Assembly (NCBI RefSeq): GCF_003439925.1
Contig: NZ_QQRR01000001.1
Location: 1,674,001 to 1,738,000 of the forward strand
Source of the DNA: Haloprofundus halophilus
GTDB taxonomy: Archaea > Halobacteriota > Halobacteria > Halobacteriales > Haloferacaceae
Direction: 5' to 3'
Length of the DNA stretch: 64,000 nt
Each line of letters opens with the position of its first letter. Positions within the stretch are counted from its first letter, which is position 1. The notes under the pieces are model-generated. The model did no database searches, was not told where the DNA came from, and worked only from the letters and a program-made list of their open reading frames with translations. This document shows positions 1 through 64,000 of this stretch, piece after piece. Made by a program: the position numbers and the translations under genes.

Positions 1-79
1 GTTCTACCTGTACAACACGCGCGACGAAATCGACGTGCTCGTCGACGCGGTGGACGAAGCGCGGCAGCTGTTCGGATAA
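1..79 (+). CDS. sufS: Cysteine desulfurase, C-terminal end (partial)
   Basis: Only the last 25 codons and the TAA stop are in the window; the gene begins before base 1. The visible tail (FYLYNTRDEIDVLVDAV, then ending in LFG) matches the end of SufS/Csd class-II aminotransferase-fold desulfurases, which take sulfur from cysteine for Fe-S cluster assembly. The scaffold gene sufU lies about 1.3 kb downstream on the same strand, which supports the call. The catalytic Cys and the PLP Lys are outside the window, so the identification rests on the tail and on context. Confidence 0.7.
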   Translation, partial: FYLYNTRDEIDVLVDAVDEARQLFG

Positions 80-107
80 CTCGTCCTCCTTTTCCGCCGA
101 CGCGTCG

Positions 108-113
108 TTTATC
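108..113 (+). promoter_or_regulatory. TATA-like box for the threonine-synthase-like gene
   Basis: TTTATC lies 26-31 bases before the ATG at 139. This is the spacing expected for a leaderless haloarchaeal transcript that starts at the start codon. It supports both that start and transcription separate from the upstream sufS. Confidence 0.5.
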
Positions 114-138
114 CCACCTCGCCCGACACCCACAACTC

Positions 139-1320
139 ATGACCGAGCGCACCTGCTACGCCTGCGGCGCGACGGCCGCCGCCCCCGCGACGCGCTGCGA
201 CTGCGGCGAACCGCTGTGGCTCGACACCGGCCCTCTCGACTTCGACTGGAGCGCCGTCGCCGACGAACCGGGGATGTGGCGCTACGCCGAGTTGCTCCCC
301 TTCGAATCGCCCGGCGGCGTCGCCGACGCGGCCGGTGGGACACCACTACTTCGACTCCCCCGACTCGACGAGTTCGCCGGCGTGCGCCTCCACCTGAAAG
401 ACGAGGGGTCGAACCCGACGGGGAGTTTCAAAGACCGAGGAAGCGCGTTGGGCGTCGCCGCCGCGCTCGAATCGGGTGCCGATACCGTCGGAACCGTCTC
501 GCACGGCAACATGGCGATGAGCACCGCCGCCAACGCCGCGAGCGCGGGCCTCGACTGCGTCGTGCTCGTCCCCGACGACATCCCCGAGTCGCGCATCGAC
601 CTCATCTCGCAGTACGGGCCGACGCTCCTCCGCGTGGTAGGCGACTACGCCGACCTCTACGACCGGTCGCTCGAACTCGGTGCGGAACTCGGGATTCCGT
701 TTCTGAACTCCGACGTGCCGCTGCGCGTCGAGGGACAGAAGACGACGGCGCTGGAGATTTGCGAGGCGTTCGCGCCCGAGGTGCCGGACGCCATCGTCCT
801 CCCGGTGAGCAGCGGCGGCCACGCCAGCGGCGTCTGGAAAGCGCTTCGAGAACTGGAGGCGGCGGGTGTCGTCAACCGCGTTCCTCGCTTGTACTTCGCA
901 CAAGCCGCCGCGTGCGCACCTATCGCCGACGCGTTCGCCGCGGGTGACGAGTCGGTTTCGCCCGTCGAGGGCGGCGATACCGTCGCCTACTCCATCGCCA
1001 ACCGCGACCCCCCGAGCGGGACGCGCGCGCTCACGGCAGCGAGAGAAACCGACGGGGCCGTCGTCGCGGTTTCGGACGACGAGATACGCGCCGCGCGAGG
1101 GGCGATAGCCGAATCCGGGGGGCTGAGCGTCGAATCCGCGTCGGCGACGTCGCTCGCGGCGATTCGGCGACTCGCGGCCGACGGCGAACTCGACGCCAAG
1201 GACGACGTCGTCGCGGTGGCGACGGGGAGAGGCATCTCGGAGTCGCCGCCCGCCTCGGAGGAGGCGAGCGTCGGTCGGGTCGGCATCGGCGAACTCGGCG
1301 AGAGACTCGCGTCCCGCTGA
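139..1320 (+). CDS. thrC: Threonine synthase-like PLP-dependent enzyme
   Basis: A 393-residue fold-type II PLP enzyme of the threonine synthase group, which converts O-phosphohomoserine to threonine. The N-terminus has a zinc-ribbon-like Cys set (C6, C9, C20, C22), as in archaeal ThrC. The PLP lysine sits in NPTGSFKDRG (K98), and a glycine-rich phosphate-binding loop appears near VSSGGHASG. The gene lies between sufS and sufU, so it may be a ThrC paralogue rather than the main threonine synthase. Haloarchaea often carry more than one copy, and substrate specificity cannot be read from sequence alone. A TATA-like box 26-31 bases upstream supports the ATG. Confidence 0.8.
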   Translation: MTERTCYACGATAAAPATRCDCGEPLWLDTGPLDFDWSAVADEPGMWRYAELLPFESPGGVADAAGGTPLLRLPRLDEFAGVRLHLKDEGSNPTGSFKDRGSALGVAAALESGADTVGTVSHGNMAMSTAANAASAGLDCVVLVPDDIPESRIDLISQYGPTLLRVVGDYADLYDRSLELGAELGIPFLNSDVPLRVEGQKTTALEICEAFAPEVPDAIVLPVSSGGHASGVWKALRELEAAGVVNRVPRLYFAQAAACAPIADAFAAGDESVSPVEGGDTVAYSIANRDPPSGTRALTAARETDGAVVAVSDDEIRAARGAIAESGGLSVESASATSLAAIRRLAADGELDAKDDVVAVATGRGISESPPASEEASVGRVGIGELGERLASR

Positions 1321-1388
1321 GTCGCCGGAGACGCCCTGCGAGCGCCCCGGAACCCTTTTGCGTCGCACTGGCCTATCCAGAGGTAACT

Positions 1389-1811
1389 ATGGGTATGGGC
1401 TCGGACATGTACCGGCAGCAGATTCTCGACCACTACAAGAACCCGCGCAACTACGGCGAGATGGAGAATCCGACGTTCTCGCACGTGGGCGAGAACCCCT
1501 CCTGCGGCGACACCATCAAGGTCGACGTGCGCCTCGAAGACGACGGCGAGACCATCGAGTACGTCTCCTTCACCGGCGACGGCTGCGCCATCTCGCAGGC
1601 CAGCGCGAGTCTGCTCTCGGAGAAGTTGCAGGGAACGACGCTCGACGAACTCGAAGCGATGGACACCGACGACGTGACCGAGATGCTCGGCGTCGACATC
1701 AGTCCGATGCGGATCAAATGCGCAGTGCTCGCGCGACAGGTCGCTCAGGACGGCGCGAAGCTCCACGAAGGCGAACTCGACGACCTCGACCGAACCGTCA
1801 CCGAGGAGTGA
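1389..1811 (+). CDS. sufU: Fe-S cluster assembly scaffold SufU
   Basis: A 140-residue IscU/SufU-type protein. It starts with the typical SDMYRQQILDHYKNPRNYG segment and keeps the three cluster or zinc ligand cysteines: C39 (in PSCGD, followed by D41), C66 (GDGCAIS) and C111 (IKCAV). It receives sulfur from the SufS desulfurase, whose gene end lies 1.3 kb upstream. The insert between the third-ligand region and the body resembles SufU more than bacterial IscU. The first ATG at 1389 gives the usual family N-terminus. There is no clear separate terminator before it. Confidence 0.9.
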   Translation: MGMGSDMYRQQILDHYKNPRNYGEMENPTFSHVGENPSCGDTIKVDVRLEDDGETIEYVSFTGDGCAISQASASLLSEKLQGTTLDELEAMDTDDVTEMLGVDISPMRIKCAVLARQVAQDGAKLHEGELDDLDRTVTEE

Positions 1812-1935
1812 GTCGAGAGGCGGTAGCGAACTCGGTTCCCGCAGATCGCCGTCAGAGCGGTTCTTCTTCCGTTTCCGTCCCTCGGGCTGAGACGACGATG
1901 CAAAGGGCTACGCTATCGCATCGCGTATCAGTATC

Positions 1936-2067
1936 ATGTCACAGCACCCCACACAGACGTACGAGTGCGACAACTGCGGCCACCGCGCGCGAACGAACGC
2001 GCCGCCGGGACACTGCTCGGTCTGCGGCGGCGAGATGATAAATATCAGCGTCGCCCGAAACAGTTAG
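1936..2067 (+). CDS. Rubrerythrin-like zinc-ribbon mini-protein
   Basis: A 43-residue protein with a rubredoxin/rubrerythrin-type knuckle pair: CDNCG at residues 11-15 and CSVCGG at 27-32, followed by the NISVAR ending. Tiny proteins of this pattern are widespread in haloarchaea and are annotated as rubrerythrin-like domain proteins. They probably bind zinc or iron and have no known function. It is convergent with radA, with 16 bases between the two stops. The gene is real by family resemblance rather than by length. Confidence 0.8.
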   Translation: MSQHPTQTYECDNCGHRARTNAPPGHCSVCGGEMINISVARNS

Positions 2068-2083
2068 AAGAGATTTCCCGGAG

Positions 2084-3115
2084 TTATTCGGGCTTCAGCC
2101 CTTCGTTCTTGACGCGCATGACGGCTTCGCCGTCGGGGAGGTTCGGCGCGTCGACGAGGCGGACGATACGCTTGTCACCCTTCGATTTGCGGAGGTACAT
2201 CCGGAACGTCGACTTGTGGCCGAGGATGTTTCCACCGATAGGCTGCGTCGGGTCGCCGAAGAACGCGTCGGGGTTCGCGGACACCTGGTTCGTGACGATG
2301 ATGACGCAGTTGTGGAGGTTGCCGACGCGGTCGATGTCGTGGAGGTGACGGTTGAGCTTCTGCTGGCGGTCGGCGAGGTTGCCGCGGCCGACGTACTCGG
2401 CGCGGAAGTGCGCCGTCAGCGAGTCCACGCAGAGGAGACGGACCGGCCACTCGGTGTCGGTGTGCTCGCTGGCGAGTTCCTCGGCCTTCTCGGCCAGGAG
2501 CATCTGGTGGTTGGAGTTGAACGCTTTGGCGACGTGAATCTTGTCGAGGAAGTCGTCGATGAGCTCGTCCATCGCGTCGTCGTCGCCGGGAGTGCCTTCG
2601 ATCTCGCGGTCGTCCATCGTCGCCTGAATCACCTCGTCGTCGAGGCCGCGGACCATGTCGTCGATACGCTCGGGGCGGAACGTGTCCTCGGAGTCGACGA
2701 AGATGCAGGAACCGCGGAGACCGCCCACTTCTTTCGGGAGCTGGACGTTGACCGCCATCTGGTGGGTGATCTGGGACTTACCCGCGCCGAACTCGCCGTA
2801 CACTTCGGTGATGGACTGGGTTTCGAGGCCGCCGCCGAGCAGGTCGTCGGCCTCGGGGATCTGCCAGCTGAGCTTGCCGATCGTTTCGCGGCGTTCGAGC
2901 ACCGTCGAACCGGTCTCGAAGCCGCCGATGTCGGCGGCGTCGCGGGCGGCGAGAACTACGTCGTTGGCCGTGCTCTCGCCGATGTCCGCCTTCGAGCCGA
3001 GGTCGCTCGGACTCGCGACGGCGATGCTCTCGTACGTTCGGTAACCGGCTTCCATGAGTTTGTCCGCGGTCGCGGGACCGACGCCCGGGAGGTTTTCGAG
3101 GTCGTCATCTGCCAT
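2084..3115 (-). CDS. radA: DNA repair and recombination protein RadA
   Basis: The archaeal RecA/Rad51 recombinase, 343 residues from the chosen start. A helix-hairpin-helix DNA-binding domain ([18 protein letters not shown], residues 8-25) is followed by the ATPase core. Walker A is GEFGAGKSQ (107-115) and Walker B is LLCVD (227-231). It forms filaments on single-stranded DNA and carries out strand exchange. An in-frame ATG ten codons upstream (3145) overlaps the TTTATG promoter box, so the start MADDD at 3115 is preferred. No intein is present, although RadA inteins occur in some haloarchaea. Confidence 0.97.
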
Positions 3116-3142
3116 TGTACATCCGGCTTGCGCCCCACCGGA

Positions 3143-3148
3143 CATAAA
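3143..3148 (-). promoter_or_regulatory. TATA-like box of radA
   Basis: Read on the minus strand this is TTTATG, 28-33 bases upstream of the radA start codon. The position fits a leaderless transcript and decides between the two candidate ATG codons. Confidence 0.5.
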
Positions 3149-3252
3149 GCCTCGTTAACAGGGGAGTGAAAGTGAAACTGGACGCCTACACGGGGGTAGG
3201 AAGTTCGAAGTCGCGAACGTTCAAAACAGAAGAGCGAACGACGAGAGCCGAC

Positions 3253-3864
3253 TCAGTCCCAGGGGTGGCCGCCGCGCTGGTCGGGCCACAGCGGATACCA
3301 GTACCGCTCGTCGTCTTCGATGCCGAGTTCGCCGTCGAGGACGGACTGGAGTTTGAACTCGACGCGCTGGTTTCGCTCGTGGCCCGTCCGGGGAGCGAAC
3401 GGGTAGTACGCGCCGCGGCGGAACGAGTACACCCAGTACGCGCGGACGTTCTCGTCGGATTTCTCGAAGCCGAAGACGGCGGCCAAGAGCCGGGAGCCGT
3501 AGCCGCGTTCGATGAACTCGTCGGCGGCGAAGTGGATGCTCGTCACGAGGTCCTCGGGGTCGCTGTCCTCCAGCACCACCCACTGGTAGCCGTGGCTGTC
3601 CTCGTGGCGGCGGAACGTCGTCCCCGTCTCCTCGCTGCCGGCGTGGAGGATGGCCTCGACTTCGTCGAGCGTCTCGGCGAAGTCGGTGCTGTCGACCGAC
3701 GAGAAGCAGAGCGCCGCCGCGCCGACGTGGTCGTAGCCGAGGTCCGCCTGCATCGTGAGATACGCGGTCGACATCCCGAAGAGGTCCTCGGGGTCGGCTT
3801 TGCGAGTCGCGTCCGCCTCCGCGCGGAGACCCAGCACGGAGCGGATAGAGTCGAACAGTCCCAT
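3253..3864 (-). CDS. pspAB: PspA-associated protein PspAB
   Basis: A 203-residue protein starting MGLFDSIRSVLG, then a DADPEDLFGM-like segment and an aromatic-rich end (YWYPLWPDQRGG). This pattern is the haloarchaeal PspAB family, which usually sits next to htpX and is linked by context to the phage-shock or membrane-stress response. The htpX gene lies upstream on the same strand with a 217-base gap, which supports that role. No enzyme motif is visible. An in-frame upstream extension of 58 codons is open but looks unlike haloarchaeal protein (rich in Leu and Arg), so the ATG at 3864 is preferred. Confidence 0.85.
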   Translation of the reverse strand: MGLFDSIRSVLGLRAEADATRKADPEDLFGMSTAYLTMQADLGYDHVGAAALCFSSVDSTDFAETLDEVEAILHAGSEETGTTFRRHEDSHGYQWVVLEDSDPEDLVTSIHFAADEFIERGYGSRLLAAVFGFEKSDENVRAYWVYSFRRGAYYPFAPRTGHERNQRVEFKLQSVLDGELGIEDDERYWYPLWPDQRGGHPWD

Positions 3865-4081
3865 ACCCGTCGTTGGATTCCCGGGGATTAGGTCGTTTCC
3901 ACTCGGACGACCGAACGGTTCCCGTCGAAGGGAGAGCCGCTGCCACGGTTCCGAAAGCGTGAACCGGTCGAGAGAGGCGAGTCCGCCGATGTACGCCGCG
4001 AGATTCAGATTTCGCCGGGTGAGTACGACGAGTTCCACCGCTCGGACGAGAAAGTCGAACGCGCGGCGGGGTCGAAGCGTC

Positions 4082-4951
4082 TCAGCGCCCTTCCATCTCG
4101 CGCTCCAACTGGCGGAGACGCTCGACGCGGTTCTCGGTGGAGGGGTGGGTGCTGGCGATTTTACCGATGAAGCCGCTGCGGATGGGGATGATGAAGAACG
4201 CGTTCATCTCCGACTGCTCGCGCAGGTCCTCCTTCGGGACGTTGTCCATCCGGCCGTCGATGGTCAGCAGCGCGGAGGCGAGCGCCGAGGGGTTACCCGT
4301 GATGGTCGCCCCGCCGCGGTCGGCGGCGTACTCGCGGTAGCGCGAGAGCGCGCGGATGAGCAGGAACGAGACGACCCACACCACGAGCGAGACGAGGATG
4401 GCGACGATGACGGGCGCGCCGCCCTCGCGGCGGCTGCCGCCCCCGAACCAGAAGCCCCAGCGGACGATCATGAACGCGACCGTCGAGAGGAACGAGGCGA
4501 TGGTCATCACCATCACGTCGCGGTTCTTCACGTGCGCGAGTTCGTGCGCCATCACGCCCTCTAACTCCTCCTGATCGAGTGTCTGTAAGAGGCCCGTAGT
4601 CACGGCGACGGTCGAACTCTTCTGACTCCGACCGGTCGCGAACGCGTTCGGGACGCGCGACTGCGCGACGGCGACGTCGGGTTTCGGGAGGTCAGCCTGC
4701 TGGGAGAGCCGGCCGACCATCGCGTGCAACTGCGGGTACTCGTCCTCGCTGACCTTCTTCGCGCCCATGCTGTACAGCGCGAGCTTGTCGCTGAAGAGGA
4801 ACTGGGCGAGGAAGAAGATGCCCACGAATATCAGCATGTACGAGTAGCCGATTTGGGAGAGTACTCCCACGAATACGATGTAGAGGGCGAACAGGAGGAA
4901 CATCGTGAGCGCCATGCGCCCGCGAAGCCCCCAGTCGGGTTTCCATTCCAT
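4082..4951 (-). CDS. htpX: Membrane zinc metalloprotease HtpX
   Basis: An M48-family integral membrane protease of 289 residues. Two hydrophobic segments lie near residues 13-32 and 37-54, the zinc site HELAH is at 136-140, two more membrane segments follow (about 147-168 and 178-200), and the third zinc ligand lies in REYAAD (E208). HtpX degrades misfolded or damaged membrane proteins. Its neighbour pspAB points to membrane-stress quality control. A CATAAA (TTTATG on the minus strand) 24-29 bases upstream supports the start MEWKP as a leaderless gene. Confidence 0.95.
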   Translation of the reverse strand: MEWKPDWGLRGRMALTMFLLFALYIVFVGVLSQIGYSYMLIFVGIFFLAQFLFSDKLALYSMGAKKVSEDEYPQLHAMVGRLSQQADLPKPDVAVAQSRVPNAFATGRSQKSSTVAVTTGLLQTLDQEELEGVMAHELAHVKNRDVMVMTIASFLSTVAFMIVRWGFWFGGGSRREGGAPVIVAILVSLVVWVVSFLLIRALSRYREYAADRGGATITGNPSALASALLTIDGRMDNVPKEDLREQSEMNAFFIIPIRSGFIGKIASTHPSTENRVERLRQLEREMEGR

Positions 4952-4974
4952 GCCCAAACATACCGTCCGCGAAG

Positions 4975-4980
4975 CATAAA
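4975..4980 (-). promoter_or_regulatory. TATA-like box of htpX
   Basis: TTTATG on the minus strand, 24-29 bases before the htpX ATG. It lies in the divergent gap between htpX and the epimerase gene. Confidence 0.5.
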
Positions 4981-5162
4981 CCCTGTCGGAAATCGCGGTC
5001 GGATAGTGCGATACTCGAAAATCGGGGGTCGAAATCCGACCGTTCGTCGGCCGTCGAAGCTCGGTGGCGAGAAGGGCGTCGACACGGCGAGCCCCCGAAC
5101 CGACTCCGGCAACACGGACGGGACGGGCGAGGCTACTTGCGGCCGTCGTCCCTTCGAACGGT

Positions 5163-6080
5163 ATGGACACTGTACTCGTCACCGGTGGCCTCGGCCGCTC
5201 GGGTCGTTGGATCGTCGACCGACTCGCCGACGACTACGACGTGATTTGCGCCGACCTCTCGCAACCGGGCTTCGAGGTACCGGAACGCCCGCGAATCGAT
5301 TTCCGGGCCGCCGACCTCACCGACCGCGGCGAGGCGTTCGACCTCGTCTCCGAACTCGACCCTGACGCCGTCGTCCACTGGGCGGCGCTTCCGTCGCCGA
5401 CGCGCCACGCCGGCGGTCGGGTGTTCGAGACGAACACGATGGCGACGTACAACGTGCTCGTCGCCGCCGCGCGCCGGAACGCGAAAGTCGTCTGGGCGTC
5501 GAGCGAGAGCGCCTACGGCTTCCCGTTCGCCCGCGAGACGCCGCTGCCGGACGAACTCCCGATCACCGAGGACCACGCGCTGCGCCCGGAGGACCCCTAC
5601 GGCACCTCGAAAGTCGTCGGCGAGGAAGTCGCGAAGATGGTCGTCCGACGGTACGACGTCCCGGTCGCCTCGATTCGGCCGTCGTGGATTCAGTACCCCG
5701 GCGAGTACGGCTGCCGCGACCGAGACGACCTCCGAGAGGGTCGACCGCTCTCGGAACTCGACCTCGACGCGGGCGTCGGTAACTTCTGGTCCTACGTCGA
5801 CGTGCGCGACGTGGCGTCGCTCGTCGCGGCGACGCTCGACGCCGGGTTCCGGGGCCACGAGGCGTTCCACGCCGCCGCGGCGGAGAACTACCTCGACGTT
5901 GCGACGCTCGACGCGGTCGAAGAACAGTTCGGCGCGCTCCCCGACGACTGCGACCTCGACGGCGACGCGTCGGCGCTGTCGACGGCGAAAGCCGACCGCC
6001 TGCTCGACTGGCGACCCGCTCACTCCTGGCGCGAGGCGGTGGACGAATCGGTCACGGAACCGAACCTCCTCGCGGACTGA
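5163..6080 (+). CDS. NAD-dependent epimerase/dehydratase family protein
   Basis: A 305-residue extended short-chain dehydrogenase. The NAD-binding motif TGGLGRSG lies at residues 7-14. There is a YGTSK catalytic Tyr/Lys motif (PYGTSKVVGEE) and a catalytic-Ser region at WASSES. This group acts on nucleotide sugars or uronic acids, and the substrate cannot be assigned. Three further epimerase-like genes occur in this window (at 14541, 25425 and 39240) and none is linked to a sugar-nucleotide cluster. A T-rich stretch just after the stop (about 6089-6095) could act as a terminator. Confidence 0.85.
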   Translation: MDTVLVTGGLGRSGRWIVDRLADDYDVICADLSQPGFEVPERPRIDFRAADLTDRGEAFDLVSELDPDAVVHWAALPSPTRHAGGRVFETNTMATYNVLVAAARRNAKVVWASSESAYGFPFARETPLPDELPITEDHALRPEDPYGTSKVVGEEVAKMVVRRYDVPVASIRPSWIQYPGEYGCRDRDDLREGRPLSELDLDAGVGNFWSYVDVRDVASLVAATLDAGFRGHEAFHAAAAENYLDVATLDAVEEQFGALPDDCDLDGDASALSTAKADRLLDWRPAHSWREAVDESVTEPNLLAD

Positions 6081-6121
6081 CCCGCGGTGGCTTTTTGCGA
6101 GCGAGTAGCACACCATAGCGT

Positions 6122-6763
6122 ATGGTGTTCGACGACAGAACCGACGCGGGCGAGCGGTTAGCCGACCTGCTCGAACGGCGGGGTGTCGAAGCCGACCTCG
6201 TGCTCGCGATCCCGCGCGGCGGGCTTCCGGTCGGCCGCGCCGTCGCCGACCGACTCGGCGTCCCGCTCGACGTCGTCGTCGCGGAGAAACTCGGCGCGCC
6301 GGGGAATCCGGAACTCGCCATCGGAGCCGTCGCGGGCGACGGGAGCGTCTGGGTGAACGACGAGTTGGTCGACCACCTCGGCGTCTCCTCGGCGTACGTC
6401 GAGCGGGTCCGCGAGAGCGAAGCCGAGAACGCCCGCGAGAAGGTCGCGTCGTACCGTGGCGGGGAGGCCGTCCCGGAACTGGCGGGCAGGCGAGTCGTCC
6501 TCGTCGACGACGGCATCGCGACGGGCGCGACGGCCATCGCCTGCCTCCGACAGATACGGAGCGCCGGAGCGGCGCACCTCACGCTCGCGGTTCCGGTCGC
6601 GCCCGGAGACGCCGAGTCGCGGCTGGAGGGCGAGTTCGACGCGTTCGTCTGCGTCGAGTCGCCGAGGTGGTTCGGCGCGGTCGGCCAGTACTACCGGTCG
6701 TTCGGGCAGGTGTCGAACGAGGAGGCGCGGGCGATACTGGAGTCGTACGAACCGAACGGGTGA
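6122..6763 (+). CDS. Phosphoribosyltransferase family protein
   Basis: A 213-residue type-I phosphoribosyltransferase fold. The PRPP-binding loop is VVLVDDGIATGATA, and the N-terminal part has AIPRGGLPVGRAVA. The layout (AIPRGG, then AEKLGAPGNPELAIGAV, then the PRPP loop) is that of the stand-alone family often found near dienelactone-hydrolase or erythromycin-esterase-like genes. Its natural base substrate is not established. No purine or pyrimidine gene adjoins it, so a more exact name is not justified. Confidence 0.85.
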   Translation: MVFDDRTDAGERLADLLERRGVEADLVLAIPRGGLPVGRAVADRLGVPLDVVVAEKLGAPGNPELAIGAVAGDGSVWVNDELVDHLGVSSAYVERVRESEAENAREKVASYRGGEAVPELAGRRVVLVDDGIATGATAIACLRQIRSAGAAHLTLAVPVAPGDAESRLEGEFDAFVCVESPRWFGAVGQYYRSFGQVSNEEARAILESYEPNG

Positions 6764-6842
6764 GAGACCGCGACGGACGGTAACGGGCGCGACGGCGCGC
6801 ACAGTCGTCGGTCTTAAACATCCGAGCGGCTTACCGAAGACA

Positions 6843-7964
6843 ATGAGTCAAACGCGCGAGTTCTGTCCGCGCTGCGGGAATCCGGTCGAGGAGCGGTCCG
6901 AGCCGCTTCCGGGTGCGCCGCGCGAGCGCGACGAGGTACTCTGCAACGCGTGCTACTTCGAGGATTTCGACCTCGTGGACGCGCCCGACCGGGTGACGGT
7001 CCGCGTCTGTGCGAACTGCGGGGCGGTCCACCGCGGCAACCGCTGGGTCGACGTGGGGGCACGCGACTACACCGACGTCGCCGTCGACGCCGTCAGCGAG
7101 TCGCTCGGCGTCCACCTCAAAGCCCGGGACGTGGCGTGGGCCGTCGAACCCGAGCAGGTCGACCAGAACACGATTCGGATGCACTGTCAGTTCTCCGGCG
7201 TCGTCCGGGGGACGTACGTCGAAGAGGAGGTCGTCGTCCCCGTCTACATCTCCCGAGAGACCTGTCAGCGCTGCGGGCGCATCGCCGGCGGTTACTACGC
7301 CAGCGAGATTCAGATTCGAGCCGAAGGTCGCGAACCGACGCCCGACGAGCAGGCGCGGGCGGTCGACATCGCCGAGGAGTTCGTCGCCGACCGCGAGGAG
7401 TCGGGCGACCGGAACGCGTTCATCACCGAGTCGAAGGAGGTCGCCGACGGCACCGACATCAAACTCTCGACGAACCAACTCGGTCAGGCGGTCGCCACCC
7501 GCATCACCCGCGAACTCGGCGGCAGCGTCGAGAGCTACCCGACGCTCGTCACCGAGGACAGCGACGGCAACGAGGTGTACCGCGTCACCTACGCGGTTCG
7601 CCTCCCGCGTTACACGCCCGGGACGGTCATCGACCCCGACGACGGCGAGGGACCGGTGCTGGTCCGCAGCGTCAAGGGGAACTTGAAGGGGACGCGCCTG
7701 ACGACGGGCGACCGCTACGAGGCGCGCTTCGAGGAGGGCGAGACGCCCGAGGCCCGCGAACTCGGGTCGGTCGACGACGCCGACGAGACTACCGTCGTCG
7801 CCGTCGAGGACGACCACGCGGTGCAGGTGCTCGACCCCGAGACGTACCAGTCGAAGACTATCGCCCGGCCGTCGTACTTCGACGTCGACGCCGAGACGGT
7901 TCCGGTACTGAAGAGTCGGGCGGGACTGCACATCCTCCCCGAAGACGCCGTCGACGAGGAGTGA
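6843..7964 (+). CDS. nmd3: NMD3 family ribosome-associated protein
   Basis: A 373-residue archaeal NMD3 homologue. It has four CxxC knuckles in the N-terminal zinc region: CPRCG, CNAC, CANCG and CQRCG. It then has the conserved NMD3 core. In eukaryotes NMD3 is the 60S export adaptor. Archaea have no nucleus, so here a role in late large-subunit maturation is likely (inference). The ATG at 6843 gives the usual MSQTREFCPRCG beginning. It stands alone, with a clear gap on each side. Confidence 0.92.
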   Translation: MSQTREFCPRCGNPVEERSEPLPGAPRERDEVLCNACYFEDFDLVDAPDRVTVRVCANCGAVHRGNRWVDVGARDYTDVAVDAVSESLGVHLKARDVAWAVEPEQVDQNTIRMHCQFSGVVRGTYVEEEVVVPVYISRETCQRCGRIAGGYYASEIQIRAEGREPTPDEQARAVDIAEEFVADREESGDRNAFITESKEVADGTDIKLSTNQLGQAVATRITRELGGSVESYPTLVTEDSDGNEVYRVTYAVRLPRYTPGTVIDPDDGEGPVLVRSVKGNLKGTRLTTGDRYEARFEEGETPEARELGSVDDADETTVVAVEDDHAVQVLDPETYQSKTIARPSYFDVDAETVPVLKSRAGLHILPEDAVDEE

Positions 7965-8034
7965 GAGCGAGGCGGAGAGGTGGGGCGGACGCGCCGCTAC
8001 GCGGTTTTGCAGACGAATCAGCGGTGAGAGAAAC

Positions 8035-8223
8035 TCAGTCGGCGCGCGCGGGAGTCACCGACTCGGACGACGACGGCGCGGCATCGTGGAGCGCGATACC
8101 GTGAGCGGCGAGCACCTTCCGGAACTCCGCTTGCGACTTCCCGGCGCGGGAGGCGGCCTGCGCGAGCGTCAGGGTTCCGCTGCGATACAGCGTCAGCGCC
8201 GTCGTGAGGGAGTGAGTGTGCAT
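8035..8223 (-). CDS. Small UPF0175-like helix-turn-helix protein
   Basis: A 62-residue protein. Residues 4-40 (LTTALTLYRSGTLTLAQAA and following) look like the short helix-turn-helix found in UPF0175-type proteins and small haloarchaeal relatives (helix, turn at SGTL, helix LAQAASRAGKS). The tail is Ser/Glu-rich. An in-frame ATG 11 codons earlier (8256) overlaps the AT-rich promoter segment CTTTACATG, so 8223 is preferred. It may be a DNA-binding antitoxin-like protein, but no toxin gene adjoins it. Confidence 0.65.
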   Translation of the reverse strand: MHTHSLTTALTLYRSGTLTLAQAASRAGKSQAEFRKVLAAHGIALHDAAPSSSESVTPARAD

Positions 8224-8413
8224 CTGCGTTCGAGAACTGCTACAGAATACGTTCATGTAAAGCTATCGTGAGAATACGTGCCACTACTCGCGAGTAGGAC
8301 GCACTTAGATTGTCTATTGTCCAAATTCACGGAGTCAAACAGAACATAATGGTAATATTGTGAATAATCGTGTCGTACGTGTCCGGCGAACTCTGCCGGG
8401 CGACGAGGAACAG

Positions 8414-8421
8414 CTACAAAT
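8414..8421 (+). promoter_or_regulatory. TATA-like box for a 28-residue membrane peptide
   Basis: CTACAAAT lies 24-31 bases before the ATG at 8445, which is leaderless spacing. It is the main nucleotide-level support that the tiny ORF is expressed. Confidence 0.35.
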
Positions 8422-8444
8422 GGGGGTGCGCCGAAACGGGAGCC

Positions 8445-8531
8445 ATGGACCGACAGCAGTGGATTGCGATCTTCTTCGTCGTGCTCATGATCGGGTCGTC
8501 CGTCGTCTACGCGGGCGCGAGTCTGTTCTGA
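8445..8531 (+). CDS. 28-residue single-span membrane peptide
   Basis: A tiny ORF with a polar start (MDRQQW) and one continuous hydrophobic helix (IAIFFVVLMIGSSVVYAGA) ending in SLF. The composition is far from random for this GC-rich genome, and a TATA-like box lies at leaderless distance. Similar one-helix microproteins beginning MDR/MNR are common in haloarchaea, and their function is unknown. Its stop codon is part of the first copy of a 28-base tandem repeat. It could be a regulator or subunit of a membrane complex, but nothing adjacent says which. Confidence 0.6.
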   Translation: MDRQQWIAIFFVVLMIGSSVVYAGASLF

Positions 8532-8599
8532 GACGGCCACTCCGTTCTGAGACTTCTGAGACGGCCACTCCGTTCTGAGACTTCTGAGACGGCCACTCC
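8526..8599. repeat. 28-bp tandem repeat, about 2.6 copies
   Basis: Copies lie at 8526-8553, 8554-8581 and 8582-8599 (partial). Each full copy is a 19-base part (TTCTGAGACGGCCACTCCG) followed by its own first 9 bases (TTCTGAGAC). The two full copies are identical, which suggests recent expansion. The first copy contains the stop codon of the 28-residue peptide. The array lies between that stop and the end of the convergent helicase gene. Confidence 0.9.
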
Positions 8600-8674
8600 T
8601 GCGTCGCCACGGGAGACCGTGACGAGCGGTGACGGCGTCCGGACAGCCGCGTTCGTCCGACCGTCGTTCGTCTC

Positions 8675-10504
8675 TCAACCGTCGCCCCACACGTCCGACA
8701 GCGGGTGGTTCTTTCGCTCCTCCTCGCTGGAGCGGACGCCGCTGTTGCCGCGTCGGCGACGGCGTCCGAACCCGCGGTTCTCGCTGTCGGACTGTTCGTT
8801 CTGACTGTTCGCCGACGATCCGCCGAGCGTGCCGGTGCCGCCGCCGTCGAGGCCGGAGAGCGCCGCTCGCGGGTCGAACTCGGGCAGGTTCGGCGTCGTC
8901 ATTCGGTCGACCTGCTCGGCGAACCAGTCGGGCGTGTCACTCCGCGCGCGGTCGAATAGGTCCAAGAGACTGGAGTCGGCGAGATACGTCGCGCCGTGGT
9001 CGTCCGGCGCGCGGATGACGCGTCCGCACGCCTGAATCACGGTTCTGAGGGCGGCGCGGTGGTACCAACTCCACTGTCCCTCTTCGAGGCGGCGGGCGAC
9101 GCGCGAGTCGCTCGTGTTGAGGTACGGGGCTTTACACAGGACTTGCCACCGACAGAGGTCACCCTTGAGGTCGAGCGCCTCCTCCATCTTCACCGAGAGA
9201 AACAGTTCGGGGTCCGAACTCGCCTTCCAGGCGTCCAACTCGGCGTCGCGGTTTTCTCTACTATGGGTCCGTACGCGCTCGCCGACGCCGAAATTCACGA
9301 GATGTTCGGCGAGTCGCTCCTGAATACTGTACGAGTGCGCGTGAATCAGCCCCTTCTCGTCGGGGTGTCTCGCCATCAGACGGACGACGAGACGAGCGAT
9401 TTTCGGGATGGTCTCGTCGCGATGTTCGAAGGTCATCCGCCCCTGCGTCACGTCGTACAGCGGGCGGTTCTCGACGGGGAACGTGTGCGGCACGTCGACG
9501 AGTGCGACGTCTTTCGGGTCGAGGCCGACCTGCCGGCAGAAAGCCTCTTTGTTGAGAATCGTCGCCGACAGCAGCGCGAACTTGTTGCCGCGGTCCCAGA
9601 CGGTGTGGTGCAGATACTTCTCGGGGTTGAGCGGTTTGATGACGATCTGTGTACCTTCGCCGCCGGGTTGGTCGACGACCCACGTGGTCGCGCTCGTCGG
9701 GTCGCGGTAGTCCTTGACGAACCAGTCCAGTTCCGAGCGCAGTTCCTGGAGCCTGTCTCGTCGGGCGGCTTCCTCGGGCGTGAGCTCCGGTTTCGTCAGG
9801 AGTTCGTCCTTCGCGCGTTCGCAGACGCCCGAGAGCGTCTCCGCGAAGCGGGACGCGCGTTCGACCGGGTCGTCCGCCCCCGCGACGTCGGGAACGCCCA
9901 CGTCGTCCCAGACGGGGACGCTGTGCGGGCTCAGTTCGATGGTAGCGTACATCTCGGCCCACTCGGCGAGGCCGTGGGCCTCGTCGACGACGACGACGTC
10001 GCGTTTGCGGAACACGTCGCTGCCGGCCGTCTGCATGAAGTACGCCAGCGTCATCGCCGCGATGGATTTCGAGGAGGCGATGGCGCGGTCCGAGAAGTAC
10101 GGACAGCGATGGCGCACCGTGCAGTCGAACCCCTTCTGTCGGACGCAGGGCGCTCGATTGACGGGCGTGTCGTGCTCGCCCGGGAGGATGCAGGTGTAGT
10201 TACGCTTGCCGCGGATGATGCTCAGGTCGTCGAGGAGCGCCTCGCTCTCGACGTCGTCGAGTTGTGAGACCTGCGGCGTCGTGTAGTAGGCGTCGGTGGC
10301 GTGTTTCGGTTCGGACTCTTCGACCGTGCGAGCGCAGCCGGCGATGGCACGCGCCAGGAGGGACTTACCGCTGCCGGTCGGCGCGCGCACGAGCACCACG
10401 TCGTTGCCGGCGGCGAACGCGTCGCGGATGTCCCGGAGCGCCTGTTCCTGATTGCCGCGGTAACTCGGCGCGGGGAAGGCGTCGAAGATGCGCTCGGGGT
10501 TCAC
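8675..10504 (-). CDS. XPD/DinG-type Fe-S ATP-dependent DNA helicase
   Basis: A 609-residue superfamily-2 helicase of the Rad3/XPD/DinG group. Walker A is APTGSGKS (residues 41-48), with four Fe-S cysteines at C105, C120, C128 and C134, a DEAH box at 174-177, and motif VI QACGRVIR near the C-terminus. The last 70 residues are low-complexity Gly/Ser/Arg. It unwinds DNA 5' to 3' in repair by family precedent. The longest frame begins at a TTG (10525). The GTG at 10504 gives the family N-terminus MNPERIFDAFPAPSYRGNQE and is preferred. Confidence 0.9.
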   Translation of the reverse strand: MNPERIFDAFPAPSYRGNQEQALRDIRDAFAAGNDVVLVRAPTGSGKSLLARAIAGCARTVEESEPKHATDAYYTTPQVSQLDDVESEALLDDLSIIRGKRNYTCILPGEHDTPVNRAPCVRQKGFDCTVRHRCPYFSDRAIASSKSIAAMTLAYFMQTAGSDVFRKRDVVVVDEAHGLAEWAEMYATIELSPHSVPVWDDVGVPDVAGADDPVERASRFAETLSGVCERAKDELLTKPELTPEEAARRDRLQELRSELDWFVKDYRDPTSATTWVVDQPGGEGTQIVIKPLNPEKYLHHTVWDRGNKFALLSATILNKEAFCRQVGLDPKDVALVDVPHTFPVENRPLYDVTQGRMTFEHRDETIPKIARLVVRLMARHPDEKGLIHAHSYSIQERLAEHLVNFGVGERVRTHSRENRDAELDAWKASSDPELFLSVKMEEALDLKGDLCRWQVLCKAPYLNTSDSRVARRLEEGQWSWYHRAALRTVIQACGRVIRAPDDHGATYLADSSLLDLFDRARSDTPDWFAEQVDRMTTPNLPEFDPRAALSGLDGGGTGTLGGSSANSQNEQSDSENRGFGRRRRRGNSGVRSSEEERKNHPLSDVWGDG

Positions 10505-10573
10505 GCGCAGAGCCACCGCGGGCAACAGCCTAAAGCCACCGACTCCGCGCGGACTCCCGAACTCGCCGCCGCG

Positions 10574-10777
10574 TTACAGTGCTTTCACGTCGGCCGCCGT
10601 CACGTCGCGGTCCTCGGGCAACTGCTCGATGCAGTCGAAACAGAGCAGACAGTCGGTGCCGTCGGCGAGTTCGAGCGCCATCCCCCCGGAGGGCCCGTAG
10701 TCGAAACTCCAGAAGTCGCCGATACCGCCGCTGATGCGGATTTTGAGATCACAGCCATCGCAGCGTGCCTTCGCCAT
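10574..10777 (-). CDS. Small CxxC zinc-ribbon protein (haloarchaeal conserved)
   Basis: A 67-residue protein with an N-terminal CDGC pair (residues 6-9), a GGIGDFWSF core and a second Cys pair in CLLCFDC, so probably a zinc ribbon. This pattern recurs as a short uncharacterised family in haloarchaea. It lies 69 bases before the start side of the helicase gene on the same strand, downstream in the reading direction of neither operon partner with certainty. Its function is not known. Confidence 0.75.
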   Translation of the reverse strand: MAKARCDGCDLKIRISGGIGDFWSFDYGPSGGMALELADGTDCLLCFDCIEQLPEDRDVTAADVKAL

Positions 10778-10829
10778 GTCCGGGCACTAGCGAGGACGAC
10801 ACAAGACCCCTTCGGGGCGGCGAGCGCCG

Positions 10830-11702
10830 CTAGCGTCGGAGCAGACGGTCCGGACACGCCTCGGCGGAGACGGTGACGCCGAACGACGCCGAATCCGACT
10901 GGACGACGTTGCCGACGGTGTCCGGGAGCGCCCACTCGACGCCGAGTCGGTGAGTACCGGGGCCGACGCAGCGGCCGCCCGCGAGCGCGACGTTCTCGAC
11001 GTTCGAGAACCCCGACAGGGGTCCTTCGTAGACAACCGGGTCCCGTGCGCTGCGCCCGCCTCGACCGGCGGTGTCGTGCCAGAGCGTGACGTGGAGATAC
11101 TCCTGTAACTCGCCCACGGAATCGGTGTCGTCGCCGTCAGCCCGCTCGGGTTCCGTCCGGTCGTTCTCGTCGGTTTCGTACAGTTCGCCGTCGACGGTGA
11201 GCGTCGCTTCGCTCCCACGCAGTTCGACGACGAAGGAGGCGGTGCCGCTGTCGCCGGGGAGGAGGTCGCCGACCCGGACCGGCTCCGAGGAGACGCGACG
11301 GAGCGAGAGGTGCGCTCTGTCGGTGGTCTCGTCGGTGCCGCCGTCGCCGGACGACTCCTCGGTTCGGCCGTCGCGGTCCCGGGAGGACCGGTCGGAGTCT
11401 CGACCGTCGGAGGAACGGTCGCCGTCGGACGGCTCGACGGTGTCGCTGCCCGCCTCGGCGTCGCCGTCTCCGGGGTCGTCCCCGTCGCTATCGGGTCCAT
11501 CAGCGCCGCTCGCTGTCGGTGTCGGCGTCCGACCGCCGTCTCGGGTCTCGACGTCCAAATCGAGTTCGGTCCCCGAGTCGTCGACGGGGTCGCCGAACAG
11601 CCGCTGTGCGCCGATACCGCCGCCGAGTCCGCCGAGGACGAGCGCGCCGACGCCCAGGAGCGTACGACGCCGCGACACCGACGACCCACTATTGTCCGTC
11701 AT
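10830..11702 (-). CDS. Secreted TasA/CalY-like protein, minor partner
   Basis: A 290-residue exported protein. The N-terminus has a Tat-like twin-arginine motif (SRRRTLLGVG, residues 10-19) and a Gly-rich hydrophobic stretch to about residue 32. Residues of roughly 40-115 are a very acidic Asp/Ser/Gly linker. The C-terminal domain has PGDSG, a GELQEYLHVTLW segment and VGNVVQSDS. These same landmarks occur in the larger neighbour just upstream (PGDSG and VGNEIQSDS), so the two proteins share a module. Such SipW-dependent-type or TasA-like proteins form surface fibres in other organisms; fibre formation here is inference. An open in-frame extension upstream to 11894 is Arg/Pro-rich and is rejected as coding. 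Confidence 0.7.
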   Translation of the reverse strand: MTDNSGSSVSRRRTLLGVGALVLGGLGGGIGAQRLFGDPVDDSGTELDLDVETRDGGRTPTPTASGADGPDSDGDDPGDGDAEAGSDTVEPSDGDRSSDGRDSDRSSRDRDGRTEESSGDGGTDETTDRAHLSLRRVSSEPVRVGDLLPGDSGTASFVVELRGSEATLTVDGELYETDENDRTEPERADGDDTDSVGELQEYLHVTLWHDTAGRGGRSARDPVVYEGPLSGFSNVENVALAGGRCVGPGTHRLGVEWALPDTVGNVVQSDSASFGVTVSAEACPDRLLRR

Positions 11703-11894
11703 AAACGGCTCTCGGCGGGGTCGAACCGCCGGTCGCGCCGTCGCAGCGGGGTACGCTGCGGTCGCAGAGAGCCGACGGGTGCGACCGCGTCGCACCCGAG
11801 GCAGCCGGTCGCGGTCGTAGCCGACCGCGACGGAAGGGAGCAGAACGGAAACCGCAGACGGAGGAGCCGTCTCCGTGTGCGGTCGCGGACCCAC

Positions 11895-13229
11895 TCAGTC
11901 GTCGTCCTCGTACTCGACGAACGCGTTGAGCCCGTAGTTGCCGTCCGCGGGCACCGAGCCGCTGCCGCCGAGGAACGTCATCGTCCCGCTGACGGCGAAC
12001 TCGTCGGCGGCGAGGTTTTCGAGCAGGAGGCCCGATTTCGCGCCGTCTTCGGCGAGCGCGCTGGTCGGCCCGTCGATGCTGCGGCCGGCGACTTCGACGT
12101 CGGAGAGTTCGACGTCGAAGCTCCCGTCGCTCGACTTGCCGAGCAGTCCCACCGTTCCGGTGTGGTCGGTCGAGTCGAAGTCGTCGAAGGAGAGCGTCTC
12201 TCCGGCGACCTCGAACGTCGCACCGTCGTCGTCGTCGAAGTTGAGCGTGAACTCGTACGGCGTATCGAACCGCCAGCCGGCGGTTCCGGTGTCGCCGTCG
12301 GCGGGTTCGTTGCCGAGGAACAGGTTCCAGGTGTCGCCGCTGTTGCCGACGACCGCCTGCGCGTTCCACTTGTTGCCGTCGTAGGCGAACTCGGGGAAGT
12401 CGGTGATGGCGGAGCTGTCGACGGGACACGGGTTGGTCGTGCCGTCGCTGTGGCGCGCCTGCAGCGCGTGGAACGCCACGTCGAACTCGATAGAGTCGCT
12501 CTGAATCTCGTTGCCGACCGCTTCGAAGTCGATGTGCCACTCGAGGCAGAGACACGGGCCGGTGACGTTGCCGGCTCTGTTCTCCATCGCGTACGGACGC
12601 TGCCGGCCGGCTTTCGCGTCGCCGTCCATCCCGGCGTCGAGCGGAACACCGGTGCTGAGCGTCCGGAGCACCTCGCCGAGCGTGCCGGTCACGATGACGT
12701 TCGAACCGTCGGTATCGTCGTCGTGGTCGTGCTCGCCACCCTGCGCCTCGACCTCGCCGGGAGCCTCGCAGTAGTACAGTTTCGCGTCGATAGCGTCGGC
12801 GAGTTCGCCGTTGCCCTTCTGTCCGCCGGTGTCGTCGACGAGCGCCTCGGGGTCGTTGCGGCCGTTCTCGTCGTTGGCGAGGAGGTCACCGCAGGCCCAC
12901 ATGTACGCGGGGTTGTCCTCGATCTCGAAGCAGAACTCCAGGCAGCCGGAGTCGCCGGGCTTCACGTCGCCGAGCGCGTACGTCCCGACCGCGGGTGCGC
13001 CGTCGACGTGACCGCGGACGTTACCCGAGTCGTCGTTCTCCGCGCCGTCGTACTTGGTCTTGTAGTCGACCGTGAGATCGAGTTTTCCGGCGGTGAACGT
13101 GTTTCCGGTGAGCGATTCTTCATCACTGAAGTACGCCGTCGTGCCGACACCGGCGCCCGCGGACGCGAGTCCGACGGTTCCGATTCCCAGCAGTACGTTG
13201 CGGCGCGAGAGTTCGAGTTTCTCTTTCAT
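11895..13229 (-). CDS. Secreted SipW-dependent-type (TasA/CalY-like) surface protein
   Basis: A 444-residue protein beginning with LSRRNVLLGIGTVGLA, then GVGTTAYFSDEE. The AYFSD box after the hydrophobic segment is the hallmark of the CalY/TasA-type signal region. The N-terminal domain (residues about 40-300) is Cys- and Asp-rich and contains PGDSG and VGNEIQSDS. The C-terminal part (about 300-440) looks like a separate beta-sandwich domain (YEFTLNFDDDDGATFEVAG), perhaps a choice-of-anchor type. It lies 192 bases upstream of its smaller partner on the same strand. No dedicated signal peptidase is present nearby, and export by Tat is possible because of the RR motif. Confidence 0.75.
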   Translation of the reverse strand: MKEKLELSRRNVLLGIGTVGLASAGAGVGTTAYFSDEESLTGNTFTAGKLDLTVDYKTKYDGAENDDSGNVRGHVDGAPAVGTYALGDVKPGDSGCLEFCFEIEDNPAYMWACGDLLANDENGRNDPEALVDDTGGQKGNGELADAIDAKLYYCEAPGEVEAQGGEHDHDDDTDGSNVIVTGTLGEVLRTLSTGVPLDAGMDGDAKAGRQRPYAMENRAGNVTGPCLCLEWHIDFEAVGNEIQSDSIEFDVAFHALQARHSDGTTNPCPVDSSAITDFPEFAYDGNKWNAQAVVGNSGDTWNLFLGNEPADGDTGTAGWRFDTPYEFTLNFDDDDGATFEVAGETLSFDDFDSTDHTGTVGLLGKSSDGSFDVELSDVEVAGRSIDGPTSALAEDGAKSGLLLENLAADEFAVSGTMTFLGGSGSVPADGNYGLNAFVEYEDDD

Positions 13230-13612
13230 TGGTTTCCACGTCGTCCGGCGGAGCCCGACGACCTACCGCCGCCCACGAACTGTCGGGTGATAGGTACGAG
13301 CCGCGTGCCGGTTCGCTAATCGGTGGTGAGGCCCGTCTAAGGTCACCTGAGACGAGTGTAACGACGACATCGACGCGCCTAACCGACGGTTAGCTCCGTC
13401 CGTCAGAAAGATACGGAGCTCGTACTCGGTCTGAAGGGTTCGCTGCTCGTGCTCGGTCGGAAAGGTGCGGTGCTCGTACTCGGTCGGAAAGGTGCGGTGC
13501 TCGTACTCGGTCGGGAGAGTACGGTGTCCGTACCCGGGCGGGAGGGCGACGCTCGGGACGACATCTCTGCAGCACACGACAGTTTATGCGCCGTCGAACC
13601 GACCGACGATAT
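13230..13612. other. Gene-free divergent gap (383 bp)
   Basis: This gap separates the divergent surface-protein gene and the YkgJ-type gene. It must hold both promoters, but no clean TATA box stands out for either. Its most obvious content is the 27-bp tandem repeat at 13418-13552. Apparent reading frames across it are products of the repeat, because 27 is a multiple of three. Confidence 0.6.
13418..13552. repeat. 27-bp tandem repeat, five degenerate copies
   Basis: Copies begin at 13418, 13445, 13472, 13499 and 13526. The best conserved pair starts GCTCGTACTCGGTCGGAAAG. The outer copies have diverged more than the central ones. The array is upstream of the YkgJ-type gene at 13613 and of the divergent surface-protein gene, so it could affect either promoter. 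Confidence 0.9.
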
Positions 13613-14479
13613 ATGAAGGTGAACTGCGAGGGGTGCGCCGGTTGCTGTGTCGACTGGCGACCGGTGGCCCCCGAGGCGCTCGACCACGAGCGCCGGGGGC
13701 GGCGCGACCCGCTCGACGACACCTACAATCTCGTGCCGCTGACGCGCGACGAAGTGAAGGCGTTCCTCGACGAGGGGCTCGGCGACGTGACGACGCCGCG
13801 GCTGTTCCGCGCCGACGGGGGGACCAACTCGGTCACCGTCGACGGCTACGAACTCGCCGCCGTCGACGGCGGCCCCGTGTTCTACGTCGGCCTCCGCAAA
13901 CCGCCGAAACCGGTCGGCCCGTTCGGTCTCGACCCGACGTGGCTCGACGCCTGCGTCTTTCTCGACCCCGAGACGCTCCGCTGTCGTATCCACGACTCGG
14001 AGCTGTACCCCGCGACCTGCGGCGACTACCCCGGACAGAATCTCAAACTGAGCCAGGAGACCGAGTGCCAGCGCGTCGAGCGCAGCTACGGGGGCGAACG
14101 ACTCCTCGACGACGACCCGCCGGAGAAGCTCCGGGGGCTCGCGCTCGGCCCGCAAGCGCTGGGGGCGAAACTGTTCGTCTACCCCGACCCCGAGGAACTG
14201 ACGGGCGTCGTCGACCGTCTCGCGGACGGGGAGACGACGGCGGCGGACCGCGCGCTGTTCGTCGGTGCCGCCGCCGGGTCGCGGCCGGGGACGACGGCCG
14301 TCGACGACGAGAAGGCCGCGTCGGCCCGCGGACGCGCACTGGAAGCGGACTCGTGGGCCGGCGCGGTCATCGAAACGTGGACGGCGCGAGCGGGGCGACC
14401 CGGCGACGACGCGAGCGAGGTTCCGGAGCGGTCGGCGCTCGAAGAGCGGCGCGGCGCGCCGCCGACCGCGGAGTGGTGA
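13613..14479 (+). CDS. YkgJ family cysteine-cluster protein
   Basis: A 288-residue protein with an N-terminal CEGCAGCC cluster (from residue 5) and a later set of cysteines (ACVFLD, LRCRIHD, PATCGDYPGQN). This is the YkgJ/UPF0153 pattern thought to bind zinc or an Fe-S cluster. The family is of unknown function. The C-terminal third is an alanine-rich acidic extension beyond the usual domain. The ATG at 13613 is preferred over an upstream ATG in an Arg-rich leader. The tandem repeat ends 60 bases before it. Confidence 0.82.
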   Translation: MKVNCEGCAGCCVDWRPVAPEALDHERRGRRDPLDDTYNLVPLTRDEVKAFLDEGLGDVTTPRLFRADGGTNSVTVDGYELAAVDGGPVFYVGLRKPPKPVGPFGLDPTWLDACVFLDPETLRCRIHDSELYPATCGDYPGQNLKLSQETECQRVERSYGGERLLDDDPPEKLRGLALGPQALGAKLFVYPDPEELTGVVDRLADGETTAADRALFVGAAAGSRPGTTAVDDEKAASARGRALEADSWAGAVIETWTARAGRPGDDASEVPERSALEERRGAPPTAEW

Positions 14480-14540
14480 CGGGCCGCCGCCGCACGGACA
14501 GCGAGAACAGTTAACCGACTCACGCCCGTTGGGAGACACG

Positions 14541-15527
14541 ATGAAAGTCCTCGTGACGGGTGCGACGGGGTTCGTCGGTGGGCGACTCGTTCCGGCGCTC
14601 CGGAGCGCCGGACACGACGTGACGGCGCTGGTCCGCGACGCGCAGACGTTCGACGCGCCGGACGGCGTCGACGTCATCGAAGGCGACCTGCTCGAACCCG
14701 ACGACTGCGAACTCGTCGTCGGTGAGGGACCGACCGGCGAGCAGTCGCTGTCGACGCTTCTCGACTCGCAGGGGATAACGGCGGCGTACTATCTCGTCCA
14801 CTCGATGCAGGCCGGAAAAGACTTCGAAGAACGCGACCGACGCATCGCCCGACGATTCGTCCGCGTCGTGAACCGGACGAACGTCGAGCGCGTGCTCTAC
14901 CTCGGCGGCCTCGGCGAGGAGCGCGACCAACTGTCGAAACATCTCCGCTCGCGGCGAGAGGTCGAGTACATCCTCTCGCAGGGCGAGTTCCAACTGACGA
15001 CGCTCCGGGCGGCCATCATCATCGGCGACGGCAGCGCGAGTTTCGACCTCGTCGAGCAACTGGCGCGTCGGTTGCCGGTGATGGTGACCCCCCAGTGGGT
15101 GCAGACGAGGTGCCAACCCATCGCCATCGACGACGTCGTCGCGTACCTCGTCGGCGTGCTCGACCACCCCGAGACGGCGGGCGAGATGTACGAAATCGGC
15201 GGCCCGGACGTGTTGACGTACGACGAAATCATCCGCGAGACGGCTCGGCAGTTGGGTCGACCCCTCCACATCGTCCCCGTGCCGGTGCTGACGCCGCGGC
15301 TGTCGGCGTACTGGGTCGGGTTGGTGACCGACGTGCCGGCGAGCATCGCTCGCCCGCTCATCGACGGGCTGAAAAACCCCGTCGTCGTCGACGACAACCG
15401 GATAGAGGAGATCGTCACCTTCGAGTTGACGCCGTTCGAGGCGGCCGTCGAGGCGGCGCTCGGGACCGGCGAGGGGAGCGAGACGACGGCGGTGACGGAC
15501 GCGACGAGTGCGCCGAAGACCAACTGA
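14541..15527 (+). CDS. NAD(P)-binding atypical SDR (NmrA/epimerase-like)
   Basis: A 328-residue protein starting with the nucleotide-binding motif VTGATGFVGG (residues 4-13). It continues with AAYYLVHSMQAG and LYLGGLGEE, features of atypical short-chain dehydrogenases of the complex-I-39kDa/NmrA type. These proteins bind NAD(P)H and may act as reductases or redox sensors, and the classical YxxxK dyad is not evident. It follows the YkgJ-type gene by 61 bases on the same strand and may be co-transcribed. The substrate is unknown. Confidence 0.8.
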   Translation: MKVLVTGATGFVGGRLVPALRSAGHDVTALVRDAQTFDAPDGVDVIEGDLLEPDDCELVVGEGPTGEQSLSTLLDSQGITAAYYLVHSMQAGKDFEERDRRIARRFVRVVNRTNVERVLYLGGLGEERDQLSKHLRSRREVEYILSQGEFQLTTLRAAIIIGDGSASFDLVEQLARRLPVMVTPQWVQTRCQPIAIDDVVAYLVGVLDHPETAGEMYEIGGPDVLTYDEIIRETARQLGRPLHIVPVPVLTPRLSAYWVGLVTDVPASIARPLIDGLKNPVVVDDNRIEEIVTFELTPFEAAVEAALGTGEGSETTAVTDATSAPKTN

Positions 15528-15555
15528 GCGAGGACGGGACGGAGACGAAGACGGA

Positions 15556-16308
15556 ATGCAGCAACAGCAGTGCGACGAGGCGGCGGGACCCGACCCCGTG
15601 TACGGCGAGACGTGGGTGTACGAGAGCATCGTCGGGGCGCTCCCCGGCATCGACCTGACCGACTGGCAGGCGGTACTCCTGCAGATAGCGATTTTCGAGG
15701 TCGCGCTGCTGTTTCTGGCGTGGGCGTACGACCTCTGGAACGCCGCGCTCGCCGGGACGGCGGCGGTGTTCGTCGCCGCCGTCGGAAGCCTCGCGATGGT
15801 CCGTCTCGGCGAGGAAACGCGCTCGCTGGCGCTGCCGGAGTCGTACCTGCGACTGCTGTTCGGGTCGAGCATCGAAGTCGTCCTCGCGGTGCTGGCGTTC
15901 GTCGCGCTGGTCACCCACCTGTTCGTCTTCGACCCCGAACGGGCGGCGAACCCGCTGGTCGAGACGCTGTTCGGCGAGCAACCGGACGTGATTCCGGTGT
16001 ATCTGATGCTTCTGGTCCTCTGGGACCTCTGTTACCGCATCGGCACCTCGTGGTGGGCGTCGGTCGTCGCGCTCTGGCGCTCCTACCGCTTTACGTTCGA
16101 CGGGGAGACGGCCGCCGAACTGCGCCGCATCGACCTGACGAACGTGGCGTTCGGACTCGCGCAGTTGGTACTCGTCCCCTTTATCCTCGACCGGCCGGTG
16201 CTGCTGTTCGCCGTCGGCGGCCACGTCGTCGCCGTGACGGTCGTCTCGACGTTGGCGGTGCTGGCGCTCACCGTCGAGACGGGCGGCGAAAAACAGGTAG
16301 TCGACTAA
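15556..16308 (+). CDS. Conserved haloarchaeal membrane protein
   Basis: A 250-residue protein with about six hydrophobic segments, for example AVLLQIAIFEVALLFLAWAY, ALAGTAAVFVAAVG, SIEVVLAVLAFVALV and VIPVYLMLLVLW. It also has a conserved-looking DLCYRIGTSWWASV segment. I recognise the overall pattern from other haloarchaea but cannot name a function. It starts 28 bases after the SDR gene, and its stop overlaps the convergent DUF5786 stop by three bases. The start ATG at 15556 gives MQQQQCDEAAG; a further upstream start is less likely. Confidence 0.7.
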   Translation: MQQQQCDEAAGPDPVYGETWVYESIVGALPGIDLTDWQAVLLQIAIFEVALLFLAWAYDLWNAALAGTAAVFVAAVGSLAMVRLGEETRSLALPESYLRLLFGSSIEVVLAVLAFVALVTHLFVFDPERAANPLVETLFGEQPDVIPVYLMLLVLWDLCYRIGTSWWASVVALWRSYRFTFDGETAAELRRIDLTNVAFGLAQLVLVPFILDRPVLLFAVGGHVVAVTVVSTLAVLALTVETGGEKQVVD

Positions 16309-16481
16309 CGGTCGTCCTTCAGTTTGCGGAACTGGTCGAGCAGGTCCTCGGTGGAGTCACCGGAGTCGTACTCGAGACGCCCGCGGAACTCCGTGCGCGC
16401 CTCGTCGAAGTCCGCGTCGACCTGGCCCGTTTTCTGCGCACGACGCTCGTGTTCGTCTTCGTCATAGGCACCCATTGACAT
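16305..16481 (-). CDS. DUF5786 family small acidic protein
   Basis: A 58-residue protein starting MSMGAYDEDEHERR and ending in the charged helix DLLDQFRKLKDDR. It matches the small DUF5786 type found throughout haloarchaea, of unknown function. The stop codon overlaps the stop of the convergent membrane-protein gene. A TATA-like box (TATTTATG on the minus strand) lies 27-34 bases upstream, so it is probably leaderless. A 19-bp palindrome covers its start codon. Confidence 0.82.
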   Translation of the reverse strand: MSMGAYDEDEHERRAQKTGQVDADFDEARTEFRGRLEYDSGDSTEDLLDQFRKLKDDR

Positions 16482-16492
16482 GCTATGTCAAT
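16474..16492. promoter_or_regulatory. Perfect inverted repeat over the DUF5786 start
   Basis: ATTGACAT and ATGTCAAT form perfect 8-base arms around a 3-base centre (GCT). The dyad covers the DUF5786 start codon at 16479-16481. A dyad of this size placed at the expected transcription start of a leaderless gene is typical of a repressor operator. A chance palindrome in AT-rich promoter DNA is the alternative. Confidence 0.45.
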
Positions 16493-16507
16493 ACTTAACA
16501 ATTCCTC

Positions 16508-16515
16508 CATAAATA
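16508..16515 (-). promoter_or_regulatory. TATA-like box of the DUF5786 gene
   Basis: TATTTATG on the minus strand, 27-34 bases upstream of the start codon at 16481, within a strongly AT-rich stretch that stands out from the flanks. Confidence 0.5.
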
Positions 16516-16597
16516 CATAACGGTTTTTCAGAGTTCCGACAGGGAAAGACCGACCACGCACGGAACACGTAAGGTGCCCCACGGGCAACTCCGCGTC

Positions 16598-17602
16598 GTG
16601 GCACGACCTCTGCGGTTCCGGCACGCGCCCGGTCGATGGACCGAACAGCGCGTCCGGCACGACGTATACTCTCATCTAGATTCGAATCTCGGCGCGGCGA
16701 TGGAGCGACCGTGGTTCAAGCCGCCCTCCGGGTACGAGGCTCGGCGCTTCGAGATGGACAACGGCGACACGGCGCTGTTCTGCTGGAACGACGACGGCGC
16801 GTACTGGCTCGGCAACACCGAGACGCCGAGCACGCTCTGGCGCACGGACAAGTTCGGGTTCACGGAGGTTCCGTACCCGGTCCGTCGGTGGGCCGAACGC
16901 GAGCTGCTCGCGCAGCTGTACGAGGAGACGCCGTGGCTCGAACCGTTTCCGCACCTCTCGTGGTTCTTTCTCCCGGTGTTTCTCTCGAAAGACGGTCGGG
17001 AGACGACGCGACGGTTCTTCGACGAACACGCCGCCGGCTTCCCGGACGCGACGCGCGACGAAGCGCTCTCCTTCTACGAGTCGTTCCTGAAGACCGGCGT
17101 TCTCGACGAGTACCGCGAGCTGATGGCCGGCAAACTCGGCACCTCGAAACAGCTCGACCTGGTCCGGATGAGCGCCTCGATGGGCGAGTTCAACGCCGCC
17201 GCGCTGCTCACCGAAGCCGGGTACGACATCACGCCCGAGATCGAGGTGACGACCGGGCACTCGCTGGACTACCGCGCCGAACGCGACGGCGAGGGAACGC
17301 TCGTCGAGGTGACCCGTCCGCTGCCGACGGACCGCCGCAGCGCCGGGACGCCCGTCGCCGCCGTCCGCGACACGGCGGAGACCAAAACGTCGGGGCAGTT
17401 GGAGCGACACGGCGGCGGCGTCACGCTGTTCGTCGACTGCTCGTCGTTCCCCGACGACGACTGGAACGCCGTCCGCGGCGAGAAACCGGAGGTCAGACAC
17501 CGTCCCGCCGTCGTCTTCCGGACGCGACCGTCCGGACGCGTCGAAGCCTACAAGAAGGGAAGCGTTCCGCTGGACCTCGACGACGCCGTCGAGTGGGTGT
17601 GA
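16598..17602 (+). CDS. DUF5784 family protein
   Basis: A 334-residue protein with the DUF5784 signature segments WFKPPSGYEARRFEMDNGD and LFCWNDDGAYWLGNTE. It also has ETKTSGQLERHGGGVTLFVD near the C-terminus, in a layout that resembles restriction-endonuclease-like folds (EVTRP, then the K-x-S-G-Q region); that fold idea is only an inference. The family is haloarchaeal and uncharacterised. The GTG at 16598 gives the usual VARPLRFR beginning. Another GTG at 16574 and an ATG at 16700 are possible. It is divergent from the DUF5786 gene. Confidence 0.8.
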   Translation: MARPLRFRHAPGRWTEQRVRHDVYSHLDSNLGAAMERPWFKPPSGYEARRFEMDNGDTALFCWNDDGAYWLGNTETPSTLWRTDKFGFTEVPYPVRRWAERELLAQLYEETPWLEPFPHLSWFFLPVFLSKDGRETTRRFFDEHAAGFPDATRDEALSFYESFLKTGVLDEYRELMAGKLGTSKQLDLVRMSASMGEFNAAALLTEAGYDITPEIEVTTGHSLDYRAERDGEGTLVEVTRPLPTDRRSAGTPVAAVRDTAETKTSGQLERHGGGVTLFVDCSSFPDDDWNAVRGEKPEVRHRPAVVFRTRPSGRVEAYKKGSVPLDLDDAVEWV

Positions 17603-17679
17603 GTCGACTCGAAGAGAACGGTAGCGCGGGCGGGTCGGCGTACTGGCGGCCCGACGCGCCCGGAAGTCGGTTTACGGCG

Positions 17680-17964
17680 TCAGAAGGAGACCTGTCCGGA
17701 GTTCCCCTCCCCGAGCGTCGGCGCGTCCCGGTCGCTGTAGAATCGGCGTCCGATGGCTTCGTGGCCGACGCCGGTGAGCAGTGCCTCGTACACCTCTTCC
17801 GCGTCGGCGTACGTCTGCGTGCCGAGACGTTCGAGCACGGTCCCGATCGTCTCCGTGCCGTTCTGTAGGTGAATCGTCTCTGTACCGTAGGCGCTGACGA
17901 GTTCGTCGGTGGTCGCGGGGTACTCGTGGTTGGCGACGAGGTCGCCGGTTCTGTTCAGGCGCAT
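17680..17964 (-). CDS. DUF5789 family protein
   Basis: A 94-residue haloarchaeal protein. It has an N-terminal MRLNRTGDLVANHEYPAT, a central segment predicted as a small beta-helix fold (TIHLQNGTETIGTVLERLG), and EAIGRRFYSDRDAP near the end. It matches the DUF5789 type, related by pattern to DUF2795-like small proteins, with unknown function. A GTTATAAACT box 22-31 bases upstream supports the ATG at 17964. It is convergent with the DUF5784 gene. Confidence 0.78.
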   Translation of the reverse strand: MRLNRTGDLVANHEYPATTDELVSAYGTETIHLQNGTETIGTVLERLGTQTYADAEEVYEALLTGVGHEAIGRRFYSDRDAPTLGEGNSGQVSF

Positions 17965-17985
17965 CGATTACGACGACGCCGCGAT

Positions 17986-17995
17986 AGTTTATAAC
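17986..17995 (-). promoter_or_regulatory. TATA box of the DUF5789 gene
   Basis: GTTATAAACT on the minus strand, 22-31 bases upstream of the start. It is one of the clearest TATA boxes in the window. Confidence 0.6.
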
Positions 17996-18123
17996 GATTT
18001 TCCATGTACATCATTAGTCGGCATGGGACACCAATAGTTCCTTAATGGTCCTTAATGACGCTGCGAGGGAACCGCGCCGACGGGCAGCGCGGCGCTTTTG
18101 GGAACGGACGGCGAGCGATAGGC

Positions 18124-18954
18124 ATGGACATCGCCGCCGACCTCCACGTTCACACCGTCGCCTCCGACGGGCGACTGACGCTCGACGAGTTGCCGGCGGC
18201 CGCGCGGGCGGGCGGCGTCGACGTCGTCGCCGTCACCGACCACGACACGTTCCATCCGGGGCTCGACGCGCCCGTGAGCGTCCACGACGGCCTCACGGTG
18301 ATTCACGGCCTCGAACTCCGCGTCGACATCTCGGAGCCGAGTCTGGCAGACGACCGGACCGGCTCCGCCGCCGGGATGCAGGTCGACCTTCTGGGGTACG
18401 GCGTCCGCCGAACCACCGCGCTGACCGACGAACTCGACCGGCTCCAGCGGAACCGCGTCGAGCGCGGCGCGGAGCTGATCGAACGGGTCGAGTCGCACCT
18501 GGGAGTCGACCTCGATGTCGAGCCGCGACCCGGAATCGGTCGGCCGCACGTCGCCCGCGCCATCGACGACAGCGAGGCCGACTACGACTACCAGGGCGCG
18601 TTCGACCACCTCATCGGCGACGACGGACCCTGTTTCGTCGCCCGCGAGGTTCCGACGTTCGAGACGGGAGTGGAGTTGCTCTCGGAGGCGTGTTCGGTCG
18701 TCTCGCTGGCGCACCCGTTCCGGTACGGCGACCCCGAGGCGGCGCTGTCGTTGACGCGCCACCTCGACGCCGTCGAGCGCTACTACCCGTACGGGTTCGA
18801 AGTCGAGGAGGCGCTCGTCGACGAAGTCGTCGAACGTGAGGGACTGCTGACCACCGGCGGCAGCGACGCGCACGGGACGGAGCTCGGCGTCTGCGGCGTC
18901 CCCCCGAAAGCGTTTGCGGAGATTCGCAGCCGACTACCCGAAGCGGTGGCTTAA
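18124..18954 (+). CDS. PHP domain metal-dependent phosphoesterase
   Basis: A 276-residue polymerase-and-histidinol-phosphatase domain protein. Metal-binding motifs are DLHVHT (residues 6-11), TDHDTF, a later SLAHPFR and GGSDAHG near the C-terminus. It probably hydrolyses small phosphoesters, nucleotides or oligonucleotides, like TrpH/RNase AM-type proteins. The ATG at 18124 gives MDIAADLHVHT, the expected start. It is followed after 26 bases by the small DUF6757-type gene, likely in the same transcript. Confidence 0.88.
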   Translation: MDIAADLHVHTVASDGRLTLDELPAAARAGGVDVVAVTDHDTFHPGLDAPVSVHDGLTVIHGLELRVDISEPSLADDRTGSAAGMQVDLLGYGVRRTTALTDELDRLQRNRVERGAELIERVESHLGVDLDVEPRPGIGRPHVARAIDDSEADYDYQGAFDHLIGDDGPCFVAREVPTFETGVELLSEACSVVSLAHPFRYGDPEAALSLTRHLDAVERYYPYGFEVEEALVDEVVEREGLLTTGGSDAHGTELGVCGVPPKAFAEIRSRLPEAVA

Positions 18955-18980
18955 ACCCGTTCGGGAACGAAGGGTCGTGT

Positions 18981-19145
18981 ATGCAGTGCCACTACTGCGA
19001 CCGCGATGCCGCCTTCGCCGCCGGGAAAGACGGCGTTCGAGTCGGCCTCTGCGAGGAGCATTTCCGCGAGCGAATGGAGGAACTCGCCGAGTCCGACGAG
19101 CTCGAAGCCCTCCGAGAGCGGATCGATGTGGACCGAGCGGAGTGA
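18981..19145 (+). CDS. DUF6757-type small zinc protein
   Basis: A 54-residue protein: CHYC at residues 3-6 and a third Cys in GLCEEHF, followed by a charged helix (FRERMEELAESDELEALRE). It looks like a small treble-clef or zinc knuckle typical of haloarchaea, of unknown function. The last codons and the stop lie within the first copy of a 56-bp tandem repeat, so the repeat seems to have grown out of this gene's 3' end. It probably shares a transcript with the PHP gene. Confidence 0.8.
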   Translation: MQCHYCDRDAAFAAGKDGVRVGLCEEHFRERMEELAESDELEALRERIDVDRAE

Positions 19146-19258
19146 GTATTTTACGAGCGACTGACGGTTCGCATCGAGGAGTTGTGGACCGAGCGGAGTG
19201 AGTGTTTTACGAGCGACTGACGGTCCGCATCGAAGAGTTGTGGACCGAGCGGAGTGAG
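19128..19258. repeat. 56-bp tandem repeat seeded at a gene 3' end
   Basis: Two full copies (19128-19183, 19184-19239) and 19 bases of a third (19240-19258). Each starts GTGGACCGAGCGGAGTGAG. The first copy contains the final codons and stop of the DUF6757-type gene. The two full copies differ at only a few positions. The rest of the gap to 19328 holds no gene that I can support. Confidence 0.9.
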
Positions 19259-19328
19259 TTTCTGACGACCTCGAACTGTTTCTGCGGAGCGTACGCGAGC
19301 CGTCTTCGGCTCCGTCGTCGGCGACGGG

Positions 19329-19859
19329 TCACCGTTCGAGCTCCGACGCCAGGAGCCCGAACAGTCGCAAGTCGACGCGTCGCCCGTCCACGAACTCCTG
19401 TTCGCGGAGGACGCCCTCCTCGCGGAAGCCGAGTTTTTCGAGCACTCGGATCGACGCCTCGTTCGGTTCGCGCACGCGGGCGGTGAGTTTGACGAGGCGT
19501 CGCTCGTCGAACGCGTAGCGTGCGAGCGTTCGTGCGGCATCGGTTGCGTAGCCGTTTCCCTGTGCTTCCGCTGTAATCCAGTAACCGACCTCGGCGCTGC
19601 CGTTCGTCTCGTCGAGGTCGTAGAAGAAGCAGAGACCGACCGTCCGGTCGTCGGCGCAGATCAGAAACGTCTCGCCGTCGTCGCCGACGACGACCGACTC
19701 GAAGTAGTCGGTCGCCGCCGAGAGGTTCATCGGTCGAGCGTCGCCGAGGACGCGACGGAACGCGGGGTTGTTGCGGTGGCGAGCGATGAACTCGCGGTCC
19801 TCGCGTTCGACGGTCCGGAGCTCGACTCGGTCGCCGGTGAGGAAGACGGGGCCGGGCAT
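19329..19859 (-). CDS. GNAT family N-acetyltransferase (RimJ/RimL-like)
   Basis: A 176-residue GNAT protein of the RimJ/L-like subgroup. It begins FLTGDRVELRTVEREDREFI. It has AEVGYWITAEAQGNGYATDA, which includes the acetyl-CoA pyrophosphate loop QGNGYAT. It also has PNEASIRVLEKLGFREEG, the typical C-terminal motif. It acetylates an amine substrate, perhaps a protein N-terminus or a small molecule, and the exact target is unknown. The ATG at 19859 gives the family-like start MPGPVFLTG. A GTG five codons upstream is possible. Confidence 0.88.
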   Translation of the reverse strand: MPGPVFLTGDRVELRTVEREDREFIARHRNNPAFRRVLGDARPMNLSAATDYFESVVVGDDGETFLICADDRTVGLCFFYDLDETNGSAEVGYWITAEAQGNGYATDAARTLARYAFDERRLVKLTARVREPNEASIRVLEKLGFREEGVLREQEFVDGRRVDLRLFGLLASELER

Positions 19860-19925
19860 ACGCCTCACGTCCACGCGACGACAGAAAGTAACGTCGGCCG
19901 TCCGAGGCGAGCGGTAGCGGCGTTC

Positions 19926-20453
19926 TCAGAGGTAGGGCAGGACAACGAAGTACAGCAGCGCCAGAAGCGTCTCGAACGAGAGTGTGCCGACCGCCGACAG
20001 CGCGACGAACTTCCGGGCGGGCATCTCCGAGAAACCCGCCGGAACGGTGAGCATCCCGCGCGTGAACGGCAGCGTGTTGCTCACCGGGACGACGATGGGA
20101 CCCCAGCGGTCGAACCAGCCGTCGAACTTGTCGAGGCGCTCCTCGCTGATTCGGAACCAGCGCTTCTGGAGCAGGTACTCGCGGCCGCCGCGCTTGGCCA
20201 CCATGAACAGCGCGAGCTGACCGACAGTCGCGCCGAGCACGGCGATACCGATGATGAGGATAGCCGTCTCGACGGTCGCGCCGAAGACGAATATCGCCCC
20301 GGGGACGACGAGTTCGCTCGGCATGAAGTACATCAGCATCGCTCCTTCGAGGACGAAGATACCCAGGAGTAGGAGGAACGCGAACTCGGAGTCGAGCAGG
20401 TCGCGCAACATCGAGGGAACCTCGAAGTTGGCCTGGAGCAGCAGGCTCAGCAT
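19926..20453 (-). CDS. DedA family membrane protein
   Basis: A 175-residue SNARE-associated/VTT-domain protein. Hydrophobic spans lie around residues 24-45, 50-80 and 130-170. The DedA motif region includes FDRWGPIVVPVSNTLPFTRG and a re-entrant-loop Pro/Gly pattern. DedA proteins are lipid scramblases or transporters needed for membrane homeostasis in bacteria; the haloarchaeal role is inferred. The reading frame stays open far upstream across hemB, but the ATG at 20453 (MLSLLLQANFEVP) is the natural start. Confidence 0.85.
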   Translation of the reverse strand: MLSLLLQANFEVPSMLRDLLDSEFAFLLLLGIFVLEGAMLMYFMPSELVVPGAIFVFGATVETAILIIGIAVLGATVGQLALFMVAKRGGREYLLQKRWFRISEERLDKFDGWFDRWGPIVVPVSNTLPFTRGMLTVPAGFSEMPARKFVALSAVGTLSFETLLALLYFVVLPYL

Positions 20454-20558
20454 ACAGTGAACGTCCGTCGTTACGGCATTTAGCGTTTTGGCCCTGGCAG
20501 AGAGACGCACGCAAGGAGAGAGCGACGCGACTTTGCGTCCGCCCGTCGTAGGCAGGCC

Positions 20559-21539
20559 ATGAACCTCACCGACCGCCCGCGTCGGCTCCGACGCGACGGC
20601 GTTCGCGGCCTCGTGAGCGAGAATCGAGTCGACGCCTCGGACCTCATCGCCCCGGTGTTCGTCGACGCGACGACCGACGAACGCATCCCCATCGAGACGA
20701 TGCCGGGTCACGAACGCGTCCCCGTCGACGACGCGGTCGACCGCGTCGAAGAGGTGCTCGAAACCGGCGTCGAAGCCGTGATGCTGTTCGGCATCCCCGA
20801 GTCGAAGGACGAGCGCGGCACGCGCGCGTGGGCCGAAAACGGCGTCGTCCAGCGGGCGACCCGCGATATCGTCGCCGAGACCGACGCGTACGTCATCACC
20901 GACGTCTGTCTCTGTGAGTACACCGACCACGGCCACTGCGGTGTTCTGGAGGACCACGCCGCGGACGACCCAAGCCTCACGGTGAAGAACGACGAAACGC
21001 TGGAGTTGCTCGGCAAAATCGCCGTCTCGCACGCCGAAGCGGGCGCACAGATGGTCGCTCCCTCGTCGATGACTGACGGGATGGTCGGTGCGATTCGGAG
21101 TGCGCTCGACGCCGAGGGGTACGAAGGACTGCCCATCATGAGCTACGCCGCGAAGTACCAGAGCGCGTTCTACGGTCCGTTCCGCGACGCCGCGGACGGT
21201 GCGCCCGCGTTCGGCGACAGACGACACTACCAGATGGACCCCGCAAATGGCAGAGAAGCGCTCCGGGAAGTCCGACTCGACGTCGAGCAGGGCGCGGACG
21301 TGCTGATGGTCAAACCCGGACTCCCGTACTTGGACATCGTCAGCGCGATTCGCCGCGAGTTTGACCACCCGGTCGCCGCCTACAACGTCTCCGGCGAGTA
21401 CGCGATGCTGCACGCCGCCGCCGAGAAAGGGTGGTTGGACTTAGAGGAAGTCGCGATGGAGTCGCTCGTCTCGATGAAACGCGCCGGCGCGGACCTCATC
21501 CTCACGTACTTCGCAGAGCAGGTCGCCGACCGTCTGTAG
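20559..21539 (+). CDS. hemB: Porphobilinogen synthase (aminolevulinate dehydratase)
   Basis: A 326-residue HemB that condenses two 5-aminolevulinates into porphobilinogen. The two active-site lysines are K199 (YAAKYQSAFYGPF) and K252 (LMVKPGLPYLD). The zinc-type cysteines C117, C119 and C127 (VCLCEYTDHGHCG) are present, so this is a zinc-dependent form. Length and order are typical. It is the first of several tetrapyrrole genes in the next 9 kb, separated from hemL by the amtB-glnK pair. Confidence 0.97.
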   Translation: MNLTDRPRRLRRDGVRGLVSENRVDASDLIAPVFVDATTDERIPIETMPGHERVPVDDAVDRVEEVLETGVEAVMLFGIPESKDERGTRAWAENGVVQRATRDIVAETDAYVITDVCLCEYTDHGHCGVLEDHAADDPSLTVKNDETLELLGKIAVSHAEAGAQMVAPSSMTDGMVGAIRSALDAEGYEGLPIMSYAAKYQSAFYGPFRDAADGAPAFGDRRHYQMDPANGREALREVRLDVEQGADVLMVKPGLPYLDIVSAIRREFDHPVAAYNVSGEYAMLHAAAEKGWLDLEEVAMESLVSMKRAGADLILTYFAEQVADRL

Positions 21540-21859
21540 CGTCGTTCGACCGCCACCGACTCGGTGCGCGCGAGGGGTTTCGACCGAAACGCTCGATTTT
21601 CGACCGCACGATCGTCCACACCTGCGGCAACATTTGTCGAATTAGTGCGGAGAATACGACCTTATACAACATATATCCGATATTAAATCGACCGCCCGAC
21701 CATTTAGGACCTTGAAAATTGGATTTCTTGACGCTAACGCTTATACCATAGCGTTCCGTGACCTTCTGACGTGATTGAGAGCACTAATCGACACGTAATC
21801 GGTATAATCGTGAACGAATGTCCACTCGAACCGGTGACGACGACGGAGGCGTGTGATTG
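21540..21859. promoter_or_regulatory. AT-rich amtB upstream region with dyads
   Basis: This 320-base gap changes from GC-rich to AT-rich before amtB. It contains an 11-base palindrome ATATC-C-GATAT at 21673-21683. It also has a dyad AACGCT-8-AGCGTT at 21736-21755. A TATAAT-like element occurs near 21800. No protein gene is supported here. The density of dyads upstream of an ammonium-transporter operon suggests nitrogen-responsive regulator sites, which is inference. Confidence 0.45.
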
Positions 21860-23191
21860 ATGAGCGCGTTGCTGCAGACCGACCTCTCGGCGGTCGTCGA
21901 GGGCGTCAACATGCTGTGGGTTCTCACCGTCACGTTCCTCATCTTCTTCATGCACGCCGGGTTCGCGATGCTGGAGGCCGGGCAGGTGCGCTCGAAGAAC
22001 GTCGCCAACCAGCTGACGAAGAACCTGCTGACGTGGAGCGTCGGCGTCATCGTCTTCTTCCTCGTCGGTGCCGGGGTGTCGAGCGTCGTCGGTGGAACCG
22101 GCTTCGGCGAGTCGTTCGCCTACGTCAACGGCGGGTCGGCCGCGTGGGTCGACTGGCTGTTCGGCGCGGTGTTCGCGATGACCGCCGCGACCATCGTCTC
22201 GGGCGCGGTGGCGGGTCGTGCGAAACTCCGCGCGTACGTCACCTACACCGTTCTACTGGCGGGCGTCATCTACCCCGTCGTCGTCGGCTTCACGTGGGCG
22301 GGCGGCTTCCTCGACGCGATGGGCTTTCACGACTTCGCGGGCGGCATGATCGTCCACGGGATGGGCGGCGTCGCCGGCCTCACCGCGGCGTGGGTCATCG
22401 GCCCGCGTATGGACCGGTTCAACGACGACGGCACCGCCAACGTCATCCCCGGTCACTCGTTGCCGTTCGCCGTCCTCGGCACGCTCATCCTCGCGTTCGG
22501 CTGGTACGGTTTCAACGTCGGCACCGCCGCCGCGCCGCTTGCCGAGGGTGGCACCGAACTCGCCGACTTCGCCTACGTCGGTCGCGTCGCACTCGTCACG
22601 ACGCTCGGCATGGCCGCCGGTGCGATCGGCGCTGCGGGCGTCGCGCTGCTGAAGACGGGCAAAGTCGACACGCTGTACGTCGCCAACGGCCTGCTCGCCG
22701 GTCTCGTCGGCATCACCGGCGTCGCCGACGCCATCGTCTGGCCCGGCGCGCTGGCGCTCGGTCTACTCGCCGGCGCGCAACTGCCGCTCGTCTTCGAGTT
22801 CGTCGAGAAACGCCTCAGAATCGACGACGTCTGCGCGGTGTTCCCCGTTCACGGCTCCGCGGGTATCATGGGAATCGTGCTGTTCCCGTTCGTCGCCGTC
22901 GACGGCTTCTCGGTCGGCCAACTGGTGACTCAGGTCGTCGGTGCGGGCGTCATCACCGTCTGGACCGTCGCCGCGACGGTGCTGGTGTTCGGCGGGATTC
23001 GCGCGCTCGGTGAAGCGCGCGTCACACCCGAACACGAGCGCGAGGGCCTCGACACCTCCGAACACGGCGTCGATACCTACCCCGAGTTCGGAAAGCCCGA
23101 CGGTGCCGTCGCCGACGGGTCGGGCGTTCGCACCGACGGCGGAGTTGCCGGTACGGGCGTCGTGAGCGACGTGGAAGGTGAGAACGAATGA
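21860..23191 (+). CDS. amtB: Ammonium transporter AmtB
   Basis: A 443-residue Amt/Rh channel with about eleven membrane spans. Conserved parts include [15 protein letters not shown] after the first span and [17 protein letters not shown]. Near the C-terminus it has [17 protein letters not shown], which carries one of the pore twin histidines. The C-terminal tail is acidic. The ATG at 21860 follows a TTG that would add one Met. The stop overlaps the ATG of glnK (ATGA), so translation is probably coupled and the PII protein can block the pore when nitrogen is plentiful. Confidence 0.96.
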
Positions 23192-23556
23192 GTTCTGAGC
23201 TCCCGAACGACGGCGGAATCAAGATGGTCGTCGCGATCATCCGCCCGGACAAGCTCAGCGAGGTGAAGAAAGGGCTCGCCGCCGCCGGCGCGCCCTCGCT
23301 GACGGTCACGAACGTCTCCGGTCGCGGGAGCCAACCCGCGAAGAAGGGACAGTGGCGCGGCGAGGAGTACACCGTCGACTTGCACCAGAAGGTGAAAGTC
23401 GAGTGCGTCGTCGCCGACACCCCCGCGGAGGACGTCGTCGCCGCGATTCGGGACGCGGCCAACACCGGCGAGCCCGGCGACGGGAAGATATTCGTCCTCC
23501 CGGTCGAGAACGCGGTACAGGTCCGGACCGGAAAAGAAGGTCCCGACGCGGTCTGA
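23188..23556 (+). CDS. glnK: PII nitrogen regulatory protein GlnK
   Basis: A 122-residue PII protein. The core begins [13 protein letters not shown] after an 11-residue N-terminal extension. The T-loop keeps the uridylylation-site tyrosine position in [12 protein letters not shown] (Y61), and the B-loop region [14 protein letters not shown] is intact. PII trimers bind ATP/ADP and 2-oxoglutarate and block the partner Amt channel. The ATG overlaps the amtB stop by four bases, so the two are an operon. Confidence 0.95.
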
Positions 23557-23725
23557 GCGGGCAGCGCTCGGCGTTTTCGGCCCTCCATTTCGACGCTCGA
23601 CCACAGGACGCCGACGTCCGTCGTCCCGCAGCCGAGCGCTCGCCGTCGGTATCGGTTTTTGCGGGTTGTTTCGCGCAGAGAGAACTCCCGAAGGGCTCTT
23701 GCGTTCGGTACTCGTACACGCTGAT

Positions 23726-23908
23726 ATGCCTTCGAAAGTGAAGAAAGCCCTGTTCGGTCTGGTCGCACTGTTCGTCGTCGCCTCCGTCGTCCACTACGCG
23801 CTGTTCGGGTCGTTCCCGTTCGGCAAACCGCAGCTGATGGACGACGAGGAACTCGACGCCGAGGAAGACGAGAGCGAGGCGGACGCCGAAGCCGACGCCG
23901 CGCAGTAG
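23726..23908 (+). CDS. Small membrane protein with acidic tail
   Basis: A 60-residue protein with one hydrophobic helix (ALFGLVALFVVASVVHYALFG) after a short basic start (MPSKVKK) and then a highly acidic tail of Glu/Asp/Ala. The positive-in rule places the N-terminus in the cytoplasm and the acidic tail outside. It is of unknown function. It lies 170 bases after glnK; the T-rich patch around 23654 (GGTTTTTGCGGG) may end the amtB-glnK transcript before it. Confidence 0.65.
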   Translation: MPSKVKKALFGLVALFVVASVVHYALFGSFPFGKPQLMDDEELDAEEDESEADAEADAAQ

Positions 23909-23994
23909 TCGACGCGCCGACGCCGCACAGTAATCGACGCGCCGACTCCGACGACTCAGTAACTACTTTTTCGTCCGCGTCCGAACCGCGAGAT

Positions 23995-24081
23995 ATGACC
24001 ACGTCGAGACGGACCAGTTCCGCTGCGTCGCCCGCCCGGCGGACGACCCGCTCTGTGTCTCGCGGAGGCGACTTCGCGTGA
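23995..24081 (+). CDS. Possible 28-codon upstream ORF of hemL
   Basis: An ATG-started ORF ([16 protein letters not shown] and on to GGDFA) whose TGA overlaps the GTG start of hemL (GTGA). A T-rich promoter-like stretch lies about 25-30 bases before its ATG, so it would be leaderless. hemL itself has a GGAGG ribosome-binding site inside this ORF. The peptide is basic and Ser/Thr-rich, unlike normal haloarchaeal proteins, so any role would be in coupling or attenuation rather than as a protein. This is weakly supported. Confidence 0.25.
24064..24068 (+). promoter_or_regulatory. Shine-Dalgarno of hemL
   Basis: GGAGG ends nine bases before the GTG start at 24078. An internal ribosome-binding site with no TATA box at leaderless spacing implies that hemL mRNA has a 5' leader. 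Confidence 0.5.
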
Positions 24082-25415
24082 ACCACGACCGCTCCCGCGA
24101 CCTGTACGACCGAGCGTTGTCGGTGCTCTCGGGCGGCGTCAACTCCTCGGTGCGCGCCACTCGTCCCTACCCCTTCTTCGTCGAGCGCGGCGACGGCGGC
24201 CACGTCGTCGACGCCGACGGGAACCGCTACGTCGACTACGTGATGGGTTACGGCCCGCTCTTGTACGGCCACAACCCACCCGAACCGATACAGGCGGCGA
24301 TTCAGAAGTACGCCAGCGCCGGGCCGATGTACGGCGCGCCCACCGAGATAGAGGTCGAACACGCCGAGTTCGTCGCCCGGCACGTCCCGTCGGTCGAGAA
24401 GATTCGGTTCGTCAATTCGGGAACCGAGGCGACCGTCTCGGCGGTCCGCCTCGCCCGCGGGGCCACTGGGCGGGACAAAATCGTCGTCATGCAGGGCGGC
24501 TACCACGGTGCCCAGGAGTCGACGCTCGTCGAAGGCGGCCCCGACAACCCACGTCCCTCGACGAGCGGCATCCCCGAGTCGTTCGCCGAGCACACGCTTC
24601 CGGTGCCGTTCAACGACCCCGAAGCCGTCACCGAGGTGTTCGAAGAGCACGGCGACGACATCGCGGCGGTACTCGTCGAGCCCATTCTGGCGAACATGGG
24701 TATCGTCGCGCCCGTCGACGGCTACCACGAAACCCTGCGAGACCTCTGCGACGAGCACGGGTCGCTGCTGATATTCGACGAGGTCATCACGGGCTTCCGC
24801 GTCGGCGGCCTCCAGTGCGCGCAGGGGAAGTTCGGCGTCACGCCCGACCTCACGACGTTCGGCAAGATCATCGGCGGCGGCTTCCCCGTCGGCGCTGTCG
24901 GCGGCCGCGCCGAGCTCGTCGAACAGTTCACCCCCGCCGGCGACGTGTTCCAGTCGGGGACGTTCTCGGGTCATCCCGTGACGATGGCCGCCGGCCACGA
25001 GTACCTGAAGTACGCCGCCGAGAACGACGTGTACGAACACGTTAACCGACTGGGCGAGAAACTCCGGCGCGGCATCACCGATATCTGCGCCGACCAGGCG
25101 CCCGAGTACACCGTCGTCGGTACCGACAGCATGTTCAAGACGGTGTTCACGCGCGACGCCCCGCAGACCCTCGACGGTCAGTGCGAGGCCGGCTGTCGGC
25201 AGCGCGTCGACTGCCCGCGGTTCGACTCCTGTCCGAAGACCGGCGCGGACGTCGCCGCCGCCGAGACCGAGCGCTGGGAGCGCATCTTCTGGCAGGAGAT
25301 GAAAGACCGGGGCGTGTTCCTCACCGCCAACCAGTTCGAGTCGCAGTTCGTCTGCTACGCGCACACCGACGAGGACGTCGAAGAGACGCTGGAAGCGTAC
25401 AAGGAAGCGCTGTAG
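24078..25415 (+). CDS. hemL: Glutamate-1-semialdehyde 2,1-aminomutase
   Basis: A 445-residue class-III aminotransferase-fold enzyme that makes 5-aminolevulinate from glutamate-1-semialdehyde. The PLP lysine is K263 ([18 protein letters not shown]). The start is a GTG giving [20 protein letters not shown], the family N-terminus. A striking insert near the C-terminus carries four cysteines, C369-x3-C373-x5-C379-x5-C385, which looks like a metal site absent from bacterial HemL. A Shine-Dalgarno GGAGG precedes it. The hemA partner (glutamyl-tRNA reductase) is not in this window. Confidence 0.96.
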
Positions 25416-25424
25416 CGGAACCCG

Positions 25425-26444
25425 CTACAGCTCGAAGTTCGAGACGAGCGACTCCCTCGCCTCGCGCCACGCGGCGACGATTCGGTCCGGCAAGGGGTCC
25501 GACTTCCACGGTTCTATCTCGTCGTTCTCGTCCAGCCAGTCGACGGTCCGCTTCGCGCCTTCTTCCCACCCGACGGTCTGCTCGTGACCCAACTCGCGTT
25601 TCGCCTTCGAGTTGTCGAACACCGTGCTGTACTGGAAGTGGTCGCGTAGCCCCTCCGTGCGCTCGGGTGCGAGTTCGAAGAGCACGTCCGACGGAACGTG
25701 GACCAACTCGGGCGCGGGTGCGTCGAGGGCGGCGGCGACACCACGATGGTACTCGTTCCACGTCAGGTGCTCTTCGGCGGTGACGTGGTACGCCTCACCG
25801 TCGACGACCGACCCCTTCGCTTCCACTGCAGCGACGAAACTCCGCGCCACGTTGTCGCGGTGACACGGTGCCCAGACGGAGGTGCCGTCGCCGTGGACGA
25901 CGATGGGTTTTCCCTCGCGGATACGGTCGACGTACGTCGTTTCCGATCCGAGCGAGTGGATGAGCGTTCCGCCCTCGCCGTAGGTGTGCCACGGGCGGAG
26001 GACGACCGCGGGGAATCCGGTCTCTTCGTAGGCGTCGAAGAACACGTCCTCGGCGGCGGCTTTTTCCTCCCCGTACTCGCTCGTCGGCGGGTGTCGCGGC
26101 GTCTCCTCGGTTAGCGGCATCCGAGAGACGGGGCGGGAGTAGACGTCGATAGTCGAACAGAAGACGTAGCGGTCGACCGACCCCGTGAAGGTGCGGACCG
26201 CGCTCTCGGCGTCTTCCGGCGTGAAACAGACCATGTCGACGACGGCGTCGAACTCGCGGCCGCCGAGTCGGTCCTCGAATCGCTCGTACTCGGTTCGGTC
26301 GCCGCGAATCAGGGAGACGGAGTCGGGAATCTCGGCGTCGGTCTCGCCGCGGTTGTACAGCGTCACGTCGTGGCCGGCGGCGACGAGTTGGCGGGTGATT
26401 CCGGTGCTGATGAGCCCGGTTCCGCCGACGATGAGCACGTCCAT
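25425..26444 (-). CDS. NAD-dependent epimerase/dehydratase (sugar-type)
   Basis: A 339-residue extended SDR with GGTGLISTG at residues 7-15 for NAD binding and the active-site region FCSTIDVYS. It also contains YGEEKAAAE, in the position of the YxxxK motif. The family includes nucleotide-sugar epimerases and mRNA-binding-type (CSP41-like) SDRs, and the I-S-T variation after the first glycines fits the latter group. It is convergent with hemL, with nine bases between the stops. The substrate is unknown. Confidence 0.82.
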   Translation of the reverse strand: MDVLIVGGTGLISTGITRQLVAAGHDVTLYNRGETDAEIPDSVSLIRGDRTEYERFEDRLGGREFDAVVDMVCFTPEDAESAVRTFTGSVDRYVFCSTIDVYSRPVSRMPLTEETPRHPPTSEYGEEKAAAEDVFFDAYEETGFPAVVLRPWHTYGEGGTLIHSLGSETTYVDRIREGKPIVVHGDGTSVWAPCHRDNVARSFVAAVEAKGSVVDGEAYHVTAEEHLTWNEYHRGVAAALDAPAPELVHVPSDVLFELAPERTEGLRDHFQYSTVFDNSKAKRELGHEQTVGWEEGAKRTVDWLDENDEIEPWKSDPLPDRIVAAWREARESLVSNFEL

Positions 26445-26575
26445 AGACGGTCGTCTCCGCGCACGAGGAAGAGTCCGAGGGCGAAGGCAAACGGGATACG
26501 ATGCACAGAGCTGTTCACCGATGTCCGGACGTGGTGGACGAGATTTATCTTCCGGGCCGCGCTATCTTCGCCTGT

Positions 26576-27112
26576 ATGAGCCCTCCTACCGACGAACCGA
26601 CGACGAACAGCGACACCCGAATCGACGGTCCGACGCCGACGAACGGTCGAACCGATTCGACCGGGTCCACCTCCGAGAGCGTCCGCCGCATCCTCGACGA
26701 GTACCTCCCGACCGCGGCGGTCGAGTCGAACTGGTGGTACTGGATCGCCGCCGTCCCGGCCCTCTTGGTCGTCTCGCTCGGCTTCGGCGTGAGCGCGTTC
26801 TTCCTCGCGCTCCTGGGCGTCGGCCTCGACATCGCGGGGTTCATGGGCCTCGCGTCAGCGGGCTTCGGCCTGTTGTTCTTCGCCGTCGCCTCGCTGTTGG
26901 CGCTCGCGAGCTTCGTCGTCGCCGTGCTGTTCCCGGTGGCGATGTACGTCGACGCCCGCGCCGTCGAGGCGGCCGATTTGGGCTGGAACCCCGACCCCGT
27001 GCTGTACTTCCTCGGCGCGGTGTTCGCCGTCGTCGCCACGAACTTCGTGTTGAGCGTGCCGCTGGCGGTGTACTACCTGTACAAGCGTCACGGGGCTATC
27101 GGGCGACCGTGA
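26576..27112 (+). CDS. Haloarchaeal membrane protein (four spans)
   Basis: A 178-residue protein with a Thr/Asp-rich hydrophilic N-terminus (about 45 residues), then four hydrophobic segments (for example WIAAVPALLVVSLGFG, ASLLALASFVVAVLFPVAMY and FLGAVFAVVATNFVLSVPLA) and a short basic end. I recognise no functional motif. It is divergent from the epimerase gene and 72 bases before hemC, so it could be read into hemC. Confidence 0.65.
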   Translation: MSPPTDEPTTNSDTRIDGPTPTNGRTDSTGSTSESVRRILDEYLPTAAVESNWWYWIAAVPALLVVSLGFGVSAFFLALLGVGLDIAGFMGLASAGFGLLFFAVASLLALASFVVAVLFPVAMYVDARAVEAADLGWNPDPVLYFLGAVFAVVATNFVLSVPLAVYYLYKRHGAIGRP

Positions 27113-27184
27113 GAGAGGTAACTCCGCGAATCCGCCGCAGGCGGAACTGAAGCCCTTTTCAGGGTTCGACGCCCACCGACGCAC

Positions 27185-28336
27185 ATGAGTACTCACGGGA
27201 CACTCCGCCTCGCGACGCGAGGCTCGGACCTCGCGCTTCGACAAGCCGCGAGCGTACAGGAGGCGCTCGCCGGGCGACGCCGCGACGTGGAACTGGTCGA
27301 AGTCGAGACCCGCGGCGACCAGATTCAGGACGAACTCATCCACCGCCTCGGCAAGACCGGGGCGTTCGTCCGCGCGCTCGACGAGAAGATTCTCGCCGGC
27401 GAAGTCGACGCCGCCGTCCACTCGATGAAGGACATGCCGACCGAACAGCCGAAGGAACTCCTCGTCGCCGGCATCCCCGAGCGCGCACCCGCCGGCGACG
27501 TGCTGGTGACGCCCGACGGCCGCGAACTCGACCAGTTGCCCGAGGGCGCGACGGTCGGCACCTCCTCGCTTCGCCGGCAGGCGCAGCTGCTCAACGCCCG
27601 CCCCGACCTGACGGTCGAACCGCTCCGCGGGAACGTCGACACCCGCGTCGAGAAACTGCTCGCGCCGTCGCTGCAGGAGGAACACGAAGCGCGCGTCGAG
27701 GCCGACAAAGACCGGAAAGGAAACATTGGCAGCGACGACTACGAACCCGAGTACGACGAGCGACCCGAGGAGTGGTTCGAGGGCCTGAGCGAACTCCAGC
27801 GCAACGCCCTCGGCCGCGAGGTCGACACCGAGTACGACGCCATCGTGCTCGCCGAGGCGGGTCTCAAACGCAGCGGCCTCGACCACCACGTGAACTACGT
27901 CCGCCTCCCGCGCGACCGGTTCGTCCCGTCGCCCGGCCAGGGCGCAATCGCCGTGACGAGCGTCAACGGCGACGCCGCCGACGCCATCCACAAAGCCATC
28001 GACCACCCGCGGACGCGCGTCGAGACGACCGTCGAGCGGACGATTCTCTCGGAACTCGGTGGGGGTTGCGTCGCGCCCATCGGCGTCTTCGCGCTCGTGC
28101 AGGGTCGGCACGTCCACACGCGCGTGCAGGTGCTCGGCCGCGACGGCGAGGAGACGGTCGAAGCGACGCGCGACCTGCCGGTCGAGACCCACGCCGTCGC
28201 CGCCGCGGAGTTCGCCGCCGACCTCAGAGACCGCGGCGCGGCCACCCTCATCGAGGAGGCGAAACGCGACGCCGACGAGGCGGCTGCGAGCGAGCGACGC
28301 GGTGCGCGAGAGGAACCGGAGGAAGCGAACGAATGA
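27185..28336 (+). CDS. hemC: Porphobilinogen deaminase (hydroxymethylbilane synthase)
   Basis: A 383-residue HemC that links four porphobilinogens into hydroxymethylbilane. Motifs include the N-terminal LATRGSDLALRQA, the substrate-contact region AAVHSMKDMP, and the dipyrromethane cofactor Cys in ELGGGCVAPIG (C295). It is longer than the usual 300-320 residues because of an acidic insert near residues 160-215 and a charged C-terminal tail. The stop overlaps the ATG of cobA (ATGA), so hemC-cobA-hemD is an operon. Confidence 0.95.
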   Translation: MSTHGTLRLATRGSDLALRQAASVQEALAGRRRDVELVEVETRGDQIQDELIHRLGKTGAFVRALDEKILAGEVDAAVHSMKDMPTEQPKELLVAGIPERAPAGDVLVTPDGRELDQLPEGATVGTSSLRRQAQLLNARPDLTVEPLRGNVDTRVEKLLAPSLQEEHEARVEADKDRKGNIGSDDYEPEYDERPEEWFEGLSELQRNALGREVDTEYDAIVLAEAGLKRSGLDHHVNYVRLPRDRFVPSPGQGAIAVTSVNGDAADAIHKAIDHPRTRVETTVERTILSELGGGCVAPIGVFALVQGRHVHTRVQVLGRDGEETVEATRDLPVETHAVAAAEFAADLRDRGAATLIEEAKRDADEAAASERRGAREEPEEANE

Positions 28337-29181
28337 GCGAGACGGACGACGGCTCCGAGACGGCGTCGGAATCGGTCGTCGGCACGGTCTACCTCGTCGG
28401 TAGCGGGCCGGGCGACCCCGACCTCATGACCGTGAAAGCGAGCCGACTGCTCGACGAGGCGGACGTCGTGCTCCACGACAAACTCCCGGGGCCCGAGATT
28501 CTCGGCCGGATTCCCGAGGAGAAGCGCGAGGACGTGGGCAAGCGCGCCGGCGGCGAGTGGACGCCCCAGGAGTACACGAACAAGCGCCTCGTCGAACTCG
28601 CTCGCGAGGGCAAGAGCGTCGTGCGCCTGAAAGGTGGCGACCCGTTCGTCTTCGGCCGCGGCGGCGAGGAGGCGGAGCATCTGGCGAACGAGGAGATTCC
28701 CTTCGAGGTTGTCCCCGGCGTCACGTCGGCCATCGGCGGCCCCGGCGTCGCCGGAATTCCGGTGACCCACCGCGACCACGCGTCCTCCGTCTCGTTCGTG
28801 ACGGGTCACGAAGACCCCACGAAGGAGGAGTCGGCGGTGAACTGGGAGGCGCTCGCCGAGACCGGCGGCACCGTCGTCGTCCTCATGGGCGTCGGCAAAC
28901 TGCCCGACTACACGAAGGCGCTCCGCGACGCCGGAATGGACCCCGAGACGCCCGTTGCGCTCGTCGAGCGGGCGACGTGGCCCGACATGCGCGTCGCTAC
29001 CGGAACGCTCGGCACCATCGTCGAGGTCCGCGACGAACACGAAATCGAACCGCCCGCGATCACCGTCGTCGGCGATGTAGCCGGGACCCGAGAACGGGTG
29101 CGGAAGTTCCTGCGGAGCGAATCGGGAGCAGGAACGGAAGCGAGAGGTGAAGCGAGCTCCGAGACGGGGGCGGGACGATGA
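28333..29181 (+). CDS. cobA: Uroporphyrinogen-III C-methyltransferase
   Basis: A 282-residue SAM-dependent methyltransferase that converts uroporphyrinogen III to precorrin-2, leading to siroheme, heme by the siroheme route, or cobalamin. Signatures are VGSGPGDPDLMTVKA near the N-terminus and VVRLKGGDPFVFGRGGEE. A third is EVVPGVTSAIGGPG. It has no CysG oxidase/chelatase domains. It overlaps hemC upstream and hemD downstream by four bases each, which implies coupled translation. Confidence 0.95.
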   Translation: MSETDDGSETASESVVGTVYLVGSGPGDPDLMTVKASRLLDEADVVLHDKLPGPEILGRIPEEKREDVGKRAGGEWTPQEYTNKRLVELAREGKSVVRLKGGDPFVFGRGGEEAEHLANEEIPFEVVPGVTSAIGGPGVAGIPVTHRDHASSVSFVTGHEDPTKEESAVNWEALAETGGTVVVLMGVGKLPDYTKALRDAGMDPETPVALVERATWPDMRVATGTLGTIVEVRDEHEIEPPAITVVGDVAGTRERVRKFLRSESGAGTEARGEASSETGAGR

Positions 29182-29924
29182 GCCGGGAGGTCCGCGTCGC
29201 CGTCTTCCGGCCTGACGACGAGCGACTCCGAGACGCGGTCGAACTGCTCGACTCGCTCGGCGCGACGCCCGTTCCCGACCCGATGCTGGAGGTCGAACCG
29301 ACCGGGAGGACTCCGAGAACGGACGCCGAGTACGCCGTCCTGACGAGCAAAACCGGCGTCGAACTCGTCGCCGACGCGGGGTGGGACCCCGGCGAGGCGA
29401 CGCTCTGCGCCATCGGCGACAGCACCGCCGCGGTGATGCGCGAACACGGATACGCGGTCGACGTCGTACCCGACGAGTTCACCTCGACCGGACTGGTCGA
29501 GACGCTCCGCGGCCGGGTGCCGGGTGCGCGGGTCGAAGTCGCCCGCAGCGACCACGGTTCGCCCGTCCTGACCGACGGTCTCGAAGCCGCCGGCGGCTAC
29601 GTGCACGAGACGGTTCTCTACGAACTCGTTCGGCCGCCGGGGTCCGGGGACTCCGCGGAGATGGCCGCCGCCGGGGAACTGGAGGCGGCGCTTTTCTCCT
29701 CGTCGCTGACGGTCGACCACTTCCTCGACGCGGCCGCCGAGCGCGGCCTCCGAGACGAGGCCGTCGCGGGACTCGACGACGCCGTCGTCGGCGCTATCGG
29801 CGAACCGACGCGCGAGACGGCCGAGAGCCGCGGCATCGACGTCGACGTGGTTCCCGACGCGGCCGATTTCGAGGAACTGGCGTGTGCCGCCGTCGAAGTC
29901 GCAGCGCCGACGTACCGCGAGTAG
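29178..29924 (+). CDS. hemD: Uroporphyrinogen-III synthase
   Basis: A 248-residue HemD that closes hydroxymethylbilane into uroporphyrinogen III with ring-D inversion. HemD proteins conserve little sequence; here the two-domain pattern is visible (VAVFRPDDERL, TSKTGVELV, and the C-terminal LDDAVVGAIGEPTRETAE). The identification rests mainly on its place as third gene of hemC-cobA-hemD, with an ATGA overlap with cobA. Confidence 0.9.
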   Translation: MSREVRVAVFRPDDERLRDAVELLDSLGATPVPDPMLEVEPTGRTPRTDAEYAVLTSKTGVELVADAGWDPGEATLCAIGDSTAAVMREHGYAVDVVPDEFTSTGLVETLRGRVPGARVEVARSDHGSPVLTDGLEAAGGYVHETVLYELVRPPGSGDSAEMAAAGELEAALFSSSLTVDHFLDAAAERGLRDEAVAGLDDAVVGAIGEPTRETAESRGIDVDVVPDAADFEELACAAVEVAAPTYRE

Positions 29925-30041
29925 CGGGAGACGACGCGACGAAATCAGCGCCGGGCCATCGTCGAACGCGGCCGAACCGAAGGACGCTCGTCCCGCGGCG
30001 GAGGCGAGCGTTTAAACCCGAAGCCGACCCATCCTCCGTCG

Positions 30042-31457
30042 ATGTCCGCCGGTCCCGTCCCCGAACTCCGCGCGCGCGCCGAGGCCTGTGCAGAGCGACT
30101 CCGAAGCGCCGACTCCGTGCTTCTCGCCTCCCACATCGACGCCGACGGGTTGACGAGCGCCGCCGTCGCCGCGAGCGCGCTCGAACGCGCGGAGATTCCG
30201 TTCGACACCGTCTTCTCGAAACAGCTCGACGCCGACGAGATCGCCGCCATCGCCGCGACGGACCACGAGACGGTGCTTTTCACCGACTTCGGGAGCGGCC
30301 AACTCGATATCATCACCGACCACGAGGCGGCGGGCGAGTTCACGCCCGTCGTCGCCGACCACCACCAACCCGCCGATGCCGACACCGAGTACCACCTCAA
30401 TCCGCTGTTGTTCGGCATCGACGGTGCGTCGGAGCTCTCCGGCGCGGGCGCGAGTTACGTGCTCGCCCGTGCGCTCGAAGGGAGCGAGAGCGACAACCGC
30501 GATTTGGCGGCGCTCGCCGTCGTCGGTGCGGTCGGTGACATGCAGGACTCCGACGGCGCGCTTCGCGGCGCGAACGAGGGAATCGTCGAAGAGGGCGTCG
30601 AGGCGGGCGTGCTGGAAGCCAACACCGACCTCACGCTGTACGGCAAGCAGACGCGACCGCTCCCCAAACTGCTCGAGTACGCCAGCGACGTGCGAATCCC
30701 GGGCATCTCGAACGACCACGCCGGTTCTATCACCTTCCTCGACGGACTGGATCTGGACCTGAAAGCCGACGGCGAGTGGCGGCGCTGGGCCGACCTCTCG
30801 GCGGACGAGCGACAGACCGTCGCCAGTGCCCTCGTTCGCCGCGCCGTCGCCAGCGGCGTACCCGCGGACCGCATCAACTCGCTCGTCGGGACGGCGTACA
30901 CGCTCGTCGACGAGGAGTCCGGGACCGAACTCCGCGACGTGAGCGAGTTCTCGACGCTCCTGAACGCGACGGCGCGCTACAACCGCGCCGACGTGGGTCT
31001 GGCGGTCTGTCTGGGCGACCGAGACGGCGCGCTCGACCGAGCGCAGAAACTGCTGCGGAACCACCGCCGGAACCTCTCGGAGGGGCTGCAGTGGGTGAAG
31101 AACGAGGGCGTGACCGTCGAAGAGCACGTCCAGTGGTTCGACGCCGGAACGCGAATCCGCGAAACCATCGTCGGCATCGTCGCCGGGATGGCCGTCGGCG
31201 CCAGCGGCATCAGCCGCAGTAAACCCATCGTCGCGTTCGCCGAGAAGAACGACGAGGAGGTGAAAGTCTCCGCACGCGGGTCGCACTTCCTCACGCGGAA
31301 GGGCCTCGACCTCTCGCTTGCGATGCGCGACGCCTCGCGCGCCGTCGGCGGCGACGGCGGCGGGCACAACGTCGCCGCGGGGGCGACGATTCCGACCGGC
31401 GAACGCGAGGCGTTCGTCGCCGAAGTCGACCGTATCGTCGGCGAACAGCTGGGGTAG
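30042..31457 (+). CDS. DHH family RecJ-like nuclease/phosphoesterase
   Basis: A 471-residue DHH protein. Motif I is SHIDADGLTSA (31-36 core), then TDFGSG (81-86), the DHH triad in VVADHHQP (106-108), and a DHHA1-type C-terminal motif GGDGGGHNVAAGA. Archaeal RecJ-like proteins act on single-stranded DNA or RNA ends, and some form a replisome complex with GINS. Haloarchaea carry several paralogues, and which one this is cannot be decided without comparison. It stands alone after hemD. Confidence 0.9.
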   Translation: MSAGPVPELRARAEACAERLRSADSVLLASHIDADGLTSAAVAASALERAEIPFDTVFSKQLDADEIAAIAATDHETVLFTDFGSGQLDIITDHEAAGEFTPVVADHHQPADADTEYHLNPLLFGIDGASELSGAGASYVLARALEGSESDNRDLAALAVVGAVGDMQDSDGALRGANEGIVEEGVEAGVLEANTDLTLYGKQTRPLPKLLEYASDVRIPGISNDHAGSITFLDGLDLDLKADGEWRRWADLSADERQTVASALVRRAVASGVPADRINSLVGTAYTLVDEESGTELRDVSEFSTLLNATARYNRADVGLAVCLGDRDGALDRAQKLLRNHRRNLSEGLQWVKNEGVTVEEHVQWFDAGTRIRETIVGIVAGMAVGASGISRSKPIVAFAEKNDEEVKVSARGSHFLTRKGLDLSLAMRDASRAVGGDGGGHNVAAGATIPTGEREAFVAEVDRIVGEQLG

Positions 31458-32341
31458 ACGCGTTAGGCCGAATCGAGGACGGTTCGGTGTTATCCGCTGT
31501 ACTCGACTAGCTGAGAGTCTCGAACGGGGTGGTTCGTAGCTGTGAGATAGCTCACGGAGATCCGCAGTATTGGTATATCGATATAGAGTTTATCTTGGAC
31601 CATTCGTAAAAACAGGGGAGGTTCGAGAAACGAGCGCTGTCGGGAAGAGACGGGCCAGTTCGGCCCATCCTCGCTGTCCTGCCGGACGTGGGCACCGGAA
31701 ACAGTGTAAACAGACGCCCGTCGTTCGGGGCCGTCAACTCGACCCTTCGCTCTCGCGGGTGTCGCGTCGTCACTCGGACCCTCCGAAGGCAGTTCGAGTC
31801 GATTTGCCGGATAGAGTCGACAAGATTCGGTCGTGTCGGCCGGAGTAGCGATGCGAACGATACGAGGCGTCCGAAGTCTGGGGACAGGAAGTGGCGGGGT
31901 AGCACAGAAGCGAACCGGGGAGGTAGCGCCCGCCCGATCTCGGACGGTCGATGTCAACTCTTCGCAGAGCGAGCAGTAGTTCGCTCGTCGAGCCGCCGGA
32001 TTCCACTTGTCGCGAAAACGGCTCTCGAATAGACTCGCTGGTGGCTGCGAGCGGGAGCGAAATCGACGGTACGCCGACTGATTACGCACGGTATCACAAC
32101 GTCCCCAGTCGACGAAGGGTAGCGGCGGTTTCGCGCCGTTCTGTGACCCGGTTTCCGAGTATTCGGTCGTATCAGGGCAAAAAAGGCCAGAAGTCGACAG
32201 AAAACAGTCCGAGACTGGCAGGCGGGAACTCGAAGCGACGGCCGTCATAAATCAAATACCGTGATACGAAATACACGCTCGCCTCCCAAACGGCGCTTCG
32301 GTGCAGGCGACTGTTAACACAGTGGGGAACAAACGACGGGT
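31458..32341. other. Large gene-free region (884 bp)
   Basis: This is the longest stretch without a supported gene. It has lower GC than its neighbours and stop codons are frequent. One frame on the minus strand stays open (31490-32248), but its product is Ser/Arg/Pro-rich and lacks the acidic character of haloarchaeal proteins, so I do not call it. It contains a perfect 12-base palindrome TATATCGATATA at 31574-31585 and an AT-rich tract near 32246-32275. It could be a decayed gene, a long regulatory region or an unknown non-coding RNA. Confidence 0.5.
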
Positions 32342-32581
32342 ATGTCACGACACGAGGCCACCTTCGAGATAGAGTCGAAAACGGATTCGTACGCCGCCCG
32401 GCGCATCGTAGAGCGGGCGTACGACACGATTCGAGAAGAGTCGCGGAGCGTCCGCGAGGGGACGGACGACGCGCAGACGCTCTTGAGGGAGTTCGAGACG
32501 CTTCGAGACGCGGCGAGGCGTCCGACGCCCGGGAAACTGACGATTATCTACGAACAGGACGACGACGAGTTCGAGGACTGA
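32342..32581 (+). CDS. Conserved hypothetical protein
   Basis: A 79-residue acidic protein with a long amphipathic helix (ARRIVERAYDTIREESRSVR) and a C-terminal beta segment (GKLTIIYEQDDDEFED). No motif links it to a known function. Its composition and codon pattern are typical of real haloarchaeal genes. It stands alone before the SLC13 transporter, with 94 bases between. Confidence 0.65.
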   Translation: MSRHEATFEIESKTDSYAARRIVERAYDTIREESRSVREGTDDAQTLLREFETLRDAARRPTPGKLTIIYEQDDDEFED

Positions 32582-32675
32582 GAGTCCGGCGGTCGAGTCG
32601 AGAGACTGTGAGAGAGCGAGCGATGGTCGGCGTGCGGATACCAGTCCTTTTCCCTCGTAACCGTCTCGTTTCGGT

Positions 32676-34547
32676 ATGTCCTTCTCCTCGGCCGCCCCCT
32701 TAGTCCAGGGTGTGGCTTCGTCTCCGTTGACGGTCGACATGCTCGTCGTCTTCGCGCTCATCCTCCTCGCGTTCGTGTTGTTTGCGACCGAACGGTTCCC
32801 CATCGACGTCACCGCCATCCTGCTGATGGTTCTGTTGATGGTGCTCGAACCGTGGACGCAGATAACCCCCCGGGAGGGAATCTCCGGGTTCGCTAACCCC
32901 GCCACCATCACCGTGTTGGCGATGCTCATCTTGAGCACCGGCATCAACCGAACGGGTATCGTCCAACTGTTCGGTCGGAAGATGGCAGCGTTCGCGGGCG
33001 ACGACCGACGCAAACAGCTCGCCGCGACCATCGGCGTCACCGGACCAGTGTCGGGAATCATCAACAACACGCCGGTCGTCGCCATCCTGGTTCCCGTCAT
33101 CGCCGACCTCGCCCACGAGGGGAAGACGTCTCCGTCGAAACTGCTCATGCCGCTGTCGTTCGCCTCGATGCTCGGCGGGACACTGACGCTCATCGGGACG
33201 TCGACGAACATCCTCGCCAGCGACATCGCGGCGCAAATCGGCGCGGAGTCGCCCGAACTCGGGCTACAGGCGTTCGGGATGTTCGAGTTCACGAAACTCG
33301 GTGTCGTCGTCTTCGCGGTCGGAGCCCTCTATCTCATGACGGTCGGCGTCAGGTTGCTCCCCGAACGCGTGCCGGTCGACGAGGACCTCGTCGAGGAGTA
33401 CGCTCTCCAGGAGTATCTCGCGGACGTCGTCGTCCCGGCGAACTCCTCGCTGCTCGGTCAGACCGTCGAAGAGGCGCTCGGCGACGACGAACTCGACATC
33501 GACGTTCTCCAACTGATTCGGAACGGAGAGCGATTCTCCGAACCGCTCGCCCGCAAGGAGATTCACCGGAGCGACACGCTCCGCCTCAGGACGAACCGGG
33601 AGACGCTCGAACGCATCATGGACGCGGAAGGACTCGCGCTCGCCGGGCGTCCGCAGACCGAGGGCGAGTTGCATCCGGACGAGGAGGAGCCCGTCCTGGT
33701 CGAAGTGGTCATCCCGTCGGGGTCGTTTCTCGTCGGCGAGACGCTGTCGAGTTCGGCGTTCCGACAGCGCTACGACGCGAACGTGCTCGCCTTCCGGACC
33801 CGCGGCGACGTGGTCCGCGACCGGTTCGAGGAGATCAAGGTCCGGGTGGGGGACACGCTACTCGTCCAGGCACCGCCCGACAGTCTCACCCGGCTCGTCC
33901 AGAACGAGGATTTCATCGTCGCCCACGAGTTCGACGAGGTGACCTATCGGAGCGAGAAGATACCGTTCGCCGTCCTCATCATCGCCGGCGTCGTCGCGCT
34001 GCCCGCGCTGAACGTGTTCCCGATAGTCGTCTCGGCGCTCGCGGGAGTCGTGGCGATGGTGTTCACCGGAGTGCTCAAGCCGAACGAACTGTACTCGTCC
34101 GTCGAGTGGAACGTCATCTTCCTCCTCGCCGGGGTCATCCCGCTCGGGATCGCCCTCCAACAGACCGGAGCCGCCGGCGTGCTCGGGAACGCCGTCGCCT
34201 CGACTGCGGCGTTCTTGCCCGCAATCGGCGTCCTCTGGGTGTTCTACCTCGCGACCGGGCTGTTGACGAGCGTCATCAGCAACAACGCGAGCGTCGTGCT
34301 GATGATTCCCGTGGCGGCCAGCGCCGCGCAGTCGATCGGCGCGAACGCGTTCGCGTTCGTGCTCGCCGTGACGTTCGCGGCGTCGACGGCGTTCATGACG
34401 CCCGTCGGCTACCAGACGAACCTCTTCGTCTACGGCCCCGGCGGCTACACGTTCTCGGATTACATCCGCGTCGGCGCGCCGCTGCAGTTGCTGCTGTCGG
34501 TCGTGACCGTGCTCGGAATCGCGTTCTTCTGGGGCGTCGGCGCGTGA
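32676..34547 (+). CDS. SLC13 family permease with two RCK_C domains
   Basis: A 623-residue transporter of the divalent anion:sodium symporter/ArsB-NhaD-like fold. The membrane halves (about residues 15-215 and 425-620) flank two cytosolic TrkA-C domains at about 240-320 and 340-420. The re-entrant loop signatures GPVSGIINNTPVVA and LLTSVISNNASVVLM mark the two transport-domain repeats. It may carry sulfate, dicarboxylates or another anion, and the substrate is not clear. The RCK_C pair suggests control by a bound ligand. Confidence 0.9.
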   Translation: MSFSSAAPLVQGVASSPLTVDMLVVFALILLAFVLFATERFPIDVTAILLMVLLMVLEPWTQITPREGISGFANPATITVLAMLILSTGINRTGIVQLFGRKMAAFAGDDRRKQLAATIGVTGPVSGIINNTPVVAILVPVIADLAHEGKTSPSKLLMPLSFASMLGGTLTLIGTSTNILASDIAAQIGAESPELGLQAFGMFEFTKLGVVVFAVGALYLMTVGVRLLPERVPVDEDLVEEYALQEYLADVVVPANSSLLGQTVEEALGDDELDIDVLQLIRNGERFSEPLARKEIHRSDTLRLRTNRETLERIMDAEGLALAGRPQTEGELHPDEEEPVLVEVVIPSGSFLVGETLSSSAFRQRYDANVLAFRTRGDVVRDRFEEIKVRVGDTLLVQAPPDSLTRLVQNEDFIVAHEFDEVTYRSEKIPFAVLIIAGVVALPALNVFPIVVSALAGVVAMVFTGVLKPNELYSSVEWNVIFLLAGVIPLGIALQQTGAAGVLGNAVASTAAFLPAIGVLWVFYLATGLLTSVISNNASVVLMIPVAASAAQSIGANAFAFVLAVTFAASTAFMTPVGYQTNLFVYGPGGYTFSDYIRVGAPLQLLLSVVTVLGIAFFWGVGA

Positions 34548-34654
34548 ACCCGAGAGTCGGACGGGCGGTCTGACTCGGGCCGTGCGACGCTATCGCGGCC
34601 TCACCAACCTTGCATCGTGCTAACGTTGATTGGACCAGGCGACGTCTTCACCGT

Positions 34655-35083
34655 ATGGCCGAGTTTCCAGACGAACGTCAACTCGTAGTGGAGGTACGCT
34701 CCCAGTTGGAGCAGTGGACGAACAGCGCTCGGAGGGAGGCGTACACCGAACTGTTCGAGGGCGACGACCCGCTTCTCACCGCCGAAGAGCTCCAGTCGCT
34801 CGACGCACTCGATTCCGCGATGGAACGGGCGGGCGGCGACGGTATCTGGGGGACCGACCAGTACGGAATCCACACGGCCGGTACCGGGAGTTCAGACGCC
34901 TCGCTCGGCGTCGTCTGCGTCTACCACCCGCAGATAACCGACGACTCCGTCCTCCGGGGGCGCGAGGGTCTCGACGACGAGACGGAGGAGCGGCTCAACG
35001 CGGCGCTCTGGACGTACAGTGAACGCGTCGCGGAACTCGTCGGCCGAGAGCTCGACGCGTACGTCGAGCGAAAGGGGAGATAG
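34655..35083 (+). CDS. Conserved haloarchaeal hypothetical protein
   Basis: A 142-residue acidic protein beginning MAEFPDERQLVVEVRSQLEQW. It has a central GTDQYGIHTAGTGSSDAS segment and a long C-terminal helix (RLNAALWTYSERVAELVGRE). I cannot place it in a named family. The ATG at 34655 is preferred to an upstream GTG-type start. It is followed by the 23-bp tandem repeat. Confidence 0.65.
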   Translation: MAEFPDERQLVVEVRSQLEQWTNSARREAYTELFEGDDPLLTAEELQSLDALDSAMERAGGDGIWGTDQYGIHTAGTGSSDASLGVVCVYHPQITDDSVLRGREGLDDETEERLNAALWTYSERVAELVGRELDAYVERKGR

Positions 35084-35150
35084 TGCCGTCGGAGACGGCG
35101 TCTGTTCGGGAGAAAGGAAAAGAGAGGCCAGACGGGATTCGGCCCGCCTA

Positions 35151-35298
35151 CCGTCCGACTGCTCGAATACGGACCGTCCAACTGCTCGAATACGGACCGT
35201 CCAACTGCTCGAACACGGACCGTCCAACTGCTCGAACACGGACCGTCCAACTGCTCGAACACGGACCGTCCAACTGCTCGAACACGGACCGTCCGACT
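35151..35298. repeat. 23-bp tandem repeat, six copies
   Basis: The unit CTGCTCGAAYACGGACCGTC plus CAA begins at 35159, 35182, 35205, 35228, 35251 and 35274. The copies are almost identical: the Y position is T in the first two and C in the rest. The array is preceded by a partial unit (CCGTCCGA). It ends 29 bases before the DUF5783 ATG, so it lies where the promoter of that gene would be expected. Confidence 0.95.
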
Positions 35299-35326
35299 TT
35301 TGCGCACCCCCGACCGACTCCCGTGT

Positions 35327-35650
35327 ATGACCGACTTCGACCCCGAGAAGTTCGAAGAGAAGTACGTCCACTACTTCCCGCAACTGCAACGCGCGTACAA
35401 GAGCGCGTTCGAGACGATGAACGAGAAGTACGACTCGACGCTCATCCACGGCATCGACCAGCAGATTCTCAACGAGTCCGAGCCGGTGTACGAGGACGGT
35501 CGCTTCCGCATCCGGTTGCCCGAGAACCCCTACGACCGCCTCACGAGCGTCGTCGTCGACGACGAGAAACTGGACGCGACGCTGGAACGGTACGTCGAGG
35601 AGTTGGAGGCCGAACACCACCGCGTGTTCGGCGTCGAGCGGCCGGAATAG
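35327..35650 (+). CDS. DUF5783 family protein
   Basis: A 107-residue haloarchaeal protein with the family-like start MTDFDPEKFEEKYVHYFPQL. It also has YDSTLIHGIDQQILNESEPVY and DRLTSVVVDDEKLDATLER. Its function is unknown, and it probably is a small helical cytosolic protein. The 23-bp repeat array directly upstream takes the place of a normal promoter, and no TATA box is evident in the short remaining gap. Confidence 0.82.
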   Translation: MTDFDPEKFEEKYVHYFPQLQRAYKSAFETMNEKYDSTLIHGIDQQILNESEPVYEDGRFRIRLPENPYDRLTSVVVDDEKLDATLERYVEELEAEHHRVFGVERPE

Positions 35651-35739
35651 GCGAGCGCCGACGCCGACGTGCACGGTTTCGACTACCGGGGGTCGTTCCG
35701 AACCAAAGGCATAAGACGCCACACCGCCAACCCGCGCAC

Positions 35740-36108
35740 ATGAGTACGGAGCCACAGGACGCCGACGACGACCTCAAAGAGCGCGTCACTAACTTCCTGC
35801 GCCGCAACTTCCCGCAGATTCAGATGCACGGCGGCAGCGCCGCCATCCAGCATCTCGACCGCGAGAACGGCGAGGTGAGCATCGCTCTCGGTGGGGCGTG
35901 TTCCGGGTGCGGTATCTCGCCGATGACCATCCAGGCCATCAAGAGCCGGATGGTCAAAGAGATCCCCGAGATCAACAAGGTCAACGCCGACACCGGTATG
36001 GGTGGCGGTGGGATGGGCGGCGACGGCGGCATGAGTCCGTCGTTCCCCGGCGAGACGACCAGCGACGACGACGGCGGTAGCGACGAAGGCCCGCAGGCCC
36101 CGTTCTAA
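35740..36108 (+). CDS. NifU C-terminal-domain Fe-S protein
   Basis: A 122-residue NfuA/NifU-C type protein. Its domain contains VTNFLRRNFPQIQMHGGSA, and the cluster-binding CxxC is in GACSGCGISPMT. It binds a transient Fe-S cluster for transfer to target proteins. A Gly/Met-rich and acidic tail (about residues 85-122) follows the domain. It is separate from sufU near the left end of the window. Confidence 0.93.
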   Translation: MSTEPQDADDDLKERVTNFLRRNFPQIQMHGGSAAIQHLDRENGEVSIALGGACSGCGISPMTIQAIKSRMVKEIPEINKVNADTGMGGGGMGGDGGMSPSFPGETTSDDDGGSDEGPQAPF

Positions 36109-36201
36109 CTCCGTTTTAGGGGTCGTCTGTCCCGCAGTAGCGTCGGCTTAGCGGCCGGAACATACCCGTGTTTTATTCCCGTTACGGACGGAGAGGGAGG
36201 T

Positions 36202-37749
36202 ATGAGCGACGAGTCTCCCGCGAACGTGTTGTTCGTGGTGATGGACACGGTTCGGAAGGACCACCTGACGCCGTACGGTTACGACAAACCCACGACGCCC
36301 GGCCTCGAATCGTTCGCCGATGAGGCGATGGTGTTCGACCAGGCGGTCGCGCCCGCGCCGTGGACGCTTCCCGTCCACGCGTCGATGTTCACCGGGATGT
36401 ACCCGAGTCGTCACGGTGCCGACCAGGAGACGCCGTACCTCGACAACGCGACGACGCTCGCAGAGACGCTGTCGGCGGCGGGCTACGACACGGCCTGCTA
36501 CTCCTCGAACGCGTGGATTACGCCGTACACCCACCTCACCGACGGCTTCGACGACCAGAACAACTTCTTCGAGGTGATGCCCGGCGACCTGCTGTCGGGA
36601 CCGCTGGCGAAGGCCTGGAAGACGCTCAACGACAACGAACGCCTGCGCACGGTCGCCGACAAACTCGTGAGTTTGGGTAACACCGCCCACGAGTACCTCG
36701 CCGACGGCGAGGGTGCAGACTCGAAGACGCCTGCCGTCATCGACCAGACGATGGAGTTCATCGAGGGGAGCGACCGGTCGTTCGCCTTCATCAACCTGAT
36801 GGACGCCCACCTGCCGTACCACCCCCCGAAGGAGTACAGAGAGCGGTTCGCCCCCGGCGTCGACTCGACGGAGGTGTGCCAGAACTCCAAGGAGTACAAC
36901 TCCGGCGCGCGCGACATCACCGACGGCGAGTGGGAGGACATTCGCGGCCTGTACGACGCCGAAATCGCCCACATCGACGACCAACTCACGCGCCTGTTCG
37001 ACTGGCTGAAGGAGACCGACCGCTGGGACGACACGATGGTCGTCGTCTGCGCCGACCACGGCGAGCTCCACGGCGAGCACGACCTGTACGGTCACGAGTT
37101 CTGCCTGTACGACCCGCTCATCAACGTTCCGCTGATGGTCAAACACCCGGAGCTCGGCACCGGTCGCCGCGACGACCAGGTCGAGTTGGTCGACCTCTAC
37201 CACACCGTACTGGACGCCCTCGACGTCGAAGGCGGAGAGCCCGCTTCGCCCGGTGAGGACGTGGTCGCCCGCGACCGGACTCGGTCGCTGCTCTCGGCGT
37301 CGTACCGCGAGTTCGCCGACGCTGACTCCCCGGACCCCGGCCAGCGGGGGTCGCCCGATGGCGAGTACGCGTTCGTCGAGTACTCCCGCCCGATCGTCGA
37401 ACTCAAACAACTGGAGGAGAAGGCGAAAGCCGGCGGCGTCACGCTCCCGAAGGACTCCCGCTTCTACTCGCGGATGCGCGCCGTTCGACGGCCCGACGCG
37501 AAGTACGTCCGCATCGACCGCATCCCCAACGAGGCGTACCGCCTCGACGAGGACCCCGGTGAGTTGACGAATCTCGCCGGCAAGGGCGACGAGAGAATCG
37601 AGGCCGCGGAGCAGGCGCTCGCCCGCTTCGAGGAGGCCGCCGGCGGCGCGTGGACCGGCGCGGACGACGTGGAAGTGACCGACGACGCGCTGGACGACAT
37701 GGACGACACGACCCAAGAACGGCTCCGGGACCTCGGCTACATGGAGTAA
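36202..37749 (+). CDS. Sulfatase-fold alkaline phosphatase superfamily enzyme
   Basis: A 515-residue protein with AP-superfamily metal motifs: VVMDTVRKDHL at the start (D15) and VVCADHGELHGEHDLYGHE later. In the place of the sulfatase Cys/Ser-x-Pro-x-Arg it has WTLPVHASMFTGMYPSRHG, so a Thr (T55) sits where formylglycine would form. It therefore is unlikely to be a formylglycine sulfatase. It may be a phosphodiesterase or a phosphotransferase acting on cell-surface glycans. No signal peptide is visible. Confidence 0.85.
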   Translation: MSDESPANVLFVVMDTVRKDHLTPYGYDKPTTPGLESFADEAMVFDQAVAPAPWTLPVHASMFTGMYPSRHGADQETPYLDNATTLAETLSAAGYDTACYSSNAWITPYTHLTDGFDDQNNFFEVMPGDLLSGPLAKAWKTLNDNERLRTVADKLVSLGNTAHEYLADGEGADSKTPAVIDQTMEFIEGSDRSFAFINLMDAHLPYHPPKEYRERFAPGVDSTEVCQNSKEYNSGARDITDGEWEDIRGLYDAEIAHIDDQLTRLFDWLKETDRWDDTMVVVCADHGELHGEHDLYGHEFCLYDPLINVPLMVKHPELGTGRRDDQVELVDLYHTVLDALDVEGGEPASPGEDVVARDRTRSLLSASYREFADADSPDPGQRGSPDGEYAFVEYSRPIVELKQLEEKAKAGGVTLPKDSRFYSRMRAVRRPDAKYVRIDRIPNEAYRLDEDPGELTNLAGKGDERIEAAEQALARFEEAAGGAWTGADDVEVTDDALDDMDDTTQERLRDLGYME

Positions 37750-37776
37750 CCGCGTCTCGACCCCGAGCGTCGGAAG

Positions 37777-38673
37777 TTACCGCAGCCCTCGACCCGCTTC
37801 CCACGCCCGCAACAGCGCCGCGAGCGTCCGGTTCGTCGGCACGTCGAGTCGGTGCCGCTCGGCGCGGGCGACGACCTCGCCCGAGATGGCGTCGACCTCG
37901 GTTCGCCGGTCGGCGTCGACGTCTTGGAGCATCGACGACCGGTTCTCGGCGGTCGCGTCGACGACTCTGTCGAGCGCCGCTAGCGCGCGGCGGTTCGGGA
38001 CCGAGACACCTTCGGTTCGGGCGAGACGCGCTGTCTCGCGGGCGGCGGCGCGTGCCACGTCGGCCGCGTCGCCGTCGGCGAGCGCTCCGTTCTCGACTCG
38101 CGCGAGCGCCGTCACCGCGTTGATGCCCGCGTTGACCGCGAGTTTCGTCCAGCGACGCCGCGGCATATCCGTCGCGACGAGCGTCTCGATATCGGCGGCG
38201 CGAAACGCCCGCCCGACTCGTTCGGCGAGCGGGTCGGGTCCGCCGTCGAGCGACCCGAGGACGAGTCGGCCGACGCCGGTACACTCGACGTGGCCGGGTT
38301 CGCGCAGTCGCGCGCCGTAGGTCGCGGTTCCCGCGAGCACGGGCGCGTCGAGTCGCTTCCGGAGCGTCTCCTCCGTGAGGCCGTTCTGCAGCGAGAGCAC
38401 GGCGTCGAACTCGCCGGTCGCGAGCGCCGCTGCCGCGTCGGCGGTGTCGAACGCCTTCACGGTCACGAGCGCGAGGTCGGCGGAGAGACCCGTGCCGTCG
38501 GTCGTCGCGTGAGGTTCGGTACGTGTCTCGACGGCACCGGAGATACGAAGTCCGGACTCGCGGACGCGACTCGCGTGCGGGTCGCGGGCGACGAGCGTCA
38601 CGTCGTGAGCGCGCGCGAGCAACGCGCCGACGAGACTGCCGAGGCTCCCCGCACCGAAGACGACGACGTCCAT
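37777..38673 (-). CDS. panE: 2-dehydropantoate 2-reductase (PanE-like)
   Basis: A 298-residue NADP-dependent reductase of the ketopantoate reductase family. The nucleotide-binding motif is FGAGSLGS (residues 6-13). The catalytic lysine lies in RRWTKLAVNAGINAVTAL (K177). It gives pantoate for coenzyme A synthesis. The rest of the pathway is not nearby, and PanE paralogues with other substrates exist, so the exact reaction is likely but not proven. It is convergent with the sulfatase-fold gene. Confidence 0.88.
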   Translation of the reverse strand: MDVVVFGAGSLGSLVGALLARAHDVTLVARDPHASRVRESGLRISGAVETRTEPHATTDGTGLSADLALVTVKAFDTADAAAALATGEFDAVLSLQNGLTEETLRKRLDAPVLAGTATYGARLREPGHVECTGVGRLVLGSLDGGPDPLAERVGRAFRAADIETLVATDMPRRRWTKLAVNAGINAVTALARVENGALADGDAADVARAAARETARLARTEGVSVPNRRALAALDRVVDATAENRSSMLQDVDADRRTEVDAISGEVVARAERHRLDVPTNRTLAALLRAWEAGRGLR

Positions 38674-38729
38674 ACCACCCCTCTCGAAGCGGTCGATAAA
38701 AAGGCGTTCAGTTCGGGGGACGACCGCGG

Positions 38730-38815
38730 TTCGGCGCAGTTCGGCGCGATTCGGGCACGATTCGGTCTTGATTCAGGCGCAGTTCGGTCGTGATTCGGCT
38801 GTTGTTCGACTGCGA
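38730..38815. repeat. 10-11 bp degenerate repeat, about eight copies
   Basis: TTCGG or close variants recur every 10-11 bases from 38730, giving units such as TTCGGGCACGA, TTCGGTCTTGA, TTCAGGCGCAG, TTCGGTCGTGA and TTCGGCTGTTG. The spacing matches about one turn of DNA helix. The array lies between the panE-like start and the stop of the DUF7130-type gene, so it falls in the region where the panE promoter would be. Confidence 0.7.
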
Positions 38816-38828
38816 GTCGTCGCCGAAC

Positions 38829-39158
38829 TCAGTCCTCGGTCCAGTAGTAGAGGTCCTCTTTCGGCGACCCGCAGTTGGGACACTCGTCGGGGAGGCCGTC
38901 GTCGATCTCTCCCATCTCGCCGCACTCGGTGCAGCGCCACATGAGGTAGCCCTCGCCGAACTCCTGGCCGACGCGGGCGTGTTCGACGCTCAGCGCCTCC
39001 ACTCCCTCGCGCATCGTCACGTAGAAGCCGCCCTCGTCGAAGCCGCGGATCGTCCCGAGTTCGTTGCCGTCGCCGTCGTAGACGGCCTCGCCCAGGTCGA
39101 GTCGTTCGAGTTCCGATTCGGACACGTCGTCGGGGGTCTCGCCACCATCTCCAACCAT
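38829..39158 (-). CDS. DUF7130-type rubredoxin-like protein
   Basis: A 109-residue protein. Its N-terminal half resembles a PRC-barrel/DUF2171-like small beta domain (LGEAVYDGDGNELGTIRGFD). Its C-terminal half is a rubredoxin-like zinc or iron knuckle pair (RCTECGEMGE and CPNCGSPKEDLYYW). It belongs to a haloarchaeal family annotated as rubredoxin-like. Whether it carries electrons or is structural is not known. Confidence 0.82.
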   Translation of the reverse strand: MVGDGGETPDDVSESELERLDLGEAVYDGDGNELGTIRGFDEGGFYVTMREGVEALSVEHARVGQEFGEGYLMWRCTECGEMGEIDDGLPDECPNCGSPKEDLYYWTED

Positions 39159-39239
39159 ATTCGAACGTTCAGCGTCGACGGGGATAAAATTCTGTGACGG
39201 TACCAGCGAGAGTCCGCTCGGCGACGGGCCACCCCGCGT

Positions 39240-40082
39240 TCACTCCGGCGGCGCGTCCCACTCCTCGCCGTCGTCTCGTGGCTCGTAGCCGACCGTCTCG
39301 CGGGCGTGGTCGAGGTCGTCGAGCCACCGTCGTTCGTTGCCGCTCACGCCGTAGAAGTGGTCCCACTCGACGGAGTCGTCGCGGAGACAGCAGTCGACCA
39401 ACTGCGCGAGGTCGCGGCGCGACTGCCACAACCCCTTGAGTCGGGCGACCTGCTCCTCGTAGGCGTCGCTGCCGCGTTCCCACCGGCCGTCCTCGACGCC
39501 GCGCTCGGCGTCGCCGTAGGGATGGTCGTACTCGGGTGCGCGGACGGAGCCGATTCGGAGCGCGTAGAACCGGATGCCGTGGGCCTCCGCGGCGAGGCGA
39601 CCGAGGTCCTCGCCGTAGCTCTTGGTCAGCCCGTAGCGCGAGTCCGGGCGGTGCGGTTCGGTGTGGTCGGTCCTCACCCCTCGGTCGTGGTAAATCTCGG
39701 GCGCGTTCCGCACCTCGACCATCCCGACGGCGTGGTTCGAGGAGGCGAAGACGATGCTGTCGAGGTCGGCGTCGACGGCCGCCTCGTAGACGTTGTGGAG
39801 CGCTTCGAGGTTGTCGGCGAGCGGTTCCGACCAGCCGAGTTCGCGCGAGTCGGGACCGCCCGTCCCCGGTACGAGCGCCAGGTGAACGACCGCGTCTCGG
39901 CCCTCGAAGTGGGGTCGAATCGCGTCGTAGTCGCGCACGTCGGCGACGACGCTGTCGTGCGGGCTCTCGTCGTCGCCGGGTTCGACGTCGAGCAGCGTGA
40001 ACTCGTACTCGTCGCTGTCGCCCAGGTGGTCAGTTATCGCTGTCCCGACGACGCCGTGGCCGCCGGTGATGAGCACGTCCAT
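39240..40082 (-). CDS. NAD-dependent epimerase, uronate dehydrogenase-like
   Basis: A 280-residue SDR with NAD motif TGGHGVVGT (residues 6-14), SSNHAVGM (catalytic Ser) and YGLTKSYGE (YxxxK). The order and spacing resemble uronate or hexuronate dehydrogenases and related short epimerases. It probably oxidises a sugar or sugar acid. No pathway genes adjoin it, so the substrate is not assigned. It lies 82 bases downstream of the amidase operon on the same strand. Confidence 0.83.
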   Translation of the reverse strand: MDVLITGGHGVVGTAITDHLGDSDEYEFTLLDVEPGDDESPHDSVVADVRDYDAIRPHFEGRDAVVHLALVPGTGGPDSRELGWSEPLADNLEALHNVYEAAVDADLDSIVFASSNHAVGMVEVRNAPEIYHDRGVRTDHTEPHRPDSRYGLTKSYGEDLGRLAAEAHGIRFYALRIGSVRAPEYDHPYGDAERGVEDGRWERGSDAYEEQVARLKGLWQSRRDLAQLVDCCLRDDSVEWDHFYGVSGNERRWLDDLDHARETVGYEPRDDGEEWDAPPE

Positions 40083-40164
40083 GCGCTATCACTGACGCGG
40101 CCGGTGATAGTCTCTCGGGCGGCGGGGAGCGGGTCCGAGAGGAGTCGAGCGGGGTACCGCGCGC

Positions 40165-41622
40165 TCAGTCGCCGGTGATGCCGAGTTCGGTGTCGAGGCG
40201 AGCCATCGACTCAGTGTCGAACTCCCCGACCAGGTCGGTGTAGTCGACGTGGTCGGTCCGCGACTGGTACTCCTCGGCGAGCGCCAGCACGGTCGCGTCG
40301 TCGTACGCACGGCCCACGATTTCGATGGCGGTAGGGAGGCCGCGCTCGCCGAACCCGTTCGGCACGGAGACGCCCGGCAGTCCCGCGACGTTCGAGGCCG
40401 CACCCATCGAGGTGCTGCTGTACTCGGCGAAGTAGTCGACGAACGGCGACCCGAGGGGGCTGGCGACCGTCGCTCGCGTCGGGACGACGACAGCGTCGTA
40501 GGGTGCGAGCGTCTCGTCCAACTCGCGCTGTGCGATGGTCCGAACGCGGTTCGCGGTGATGTAGTCCTCGGCGAGGACGGCTTGCTGGGCGTAGCCGCCG
40601 ATTTGGGAGGCCTCGTTCGTGAGTTCGAGCGCGTCGCCGCGGGCGACGAACTCCGCGAACGCCGACGCCGATTCGGCGTCGATGACCGTCCCCGCGACGG
40701 ACGCGTACGGGATATCCGGCAGCGAAATCTCCTCGACGTCGGCGAACTCCGAGAACGTCTCGACCGACCGCCGGTAGTTCTCGCGGACGGCCGGTTGCTC
40801 GTTCTCGCCCGCGCTCGACAGCACCGCGATTCTGGTTTTGCCCCGTAGTCGAGCCGGCGGCTTCGTAGGTGGGCGCTCGGTCGTAGTCGGGTCGCGGTCG
40901 TCGGCTCCGGCGATAACCCGATAGACGTGGTCACAGCCCCGCGCGGAGCGACACATCGGACCGAGTTTGTCCATCGTGTACGACAGCGCCATCGCTCCGT
41001 ACCGACTCACTCGCCCGTAGGTCGGTCGAAAGCCCGCGATGCCGCTGAACGCCGCCGGCGTGGTGATAGAGCCGAACGTCTCGCTGCCGACGGCGAAGCC
41101 GACGAGACCGGCCGCGACGGCCGCGCCGGGTCCGCTAGAGGAACCGCCGGCCCACGCGTCGGTGTTCCAGGGGCTGCTCGTCGGCCCGGTGAAGGTGGCG
41201 TCGGCCGAGTCGTAGAGGAACCCGCCGGCGAGTTCTATCATCGCCAGTTTGGCGACGAGAACCGCGCCGGCCTCGTCGAGGCGTTCGACGACCGTCGCAT
41301 CGTAGTCGAACTGCTGGTCGCGCAGCGGTGCGGCCCCCCACGTCGTCGGATACCCCTCCGCCGCCAGGAGGTCTTTCGCGCCGTACGGGATGCCGAGCAA
41401 CGGGCAGTTCTCACCGCCGCCGTTCGACAGCTCCTCGTCGGCTTCGTCGGCAGCCTCCAGCGCGCGTTCTTCGGTTACGGTGACGACGGCGTTCAGCTCG
41501 TCGCCGACGCTCCGCAGTCGTTCGATGTACGCTTCGGTCAGCTCTCGGGAGGTGTACTCGCCGTTTCGGAGTCCCTCGCCCAGTTCGTCGATAGTCGAGA
41601 AGAGTACCTCGTCGTCGACCAT
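40165..41622 (-). CDS. Amidase (amidase-signature family)
   Basis: A 485-residue amidase-signature enzyme with the Ser-cisSer-Lys triad: K83 (IPYGAKDLL), S161 (AGGSSSGPG) and nucleophile S185 (SETFGSITTPAAFSG), spaced 24 residues between the two serines as in the family. It hydrolyses an amide, and the substrate is unknown. It has no signal peptide. Its ATG overlaps the stop of the upstream Tat-signalled small protein by one base (TGATG). This coupling suggests that the two proteins form a complex. Confidence 0.92.
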   Translation of the reverse strand: MVDDEVLFSTIDELGEGLRNGEYTSRELTEAYIERLRSVGDELNAVVTVTEERALEAADEADEELSNGGGENCPLLGIPYGAKDLLAAEGYPTTWGAAPLRDQQFDYDATVVERLDEAGAVLVAKLAMIELAGGFLYDSADATFTGPTSSPWNTDAWAGGSSSGPGAAVAAGLVGFAVGSETFGSITTPAAFSGIAGFRPTYGRVSRYGAMALSYTMDKLGPMCRSARGCDHVYRVIAGADDRDPTTTERPPTKPPARLRGKTRIAVLSSAGENEQPAVRENYRRSVETFSEFADVEEISLPDIPYASVAGTVIDAESASAFAEFVARGDALELTNEASQIGGYAQQAVLAEDYITANRVRTIAQRELDETLAPYDAVVVPTRATVASPLGSPFVDYFAEYSSTSMGAASNVAGLPGVSVPNGFGERGLPTAIEIVGRAYDDATVLALAEEYQSRTDHVDYTDLVGEFDTESMARLDTELGITGD

Positions 41623-42026
41623 CACTCCTCACCTCGGTACGGTTCGAACGTGTACGCCGGGTCGGTGGTGTACGCGAGGTCGAACTCGCCGACGGCCCCG
41701 CCCGAGGCGAGAATTCCCGCGAGTCGCGTTCGAACGGCGTCGAGTTGGTCGTCGCTCAACTGGTCGCCGTAGTTCGCCTCGACGTAGGCGAGGAGCGCGT
41801 CGGTTCCGACGGGCACGTCCTCTTGCTGAGTGGCGGCGGCGGAGTCGGCAGAGTCGTCGCCATCGCCAGTGCCGGCGTCGTTTTCTGCAGCGGCGGCCGC
41901 CTCCGCGGAACCGAGGAAACCCGCGGCTGCGAGTGCGCCCAACACCGTCCGTCGTCGGAGTCCAGCCGTCTCTTGCCCGTAATCGCGTTCGTGTGTCGTG
42001 TACGTCGGGTCGTGGAATCTCGTCAT
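41622..42026 (-). CDS. Tat-signalled AtzG/GatC-like amidase partner
   Basis: A 134-residue protein. A twin-arginine signal spans GLRRRTVLGALAAAGFLGSAEA (RR at 25-26), followed by an Asp/Ser linker (about 48-70). The C-terminal domain (ALLAYVEANYGDQLSDDQLDAV and on to GEFDLAYTTDPAYTFEPYR) has the shape of AtzG/DUF4089 and GatC: a helical pair ending in an acidic Phe/Pro tail. AtzG and GatC are small partners of amidases. This one would be exported and could carry the amidase out with it (inference). The gene overlaps the amidase start. Confidence 0.65.
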   Translation of the reverse strand: MTRFHDPTYTTHERDYGQETAGLRRRTVLGALAAAGFLGSAEAAAAAENDAGTGDGDDSADSAAATQQEDVPVGTDALLAYVEANYGDQLSDDQLDAVRTRLAGILASGGAVGEFDLAYTTDPAYTFEPYRGEE

Positions 42027-42169
42027 GCGTGCAAATCACTAGCACAAGAAGTAGCGTATTAGATTTTCCTGGTGCAGATGCCTAAATTGAAGCATATCGT
42101 GCGAGATACCCACAGGAGGAGAGGCTGGCGAAGAAAGTAAGTTCGTGGCTCGGACGTGTCGAAACCAGG

Positions 42170-45100
42170 TTACATGAAGTCCGCGATACCGCTCTGCTTG
42201 TTCTTGTCGTTCTCGAAGACGCTCTCCAGACTCTTCTTGAGCACTTCGAGGCGCTGTTTCGTGTAGTCGCGGCAGCCGAACTCCTCGGCCACCTCGATGG
42301 CGGTGTCCATGTACTTGTTCACCGAACCCTGGTGGACCGTGAGGTTGACGCGCCCGCCGCACTCGCGGCAGTCGCCGGTGAGGGGCATCCGCCGATACTT
42401 CTCGCCGCAGTCGAGACAGCGCGTCTTCTGTCGGGAGAAGGCGCGGAGGTTGCCGATGAGGTCCGGCAGGAAGTGGTACTCGATGACCCGCTCGGCGACG
42501 TCCGTCTCGTCGACCGCCCGGAGTTTCCGCGCGAGATGCAGCTGCGCGTCCATCTTCTCGGTCATCGAGCCGAGCGTTTTGTACGCCGACAGCGCCGGAC
42601 CGAGGTGGATGTTCGACGTGTCGTGGGTGTGATAGAACTCGGAGTATTCGAGGTCGGTGCCCAGGTTGTCCTCGGCGATGGTGATGAGCTCCTCCACCTC
42701 GCCGGGGTCAGCCATCTCGCGGGTCGCCTCGTAGAACTCCCTGGGGTACTGCCGGACGATGTCCATGTTGTGCGCCTCGTCGTCGATCTCGGAGGGGTCG
42801 ATGCGCGAGGACATGACCAACGGTGCGTCCATCTGCCCGCCGCGCTTGTCGGGGAGGAACTCCTTCGAGAAGTTCAGCAGGCCGTCCATGAGGAGCATGA
42901 CGCAGTCCTCGTCTCCGTCGCATTGCTTCACACCGATATCGTTCGCAACGAGTGAGTGAGTATCTTCAACCGTGAGACAGTAGGTGTAATTGACGTCTGA
43001 TGCTACAACCTCTACGTCGCCCACCTCTTCGACGAGCATATCGGTACCACCGTCCGAAAACACTCTCCGTGAACGTGCAGCGGTCTCTTGGATATTCGAT
43101 AAGAGCGTCGCTTGCTTACGTTCTAGATGGAAGCCGACAACCTCAGCGAAGCGTCGTGCATCCTCTGACGAGAGAGTAAAGACGAAACTGGGCCGCGACA
43201 TTGACGGGTCGTCGATTTCGTAGTAGTCCGGGAACTTCGCGGCGAGCGGTTCTGGTCCTTTTCGCTCTACGCGGCCTTTGATTCCGAGTCGCGTAAGAAG
43301 CGCGAGGACATCCTCGGCCAACTCCGGACTCACTGTGGTGGCATGTACGGTAAGCGAGTTCGAGGATGCGTGTCCATCACCGCTGAAGTAACCACGAAGG
43401 AACCCCGAAACGATCGCATCGGGTGCATCGAAGATACATTGTGGAACACGTTTCCGATGAGCGTGTGTCCCTGCGTCGAGAACGGATTCGAAGAAGGTCC
43501 GAAGCAAACGTCCTGAAACGGTTACCTTCGCGTGGTTTTCGCGATACGGTTCGACACCGAAGGAATCTCTGAGCGTCGAGACGAAGAACTCCCGCGCGCT
43601 CGCTTCGACTCCACAGAGCGTCGTCTGGTGAATCGTCCCTTTTGGGGTCTCTTGCTCACGGGCAAACCCTTCAGCGGCGTAGTAACCGAGAAGAGTCGAC
43701 ACACGCTCGTCCAAAGTTACGTGTCGGTTGATTTCGGTCGAATCGCGCTTCATCCCGAGCGAAGCGGTTTCTGGCACAAATTCGAGAACGGACGAGACGG
43801 AACCCAACACTTCCACAAGAAGGGCGGCTGGGATACTTTCTCGGTACAGATAGTTGCTTAGTGCTTTTTTCGAGAGACCGAGATGCTCTGCAGTACTCTT
43901 CAGAGGGTAGAACCGACCGTCACAATTGGGAGCAAGCGTACGCTTGAACATACTGTACAGCGTCTCTTTCTCTATGCCTTTTACCATGAGACGCTCGTTT
44001 TCGAGAGCCTCGCTGCGGAGGAACAGTTCGAGAAGATCAAACTGGGGGAACTGTTCCGAGACGTCGAGAGAGTCTAAATGACTTGGAGTGACGAGGAGAT
44101 CCGAACTTGAGATCTCGGAGGCACGTTTGCCCTCGATGCATGCGTTCTCTGGGTCGTAAACTTGTAACTCGTGGTCCGGCGTGACGGTTATTTCGCGTCC
44201 GCTCCGCGTCTCAACGCGCACGAGGTGTCTCGGTGCTGGATGTTTAGAGACCGCATCTACAGATTTCAGCACTTCCACCCCATCGCTGTCGAGAGAGGGA
44301 ACCAGTACATCTTTGTCCAACTCCTGCACTAGCGTCCCGAAATCGTCCGTCTCGGGGTCGTCGAGTCGCGCTTCGACAAGCGATTCGATATCGTCGTAGT
44401 GCCATTCACCCGCTTCGTCCTCGAACCAAACCTTCGTCTCCGGGTGGAAGCAGTTCCGCCGCTTCGCCGCGTGGAAGTAGGGATGTGCGTACCCCACCGC
44501 CGCCGACGTGAATCCGACGACCCGTCCGACGACCGCCGCCGACGTGTGCGGTGCCATCCCGAACACGAGTTCGCCGATGAGGTCGTCGCGCTCGTTCACC
44601 TCGTAGAACGCCGGAAGCCCGTAGTAGCTCTCCAGGAGGTCGTCGACGAAGTTCGCCGTCTTCAGCATGTGCTCGGCCGCGCCGTCCGAGAGGACGATGT
44701 CCTGCACTCTGAGTTCGAGCAGTTGGTCGTCGTGGCGCAGCGGTTCGCCGTCGATGTCGCGCTCGTAGCCGAGTTCGCGGAAGTGCTCGGCCGTCACGTC
44801 CAGTTCTTCGGGCCTGACCGCGGTGACCGGCAAGTCGGTCATGTCGTAGCGGACCGTGCCGTCCTTGAACGCGGTGACGCCGTGTTTCGCGCGGAGAACT
44901 CCCTTCTCCATCGCCTCCGGCGTCTTGTGCGCCGAGGTGAGCCCCTTCACGCCTTTCAGAATCTTGTACGAGGCTTTGCGTTCCCCGACGGCGTCCAAGG
45001 CCTCGGTGAGTTCGCGACCGATATCGACGTCGTGCCAGTCGGGGCTCTCGACCTCGCGCTCGCAGCGCGGGCACTCGACGCGGCCCGCCTCGTCGGGTTC

Positions 45101-47254
45101 GACCTCGATCTCGCAGTCGGTACACTCGTAGTACGGTTCGGTGTGGCCGCCGCACGCGGGGCAGTTCGGCTTGTAGGTGTGTTCGCCGCAGGCGGCGCAC
45201 TCGCGGCGGCCGACGCGCACGCCGACGACACCGCGGCGACCCCGGTCGTCCATCTTCCGGGCCGCCTCGCCGACGTCGCGCTGGCTCCCGCCGGCCTCAC
45301 CGATGGGGAACAAGGTGTGGACTGCGGGAGAGAGGTCGCGGCTCATGGACTTCTCGGGGCGACCCATTCGGTTGCCGATTCGGGTCGGTGCGCGCTCCTG
45401 GACGGTGAACGGCGCGACCTCGTTCGCGGCTTTCACCGCGTTGTCGCCGCCGTCCCAGTTCCGGGCTTCGGCCGAGAGCTCCTCGGCGTCCCACGTCTTT
45501 CGGAGCCCGTCGTCGACGCCGAGCGTCCGCGCGAGCAGCCGCCACTCCGGAATCCGGAGGGCGTCCTCGGTCTGGGAGTGTTCGACGAGCAGGTGTTCGA
45601 GCGTTCTCCTCGTGGTCTCGGTGCGCTCGATAACGAGCAGACCGTCGACGAGTTCACCGTCGGAGACGGCGTCGGCGAGCGTCTCGAACGCCGAGACGGA
45701 GATGTCGTGCCAGAGGTAGGTGAACTTCGGATGGAGCGGGGCGTCGTACTCGGTCGCCCACTCCAGCGCCTGTTCGGCCGTCGGCGATTCGAGGTCGACG
45801 CGCGGCGAGTCGCGCAGCGCCTGTACGTCCGCACCGGCGTGGTCGAGGTCCTGTATCCACCACTCGGGCGTGTAGGAGGCGGGCGCGAGCGGGTGGTTGT
45901 TCTCGACGAACTCGCCGTAGTTGACGAGATACTCGCCGAGGTCGAGAATCTTCTCGACGCCGTTTCTGAGTTCGAGCGCCTCCTCGGGGTCGTCGATGCG
46001 CCGGACGTCGCCGTTGGCGAGGCGCACCGTCGGCCCCTCGATGGAGTCGACGGGGACGACGCCGCCCGCTTTCCCGGGTCGTTCGGTCTTTATCTGGGTT
46101 CCCGTGGCGACGAAGTCGTCGACGACGTGCATCGTCGCCGGGTGGACGCCGGCCGTGGCGAACCCGTGGTTTCGCGCGCGGCCGTATCGGAGTCTGAACC
46201 CCCCTTCTTCGGACGGGTGACCGAACACGGGGCGGCCCGCGATGAGGTCGCGCAGGAACTTGGTCGCCGGTTCGACGCGCGGCGGGCCGTCGGGGTCGGG
46301 CGAGTCGGCTTCGGAGTCGTCGTCTCCGTCTTCGGCGGCTTCGTCCTCGGTGTCCGCCGCGTCGTCGCCGTCGGCGGCCTCCTCGTCTTTCGTCTCCGCC
46401 TCCCCGTCGTCTTTGCCGATGGTACCGTCGATGAGGTCCTGGAGCCACGGCCAGTCGACTTCGTCGAGTTGGCGGGTGTAGCGCTGAATCTTCGGCGCTT
46501 TCAGCGCGATGCCCTCGGCCATGACGAGACACATCCCGCCGCGGGCGGAGTTGGTGTCGACGCGGTCGAGGTCCCGGTAGCCGGAGACCTCCTCGTCGCC
46601 GGTCGCCTCGCCGTCGAGCATGATGGGCATGTTCCGCGAGATGAAGCGCGTCTCCTTGTCCTTCGGCGAGTACTGCAGGCCGGTCTCCTTGTCGTAGAGG
46701 TCGACCTCCTCGACGTAGCGTTCGACCTCGTCGTCGCGGGCCTTGTACTCGTCGAGGCCGATGAGCGTCCGCGTGTAGTCGGCGACGAGCACCGAGAGCG
46801 CCTGCGCCGTGCCGCCCGCGGAGCGAATCGGCCCGGCGTAGTAGACGTTGACGAACTCGGTTCCGTCGTCGTTCGAGAGGATCTCGACGCGGTCGATACC
46901 CTCGATGGGCGCGGCGACGACGCCCTCGGTGAGGAGGGCGACGGCCGTCCGAACCGCGCCTTCGACCTTCCCGGCCCGGGTGTCGTAGTCGCCGACGCGG
47001 CCCTCCGCGAAGTCCTCCGCGAGGGCGAGCGCCGCCTCCTCGCGGGACATCTGTTCTTCGAGTTCGCGGACGCGTTCGGCGACGCCCTCGATTCCGAGGA
47101 TGTTCTCGACGCGGTCGGCCATGTCCTTGGCGACCGGAATCTCGACCTCGGTGCCGGGGTCCATGCCTTGCTCGCGGGCGGCGTCGGCGAGCTCGAAGGC
47201 CTCGTCGAGTCGGTTCTCGATGCGCGCGAAGTAGCGCTCGTCGTCCGGTCTCAC
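42170..47254 (-). CDS. polC: DNA polymerase D large subunit (DP2) with intein
   Basis: A 1694-codon gene for the catalytic subunit of archaeal family-D polymerase. After removal of a 510-residue intein the mature protein is 1184 residues (N-extein 934, C-extein 250). Cys-rich zinc modules occur at CAACGEHTYKPNCPACGG and CLDCGEKYRRMPLTGDCREC. A long acidic linker of Asp/Glu lies about residues 275-320. The catalytic NCDGD motif of the double-psi barrel is split by the intein. The start is GTG, one base after the stop of the upstream PPC gene, so the two form an operon. The small subunit DP1 is not in the window. Confidence 0.96.
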   Translation of the reverse strand: MRPDDERYFARIENRLDEAFELADAAREQGMDPGTEVEIPVAKDMADRVENILGIEGVAERVRELEEQMSREEAALALAEDFAEGRVGDYDTRAGKVEGAVRTAVALLTEGVVAAPIEGIDRVEILSNDDGTEFVNVYYAGPIRSAGGTAQALSVLVADYTRTLIGLDEYKARDDEVERYVEEVDLYDKETGLQYSPKDKETRFISRNMPIMLDGEATGDEEVSGYRDLDRVDTNSARGGMCLVMAEGIALKAPKIQRYTRQLDEVDWPWLQDLIDGTIGKDDGEAETKDEEAADGDDAADTEDEAAEDGDDDSEADSPDPDGPPRVEPATKFLRDLIAGRPVFGHPSEEGGFRLRYGRARNHGFATAGVHPATMHVVDDFVATGTQIKTERPGKAGGVVPVDSIEGPTVRLANGDVRRIDDPEEALELRNGVEKILDLGEYLVNYGEFVENNHPLAPASYTPEWWIQDLDHAGADVQALRDSPRVDLESPTAEQALEWATEYDAPLHPKFTYLWHDISVSAFETLADAVSDGELVDGLLVIERTETTRRTLEHLLVEHSQTEDALRIPEWRLLARTLGVDDGLRKTWDAEELSAEARNWDGGDNAVKAANEVAPFTVQERAPTRIGNRMGRPEKSMSRDLSPAVHTLFPIGEAGGSQRDVGEAARKMDDRGRRGVVGVRVGRRECAACGEHTYKPNCPACGGHTEPYYECTDCEIEVEPDEAGRVECPRCEREVESPDWHDVDIGRELTEALDAVGERKASYKILKGVKGLTSAHKTPEAMEKGVLRAKHGVTAFKDGTVRYDMTDLPVTAVRPEELDVTAEHFRELGYERDIDGEPLRHDDQLLELRVQDIVLSDGAAEHMLKTANFVDDLLESYYGLPAFYEVNERDDLIGELVFGMAPHTSAAVVGRVVGFTSAAVGYAHPYFHAAKRRNCFHPETKVWFEDEAGEWHYDDIESLVEARLDDPETDDFGTLVQELDKDVLVPSLDSDGVEVLKSVDAVSKHPAPRHLVRVETRSGREITVTPDHELQVYDPENACIEGKRASEISSSDLLVTPSHLDSLDVSEQFPQFDLLELFLRSEALENERLMVKGIEKETLYSMFKRTLAPNCDGRFYPLKSTAEHLGLSKKALSNYLYRESIPAALLVEVLGSVSSVLEFVPETASLGMKRDSTEINRHVTLDERVSTLLGYYAAEGFAREQETPKGTIHQTTLCGVEASAREFFVSTLRDSFGVEPYRENHAKVTVSGRLLRTFFESVLDAGTHAHRKRVPQCIFDAPDAIVSGFLRGYFSGDGHASSNSLTVHATTVSPELAEDVLALLTRLGIKGRVERKGPEPLAAKFPDYYEIDDPSMSRPSFVFTLSSEDARRFAEVVGFHLERKQATLLSNIQETAARSRRVFSDGGTDMLVEEVGDVEVVASDVNYTYCLTVEDTHSLVANDIGVKQCDGDEDCVMLLMDGLLNFSKEFLPDKRGGQMDAPLVMSSRIDPSEIDDEAHNMDIVRQYPREFYEATREMADPGEVEELITIAEDNLGTDLEYSEFYHTHDTSNIHLGPALSAYKTLGSMTEKMDAQLHLARKLRAVDETDVAERVIEYHFLPDLIGNLRAFSRQKTRCLDCGEKYRRMPLTGDCRECGGRVNLTVHQGSVNKYMDTAIEVAEEFGCRDYTKQRLEVLKKSLESVFENDKNKQSGIADFM
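42923..44452 (-). other. Intein with LAGLIDADG homing endonuclease
   Basis: A 510-residue in-frame insert. It begins with Cys (CFHPETKVWFEDE) and keeps the block-B TPDH motif (TVTPDHELQVYD). It carries two LAGLIDADG motifs (LLGYYAAEGFA and FLRGYFSGDGHA) and ends TVEDTHSLVANDIGVKQ, followed by the extein Cys. The C-terminal residue is Gln rather than Asn and the penultimate is Lys rather than His. GC content is visibly lower than in the flanking exteins. It sits between N and C of the catalytic motif, a known intein site in PolC (Pol-II) genes of Pyrococcus and Halobacterium. Confidence 0.95.
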
Positions 47255-47255
47255 G

Positions 47256-47675
47256 TTAGAGCCACAGGTCCAGGTCGGTCACGTCGTCGTGGTCGCGTTC
47301 GAGCGACTCGTCGAACGCGCGGAGGTACACCTCGCCGGCGAACACCGTCGCGGCGTTGAGGTGGCCCGCCAGCGCCTGCCCGCTGGGCCGCGAGAGCACG
47401 GCGTGGGTGTGCGCGAACGGTTCGCCGTCGAGCAGCGCGACGTTGCCGACGCAGGCGGCGACCTCCAGCGGTTCGTCGAACTGCACGGAGCGGTACTCCA
47501 TCTCCTCCTGGTCGTAGAACCAGACGTCGGCGTCCTGCACCGCGCCCATCGCGTTGAACCACGCCGAGTCGATTCCCTCGCGCTCGGCGAACTCCTCTAT
47601 CTCCTCGCGCCAGTCCGCACCGGTTTCGAGTCTCGCCAGAAACTCCCGACTCGCGTTGACCTCCCGGTAGTTCAT
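47256..47675 (-). CDS. PPC/DUF296 domain protein
   Basis: A 139-residue PPC (plants and prokaryotes conserved) domain protein. The conserved metal-site histidines lie in FAHTHAVLSRPSGQALAGHL. It starts MNYREVNASREFLARLETG. The fold is a trimer with a metal site, sometimes DNA-binding in plants; the archaeal function is unknown. Its stop (TAA) is one base before the GTG of polC, so the pair is co-transcribed and probably co-translated. A link to replication is therefore suggestive but unproven. Confidence 0.85.
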   Translation of the reverse strand: MNYREVNASREFLARLETGADWREEIEEFAEREGIDSAWFNAMGAVQDADVWFYDQEEMEYRSVQFDEPLEVAACVGNVALLDGEPFAHTHAVLSRPSGQALAGHLNAATVFAGEVYLRAFDESLERDHDDVTDLDLWL

Positions 47676-47712
47676 GGACCACTGGTTGCGGGGGACCATC
47701 AAAAAAGTTCAG

Positions 47713-47798
47713 TGTTCGCGGGGCGACGCCGAGCGAAGCGACGCGCCGAACTCGGGGCGACGCCGAGCGAGGAGCGACGCCGAGCGAGGAGCGAACAC
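47713..47798. repeat. GCGA-rich repeat block with inverted flanks
   Basis: GCGACGCCGAGCGA recurs at 47723, 47757 and 47774; the last two copies form a 17-base tandem (GCGACGCCGAGCGAGGA). The block is bounded by GTGTTCGC (47713-47720) and its perfect complement GCGAACAC (47791-47798). It lies between the divergent PPC-polC and 5'-nucleotidase-like genes, where it could fold as a long hairpin. Confidence 0.75.
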
Positions 47799-47932
47799 CG
47801 TAGAGAGGCGGACGAACGGGAACGACTCCGTATCGGAACGTACGAGAGTGGAGCGTTCGGGAGACGGAGTGATATTTACAGATAGATAATAGCATGTTTT
47901 TTCAACCACCTCGACAAGTTTCCGCCAGACAC

Positions 47933-49864
47933 ATGCCATCAAAACCCCGGTTCGAGCGACGTGAGTTCCTGAAAACGACCGGCGCGCTACTCGGCGGCGC
48001 AGCCCTGTCGACGGGCGTCGCCGCCGCGGAGACAGAGACGCTGACCATCCTCTCGTACAACGACGTCCAGAACGCGGCGGCGGAGGACACGACGCTGCCG
48101 CGGCTGGCGACGCTCGTCGAGCAGCGGCGAGCGGCGGCCGACGGGCCGGTCGTCGTCCTCGGCGCGGGCGACCAGATCGGTCCGCACGCGCTGACGCCGG
48201 TGTCGGAGTGGCGCGCGCCCGTCGACGCGCTCGCCGTCGTCGACCCGGACGCGGACACCGTCGGCAACCACGAGTTCGACTACGGCGTCGACGGGTTCAC
48301 CGAGGCCGCCGAGGCCTCCTCGTTCCCGTGGGTCGCCACGAACCTCGTCTACGAGGACACCGAGGAACCGATAGCGGGCGCCGAGCGGTACGTCGTCGTC
48401 GAGCGCGACGGCGTCCGCGTCGGCGTCCTCGGCACCATCTATCAGGGGCTCGACGGCTCGGTCAGCGACGACCTCGGCGCGGGAGGGCTGACCGTCCTCG
48501 ACCCCGTCGAGACCGTCTCGGAGTACGAGACGAGGCTCCGCGAGGAGGAGGACGTCGACGTCGTCGTCGTCCTCAACCACATCGGCGTCAGGGCCTCCGA
48601 GGAGATGGCGGAGGCGACCGACGTGGACGTCGTACTCGCGGGTCACGACGAACAGGCGTACGAGCCGAGCGTCGTCTCCGGCACGGTCGTCAGCGAGGCC
48701 GAGGCGAACGCGAACTACCTCAGCGAGATCCGTCTCACGGTCGAGGAGGACGGCGTCACCGCCGCAGGGGGCGAACTGCTCGAAACTGCGGAAGTCCCGA
48801 AGAACGAGCGGGTGTCGGAGATCATCAACGAGTACCGCGCAGAGGTCAACCTCGACGAGGTGATCGCCACCACCGAGACGGAACTCGACGCGAGCGCGAA
48901 CCTGAACTACCACGAGGAGACGGCGATAGGGAACCTCGTCACCGACGCGATGCGGGAGAAAGCCGACGCAGACGTCGCCATCACGAACGCCGGGGGTATC
49001 CGTTCGAACGCCTCGTACGGACCGGGCGAACTCACCGGCGGCGACGTGTTCAACGTGCTCCCGTTCGACAACAAGCTCACGACGCTCGAACTCACGGGCG
49101 CGGACCTCGTCGAGACGCTCGCCAGCCAGGTCGTGACGCTGGAGAGCGAGACCGGACAGCAGTACGGCGCGGAGGTCAGCCAGCAGGTCAGCGGCGTCCG
49201 CTTCGAGTGGATCGGCCACGAGGGGAGCGAACTCGTCCGCGACGTGTACGTCGGCGGCGAACCGCTCGACCTCGAGGAGACGTACGCGGTCGCCGTCAAC
49301 TCCTACATGGCCGGCGGCGGCAGCGGCTTCCCGCTCGAAGACAAGCCGGTGCTCGACGACACGGGCGAACTGCTCGCCACGACGACAATCGAGTATCTAG
49401 AGGAGCGGGGCACCGTCGCGCCGACCGTCGAGGGGCGGATGCAGCGCGTCGACTCGACGTTCGAAAACGAGCCCGAGATTACGGTCGACGGTCGCGGCCG
49501 AACTGTCGTCCGCCTCGACAAACCCGACGAGTTCGACGCGCTCGGCGACGACGTCGAGTTGTGGACGAAGACGGGCGAGACCGTCGAGCCCGAGGCGGTC
49601 GTCGACGGCGACGACGAACTGGTCGTCCGCTTCGACGACGCGGCCGTGGTGGAAGCGGCCGACGGCGAGGGGGAGGGCGAGGTCCCGCTCGACCTCTACG
49701 TCGACTACGACACCGAGGAGTACGAGCGCGTCTACTTCGACGCCTCGCGGGCGAACGCCGACGTCACCGCGACGGTGAGCGAACGCGGCCGCGGCGACGG
49801 ACGCGGTCGCAGCGACGGACACGGACGCGGACGCGGTCGTCAGCGCAGCGCCCCGGCGCGGTAA
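47933..49864 (+). CDS. Secreted 5'-nucleotidase-like metallophosphatase
   Basis: A 643-residue Tat-exported protein: RREFLKTTGALLGG from residue 9, then an Ala-rich cleavage region. The metallophosphatase domain has GNHEFDYG, NHIGV and AGHDEQ. A 5'-nucleotidase C-terminal domain follows (ITNAGGIRSNASYGPG and YMAGGGSGFP). The usual first metal motif NDxHG is NDVQ here (D44 kept, His replaced by Gln46). The last residues are an unusual Arg/Gly repeat. It would act outside the cell on nucleotides. An ATG 13 codons earlier is possible but would push the Tat motif inward. Confidence 0.85.
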   Translation: MPSKPRFERREFLKTTGALLGGAALSTGVAAAETETLTILSYNDVQNAAAEDTTLPRLATLVEQRRAAADGPVVVLGAGDQIGPHALTPVSEWRAPVDALAVVDPDADTVGNHEFDYGVDGFTEAAEASSFPWVATNLVYEDTEEPIAGAERYVVVERDGVRVGVLGTIYQGLDGSVSDDLGAGGLTVLDPVETVSEYETRLREEEDVDVVVVLNHIGVRASEEMAEATDVDVVLAGHDEQAYEPSVVSGTVVSEAEANANYLSEIRLTVEEDGVTAAGGELLETAEVPKNERVSEIINEYRAEVNLDEVIATTETELDASANLNYHEETAIGNLVTDAMREKADADVAITNAGGIRSNASYGPGELTGGDVFNVLPFDNKLTTLELTGADLVETLASQVVTLESETGQQYGAEVSQQVSGVRFEWIGHEGSELVRDVYVGGEPLDLEETYAVAVNSYMAGGGSGFPLEDKPVLDDTGELLATTTIEYLEERGTVAPTVEGRMQRVDSTFENEPEITVDGRGRTVVRLDKPDEFDALGDDVELWTKTGETVEPEAVVDGDDELVVRFDDAAVVEAADGEGEGEVPLDLYVDYDTEEYERVYFDASRANADVTATVSERGRGDGRGRSDGHGRGRGRQRSAPAR

Positions 49865-49875
49865 CCGCGCGCAGA

Positions 49876-49890
49876 CGCCGTTTTTCGGCG
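49876..49890 (+). terminator. Hairpin terminator after the 5'-nucleotidase-like gene
   Basis: CGCCG and CGGCG form a perfect 5-base stem around a TTTTT loop, starting 12 bases after the stop codon. It is a plausible terminator or processing site. Confidence 0.4.
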
Positions 49891-49968
49891 GAGCTACGAC
49901 GGATGTTTGGAGAGTTCGGGGACCCGAACCGAGAGCGGGACGCTCGGCTCACACGGCGGGAGTTACGC

Positions 49969-49975
49969 AAAAAAA
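49969..49975 (-). terminator. T-run terminator of the DUF7556-type gene
   Basis: A run of seven A (seven T on the minus strand) is flanked by CGC and GCG, 26 bases past the stop of the minus-strand gene at 50001. Poly-T tracts are the usual archaeal terminators. Confidence 0.5.
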
Positions 49976-50000
49976 GCGGTCGCGGTCGGCGTCGAGACGT

Positions 50001-50171
50001 TCAGCACCACTCGGCAAGTACCGGGGCGTCGGCCGCTCGCATCGAAAGCCACGCGTCGTCTCGCGTAATATCCGCGATGATAAGCTCCGAGCTGCGAGGA
50101 GAAGATGAATCCACCGAGGCCATGACCTCGGCGTCCGGGACATCGACGGCTGCCGTCGCTTCCGGTGTCAT
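50001..50171 (-). CDS. DUF7556-type small protein
   Basis: A 56-residue protein ending in the strongly patterned IIADITRDDAWLSMRAADAP followed by VLAEWC. I recognise this ending from a small haloarchaeal family (DUF7556 type) of unknown function. The N-terminal half is variable. The ATG at 50171 has a TTTATTAT box at leaderless distance. It is divergent from the CBS gene and convergent with the 5'-nucleotidase-like gene. Confidence 0.75.
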   Translation of the reverse strand: MTPEATAAVDVPDAEVMASVDSSSPRSSELIIADITRDDAWLSMRAADAPVLAEWC

Positions 50172-50193
50172 GTATGAGATGTTATCGCATGGG

Positions 50194-50202
50194 ATAATAA
50201 AC
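50194..50202 (-). promoter_or_regulatory. TATA box of the DUF7556-type gene
   Basis: TTTATTATC-like element on the minus strand, 23-31 bases upstream of the start codon at 50171. Confidence 0.55.
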
Positions 50203-50432
50203 ACACCGAAACGACAGGCCGGTTGTCCCGTTCCACGGGCGTACTGTTTACGGAGCCGTGTGCCGCCGAGACCGCCTGAGAACACCGATTACTGGAAATT
50301 AGTCGGTGGGCCCTAGAATGGAAAACGAGTTTACAGGAAGCGAAACGGTATTAACGGGGGTCTGACGGGCCGACCGGGAGCGACCACCACACCTTCGCAG
50401 AGTACAAGGTGTGCGAGGGAGTACGCCACGCT

Positions 50433-51290
50433 ATGCAAGTCGCCGACGCTATGACGCCCCGCGAGGAGGTCGTGACGGTCGAACTCCCAGGCACGCGGGA
50501 CGACGTACTCGAGTATCTCCAAGAGCGCGGTTTCTCCTCCGTTCCGGTCGTCAAGCAGACCGACGACGGCGAGGAGTACCGCGGTCTCGTCTCCCGCGAC
50601 GACCTCATCGAACACCCCGACGAGGACCAGCTCGCCATCCTGATGCGGGAGGTCCCGACGACGACGCCGGACACCGACCTGACCGACGCCGCGCGACTGA
50701 TGCTCCGCGAGGGCGCACGGCGCGTCCCCGTCGTCGAGGTCGACGGCGCGACGACGCTCGTCGGCATCGTCACCGTCACCGACGTGATTCGCGCCATCGC
50801 CCGCGGTGACGTCGACGGCGAGACCGAGGTCGGCGAACTCGCCGCGACGGACATCAACACGGCGTACCAAGGGACGCCGCTGACGGTCGCCGAGCGCGAA
50901 ATCTACTACGCGAACGTCCCGTACGCCGTCGTCCTCGACGACGAGGGGAGCATGTCCGGCATCCTCACCGAGGTCGACATCATCGAAGTCGCCCGCGTCG
51001 TCGAAGGCGAGGACGAGACCGGCGACTCCGTCGCCAACCAGGACGACGAGTGGATGTGGGAGGGCATCAAAGCCGTCGGCAACCGCTACATTCCGACCCG
51101 GAACGTCGAGATTCCGACAGAGCCCGTCTCCGAGTTCATGACGAGCGACGTCGTCACCCTGCCGCGCCGGAAGACGGCGAAGAAAGCCGCCCAGCAGATG
51201 ATTACGAACGACATCGAACAGATTCCGATGGTGAGCGGCGACGAACTCGTCGGCGTCGTCCGCGACGTGAACCTCCTGGAGGCGCTTTGA
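50433..51290 (+). CDS. Four-CBS-domain protein
   Basis: A 285-residue protein made of four CBS motifs. They are recognisable around MTPREEVVTVELPGTRDDVL, VPTTTPDTDLTDAARLMLRE, DINTAYQGTPLTVAE and MTSDVVTLPRRKTAKKAAQQ. CBS pairs bind adenosine nucleotides and sense energy state. It lies two bases before glyS (TGA-G-ATG), so the two are co-transcribed. A role in regulation of translation or of a partner enzyme is speculative. The ATG at 50433 (MQVADAMTP) is preferred over an upstream GTG. Confidence 0.9.
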   Translation: MQVADAMTPREEVVTVELPGTRDDVLEYLQERGFSSVPVVKQTDDGEEYRGLVSRDDLIEHPDEDQLAILMREVPTTTPDTDLTDAARLMLREGARRVPVVEVDGATTLVGIVTVTDVIRAIARGDVDGETEVGELAATDINTAYQGTPLTVAEREIYYANVPYAVVLDDEGSMSGILTEVDIIEVARVVEGEDETGDSVANQDDEWMWEGIKAVGNRYIPTRNVEIPTEPVSEFMTSDVVTLPRRKTAKKAAQQMITNDIEQIPMVSGDELVGVVRDVNLLEAL

Positions 51291-51291
51291 G

Positions 51292-53082
51292 ATGCCCGAC
51301 ACGGAAGCCATCACGGAGCTCTCGAAACGCCGCGGGTTCTTCTTTCTCTCCAGCGCCGCGTACGGCGGCGTCGCCGGCTTCTACACGTTCGGCCCGCAGG
51401 GCGCGGCGCTGAAGGCGAACGTCGAGTCGGCGTGGCGCGACCGCTTCACCGTCAAGGAGGGCAACCGCGAGATCGAAGCGCCGACCATCATGCCCGAGCC
51501 CGTATTCGAGGCGTCGGGGCATCTCGACGGCTTCAACGACATGCTCGTCGAGTGCGCGTCCTGCGGCGAGAGCCACCGCGCCGACCACCTCGTCGAGGAC
51601 GCCACCGGCATCGAGGACGCCGAGGCGCTCCCGAACTCGGAGGTCGCCGACCTCATCGCCGAGCACGACATCCACTGTCCGAACTGCGGCGAACCGCTGG
51701 CGGGCCAACCCGTCGAGAACTTCAACCTGATGTTCAAGACGGACATCGGTCCCGGCGGCGACCAGCCCGGCTACCTCCGCCCGGAGACCGCACAGGGTAT
51801 CTTCGTCGAGTTCCCGCGGCTGAAGGAGTACGCGCGCAACCAACTGCCGTTCGGCGTCACGCAGATCGGCCGCGCGTACCGCAACGAGATCAGCCCCCGG
51901 AAGGGTCTCGTCCGGGTTCGGGAGTTCACGCAAGCGGAGTTGGAGCAGTTCATCGACCCCGAGGAGGACGAACCGAACCTCGACGCCGTCGCCGACGTGG
52001 AGGTCCGTCTCTACCCCGCGGCCGAACAGGAGAGAGACGACGGCGACTACCTGGAGACGACCATCGGCGACGCCGTCGACGCGGGCATCATCGCCAACGA
52101 CTGGGTGGCCTACTACCTCGGCATCTCCCAGGAGTGGTACGAGCGCATCGGCGTCGACATGGACCGCTTCCGCTTCCGCCAGCACCTCTCGGGCGAGCGC
52201 GCCCACTACGCCAGCGACTGCTGGGACGCCGAGTCCGAACTCGGCGGCGACTGGGTCGAGATCGCCGGTTTCGCCTACCGCGGCGACTACGACCTCTCGA
52301 AGCACGACGAGTACGGCGACGACGACTTTACCCTCTTCAAGCAGTACGACGAGCCGAAGACGGTCGAGCGCGCGGTCGTCGACCCCGACATGAGCACGCT
52401 CGGTCCGGAGTTCGGCGGCGCGGCCGCCGACATCGCCGACGCGCTGCGGGACCTCGCGGCGCGCGACCCCGACGCCTTCGACGGCGACGAGGTGACCGTC
52501 GAGGCCGACGGCGAGGAGTACACCGTCTCGACCGAGGTCGCCGACTTCCGCGTCGAAGAACAGACCGAGTCCGGCGAGCACATCACCCCGCACGTGGTCG
52601 AACCGTCGTTCGGCGTCGGCCGGACGGTGTACACGGTGCTCGAACACGCCTACCGCGAGGACGAGGTGGCGGGCGAGGAGCGCACCTACCTCGCGCTCGA
52701 ACCCGAGATCGCGCCGACGTACGTCGGTATCTTCCCGCTGGTCGGTAACGACGAGCGCCTGACGGAGTTGGCTCGGGAACTCGTCCGCGACGTGCGCGAG
52801 GCGGGCCTCTCGGCTGAGTACGACGACTCGGGCAACATCGGTCGTCGCTACCGCCGCAAGGACGAGATCGGCACGCCGTTCTGCGTCACCGTGGACCGCG
52901 ACGGCGTCGAAGGCGACGGCGAGACGACGGTGACGGTGCGCGAACGCGACACGACCGCCCAGATTCGCCTGCCGGTCGACGCGCTCGTCGACGAGCTGAC
53001 GGCGATGCGGTCGGGTCGCCGGACGTTCGACGAGTTGCTGGACGCGTACGAGCGCGTCGACGCCGACACCGCGGAGGCGTGA
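51292..53082 (+). CDS. glyS: Glycyl-tRNA synthetase
   Basis: A 596-residue class-II synthetase of the dimeric archaeal/eukaryotic type that charges tRNA-Gly. It starts ITELSKRRGFFFLSSAAYGG and has a zinc-ribbon insert (CASCGESHRAD and CPNCGEPLAG). The class II motif 2 region is IGRAYRNEISPRKGLVRVRE. Motif 3 is in PSFGVGRTVYTVLEHAY, and an anticodon-binding domain forms the C-terminal part. It is immediately downstream of the CBS gene. Confidence 0.97.
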   Translation: MPDTEAITELSKRRGFFFLSSAAYGGVAGFYTFGPQGAALKANVESAWRDRFTVKEGNREIEAPTIMPEPVFEASGHLDGFNDMLVECASCGESHRADHLVEDATGIEDAEALPNSEVADLIAEHDIHCPNCGEPLAGQPVENFNLMFKTDIGPGGDQPGYLRPETAQGIFVEFPRLKEYARNQLPFGVTQIGRAYRNEISPRKGLVRVREFTQAELEQFIDPEEDEPNLDAVADVEVRLYPAAEQERDDGDYLETTIGDAVDAGIIANDWVAYYLGISQEWYERIGVDMDRFRFRQHLSGERAHYASDCWDAESELGGDWVEIAGFAYRGDYDLSKHDEYGDDDFTLFKQYDEPKTVERAVVDPDMSTLGPEFGGAAADIADALRDLAARDPDAFDGDEVTVEADGEEYTVSTEVADFRVEEQTESGEHITPHVVEPSFGVGRTVYTVLEHAYREDEVAGEERTYLALEPEIAPTYVGIFPLVGNDERLTELARELVRDVREAGLSAEYDDSGNIGRRYRRKDEIGTPFCVTVDRDGVEGDGETTVTVRERDTTAQIRLPVDALVDELTAMRSGRRTFDELLDAYERVDADTAEA

Positions 53083-53669
53083 GCGAACTCGCGCGCCGGG
53101 GCGTCCACGCGAGCGGCACCGCCGTCCCGGGGCTCTACCTGGTCGGGGCGCTCACGTGGCAGGAGTTGGGTTACGTCCTGCTCGGCCTCTCGGCGCTCGT
53201 CTCGGTGCTCGAACTCGTCCGCCTCGGCGTGGGTCTCGACTGGTGGGTGTACCGAAACCTGACACGCGAGTACGAACAGGAGAACGTCGCGGGCTACGCG
53301 CTGTACATGTACAGCATGACCGCCGTCGCCTGGCTGTTCCCGTGGTTCGTCGCGGTGCCGGGGATGTTGATGCTCACGGTCGGCGACCCGATAAGCGGGA
53401 TTCTCGGGAGCAACGAGGCCGGGCGTGCGAAGGAACTCGGCGTGCTCGGCGTCATGTTCCTCGTCTGCTTCGCGCTGGCGGTGCCCTTCACCACCGGACC
53501 GGCGGGAGTTTCCCGAGCGGTCGGCGTCGCGGCGGCGGCGGCGGGTGCGGCGGGGGCGACGTTCGCCGACGGCGTCAAACCCGTCGTCGCGGGCTACGTC
53601 GTCGACGACAACCTCTCGATTCCGCCGACGGCCTGCGTCGGAATCGCGGCGGTGCTGGTGGCGGTCTGA
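53079..53669 (+). CDS. Polyprenol/dolichol kinase-like membrane protein
   Basis: A 196-residue integral membrane protein with about six spans. It has VGDPISGILGSNEAGRAKELG and GATFADGVKPVVAGYVVDDN, the pattern of the dolichol/diacylglycerol/phytol kinase (CTP-dependent) family. It probably phosphorylates an isoprenoid alcohol. The GTG start overlaps the glyS stop (GTGA), so it is the last gene of a CBS-glyS-kinase operon. Confidence 0.8.
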   Translation: MSELARRGVHASGTAVPGLYLVGALTWQELGYVLLGLSALVSVLELVRLGVGLDWWVYRNLTREYEQENVAGYALYMYSMTAVAWLFPWFVAVPGMLMLTVGDPISGILGSNEAGRAKELGVLGVMFLVCFALAVPFTTGPAGVSRAVGVAAAAAGAAGATFADGVKPVVAGYVVDDNLSIPPTACVGIAAVLVAV

Positions 53670-53754
53670 GTCCCCACCGGGCGGCGGTCGGGGCCGGCGT
53701 TCGAGGGGAGCGACGACGGTAGAATCTTGGTGCCCGCGTCCAACTCTTCACGGT

Positions 53755-54255
53755 ATGACCGTCTACGAGAGCGACCTTCCGGGCGTCGGCAAGAAGTTCG
53801 AGGTGGAGCTGAACGACGAGAGTCAGCTCGTCATCGTCATCCACAACACCGGTAAACGCGAGCTGTTTCTCCGCGAGTCCCCGGATGCGGACTCCGACAA
53901 GCTGTTCGAGCTCTCCGACCGCTTGGCCCGACAGGTCGGCACCATCATGGAAGGGGCGTACTTCCAGCCGATTCGCACCGAGACCATCGACACGGTGCTG
54001 TCGGACGAGACGCTCATCGAGTGGGTGAAACTCACCGCCGACTCGCCGCTCACCGGCAAGACGCTCGCGGAGTCGCAGGTCCGCCAGCGAATCGGCGTCT
54101 CCGTCGTCGCCGTCCAGCGAGGCGACGAGACCATCTCGAACCCCGGCGCGGAGTTCGCGGTCGAGGAGGGCGACACCCTCGTCGTCATCGGGGGGAAGGA
54201 CGCCTGTCGGGAGTTCCAGGAGTACGCGACTGCCGGGTCGCCGGACGACGAATGA
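53755..54255 (+). CDS. TrkA-C (RCK_C) antiporter regulatory subunit, KhtT-like
   Basis: A 166-residue cytosolic protein. The N-terminal domain begins TVYESDLPGVGKKFEVEL. The C-terminal half is an RCK_C/TrkA-C ligand-binding domain (SPLTGKTLAESQVRQRIGVS and EFAVEEGDTLVVIGG). This matches KhtT, the regulatory subunit of KhtU-type cation/proton antiporters, and the antiporter gene follows. Its stop overlaps the ATG of a 22-codon ORF (ATGA), which abuts the antiporter start. Confidence 0.88.
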   Translation: MTVYESDLPGVGKKFEVELNDESQLVIVIHNTGKRELFLRESPDADSDKLFELSDRLARQVGTIMEGAYFQPIRTETIDTVLSDETLIEWVKLTADSPLTGKTLAESQVRQRIGVSVVAVQRGDETISNPGAEFAVEEGDTLVVIGGKDACREFQEYATAGSPDDE

Positions 54256-54320
54256 GCCGCGAACTACGAGGTAAACGGGCCGAGCAGGAGGCGGCGGCTC
54301 TCGGCGGAGGTGGCGGCTAG
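54252..54320 (+). CDS. 22-codon ORF between KhtT- and KhtU-like genes
   Basis: A tiny ORF, MSRELRGKRAEQEAAALGGG then two more Gly. It starts in an ATGA overlap with the KhtT-like stop, and its TAG is immediately followed by the ATG of the antiporter. The exact fit on both sides implies at least translational coupling. The sequence has a short charged helix and a Gly tail. It could be a coupling leader or a micro-subunit. There is no independent evidence for the peptide. Confidence 0.45.
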   Translation: MSRELRGKRAEQEAAALGGGGG

Positions 54321-55517
54321 ATGGCGGCGATGGAACTGTGGCAGGTCGGCGGGCTGTTCGTCGGCATCGCGGTGGCGGGCGCAGTAGCCACCCGCGTCGG
54401 CCTCTCGGTGATTCCGCTGTACGTCGTCGTCGGGATGCTCGTCGGCCCGAACGTGCTCGGGCGGTACGCCCCCGAGTTCGCCATCCCGAGCGGCGACATC
54501 GTGACGATACTCGCCGAGATCGGCATCGTCCTCCTCCTGTTTTTCCTCGGACTGGAGTTCAGCCTCGACCGACTCATGGAGGCGAGGCGACGAATCACCG
54601 GTGCGGGACTGTTGGACCTCGCCATCAACTTCCCCGTCGGCGTCGGCCTCGGTCTGCTGTTCGGGTGGAACCTACTCGAATCGGTGCTTCTGGGCGGCGT
54701 CGTCTACATCTCCTCCAGCGCCGTCATCACGAAGTCGCTCATCGACCTCGGCTGGATCGCCAACCGCGAGAGCGAGCCGATGTTGGGGACGCTCGTGTTC
54801 GAGGATCTGTTCATCGCCGTCTACCTCGCCGTCGTCGCCGCGCTCGTCGGCGGCAGCGGCGGTCTCGAAACGGCCGCCGTCGACGTCGCCGTCGCCGTCG
54901 CGTTCCTCGGTGTCCTCCTCGCGGGCGTCTGGTTCGGCGGGCCGCTGTTCGAGCGCGTCTTCGACGCGGATTCGAGCGAGCTGTTCGTGCTCCGCGTGCT
55001 GGCGATGGCGGTGTTCGTCGCCGGCGTCGCGCTCGCAATCGGCGTGAGCGAAGCCGTGGCGGCGTTCTTCGTCGGGATGGGCTTCTCCAGCACCGACCAC
55101 GTCGAGCGCATCGAACGGCTGTTGACGCCGGTCCGCGACATCTTCGCGGCCGTCTTCTTCTTCTACATCGGCCTCGGAACCGACCCGCTGCTCGTCGCGA
55201 CGACGGTCGGACTCCTCGCCGTCGCCGTCGTCGCGACGACGCCGACGAAAGTCGTCTCGGGCTTCTACAGCGGCCGCATCTACGGCCTCGACGACCGGCG
55301 TTCGCTCCGCGTCGGGCTCGGGATGGTGACGCGCGGGGAGTTCTCGCTCATCATCGCCACCGTCGCCGCGACGGGGAGCGGGCCGGTGATGACGCAGGTG
55401 ATTCCGGCGTTCGCCGTCGGCTACGTGCTGGTGATGAGCATCCTCGGAACGGTGCTGATGCAGTACTCGGGAGTGCTCGAGGGGGTACTGGCGCGTCGGT
55501 CGGAGGCGGCGGGCTAA
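54321..55517 (+). CDS. Cation:proton antiporter, CPA2 family (KhtU/KefB-like)
   Basis: A 398-residue CPA2 antiporter with about 12 membrane spans. Family signatures include YVVVGMLVGPNVLGRYAPEF, FFLGLEFSLDRLM (the LGLE region), and GMVTRGEFSLIIATVAATG. It probably expels potassium or sodium in exchange for protons. No cytosolic TrkA-N domain is fused; the separate RCK_C protein upstream serves instead. It is convergent with argF, and an A6 run starts right at its stop codon. Confidence 0.92.
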   Translation: MAAMELWQVGGLFVGIAVAGAVATRVGLSVIPLYVVVGMLVGPNVLGRYAPEFAIPSGDIVTILAEIGIVLLLFFLGLEFSLDRLMEARRRITGAGLLDLAINFPVGVGLGLLFGWNLLESVLLGGVVYISSSAVITKSLIDLGWIANRESEPMLGTLVFEDLFIAVYLAVVAALVGGSGGLETAAVDVAVAVAFLGVLLAGVWFGGPLFERVFDADSSELFVLRVLAMAVFVAGVALAIGVSEAVAAFFVGMGFSSTDHVERIERLLTPVRDIFAAVFFFYIGLGTDPLLVATTVGLLAVAVVATTPTKVVSGFYSGRIYGLDDRRSLRVGLGMVTRGEFSLIIATVAATGSGPVMTQVIPAFAVGYVLVMSILGTVLMQYSGVLEGVLARRSEAAG

Positions 55518-55521
55518 AAAA
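55516..55521 (-). terminator. T-run terminator of the arginine operon
   Basis: A run of six A (six T on the minus strand) lies 19-24 bases past the argF stop, at the end of the seven-gene minus-strand operon. It overlaps the stop codon of the convergent antiporter. Confidence 0.5.
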
Positions 55522-55539
55522 CGAAGCGGAGGCGGAGCG

Positions 55540-56448
55540 CTACGACAGTAGTTCCGCCAGTAACCCGTTCTGGGCGTGGAGGCGGTTTTCGGCCTGCTGC
55601 CAGACGAGCGAGCGCTCCGACTCCAGCACCTCGTCGGTGACTTCTTCGCCGCGGTGGGCCGGCAGACAGTGCATCACCTTCGCGTCGGTGTCCGCGAGCA
55701 GGGTAGCGCCGAGTTGGAACCCGTCGAACGCCGCCAGTTTCTCCTCGCGCTGGTCTTCCTGTCCCATGCTCACCCACACGTCCGTGTAGACGACGTCCGC
55801 GTCGGCGACGGCGGCTTTAGGGTCGGTCGTCGTCTCCGGTTCGCCGCCGAGTTCGGCCGCGCGCGAGAGCACCGAGTCATCGATGCCGTAGCCCGCCGGC
55901 GTCGCCACCGTGAGGTCGACGCCCGCGAGCGCACAGCCGAGCACGAACGACTGCGCGACGTTGTTGCCGTCGCCGACCCAGGCGACGTCGACGTCGAAGC
56001 CGCCGAACGTCTCGCGGATGGTCAGCAGGTCCGCGAGCGTCTGGCAGGGGTGGGCGTCGTCGGTGAGGCCGTTGACGACCGGAACGGTGGCGTACTCCGC
56101 CAGCTCCTCGAGGTCCGCGTGGTCGAACAGCCGCGCCATGATGACGTCGACGTAGCCCGACAGCGCGCGGGCGGTATCCTTGACGGGTTCGCCGTGGCCG
56201 AGGTGGACATCGTCGGGACCGAGGAAGATGGCGTGGCCGCCGAGCTTCGTCATCCCCGTCTCGAAGGAGACTCTCGTCCTGGTGCTCGGTTTCTCGAACA
56301 GCATCGCCAGCGTCGCCTGCGGGAACTGCACGTCGTCGTCTCCCGCTTTGAGCGCCGCCGCCCGGTCGAGGACGGTCTCGACCTCCGCCGCCGAGAGGTC
56401 GTCGATGTCGAGGACGTTCGCCGTCTCCAGTTCGCTCGCGGCGGCCAT
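55540..56448 (-). CDS. argF: Ornithine carbamoyltransferase
   Basis: A 302-residue transcarbamoylase that forms citrulline from ornithine and carbamoyl phosphate. The carbamoyl-phosphate motif is EKPSTRTRVSF (STRTR at 55-59). DDAHPCQTLADLLT holds the HPCQ loop, and the ornithine-binding HCLP is in KVMHCLPAHRGEEV. Its ATG overlaps the argE stop by one base (TGATG), so it is the last gene of the cluster. The frame stays open far upstream, but the ATG at 56448 is the natural start. Confidence 0.96.
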   Translation of the reverse strand: MAAASELETANVLDIDDLSAAEVETVLDRAAALKAGDDDVQFPQATLAMLFEKPSTRTRVSFETGMTKLGGHAIFLGPDDVHLGHGEPVKDTARALSGYVDVIMARLFDHADLEELAEYATVPVVNGLTDDAHPCQTLADLLTIRETFGGFDVDVAWVGDGNNVAQSFVLGCALAGVDLTVATPAGYGIDDSVLSRAAELGGEPETTTDPKAAVADADVVYTDVWVSMGQEDQREEKLAAFDGFQLGATLLADTDAKVMHCLPAHRGEEVTDEVLESERSLVWQQAENRLHAQNGLLAELLS

Positions 56449-57542
56449 CACGCGTCGCCTCCGAGTCTCTCGGCGACGGCCGTGAGAACCGACACCGAGT
56501 TGTCGAACTCCGAGAGCGAGAGGTGCTCGTTCGGGGCGTGGTCGAGGTCCGAGTCGCCGGGGCCGTAGGTGACCATCGGGCAGTTCCAGACGCCCGCGTA
56601 GAGGTTCATGTCGCTCGTCCCGGTCTTCCGGAGCAGACGGGGGTCGCCGCCGGCCTGTCGGATAGCGACGCGGAACGCCCGCGCCACGTCGGTGCGGGGG
56701 CTCTCCATCACGGGCGGGATGGGCTCCTGCCAGTGGACGCTCCCGTCGGTGAGCTCCCCCTCCGCGACTTCGCGCACGTCCTCGATGGTGAGCCTCGGGG
56801 GCACGCGGAACTGGACGTCGACGGTCGCCTCGACGGCGAAGCCGTCCGCCGTGGGGCCGCCGTCGAAGGCGATGGGTTTCGTCGTCACCGTGTCGAAGAC
56901 GCCCTCCGAGTCCTCGGCCGCGAAGAACTCCGCGACCCGCGACCACCAGTCGACGGCCGACTGGATGGCGTTGTTCTCCGGGCGCGAGGAGTGGCCGAGT
57001 TCGCTCGTGGCGACGTACGTCCCCGCGAGGAAGCCGCGGTAGCCGAGGGTGATACCGTCCCAGCCGCTGGGTTCGCCGTTGACGACGGCGTCGGGTTCCT
57101 CGCGCGTCTCGGCGAGGTGGCGCGCGCCGCGGGAGTCGGTCTCCTCGCAGACGACGCCGACGAAGCTCACGCCGGTCTCGACCGCTGCGACGGCCATCGC
57201 CGCCAGCGGTCCCGTCGCGTCGACGCTGCCGCGGCCCCACAGTTGGGGGCTGTCCTCGTCCCCGTCGCCCTCGCGTATCTCCACGGGCACCTCGCCGGGG
57301 ACGGTGTCGACGTGCGACGTGAGGAGTACCGAGTCGTCGGCGGGCGCGCGGACGTTACCCACCTCGTCGACCCAGACTTCGCGGTCGTGCGCCTCGAAGA
57401 AGTCGACGAGCACCGCGGCCGCGTCGGCCTCGTCGCCCGAGACCGAGGGCGTCGAGACGAGGTCGTACAGCAGTCGCTTGCCCTCGGTGTCGAGCGCGTC
57501 GTGATACGCTCCGTCGCTCTCGGCGGCGCTGACGGTGTTCAT
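56448..57542 (-). CDS. argE: LysW-ornithine/lysine hydrolase
   Basis: A 364-residue M20-type metallopeptidase (ArgE/LysK family) that releases ornithine, or lysine, from the LysW carrier protein. Metal ligands appear in LLTSHVDTVPG, WGRGSVDATGPLAAM and CEETDSRGARH. It lies between argD and argF. Haloarchaea usually make lysine by the diaminopimelate route, so the main product here is probably ornithine. The start at 57542 overlaps the argD stop. Confidence 0.93.
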   Translation of the reverse strand: MNTVSAAESDGAYHDALDTEGKRLLYDLVSTPSVSGDEADAAAVLVDFFEAHDREVWVDEVGNVRAPADDSVLLTSHVDTVPGEVPVEIREGDGDEDSPQLWGRGSVDATGPLAAMAVAAVETGVSFVGVVCEETDSRGARHLAETREEPDAVVNGEPSGWDGITLGYRGFLAGTYVATSELGHSSRPENNAIQSAVDWWSRVAEFFAAEDSEGVFDTVTTKPIAFDGGPTADGFAVEATVDVQFRVPPRLTIEDVREVAEGELTDGSVHWQEPIPPVMESPRTDVARAFRVAIRQAGGDPRLLRKTGTSDMNLYAGVWNCPMVTYGPGDSDLDHAPNEHLSLSEFDNSVSVLTAVAERLGGDA

Positions 57543-58675
57543 CCGAGCACCTCCGCGAAGGCCTCGACGAAGCGGTCGGCGTGTTCCTGTTCGGCGACGA
57601 GCGGCGGCAGCAGGCGGACGACCGACCGGCCCGCGGGCAGCGCGAGTATCTGCTCGGAGAGCGCGAGGTCGCGTAGAATGCGGTTCGCGCCGCGTTTGAC
57701 CTCGATACCGAGCAGCAGGCCCTGCCCGCGCACGTCGCGGACGGGCAGGTCGTGCTCCTCGGTCGCCGCTTCGAGCGACTCGGCGAGGTACGCGCCCACG
57801 TCGCCGGCGTGCGTCGGGAGGTCCTCCTCGACGACCACGTCGAGCGTGGCGTTGGCGGCGGCGCAGACGACCGGGCCGCCAGAGAACGTCGACCCGTGGT
57901 CGCCGCACGCCTCGGCTATCCAGTCGGCACAGAGCGTCGCCCCGAGCGGGAGGCCCGAGGCGATGCCTTTCGCCGTGGTGAGGACGTCGGGCGTGACGCC
58001 CGCGGCCTCGCAGGCCCACAGCGACCCGGTGCGACCGACGCCGGTCTGAATCTCGTCGAAGACGAGCGCCGACCCCGCGTCCTCGGTTATCTCGCGGGCC
58101 GACCGCAGGTACTCCGTGTCGGCGGGGTGGACGCCGCCCTCGCCCTGGACGGGTTCGAGGAAGACGGCGGCCGTCTCGTCGTCGACCGCTTCGGCCAGTT
58201 CCTCGGCGTCGCCGTAGGAGACGAACTCGACGCCGCCGGCGAGCGGTTCGAACGGCTTCTTGTACTTCTGCTTCCACGTCATCGCCAGCGCGCCGAGAGT
58301 GCGGCCGTGGAAGCCGCGCTTCGTGGCGACGATTTTCGAGCGCCCGGTCGCGCTGCGAGCGAACTTCATCGCCGCCTCGTTGGCTTCGGTACCGGAGTTG
58401 CAGAGCCAGACGTTCGAGATATCGCCGGGCGCGAGCGTCGCCAACTTGTCGTACAGTTCGGTGCGCGCGGCGACGGGGTACGACCCTTGGACGTAGAGCA
58501 ACTCGCCGGCCTGCTTCTGGACCGCGTCGACGACGTTCGGGTGGCAGTGCCCCGTCGCGGCGACGGCGTAGCTCGCGCCGAAATCGAGGTACTCGGTGCC
58601 GTCGTCGGCGTACAGCGACATCCCCTCGCCCGATTCGATCTGGATGGGCTTCTCCGAGAAGACGAAGCCGCTCAC
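57539..58675 (-). CDS. argD: LysW-linked (acetyl)ornithine aminotransferase
   Basis: A 378-residue class-III PLP aminotransferase that turns LysW-glutamate semialdehyde into LysW-ornithine. The PLP lysine is K236 (DVLTTAKGIASGLPLGA), and substrate-contact regions are LCNSGTEANEAAMK and VFLEPVQGEGGV. The start is GTG, which overlaps the argB stop (GTGA). The end overlaps argE by four bases. Confidence 0.95.
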   Translation of the reverse strand: MSGFVFSEKPIQIESGEGMSLYADDGTEYLDFGASYAVAATGHCHPNVVDAVQKQAGELLYVQGSYPVAARTELYDKLATLAPGDISNVWLCNSGTEANEAAMKFARSATGRSKIVATKRGFHGRTLGALAMTWKQKYKKPFEPLAGGVEFVSYGDAEELAEAVDDETAAVFLEPVQGEGGVHPADTEYLRSAREITEDAGSALVFDEIQTGVGRTGSLWACEAAGVTPDVLTTAKGIASGLPLGATLCADWIAEACGDHGSTFSGGPVVCAAANATLDVVVEEDLPTHAGDVGAYLAESLEAATEEHDLPVRDVRGQGLLLGIEVKRGANRILRDLALSEQILALPAGRSVVRLLPPLVAEQEHADRFVEAFAEVLG

Positions 58676-59712
58676 GCGGAGTCACCTCCGAGCGCCGAGG
58701 CGTCGACAGAGTCGGCGGTGGTTTCGGGTGCGTCCTCGCCGAGTGCGCCGGGCGTGATGCGCGTTCCCGCGCCGTTGAGCGCCGAGACGATAGGGTCGTT
58801 GACGTTCGCGTCGGAGACGACGACGGCCGATGCGCCGCCGGTTAGCGCCTCCTTCGCCGCCATCACTTTCTTCGTCATGAACCCCTCGGCAGCCGAGTCG
58901 AGCGCCGCGAGCTCCTCGGGCGTCGCCGCCGAGTCAACGAGCGTCGCCTCGTCGTCGGGGTCCTCGTACACGCCCGAAACGTCGGTCAGGACGACGAGTT
59001 CCGCACCGAGCGCGCCAGCGACAGCGGCCGCGGCGCGGTCGGCGTCGGCGTTGACGGGCGTGACGGAGCCATCCTTCTCCTTGCCGAGCATCGGCACCGT
59101 GACGACCGGCGTGTAACCGTCCGCGAGCAGCGTCTCCAGCAGTTGGGAGTTGACCGATTCGATCTTCCCGGAGTGGTCGCCGCGTTTGATCTTCTTTTTC
59201 CCATTTTCGACGACGCGGACGGCGGATTTGCGCTTGCCCGTCAGGAGGCCGCCGTCGACGCCCGAGAGGCCGACCGCGTCGACGCCCGCGTCGCGGAGCG
59301 TCGCCGTCAGGTCGGTGTTGAGCTTGCCGGGCATCACCATCGAGAACACCTCCATCGCGCGCTCGTCGGTGAAGCGGCCGACGACGCCCGACGGCGTCTC
59401 GACGTACGTCGGCTCCTCGCCGAGCGCTTCGAGCGTGTCGTCGACGGCCGTCGACCCGCCGTGGACGACGACGACGTCTCTCCCGTTTGCGACGAGGTGC
59501 GCCACGTCGCTCACCGCGCCCGCGGGGTCGACGGCTTTCGCGCCGCCGACTTTGACGACGACCGGCGGCTGTCGGTTTGCGGAGCCACCGTCGGTTCGGG
59601 TCGACGTGCCACCGTCGGTGTACAGTTGGTCGTCGTCTGTGCCGCAGTCGTTGTCGACGAGTTGCTCGTGGGCCGCGAGCAGTTCGTCGCGCGTGTAGGT
59701 GCTCTGTGTCAT
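58672..59712 (-). CDS. argB: LysW-glutamate/aminoadipate kinase
   Basis: A 346-residue amino-acid kinase family protein that phosphorylates the LysW-bound glutamate. The kinase core begins PPVVVKVGGAKAVDPAG and includes VVVVHGGSTAVDD. It also has VTPVNADADRAAAAVAGALG. An N-terminal extension of about 45 residues (Thr/Asp/Gly-rich, including TDGGTSTRTDGGSANR) is longer than in LysZ proteins from other archaea. The ATG at 59712 begins it; the extension is probably real but could be trimmed if a later start is used. The end overlaps argD. Confidence 0.93.
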   Translation of the reverse strand: MTQSTYTRDELLAAHEQLVDNDCGTDDDQLYTDGGTSTRTDGGSANRQPPVVVKVGGAKAVDPAGAVSDVAHLVANGRDVVVVHGGSTAVDDTLEALGEEPTYVETPSGVVGRFTDERAMEVFSMVMPGKLNTDLTATLRDAGVDAVGLSGVDGGLLTGKRKSAVRVVENGKKKIKRGDHSGKIESVNSQLLETLLADGYTPVVTVPMLGKEKDGSVTPVNADADRAAAAVAGALGAELVVLTDVSGVYEDPDDEATLVDSAATPEELAALDSAAEGFMTKKVMAAKEALTGGASAVVVSDANVNDPIVSALNGAGTRITPGALGEDAPETTADSVDASALGGDSA

Positions 59713-59748
59713 CGGTGTGTCTCTCGTAGTTCTGTTCCAATCCGGTTC

Positions 59749-60786
59749 TCAGGGCGAGCCGACGGGGTGCAGGCCGGTGAATTCGAGTCCGGCGGTCTCG
59801 TCGAGTCCGAGCGCGACGTTCGCCGCGTGGACCGCCTGCCCGGCGGAGCCTTTCATCATGTTGTCGATAGCCGAGAAGACGACGAGGCGCTCGTTCGCGG
59901 GGTCGACCTCGAAGCCGACCTCCCCGAAGTTCGTCCCGGCGACGGCTTTCGGCTCGGGGTAGCGGTAGACGCCCCCGCCGCCGGCGACCGTGCGCATGAA
60001 CGGTTCGTCCTCGTAGCTCTCGCGGTACGCGCCCCAGAGGTCGCCCTTCGTGACGGGCGAGTCGGGGAAGACGTGACACGTCGCCGACGCCCCGCGCACC
60101 ATGTCCACGGCGTGGACGGTGAACGACACCGAGAGGCCGAGGAACTGCTCGATTTCGGCCTCGTGGCGGTGCCCGGTCGGCGCGTACGGGCGGACGACGC
60201 CCGAGCGCTCGGCGTGCGAGGAGGCTTTGCCTGACGACGCGCCACCTTCCGACGAGCCGACTTTCACGTCGACGACGACCTGCTCGTCGCCGTCCAGAAC
60301 GCCGGCGTCGAACAGCGGTTTGAGTCCGAGAATCGTCGCCGTCGCGTTGCAGCCACCGGCGGCGATGAGGTCCGCGCCGGGCAGCTCGTCGCGCGTCAGT
60401 TCGGGCAGCGCGTAGACGGATTTCTCCAGGTACTCGGGCGCAACGTGGCCGTCGTACCACTCGTCGTACTGCTCTTCCGTCTGGAGGCGGAAGTCCGCCG
60501 AGAGGTCGACGACGGTGTCGGCCGCGTCCCGAAAGGTGTCGATGTGCTCCATCGAGACGCCGTGGGGCGTCGCCGCGAACAGCACGTCGACCGATTCGAG
60601 GTCTTCCGGGGAACTGAAGCGGAGGTCGAGTTCGCGGAGGTTGGGATGGACCGAGCCGACGGTCTTGCGGTCGTACTGGCGGCTCGTCGCCTGCGCGACC
60701 TCGAACTCGGGGTGGCCCGCGAGCAGGCGAAGGAGTTCGCCGCCCGTGAAACCGGAGCCGCCGACGACGGTCGCCGAGAGGCTCAC
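59749..60786 (-). CDS. argC: LysW-glutamyl-phosphate reductase
   Basis: A 345-residue ArgC/LysY-type reductase. The NADP motif is VGGSGFTGGELLRLL (residues 8-16 core) and the catalytic Cys is C146 (IAAGGCNATATILGL). It reduces the carrier-bound acyl phosphate to the semialdehyde. The start is GTG (60786), overlapping the lysX stop (GTGA). It is separated from argB by 36 bases, the largest gap in this operon apart from the argH side. Confidence 0.95.
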   Translation of the reverse strand: MSLSATVVGGSGFTGGELLRLLAGHPEFEVAQATSRQYDRKTVGSVHPNLRELDLRFSSPEDLESVDVLFAATPHGVSMEHIDTFRDAADTVVDLSADFRLQTEEQYDEWYDGHVAPEYLEKSVYALPELTRDELPGADLIAAGGCNATATILGLKPLFDAGVLDGDEQVVVDVKVGSSEGGASSGKASSHAERSGVVRPYAPTGHRHEAEIEQFLGLSVSFTVHAVDMVRGASATCHVFPDSPVTKGDLWGAYRESYEDEPFMRTVAGGGGVYRYPEPKAVAGTNFGEVGFEVDPANERLVVFSAIDNMMKGSAGQAVHAANVALGLDETAGLEFTGLHPVGSP

Positions 60787-61655
60787 GCGAGCGCCTCCGC
60801 GGCCGTCTTCTCGGCCGCTTTCGATTCGAGCCAGTCGACGACGGCGGCGGGAACGTCGACGTCGGTCGTCCCGTTCAGCGCCTTGAACTCGACGGTGTGG
60901 TTCACCTCGTGGACCGTGTAGCTGTCGCCCGTCTCCATCAGGTCGACGCCGAGCAGGCCGCCGCCGACGGCGTCGCTGGCCTTCTCGACGAGTTCGAGCG
61001 CCTCGTCGTCCAGCTCGAACTCCTCCGTTTCGCCGCCCTTCGCGGCGTTCGTGAGCCAGTGTTCGGAGGAGCGCGTCATCGCGGCGACGGGTTCGCCGTC
61101 GGTCGCCACGACGCGGATGTCGCGGCCGGGCTTCTCGACGAACTCCTGGACGTAGAACACCTTGTGCTCGTAGTGGCCCAGCGTCGCCTTGTGCTCCAGA
61201 ATCGCTTCGGCGGCGCTCCTGGAGTCGATCTTCGCCATCAGGCGGCCCCACGAACCGACGACGGGTTTCAGGACGCACGGGTAGCCGAACGACTCGATGG
61301 CGTCCATTGCGCTCTCCTTCGTGAACGCGACTTTCGTCTCGGGCGTGGGCACGCCCGCCTCAGCGAGCGCGAGGCTGTTCTTCGCCTTGTCGGCGCAGAT
61401 TTCGGCGGTCTCGGGGCTGTTGACGACGGGCACGCCGTAGCTCTCGATGAAGCGCGTCGCGTACAGCGAGCGCGACGTGGCGAGACAGCGGTCGACGACG
61501 ATGTCGAGGTCGTCGACGGGCGCGGTCGTGTCGTGGAGCCCGAACTGGTGCTTGCGGACGTCGATTTTGGTGACGTCGTGGCCGCGCTCACGAAGCTCCG
61601 AGAGGAGAAGCTTCTCGTCCTTGCGGATGCGCGAGTAGAGGATACCTATCTTCAC
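60783..61655 (-). CDS. lysX: Glutamate-LysW ligase (LysX/ArgX)
   Basis: A 290-residue ATP-grasp ligase that joins glutamate to the C-terminal Glu of LysW. It begins KIGILYSRIRKDEKLLLSEL. It has ATP-binding motifs in FGYPCVLKPVVGSWGRLMAK and metal-site GDSYTVHEVNHTVEFKAL. The GTG start at 61655 is two bases after the lysW stop. It is the committing step of the carrier pathway. In haloarchaea the substrate is most likely glutamate (arginine branch). Confidence 0.95.
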   Translation of the reverse strand: MKIGILYSRIRKDEKLLLSELRERGHDVTKIDVRKHQFGLHDTTAPVDDLDIVVDRCLATSRSLYATRFIESYGVPVVNSPETAEICADKAKNSLALAEAGVPTPETKVAFTKESAMDAIESFGYPCVLKPVVGSWGRLMAKIDSRSAAEAILEHKATLGHYEHKVFYVQEFVEKPGRDIRVVATDGEPVAAMTRSSEHWLTNAAKGGETEEFELDDEALELVEKASDAVGGGLLGVDLMETGDSYTVHEVNHTVEFKALNGTTDVDVPAAVVDWLESKAAEKTAAEALA

Positions 61656-61657
61656 AG

Positions 61658-61828
61658 CTACTCCCCCCAGTCCTCTTCGAGCTCGGGGGCTCGGTCGAGG
61701 ACCGGCGGGTTGACGTCGATGACTTCGAGTTCCGCACCGCAGGTGCCGCAGTCGATTATCTCTCCGGTTTCGAGGTCGTCGGCGAGGTCCAGCGTGGCCC
61801 CGCACTCGGCGCATTCTGCTTCGGTCAT
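61658..61828 (-). CDS. lysW: Amino-group carrier protein LysW
   Basis: A 56-residue acidic protein with four zinc cysteines (CAECGATLDL and DCGTCGAELEV) and the conserved C-terminus EDWGE. The last Glu is the residue to which LysX attaches the substrate. It is the first gene of the arginine-side operon, with a TTTAAG box about 30-36 bases upstream. It was short enough to be easily missed; position and the EDWGE tail make it certain. Confidence 0.95.
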   Translation of the reverse strand: MTEAECAECGATLDLADDLETGEIIDCGTCGAELEVIDVNPPVLDRAPELEEDWGE

Positions 61829-62196
61829 GGTGTACTCACCGCTTGTGGGTTAGCAACCTTAAATGCAGCGAATTTGTTTGTGAAAATTAATAACGGAGTC
61901 GCCGCTAAGCGAGTCGAGAGCGTTCGTCGCCGCCGTTTTGGAATTTCTTATCGAGATTCCGAGTGATGTTGTCCCCCGAAGGGGACGGCGGCGGGAGCGG
62001 CACTCCCGCGAGCCCTCGGGTTCCGACCGCCTCACCCGAGGACGGCGGCGGGAGCGGCGCGCCGACGACCGTTCGGACCGGTTTCGGCAGCGGTCGCGGT
62101 TCCGGTCGCGGTCGTCGGCCCCCCGCTCGCGGTCGTCGCGGGAGGCGCCGGAGTCGCGGAGCCGAGGCTCGCGGTCGTCGGAGTCCTCGCAGTCGC
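61829..62196. promoter_or_regulatory. lysW promoter and argH-lysW gap (368 bp)
   Basis: The part next to lysW (61829-61900) is AT-rich. It holds a TTTAAG box at 61858-61864 on the minus strand and further AT tracts (AATTAATAACG), so the lysW-argF operon probably has its own promoter separate from argGH. The rest is very GC-rich, low complexity (CGGTCGCGGTTCCGGTCGCG type), and contains an 18-base direct repeat GACGGCGGCGGGAGCGGC at 61984 and 62041. A minus-strand ORF overlapping the argH end (99 codons, Arg/Pro-rich) is not credible as a protein. Confidence 0.55.
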
Positions 62197-63669
62197 TCAG
62201 ACATAGCTGTCGACCTCCGCCTGCAATCTCTCGTCGGCTTCGGCCAGTTCGTCGCGCCGTGCGGCGACCGATTCGGCATCGTCGTCGAAGCGCGTCCCCG
62301 CCTCGTCGAGTTGCGTCTCGACCGCCGACGCCGCGGGGCCGCCGAGCGAGTCGCGAGTCGCGACGCTCTCGGCGGGGTCGAGCACGGCTTGGACGGTCTC
62401 GCGGTTCACGCGCGTCCAGAGGGACTCCCCTAAAACGTCATCTGCGGCCGCGTCAAGTTTTGCAGCAGTAGTTGCCGGGTCGTCCCCGTCGTCGATTCCT
62501 TCGGCCGCGGCGGCGACGATCTCGTGCGCCGTGCGGAACGGCATCCCCGTCGCCGCCAGCGCGTCGGCGACACCCGTCGCCGTCGAGAAACCGTCGCCCG
62601 CGTCCGCGGCCAGTTCGTCGGCGTTCCACGCCGCGGTAGCGACTGCGCCCGCTGCCACGTCCGTCGCGTTGACGACGGCGTCGACGGCGCGGAACGCGTG
62701 CGGGTGCGCCAGTTGCAGGTCGCGGTTGTACGCGCGCGGCAGACCCTTGAGATTCGTCAGGAGGCCCGTGAGGCCGCCGACGGCGTCGCCCGCGGTGCCG
62801 CGGACGAGTTCGAGCGTGTCGGGGTTCTTCTTCTGCGGCATGATGGAGGACGTCGAGGAGTAGTCGTCCGAGAGGTCGACGTACCCCTTGTTCGCGAAGA
62901 TGACGAGGTCCTCCGCGAGCCCCGAGATGGTCGTCGCGTGCGTCGCGAGCGCGCCGAGCGTCTCCGCGAGGAAATCCCGAGAAGAGGAGGCGTCCATCGA
63001 GTTGCCGAGCACGGAATCGAAGCCGAGCAGGTCGGCGGTGCGCTCGCGGTCGATGTCGAACGGCGTGCCCGCGAACGCCGCACCGCCCAGGGGCGATTGG
63101 TTGATGCGTCCGTAGGCGTCCAGAAGACGGGCCGTGTCGCGGGCGACGGCTGCCTCGTACGACAGCAGGTAGTGGGCGACGGTGACGGGTTGGGCGGGTT
63201 GCAGGTGCGTGTAGCCGGGCATCACCGTCTCGGTGTGTTCCGCAGCGGTCTCGCGGAGCGCTTCGCGGAGCGCGAGCGTTCCTTCTATCGCGTCGAGCAC
63301 GTCCTCGCGCAGGCGGTACCGGATGCATGTCGCCACCTCGTCGTTGCGACTGCGGGCGGTGTGCATCTTCCCGCCGTCTTCGCCGACGCGCTGGATGACT
63401 GCGGCCTCGATGGCCTCGTGGACGTCCTCGCCGTCGGGCAGTTCGGCGTGTCCCGCGTCTTCGACCGATTCGAGCGCGACGAGGATATCGGCGGCGTCAC
63501 CGTCGTCGACGATGCCTTGCTCGGCGAGCATCACGACGTGCGCGCGGTCGACGGCGAGGTCGGCCTCGAAGATGCGTTCGTCGGCCGCGAGGCTGGAGAG
63601 GAAGTCGCGGGCGGGGCCGCCGCTGAAACGGTCGCGGCGGATGACGTCGCCTGCGGACTCCTCCGTCAT
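62197..63669 (-). CDS. argH: Argininosuccinate lyase
   Basis: A 490-residue fumarase/aspartase superfamily lyase that splits argininosuccinate into arginine and fumarate. The superfamily signature is SSIMPQKKNPD, with HTARSRNDEVATCIRYRL and YTHLQPAQPVTVAHY as family markers. The ATG at 63669 lies three bases past the stop of argG. It is followed by the 368-base gap and then lysW. Confidence 0.96.
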   Translation of the reverse strand: MTEESAGDVIRRDRFSGGPARDFLSSLAADERIFEADLAVDRAHVVMLAEQGIVDDGDAADILVALESVEDAGHAELPDGEDVHEAIEAAVIQRVGEDGGKMHTARSRNDEVATCIRYRLREDVLDAIEGTLALREALRETAAEHTETVMPGYTHLQPAQPVTVAHYLLSYEAAVARDTARLLDAYGRINQSPLGGAAFAGTPFDIDRERTADLLGFDSVLGNSMDASSSRDFLAETLGALATHATTISGLAEDLVIFANKGYVDLSDDYSSTSSIMPQKKNPDTLELVRGTAGDAVGGLTGLLTNLKGLPRAYNRDLQLAHPHAFRAVDAVVNATDVAAGAVATAAWNADELAADAGDGFSTATGVADALAATGMPFRTAHEIVAAAAEGIDDGDDPATTAAKLDAAADDVLGESLWTRVNRETVQAVLDPAESVATRDSLGGPAASAVETQLDEAGTRFDDDAESVAARRDELAEADERLQAEVDSYV

Positions 63670-63672
63670 GGA

Positions 63673-64000
63673 TTACTCGTCCTCTTCGCTCTCGGTGTTC
63701 GTCTCGTCGCCCGTCGCCCCGCCGTCGGCGGCGAGTTCGGGTTTCTCGACGTTGTTCGCCACCTCGTTGGCGAGACGCGACTGGAAGCCGTGGTACTTGG
63801 CGACGCCCGTCGCGTCGGCCTGCTCGATGCCGTCGACCGTCTCGGTGTTGAACGAGGCGGCCGACTCGGAGTAGACGGCGTATTCGCTCTCGCGGGCGAC
63901 CGGGCGGGCCTGTCCGCCCTGTAGCTTAACCGTCACGGTGCCGGTCACCGTCTGCTGGCTGTCGTCGACGTAGGCGTTCAGCGAGTCCATCAGCGGCGCG
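63673..64000 (-). CDS. argG: Argininosuccinate synthase, C-terminal part
   Basis: Only the last 108 codons or so are in the window; the gene continues past base 64000. The visible tail (LMDSLNAYVDDSQQTVTGTV, then TVKLQGGQARPVARES and YAVYSESAASFNTET) is typical of ArgG, ending in an acidic Glu/Asp extension. It joins citrulline and aspartate. It lies three bases before argH and is read with it. Confidence 0.92.
   Translation of the reverse strand, partial: APLMDSLNAYVDDSQQTVTGTVTVKLQGGQARPVARESEYAVYSESAASFNTETVDGIEQADATGVAKYHGFQSRLANEVANNVEKPELAADGGATGDETNTESEEDE

Follow-up and report, generated by a model that had tools for sequence, protein, structure and literature searches.

A TasA/camelysin-type gene pair of Haloprofundus and a SipW-type peptidase encoded in trans: putative parts of a two-locus surface fibre system

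Introduction

TasA-type fibres hold Bacillus biofilms together, and to our knowledge little is known about a haloarchaeal counterpart. Two neighbouring genes of Haloprofundus halophilus (genome G000; 3.47 Mb on 6 contigs) were described in a preliminary reading of the DNA as a pair of secreted TasA/CalY-like proteins that share a module and come without a signal peptidase. We wondered how such proteins might be exported and matured and whether they might belong to a fibre. The genes lie in a stretch of 64,000 nucleotides (C1:1674001-1738000) that was analyzed as a whole and is called the window here.

Results

Two neighbouring genes encode proteins with one homologous module

The genes for P0002 and P0001 are separated by 192 bp. 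Their site is flanked by a gene for a 67-aa DUF7561 protein, which adjoins a helicase gene, and by a DUF7531 gene. The following features were assigned (positions are those of the window):

11895-13229, minus strand: P0002, 444 aa, TasA/camelysin-type secreted protein with a SipW-dependent signal
13134-13229, minus strand: P0002 residues 1-32, signal region with SRR, a hydrophobic stretch and GVGTTA; putative cleavage after A32
13083-13133, minus strand: P0002 residues 33-49 (YFSDEESLTGNTFTAGK), predicted start of the mature protein and candidate donor strand
12414-13082, minus strand: P0002 residues ~50-272, TasA-like beta module with PGDSG, GEL and VGNEIQSDS
11907-12380, minus strand: P0002 residues 284-441, C-terminal concanavalin-A-like (lectin-fold) domain, kin to choice-of-anchor W
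10830-11702, minus strand: P0001, 290 aa, ATG at 11702, TasA-fold protein without a SipW box
11595-11702, minus strand: P0001 residues 1-36, RR signal and hydrophobic segment, assigned from the sequence and the orthologues
11541-11564, minus strand: P0001 residues 47-54, first strand LDLDVETR, of low pLDDT; (F)DLSVDY in most orthologues
11310-11540, minus strand: P0001 residues 55-131, acidic Ser/Asp/Gly-rich linker, predicted to be disordered
10854-11309, minus strand: P0001 residues ~132-283, TasA-like module with PGDSG, GEL and VGNVVQSDS

What the preliminary description had read from the letters was borne out. Both proteins carry an RR-type signal (SRR) and share landmarks in the same order, namely PGDSG (149-153 in P0001, 91-95 in P0002), GEL (197-199 and 141-143) and VGN-x-[IV]-QSDS, which is VGNVVQSDS at 264-272 of P0001 and VGNEIQSDS at 238-246 of P0002. 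The AYFSDEE box is found on P0002 only, the extra C-terminal beta domain is present in the predicted model of P0002, and the acidic disordered linker is present in P0001 (~55-131, mostly at pLDDT <50), where its length and letters differ among orthologues. The module itself is homologous in the two proteins. BLASTP aligned them with E=4e-9 (30% over 174 aa), and a profile-profile comparison of 11 P0001 orthologues with 40 P0002 relatives gave a probability of 99.7% and E=1.4e-26, a likeness beyond chance. Module folds that differ had been named beforehand as refuting evidence; the predicted folds of the two modules do not differ.

The proposed kinship with TasA and CalY was upheld by profiles for P0002 and by predicted folds for both proteins. 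P0002 scores 32.7 bits with TIGR04088, the SipW-dependent signal peptide (cut-off 19), a signal found in 39 of the 40 relatives, and 27.5 bits with camelysin PF12389 (cut-off 22.5), here over residues 10-57 only. By its predicted model, P0001 has the TasA jelly-roll fold: Foldseek matched it to TasA (8aur_A) with E 1.5e-5 and probability 1.00, and its VIA-align list is headed by three TasA chains (Z 8.3, 8.0 and 7.8; next row 7.2), the best at rmsd 3.9 over 153 residues. Confidence in this model is modest (low mean pLDDT of 63.7). For P0002 (mean pLDDT 77.5), 8aur_A was third by E-value (probability 0.99, E 6.8e-3), outranked by two unlike chains at lower probability. A TasA jelly-roll fold of P0002 thus has a modest match of its own behind it, together with homology to P0001, whose fold list TasA heads. 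Searching PDB sequences with P0002 alone gave no match; with the A2 profile the matches were weak (sialoadhesin at E 0.0035, TasA chains at E 0.064), and the A3 profile found TasA at E 0.31-0.34.

The C-terminal domain of P0002 matched 1dq2_B with Z 13.0 (rmsd 2.8, 152 residues), a likeness of fold only. Matches to this domain fill the VIA-align list of P0002, which therefore says little about the TasA-like module. The choice-of-anchor W model NF041928 gave 37.1 bits on the C terminus, below its cut-off of 45, and matched 24 of the 40 relatives at E <=0.01. Using a profile built here, the lectin-fold domain was found in 35 of 322 TasA-like proteins, spread over 35 of 73 loci.

Two closer assignments of P0002 were rejected. 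The Bacillus TasA equivalog model NF046066 gave 12.2 bits where 450 are required. NF052520, the NCBIfam model of TafA, the Tat-dependent fimbriae ("tafi") of haloarchaea, gave 10.9 bits (cut-off 190; E 0.34, residues 9-35). It matched weakly in 2 of the 40 relatives, and a PDB chain named 'Pilin' (9p0a_C) was found with the A2 profile at E 0.039 (first 60 residues). Searching this genome with NF052520 gave no match, and the same search gave none in any control. By NF052520, P0002 is no member of TafA; it may be a cousin.

P0002 carries a twin-arginine signal followed by a SipW-type box

To characterize the signal we compared TasA-like relatives. Among 258 with a recognisable SipW box (64 of the 322 TasA-like proteins, which had none, were dropped beforehand), 255 have RR, preceded by S or T in 249 of the 255; in other proteins, taken for comparison, RR makes up 986 of 1634 basic pairs. 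Such a signal makes Tat export of P0002 likely. Two positions behind the predicted cut, 253 of the 258 have F or L. TasA carries phenylalanine at this place; SipW cleaves it, while E. coli LepB does so poorly, and other residues around the site matter too (PMC10269814). The argument from an aromatic P2' rests on E. coli LepB and does not separate one archaeal peptidase from another.

The twin arginines had been taken to suggest Tat export instead of SipW. The signal is indeed of the twin-arginine type; 'instead' was misleading, as the genome does encode a SipW-type peptidase (see below) and translocation and cleavage are successive steps. Tat for translocation followed by SipW for cleavage would be a consistent reading.

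The segment behind the putative cut is strongly conserved. F34, D36, E38, N43, A47 and G48 are invariant in the 40 P0002 relatives, and exactly 22 residues lie between glycine G29, which closes the hydrophobic stretch of the signal, and leucine L52 in the first strand in 40/40. P0001 differs here. NCBIfam profiles, including the one for the SipW-dependent signal, found no match in P0001 or eight orthologues, and the SipW box pattern, present in 253 of 322 TasA-like proteins, occurs in none of 11 P0001 orthologues. From the glycine of the hydrophobic stretch to the leucine of the first strand, these orthologues have 13-19 residues, variable and mostly acidic. With a shorter, variable and acidic N terminus of the mature protein and no SipW box, P0001 probably lends no strand in the way envisaged for P0002. 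Related small genes of SipW clusters also lack the box (0/16), so its absence is a trait of the class to which P0001 belongs; of the accessory genes, 9 of 15 carry the box.

A SipW-type peptidase is encoded on another contig

A TIGR02228 profile search of the genome found three matching places, none of them in the window. By far the strongest match, at 107 bits, is P0003 on contig C2. It is also the match that comes near Bacillus SipW, scoring 96 bits with the model NF046067, below its cut-off of 190. P0003 contains SASMSP and VTHRV, the places at which ER-type enzymes have their Ser and His. Its gene overlaps, by four bases, those of P0004, a TasA-like accessory protein, and of P0005, a small secreted protein. 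Beyond these genes lie a DUF7344 gene (regulator) and then P0006. The 14 kb around P0003 hold a four-gene operon (regulator, accessory gene, peptidase and small gene) and neither gene kind of the window pair. The phrase 'without a signal peptidase' thus stands for the surroundings of the pair and for the window; for the genome it fails, as a SipW-type enzyme is encoded in trans and its presence tracks that of P0002-type genes. That the genome has no suitable peptidase is ruled out by the TIGR02228 matches and by P0003.

A PDB sequence search with P0004 returned Gly-rich linkers. The DUF7344 gene (L067 8962-9486, plus strand) and P0006 (9714-10571, minus strand; no Pfam match) are found repeatedly next to the SipW clusters of many haloarchaea, and P0006 is retained in all five genomes of the genus.

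P0002-type genes and SipW-type peptidases occur together

P0002-type matches were found in 85 of 148 genomes of the family. Both the P0002-type gene and the SipW-type peptidase are present in 84 genomes and neither in 61; one has only the P0002-type gene (G031, 70% complete) and two have only the peptidase (G070, broken, and G139, partial). These counts take genomes singly, ignoring relatedness, and rest in many genomes on part of the candidates. Five peptidase matches of <=52 bits were dropped before counting; keeping them gives 84 with both, 7 with the peptidase only and 1 with the P0002-type gene only. Genomes of both states occur within at least 8 genera among the genomes listed.

The two genes are usually close together. 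In 61 of 64 genomes (of the 85 positive ones, those that the count covers) they lie no more than 11,050 bases apart, with a median of 5,359. The exceptions are G000 and its genus-mate Haloprofundus marisrubri SB9 (G055), in both of which they are on different contigs, and G062, where matches to the P0001 query lie <5 kb from a peptidase. As the genes are neighbours elsewhere, the layout split over two loci looks peculiar to Haloprofundus. Where the locus comes from a named organism, it usually starts with a regulator, followed by several TasA-type genes, in many cases a small P0001-like gene, then an accessory gene and finally the peptidase, which is present in 59 of 71 such loci.

P0002 and P0001 group with different genes of these clusters. 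In a tree, P0002 fell among cluster subunits (9 rows, support 96), eight of which have the lectin-fold domain. The P0001 rows joined the small genes of the clusters in a group of 24 rows (support 99). Most of the 131 rows in the tree come from 26 of the 73 loci; it was built by a quick method with a midpoint root, and one G055 protein was entered twice.

The best 11 matches to P0001 share one location, next to the DUF7561 and helicase genes (11/11 loci examined), and all 11 genomes carry a SipW-type peptidase. A P0002-type gene adjoins P0001 at only three of these loci, in the window, in G055 and in G020; in G020 the gene order is reversed and the neighbour of P0001 does not fall near P0002 in the tree. 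The two genes had been described as a pair. Orthologues are indeed found together, at 3/11 loci, though not regularly, and a fixed two-gene unit was rejected on this count. Since 8 of the 11 P0001 loci have no P0002-type neighbour, gene order argues weakly for a direct partnership of P0001 and P0002.

Joint loss of both loci in three genus-mates

Three genus-mates (G010, G036 and G070) have an empty site where the pair would be, with the DUF7561 and DUF7531 genes 82-177 bp apart. At the site of the C2 operon, the regulator, the accessory gene, the peptidase and the small gene are all gone in G010 and G036 between the genes that flank them in G000. When every candidate was scored with TIGR02228, a strong full-length match was found only in G000 (110 bits) and G055 (116 bits); G070 has a fragment, and G010 and G036 have only weak general matches, none exceeding 31 bits by itself. 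At the emptied peptidase site G010 retains a 21-residue remnant of the DUF7344 regulator (L184 7994-8056). G070 has an 80-aa remnant of the SipW-type peptidase (L180 9141-9383, minus strand); the accessory, small and regulator genes are not among the genes called there. As judged from these remnants and from P0001 standing at its site in other genera, the absence in the three genus-mates speaks for loss. The same three species lost two unlinked sites, which is the best evidence that the two loci work together. A further observation concerns G010, where an epimerase-like gene two genes away from the empty site has shrunk to 41 aa with both ends kept (L177 9309-9434).

Discussion

A putative fibre system divided within one genome

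We consider it fairly probable that the pair encodes secreted parts of a surface fibre of the TasA/camelysin type, divided here between two loci, with P0002 as a Tat-exported, SipW-cleaved, lectin-headed subunit and P0001 as an accessory protein. The direct evidence consists of homology, fold, signal type, the peptidase in trans, co-occurrence and joint loss, from which we infer export, cleavage and polymerisation. As the signal suggests, P0002 would cross the membrane by Tat and would then be cut by P0003 of C2 after TTA|YF. By analogy with TasA, whose donor strand is given as residues 28-38 (PMC9674648), the new N-terminal strand of P0002 would complete the sandwich of the next subunit and thereby form a polymer. 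Each subunit would present its lectin-fold domain outward. The C2 operon would provide the peptidase, P0004 and P0005, with P0004 starting fibres in the role proposed for TapA. As an accessory TasA-fold subunit, P0001 would end, cap or anchor the fibre. The preliminary description's suggestion of a major and a minor fibre subunit may hold. A more specific version is possible but tentative: in a system whose subunit genes lie apart from the SipW operon, the donor-poor P0001 would accept a strand, pass none on and so end or anchor the fibre. Its family, which keeps one chromosomal site over several genera, would form a novel class of fibre terminators with an inheritance of its own.

P0002 might instead be a lectin-like adhesin, processed by SipW and either secreted or attached to the cell, that employs the TasA module again but does not polymerise; P0001 would be an envelope protein in its own right with the same fold. 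The lectin-fold domain is the best-defined domain of P0002, and most P0001 loci (8/11) have no P0002-type neighbour. We nevertheless regard it as unlikely, given that the candidate donor segment has constant length and many invariant residues in 40/40 relatives and that the clusters often contain an accessory gene and a peptidase besides several TasA-type genes, which is expected of a fibre with multiple subunits. Doubt may also be cast on the role of P0003. Tat could export both proteins and the general signal peptidases of archaea could mature them, while the SipW-type enzyme of C2 would serve its neighbours only. G000 and every genus-mate have two further, general TIGR02228 matches, the SipW box is missing from all 11 P0001 orthologues, and the LepB-based P2' argument cannot tell archaeal peptidases apart. 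Against this stands the finding that P0002-type genes track the SipW-type peptidase over 148 genomes and that both were lost in three genus-mates which retain general peptidases; we hold this explanation to be quite improbable.

If P0002 and P0001 are parts of a fibre split over two loci, the proposal makes a testable prediction, namely that a peptidase gene and a subunit gene located on separate contigs are both necessary for the same fibre. The genus-mates that lost both loci represent natural controls. The two-locus layout points to a surface fibre system divided within one genome.

Relation to known systems

TasA homologues in archaea have already been published, as PMC10151520 states. The system resembles TasA/TapA/SipW of Bacillus subtilis in its SipW-dependent signal, TasA module and dedicated peptidase. 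The accessory gene and the peptidase gene overlap (P0004 and P0003, 4 bases), and an overlap is likewise reported for tapA and sipW in B. subtilis (PMC10151520). In contrast to B. subtilis, the signals are of the twin-arginine type, a lectin-fold domain is fused to the subunit, the subunit genes and the peptidase are on separate contigs, and a second TasA-fold protein has no SipW box. Bacillus cereus has two TasA-type proteins, CalY1 and CalY2, with one SipW (PMC10151520). The likeness to these camelysins lies in this combination and in the match of P0002 to PF12389; they are encoded in one operon, whereas P0001 is distant from P0002 and has no SipW signal. AbpA, which forms the archaeal bundling pili of Pyrobaculum calidifontis, is described as an archaeal TasA-like filament in PMC9674648 and PMC10151520. 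Its chain 7ueg_A, compared by fold only, appears in the VIA-align list of P0001 at Z 6.3, not above unrelated rows. In the limited collection of literature searched, we found no description of this haloarchaeal cluster, the lectin-fused subunit or the split layout.

Further observations in the window

An alignment of the intergenic sequences of the pair's region with those of G055 gave no firm promoter. A 27-bp tandem repeat of 4 to 5 copies lies between P0002 and the DUF7531 gene (13402-13546) and was not found there in G055. Elsewhere in the window, the gene for the DNA polymerase II large subunit DP2 (42170-47254, minus strand; 1694 aa) contains an intein with a splicing domain at 975-1440 and a LAGLIDADG domain at 1282-1374.

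Follow-up and report, generated by a model that had tools for sequence, protein, structure and literature searches.

An AtzG-type subunit with a twin-arginine signal as the probable export carrier of a signal-less amidase in haloarchaea and bacteria

Two adjacent genes in the window (the whole stretch of 64,000 nucleotides that was analyzed) very probably encode a single extracytoplasmic amidase, with the small upstream partner taking the folded enzyme through the twin-arginine (Tat) route as a hitch-hiker, a reading drawn from sequence comparisons and structure models. The partner would be a subunit of the AtzG type, docking onto the amidase in the cytoplasm by means of a two-helix domain and an EPAxxFxxYR tail, as suggested by its homology with the AtzEG system and by the model of a natural fusion. 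The Tat signal of the partner would then send the complex, already folded, across by way of the Tat translocase, and the signal-less amidase would go with it as a hitch-hiker; this step is proposed from relatives that carry signal, partner module, and amidase on one chain, and by analogy it would rest on those relatives in the haloarchaea. Outside the cell, an acidic linker would space the complex from the signal or the cleavage site, and the K-S-S amidase would hydrolyze small amides or peptide amides, its presumed class of substrates. The Tat route accounts for 39 to 55% of secreted proteins in haloarchaea (PMC2945643), and hitch-hiking through it is known for redox complexes (PMC10924467). 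The original prediction is thereby supported: of the three outcomes named as refuting it, two were examined, a missing profile match and, by way of a natural fusion, a missing interface, and neither came out against it.

Organization of the gene pair

The partner gene lies directly upstream of the amidase gene, and one base is common to the TGA stop codon of the former and the ATG of the latter (Table 1), which agrees with the overlap originally predicted; the resulting TGATG is likely to couple the translation of the two genes. The amidase starts at the ATG at 41622 or at a GTG at 41625. An in-frame TGA is found two codons ahead of these starts, so that an N-terminal extension or a signal peptide on the amidase is impossible. 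Similarly, 51 split or partner-less relatives begin at the amidase domain, with no signal-like N terminus. Thus, the twin-arginine signal is present on only one of the two subunits, the partner.

The residues K83 (41374-41376), S161 (41140-41142), and S185 (41068-41070) form the Ser-cisSer-Lys triad of the enzyme, and all three were conserved in every one of 50 aligned relatives (50/50). The window gene is therefore the complete, signal-less amidase that had been predicted. It is one of only two PF01425 amidases in its own genome, the other being GatA, and it scored below the NCBIfam cut-offs for AtzE and GatA (230 and 267 bits versus 461 and 481, respectively).

Three congeners proved to carry the pair as well, and its retention there speaks against a chance arrangement. 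None of its neighbors was conserved, as judged by inspection, and they gave no hint of the substrate of the amidase. A promoter and terminator scan at the pair found nothing with its bacterial-type models. Directly upstream of the pair, positions 42170 to 47254 (minus strand) encode the large subunit DP2 of DNA polymerase II, with an intein containing a LAGLIDADG domain.

Table 1. Positions of the partner and amidase features in the window
Feature	Coordinates	Strand	Basis
Partner gene, 134 aa, ATG start	41622..42026	-	Tat signal, linker, and AtzG-like domain
Tat signal peptide, residues 21-47 (AGLRRRTVLGALAAAGFLGSAEAAAAA)	41886..41966	-	Sequence; purifying selection; similar signals in most split relatives
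Acidic, fast-evolving linker, residues 48-71	41814..41885	-	Codon-position differences, four congeners
AtzG-like domain, residues 72-134, predicted two helices and extended tail	41625..41813	-	hhalign; AF2 model; PDB match 6c62_C
Putative docking tail DPAYTFEPYR, residues 122-131, family pattern EPAxxFxxYR	41634..41663	-	Conservation; retained in reduced partners
TGATG stop/start overlap	41620..41624	-	Sequence
Amidase-signature gene, 485 aa, no signal peptide	40165..41622	-	PF01425, E 2.4e-86

Signal, linker, and tail of the partner

The partner carries the motif of Tat substrates, with RRx followed by two hydrophobic residues and then by an uncharged hydrophobic stretch (RRTVLGALAAAGFLG, residues 25 to 39). 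The arginine pair R25-R26 (41949-41954) lies within R-R-R-T-V-L, and the protein ends in TTDPAYTFEPYRGEE / DPAYTFEPYRGEE; both the pair and the C-terminal DPAYTFEPYR had been predicted and were confirmed to the residue. Among 21 split partners, the arginine of the tail was invariant, and the proline and the phenylalanine were nearly so.

Four congeneric sequences were compared by codon position. Changes at positions 1, 2, and 3 amounted to 0.12, 0.06, and 0.44 in the signal and to 0.05, 0.03, and 0.18 in the C-terminal domain, whereas the linker gave 0.30, 0.29, and 0.40. Purifying selection therefore acts on both the signal and the C-terminal domain and leaves the linker unconstrained.

TatC genes are present in the genome to which the window belongs. 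Three TatC-domain matches lie together at G000:C1:1614649-1617674, of which two share a single 829-codon frame as a double TatC; C2 has a fourth match, of lower strength.

Homology of the partner with AtzG

A Pfam search with the window partner gave no match to PF13318 (DUF4089) at an E value of 10 or below and none to GatC. Searches for PF13318 in its own genome and in related genomes rendered no match above the cut-off, and sequence searches of NCBIfam and PDB, made with the partner or with the alignment of split partners, gave nothing usable. Among family members, PF13318 matched 2 of the 21 split proteins and 3 of the 24 fused ones, with a best E value of 0.0068. Since direct library searches were empty, a profile-profile comparison was needed. 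The partner alignment was built from relatives gathered upstream of amidases, and the AtzG/DUF4089 reference proteins were drawn from annotated AtzE operons, including that of pADP-1.

When the 21 split partners were compared with 12 AtzG/DUF4089 proteins by hhalign, a probability of 95.3 was obtained (E value, 2.2e-8; 55 columns), with the alignment covering the whole domain. The score was 41, while the maximum after shuffling was 13, and none of 100 column shuffles scored as high. Against haloarchaeal GatC, the split partners alone gave 13%, with 1 of 100 shuffles scoring higher, and the split and fused partners together gave 66%. Direct membership in GatC was rejected, the value for the split partners alone not being significant; at the level of profiles, the partner stands nearer to AtzG than to GatC. 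Of the AtzG/GatC-like domain proposed in the original prediction, the AtzG part thus stands as a relationship seen only between profiles, and the GatC part applies only in a wider sense.

A 71-aa protein at L128:1256-1471, upstream of an Agrobacterium amidase, has EPSTVFHL near its end and was missed by PF13318. It looks like another AtzG-like partner, and such partners seem to be under-detected.

Structure models

The mature chain of a natural fusion (L075, 534 residues) was predicted with a pLDDT of 93.7 and a pTM of 0.94. Its 90 N-terminal residues account for 17% of the length, and such a pTM would be hard to reach unless these residues were firmly placed on the amidase in the model. The tail, without regular structure, reached a pLDDT of 91 to 94 in this fusion, and it was unordered, at 60 to 66, in the window partner domain folded alone. 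This suggests that docking orders the tail, in a comparison of different proteins folded from different alignments.

The AF2 model of the window partner domain (72 residues) contains helices at 13 to 27 and 30 to 51. Among the PDB chains offered, its top match was AtzG (6c62_C; Z score, 4.6; 62 of 66 residues), a match that is weak by itself and agrees with the AtzG homology. For its part, the L075 model gave its best PDB matches with GatA (Z score, 48), AtzE, and peptide amidase (44.5 to 44.8). Plant FAAH aligned with it from residue 24 on, and the N-terminal part of that enzyme may occupy a place similar to that of the partner module.

Split and fused layouts of the family

A survey of haloarchaea for amidase-Tat pairs bore out the association of the two parts. 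The amidase clade and the partner occurred in the same 12 of 293 genomes, the two sets coinciding exactly, and the chance of such a 12/12 coincidence is 1.5e-21 if the genomes are independent. The family sample comprised these 12 together with 80 amidase relatives found by scanning genomes of bacteria and archaea. Judged by sequence, the pair represents a system that has no name and is widely distributed, in many bacterial phyla and in haloarchaea.

In the split layout (44 loci), a small upstream gene ends with the EPAxxFxxYR tail. The partner was scored as Tat positive by script in 36 of the 44, compared to 28 of 356 long ORFs at the same loci, and correction by eye, in which L062 and L065 were added and L063 was judged spurious, brought the count to 37/44. 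Over the whole set, inspection discarded the classifier's Tat calls for L063 and L093 as spurious and added L062, L065, L072, L073, L090, and L099. On a Halapricum plasmid (L124:4813-5001), the public annotation starts the partner too late, leaving it 63 codons and no Tat signal; the open frame upstream of the annotated start reads NRRSTLGLLAALGSAG.

In the fused layout (36 loci), the module forms the N terminus of the amidase. By hhalign, this module is homologous to the split partner (97.5%; E value, 7e-12). About 22 of the fused proteins have Tat signals (e.g., RRRFLAYFSGLGLGATLLPGVLWA), 5 have lipoboxes, and the others show no clear signal. A Tat signal and an amidase on one chain, as in these 22 or so relatives, is what the hitch-hiking argument needs. 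In three Latescibacterota (L092, L103, and L106), about 400 additional open residues precede the fused module at the N terminus, and no Tat signal was found.

The five lipoboxes, together with those in partners L041 and L042 (TRRDFALTLGAATLGAC), fit a variant of co-export in which the Tat signal is kept as a membrane anchor, lipid-bearing in some bacteria, so that the amidase would be tethered outside the cell; the long flexible linker after the signal would suit this arrangement as well. However, the window partner has no cysteine and contains an AEAAAAA stretch suited to signal peptidase I, and the signals of fused relatives often end in PGVLWA or PGVLYA. We therefore consider a retained anchor possible, if rather doubtful.

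Unlinked and reduced partners

The surprising part of the system is provided by partners that are unlinked or reduced. No partner was found in the scanned upstream stretch at 12 loci, some of which lie at contig ends (L037 and L047). Nevertheless, seven of eight searched genomes lacking an adjacent partner still have one, in every case with a twin-arginine signal. In six Planctomycetes, the genome contains one strong Tat-signalled partner on another contig, and the notion that planctomycete amidases are partner-less was therefore rejected; the genome search with the planctomycete L038, a MAG, found none. In the acidobacterium L095 (G320:C40:17746), the amidase and a reduced Tat partner share a contig but are not adjacent, the partner gene lying about 1 kb upstream.

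Reduced partners were found in Acidobacteriota and in one Eisenbacteria genome. They mostly have 64 to 107 aa (often 64 to 92 in Acidobacteriota), and of their helical domain, at most part of one helix remains. They keep the Tat signal (e.g., LSRREFA or TSRRRFGK) and a tail such as EPAFVFKA, which would be the parts needed by an export carrier. We consider it likely that these proteins belong to a large amidase family of bacteria and haloarchaea with a detachable export subunit, in which an AtzG-type docking protein acts as Tat carrier and, depending on the lineage, is little more than a signal and a tail working in trans, is encoded far off, or is fused to the enzyme.

AtzE is insoluble without AtzG (PMC6219798), a requirement that makes such a subunit suited to the task of a carrier. 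The same requirement would also fit a partner that is a stabilizing or solubility subunit as in AtzEG, the complex being cytoplasmic and the Tat-like stretch idle, or the free partner alone being exported. Signal-less partners do occur, in four relatives from Chloroflexota and Bathyarchaeota, with three more in Bacillota lacking a clear signal; the AtzG-like subunit thus also serves cytosolic enzymes. For the window pair, a cytoplasmic complex is nonetheless unlikely, given the purifying selection on the signal, its retention in reduced and unlinked partners, and its presence on one polypeptide with the amidase in the fused clade. That the small gene encodes an unrelated Tat protein, accidentally adjacent to the amidase, would agree with the absence of a Pfam match and of other conserved neighbors, but exact co-occurrence, retention when unlinked, and AtzG homology stand against it, and the fused relatives in effect refute it, leaving it next to no probability.

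Evolutionary history

An amidase tree was built by a quick method, with SH-aLRT support and rooted on a single distant GatA. The haloarchaeal amidases formed one group (94), with two Gemmatimonadota pairs as sisters (98), and this joint group was nested within a bacterial clade of split pairs. The split pair of haloarchaea was therefore probably acquired from bacteria, as far as this tree indicates. The fused forms made up one clade (100%), which fits a single fusion event, and AtzE stood apart from the clade of the window amidase (99 to 100% support).

Comparison with known systems

The proposed export carrier would join two known kinds of system, the AtzEG and GatCA partners and the Tat hitch-hikers. 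In AtzEG (1-carboxybiuret hydrolase of Pseudomonas sp. ADP; PDB 6C62), whose two proteins assemble as a heterotetramer, a small non-catalytic subunit is likewise encoded directly upstream of an amidase-signature enzyme, and the layout of two helices and a tail is common to both partners. However, AtzG has only about 68 aa and no signal, whereas the window partner has 134 aa and a Tat signal; AtzE belongs to a separate clade, with a model cut-off above the score of the window amidase; and AtzH was not found in the window's own genome. Regarding GatCAB, the amidase of the fused relative matches GatA best in structure and the partner is remotely related to GatC, but that complex is cytosolic, its gatA cut-off excludes the window amidase, and a separate GatC-GatA is encoded elsewhere in the same genome. 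The peptide amidase Pam (PDB 1M21/1M22) has an amidase-signature fold near that of the fused relative; its structure is a single chain, with no AtzG-type partner in the match.

Known Tat hitch-hikers such as hydrogenase, formate dehydrogenase, and PaoABC likewise have the twin-arginine signal on one subunit (PMC10924467, PMC4273604). The examples in those papers are redox enzymes with cofactors, whereas the window enzyme is a hydrolase for which no cofactor is known, and unlike theirs, the carrier of the window type has shrunk in some lineages to a signal and a docking tail. A literature search in which few subscription journals were covered found nothing joining "amidase signature" with "twin-arginine," nor haloarchaea with twin-arginine and hitch-hiking.

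If the proposal is correct, this would be the first hydrolase-based Tat hitch-hiker system, as far as could be found, and a stabilizing subunit, AtzG, would have been turned into a dedicated export adaptor. Cytosolic-looking amidases of many phyla would then be able to act outside the cell and be missed by secretome predictions. Judging from the reduced partners, a signal peptide may act in trans through a tail of about 20 residues, a combination that could serve to export signal-less proteins, and the history of the family suggests that a two-gene export unit was transferred from bacteria to haloarchaea.

Elsewhere in the window, positions 35150 to 35298 contain a tandem array of a 23-base unit (ACCGTCCAACTGCTCGAACACGG), with 6.5 copies and 97% matches, which sits upstream of a gene that looks NifU-like in its sequence.
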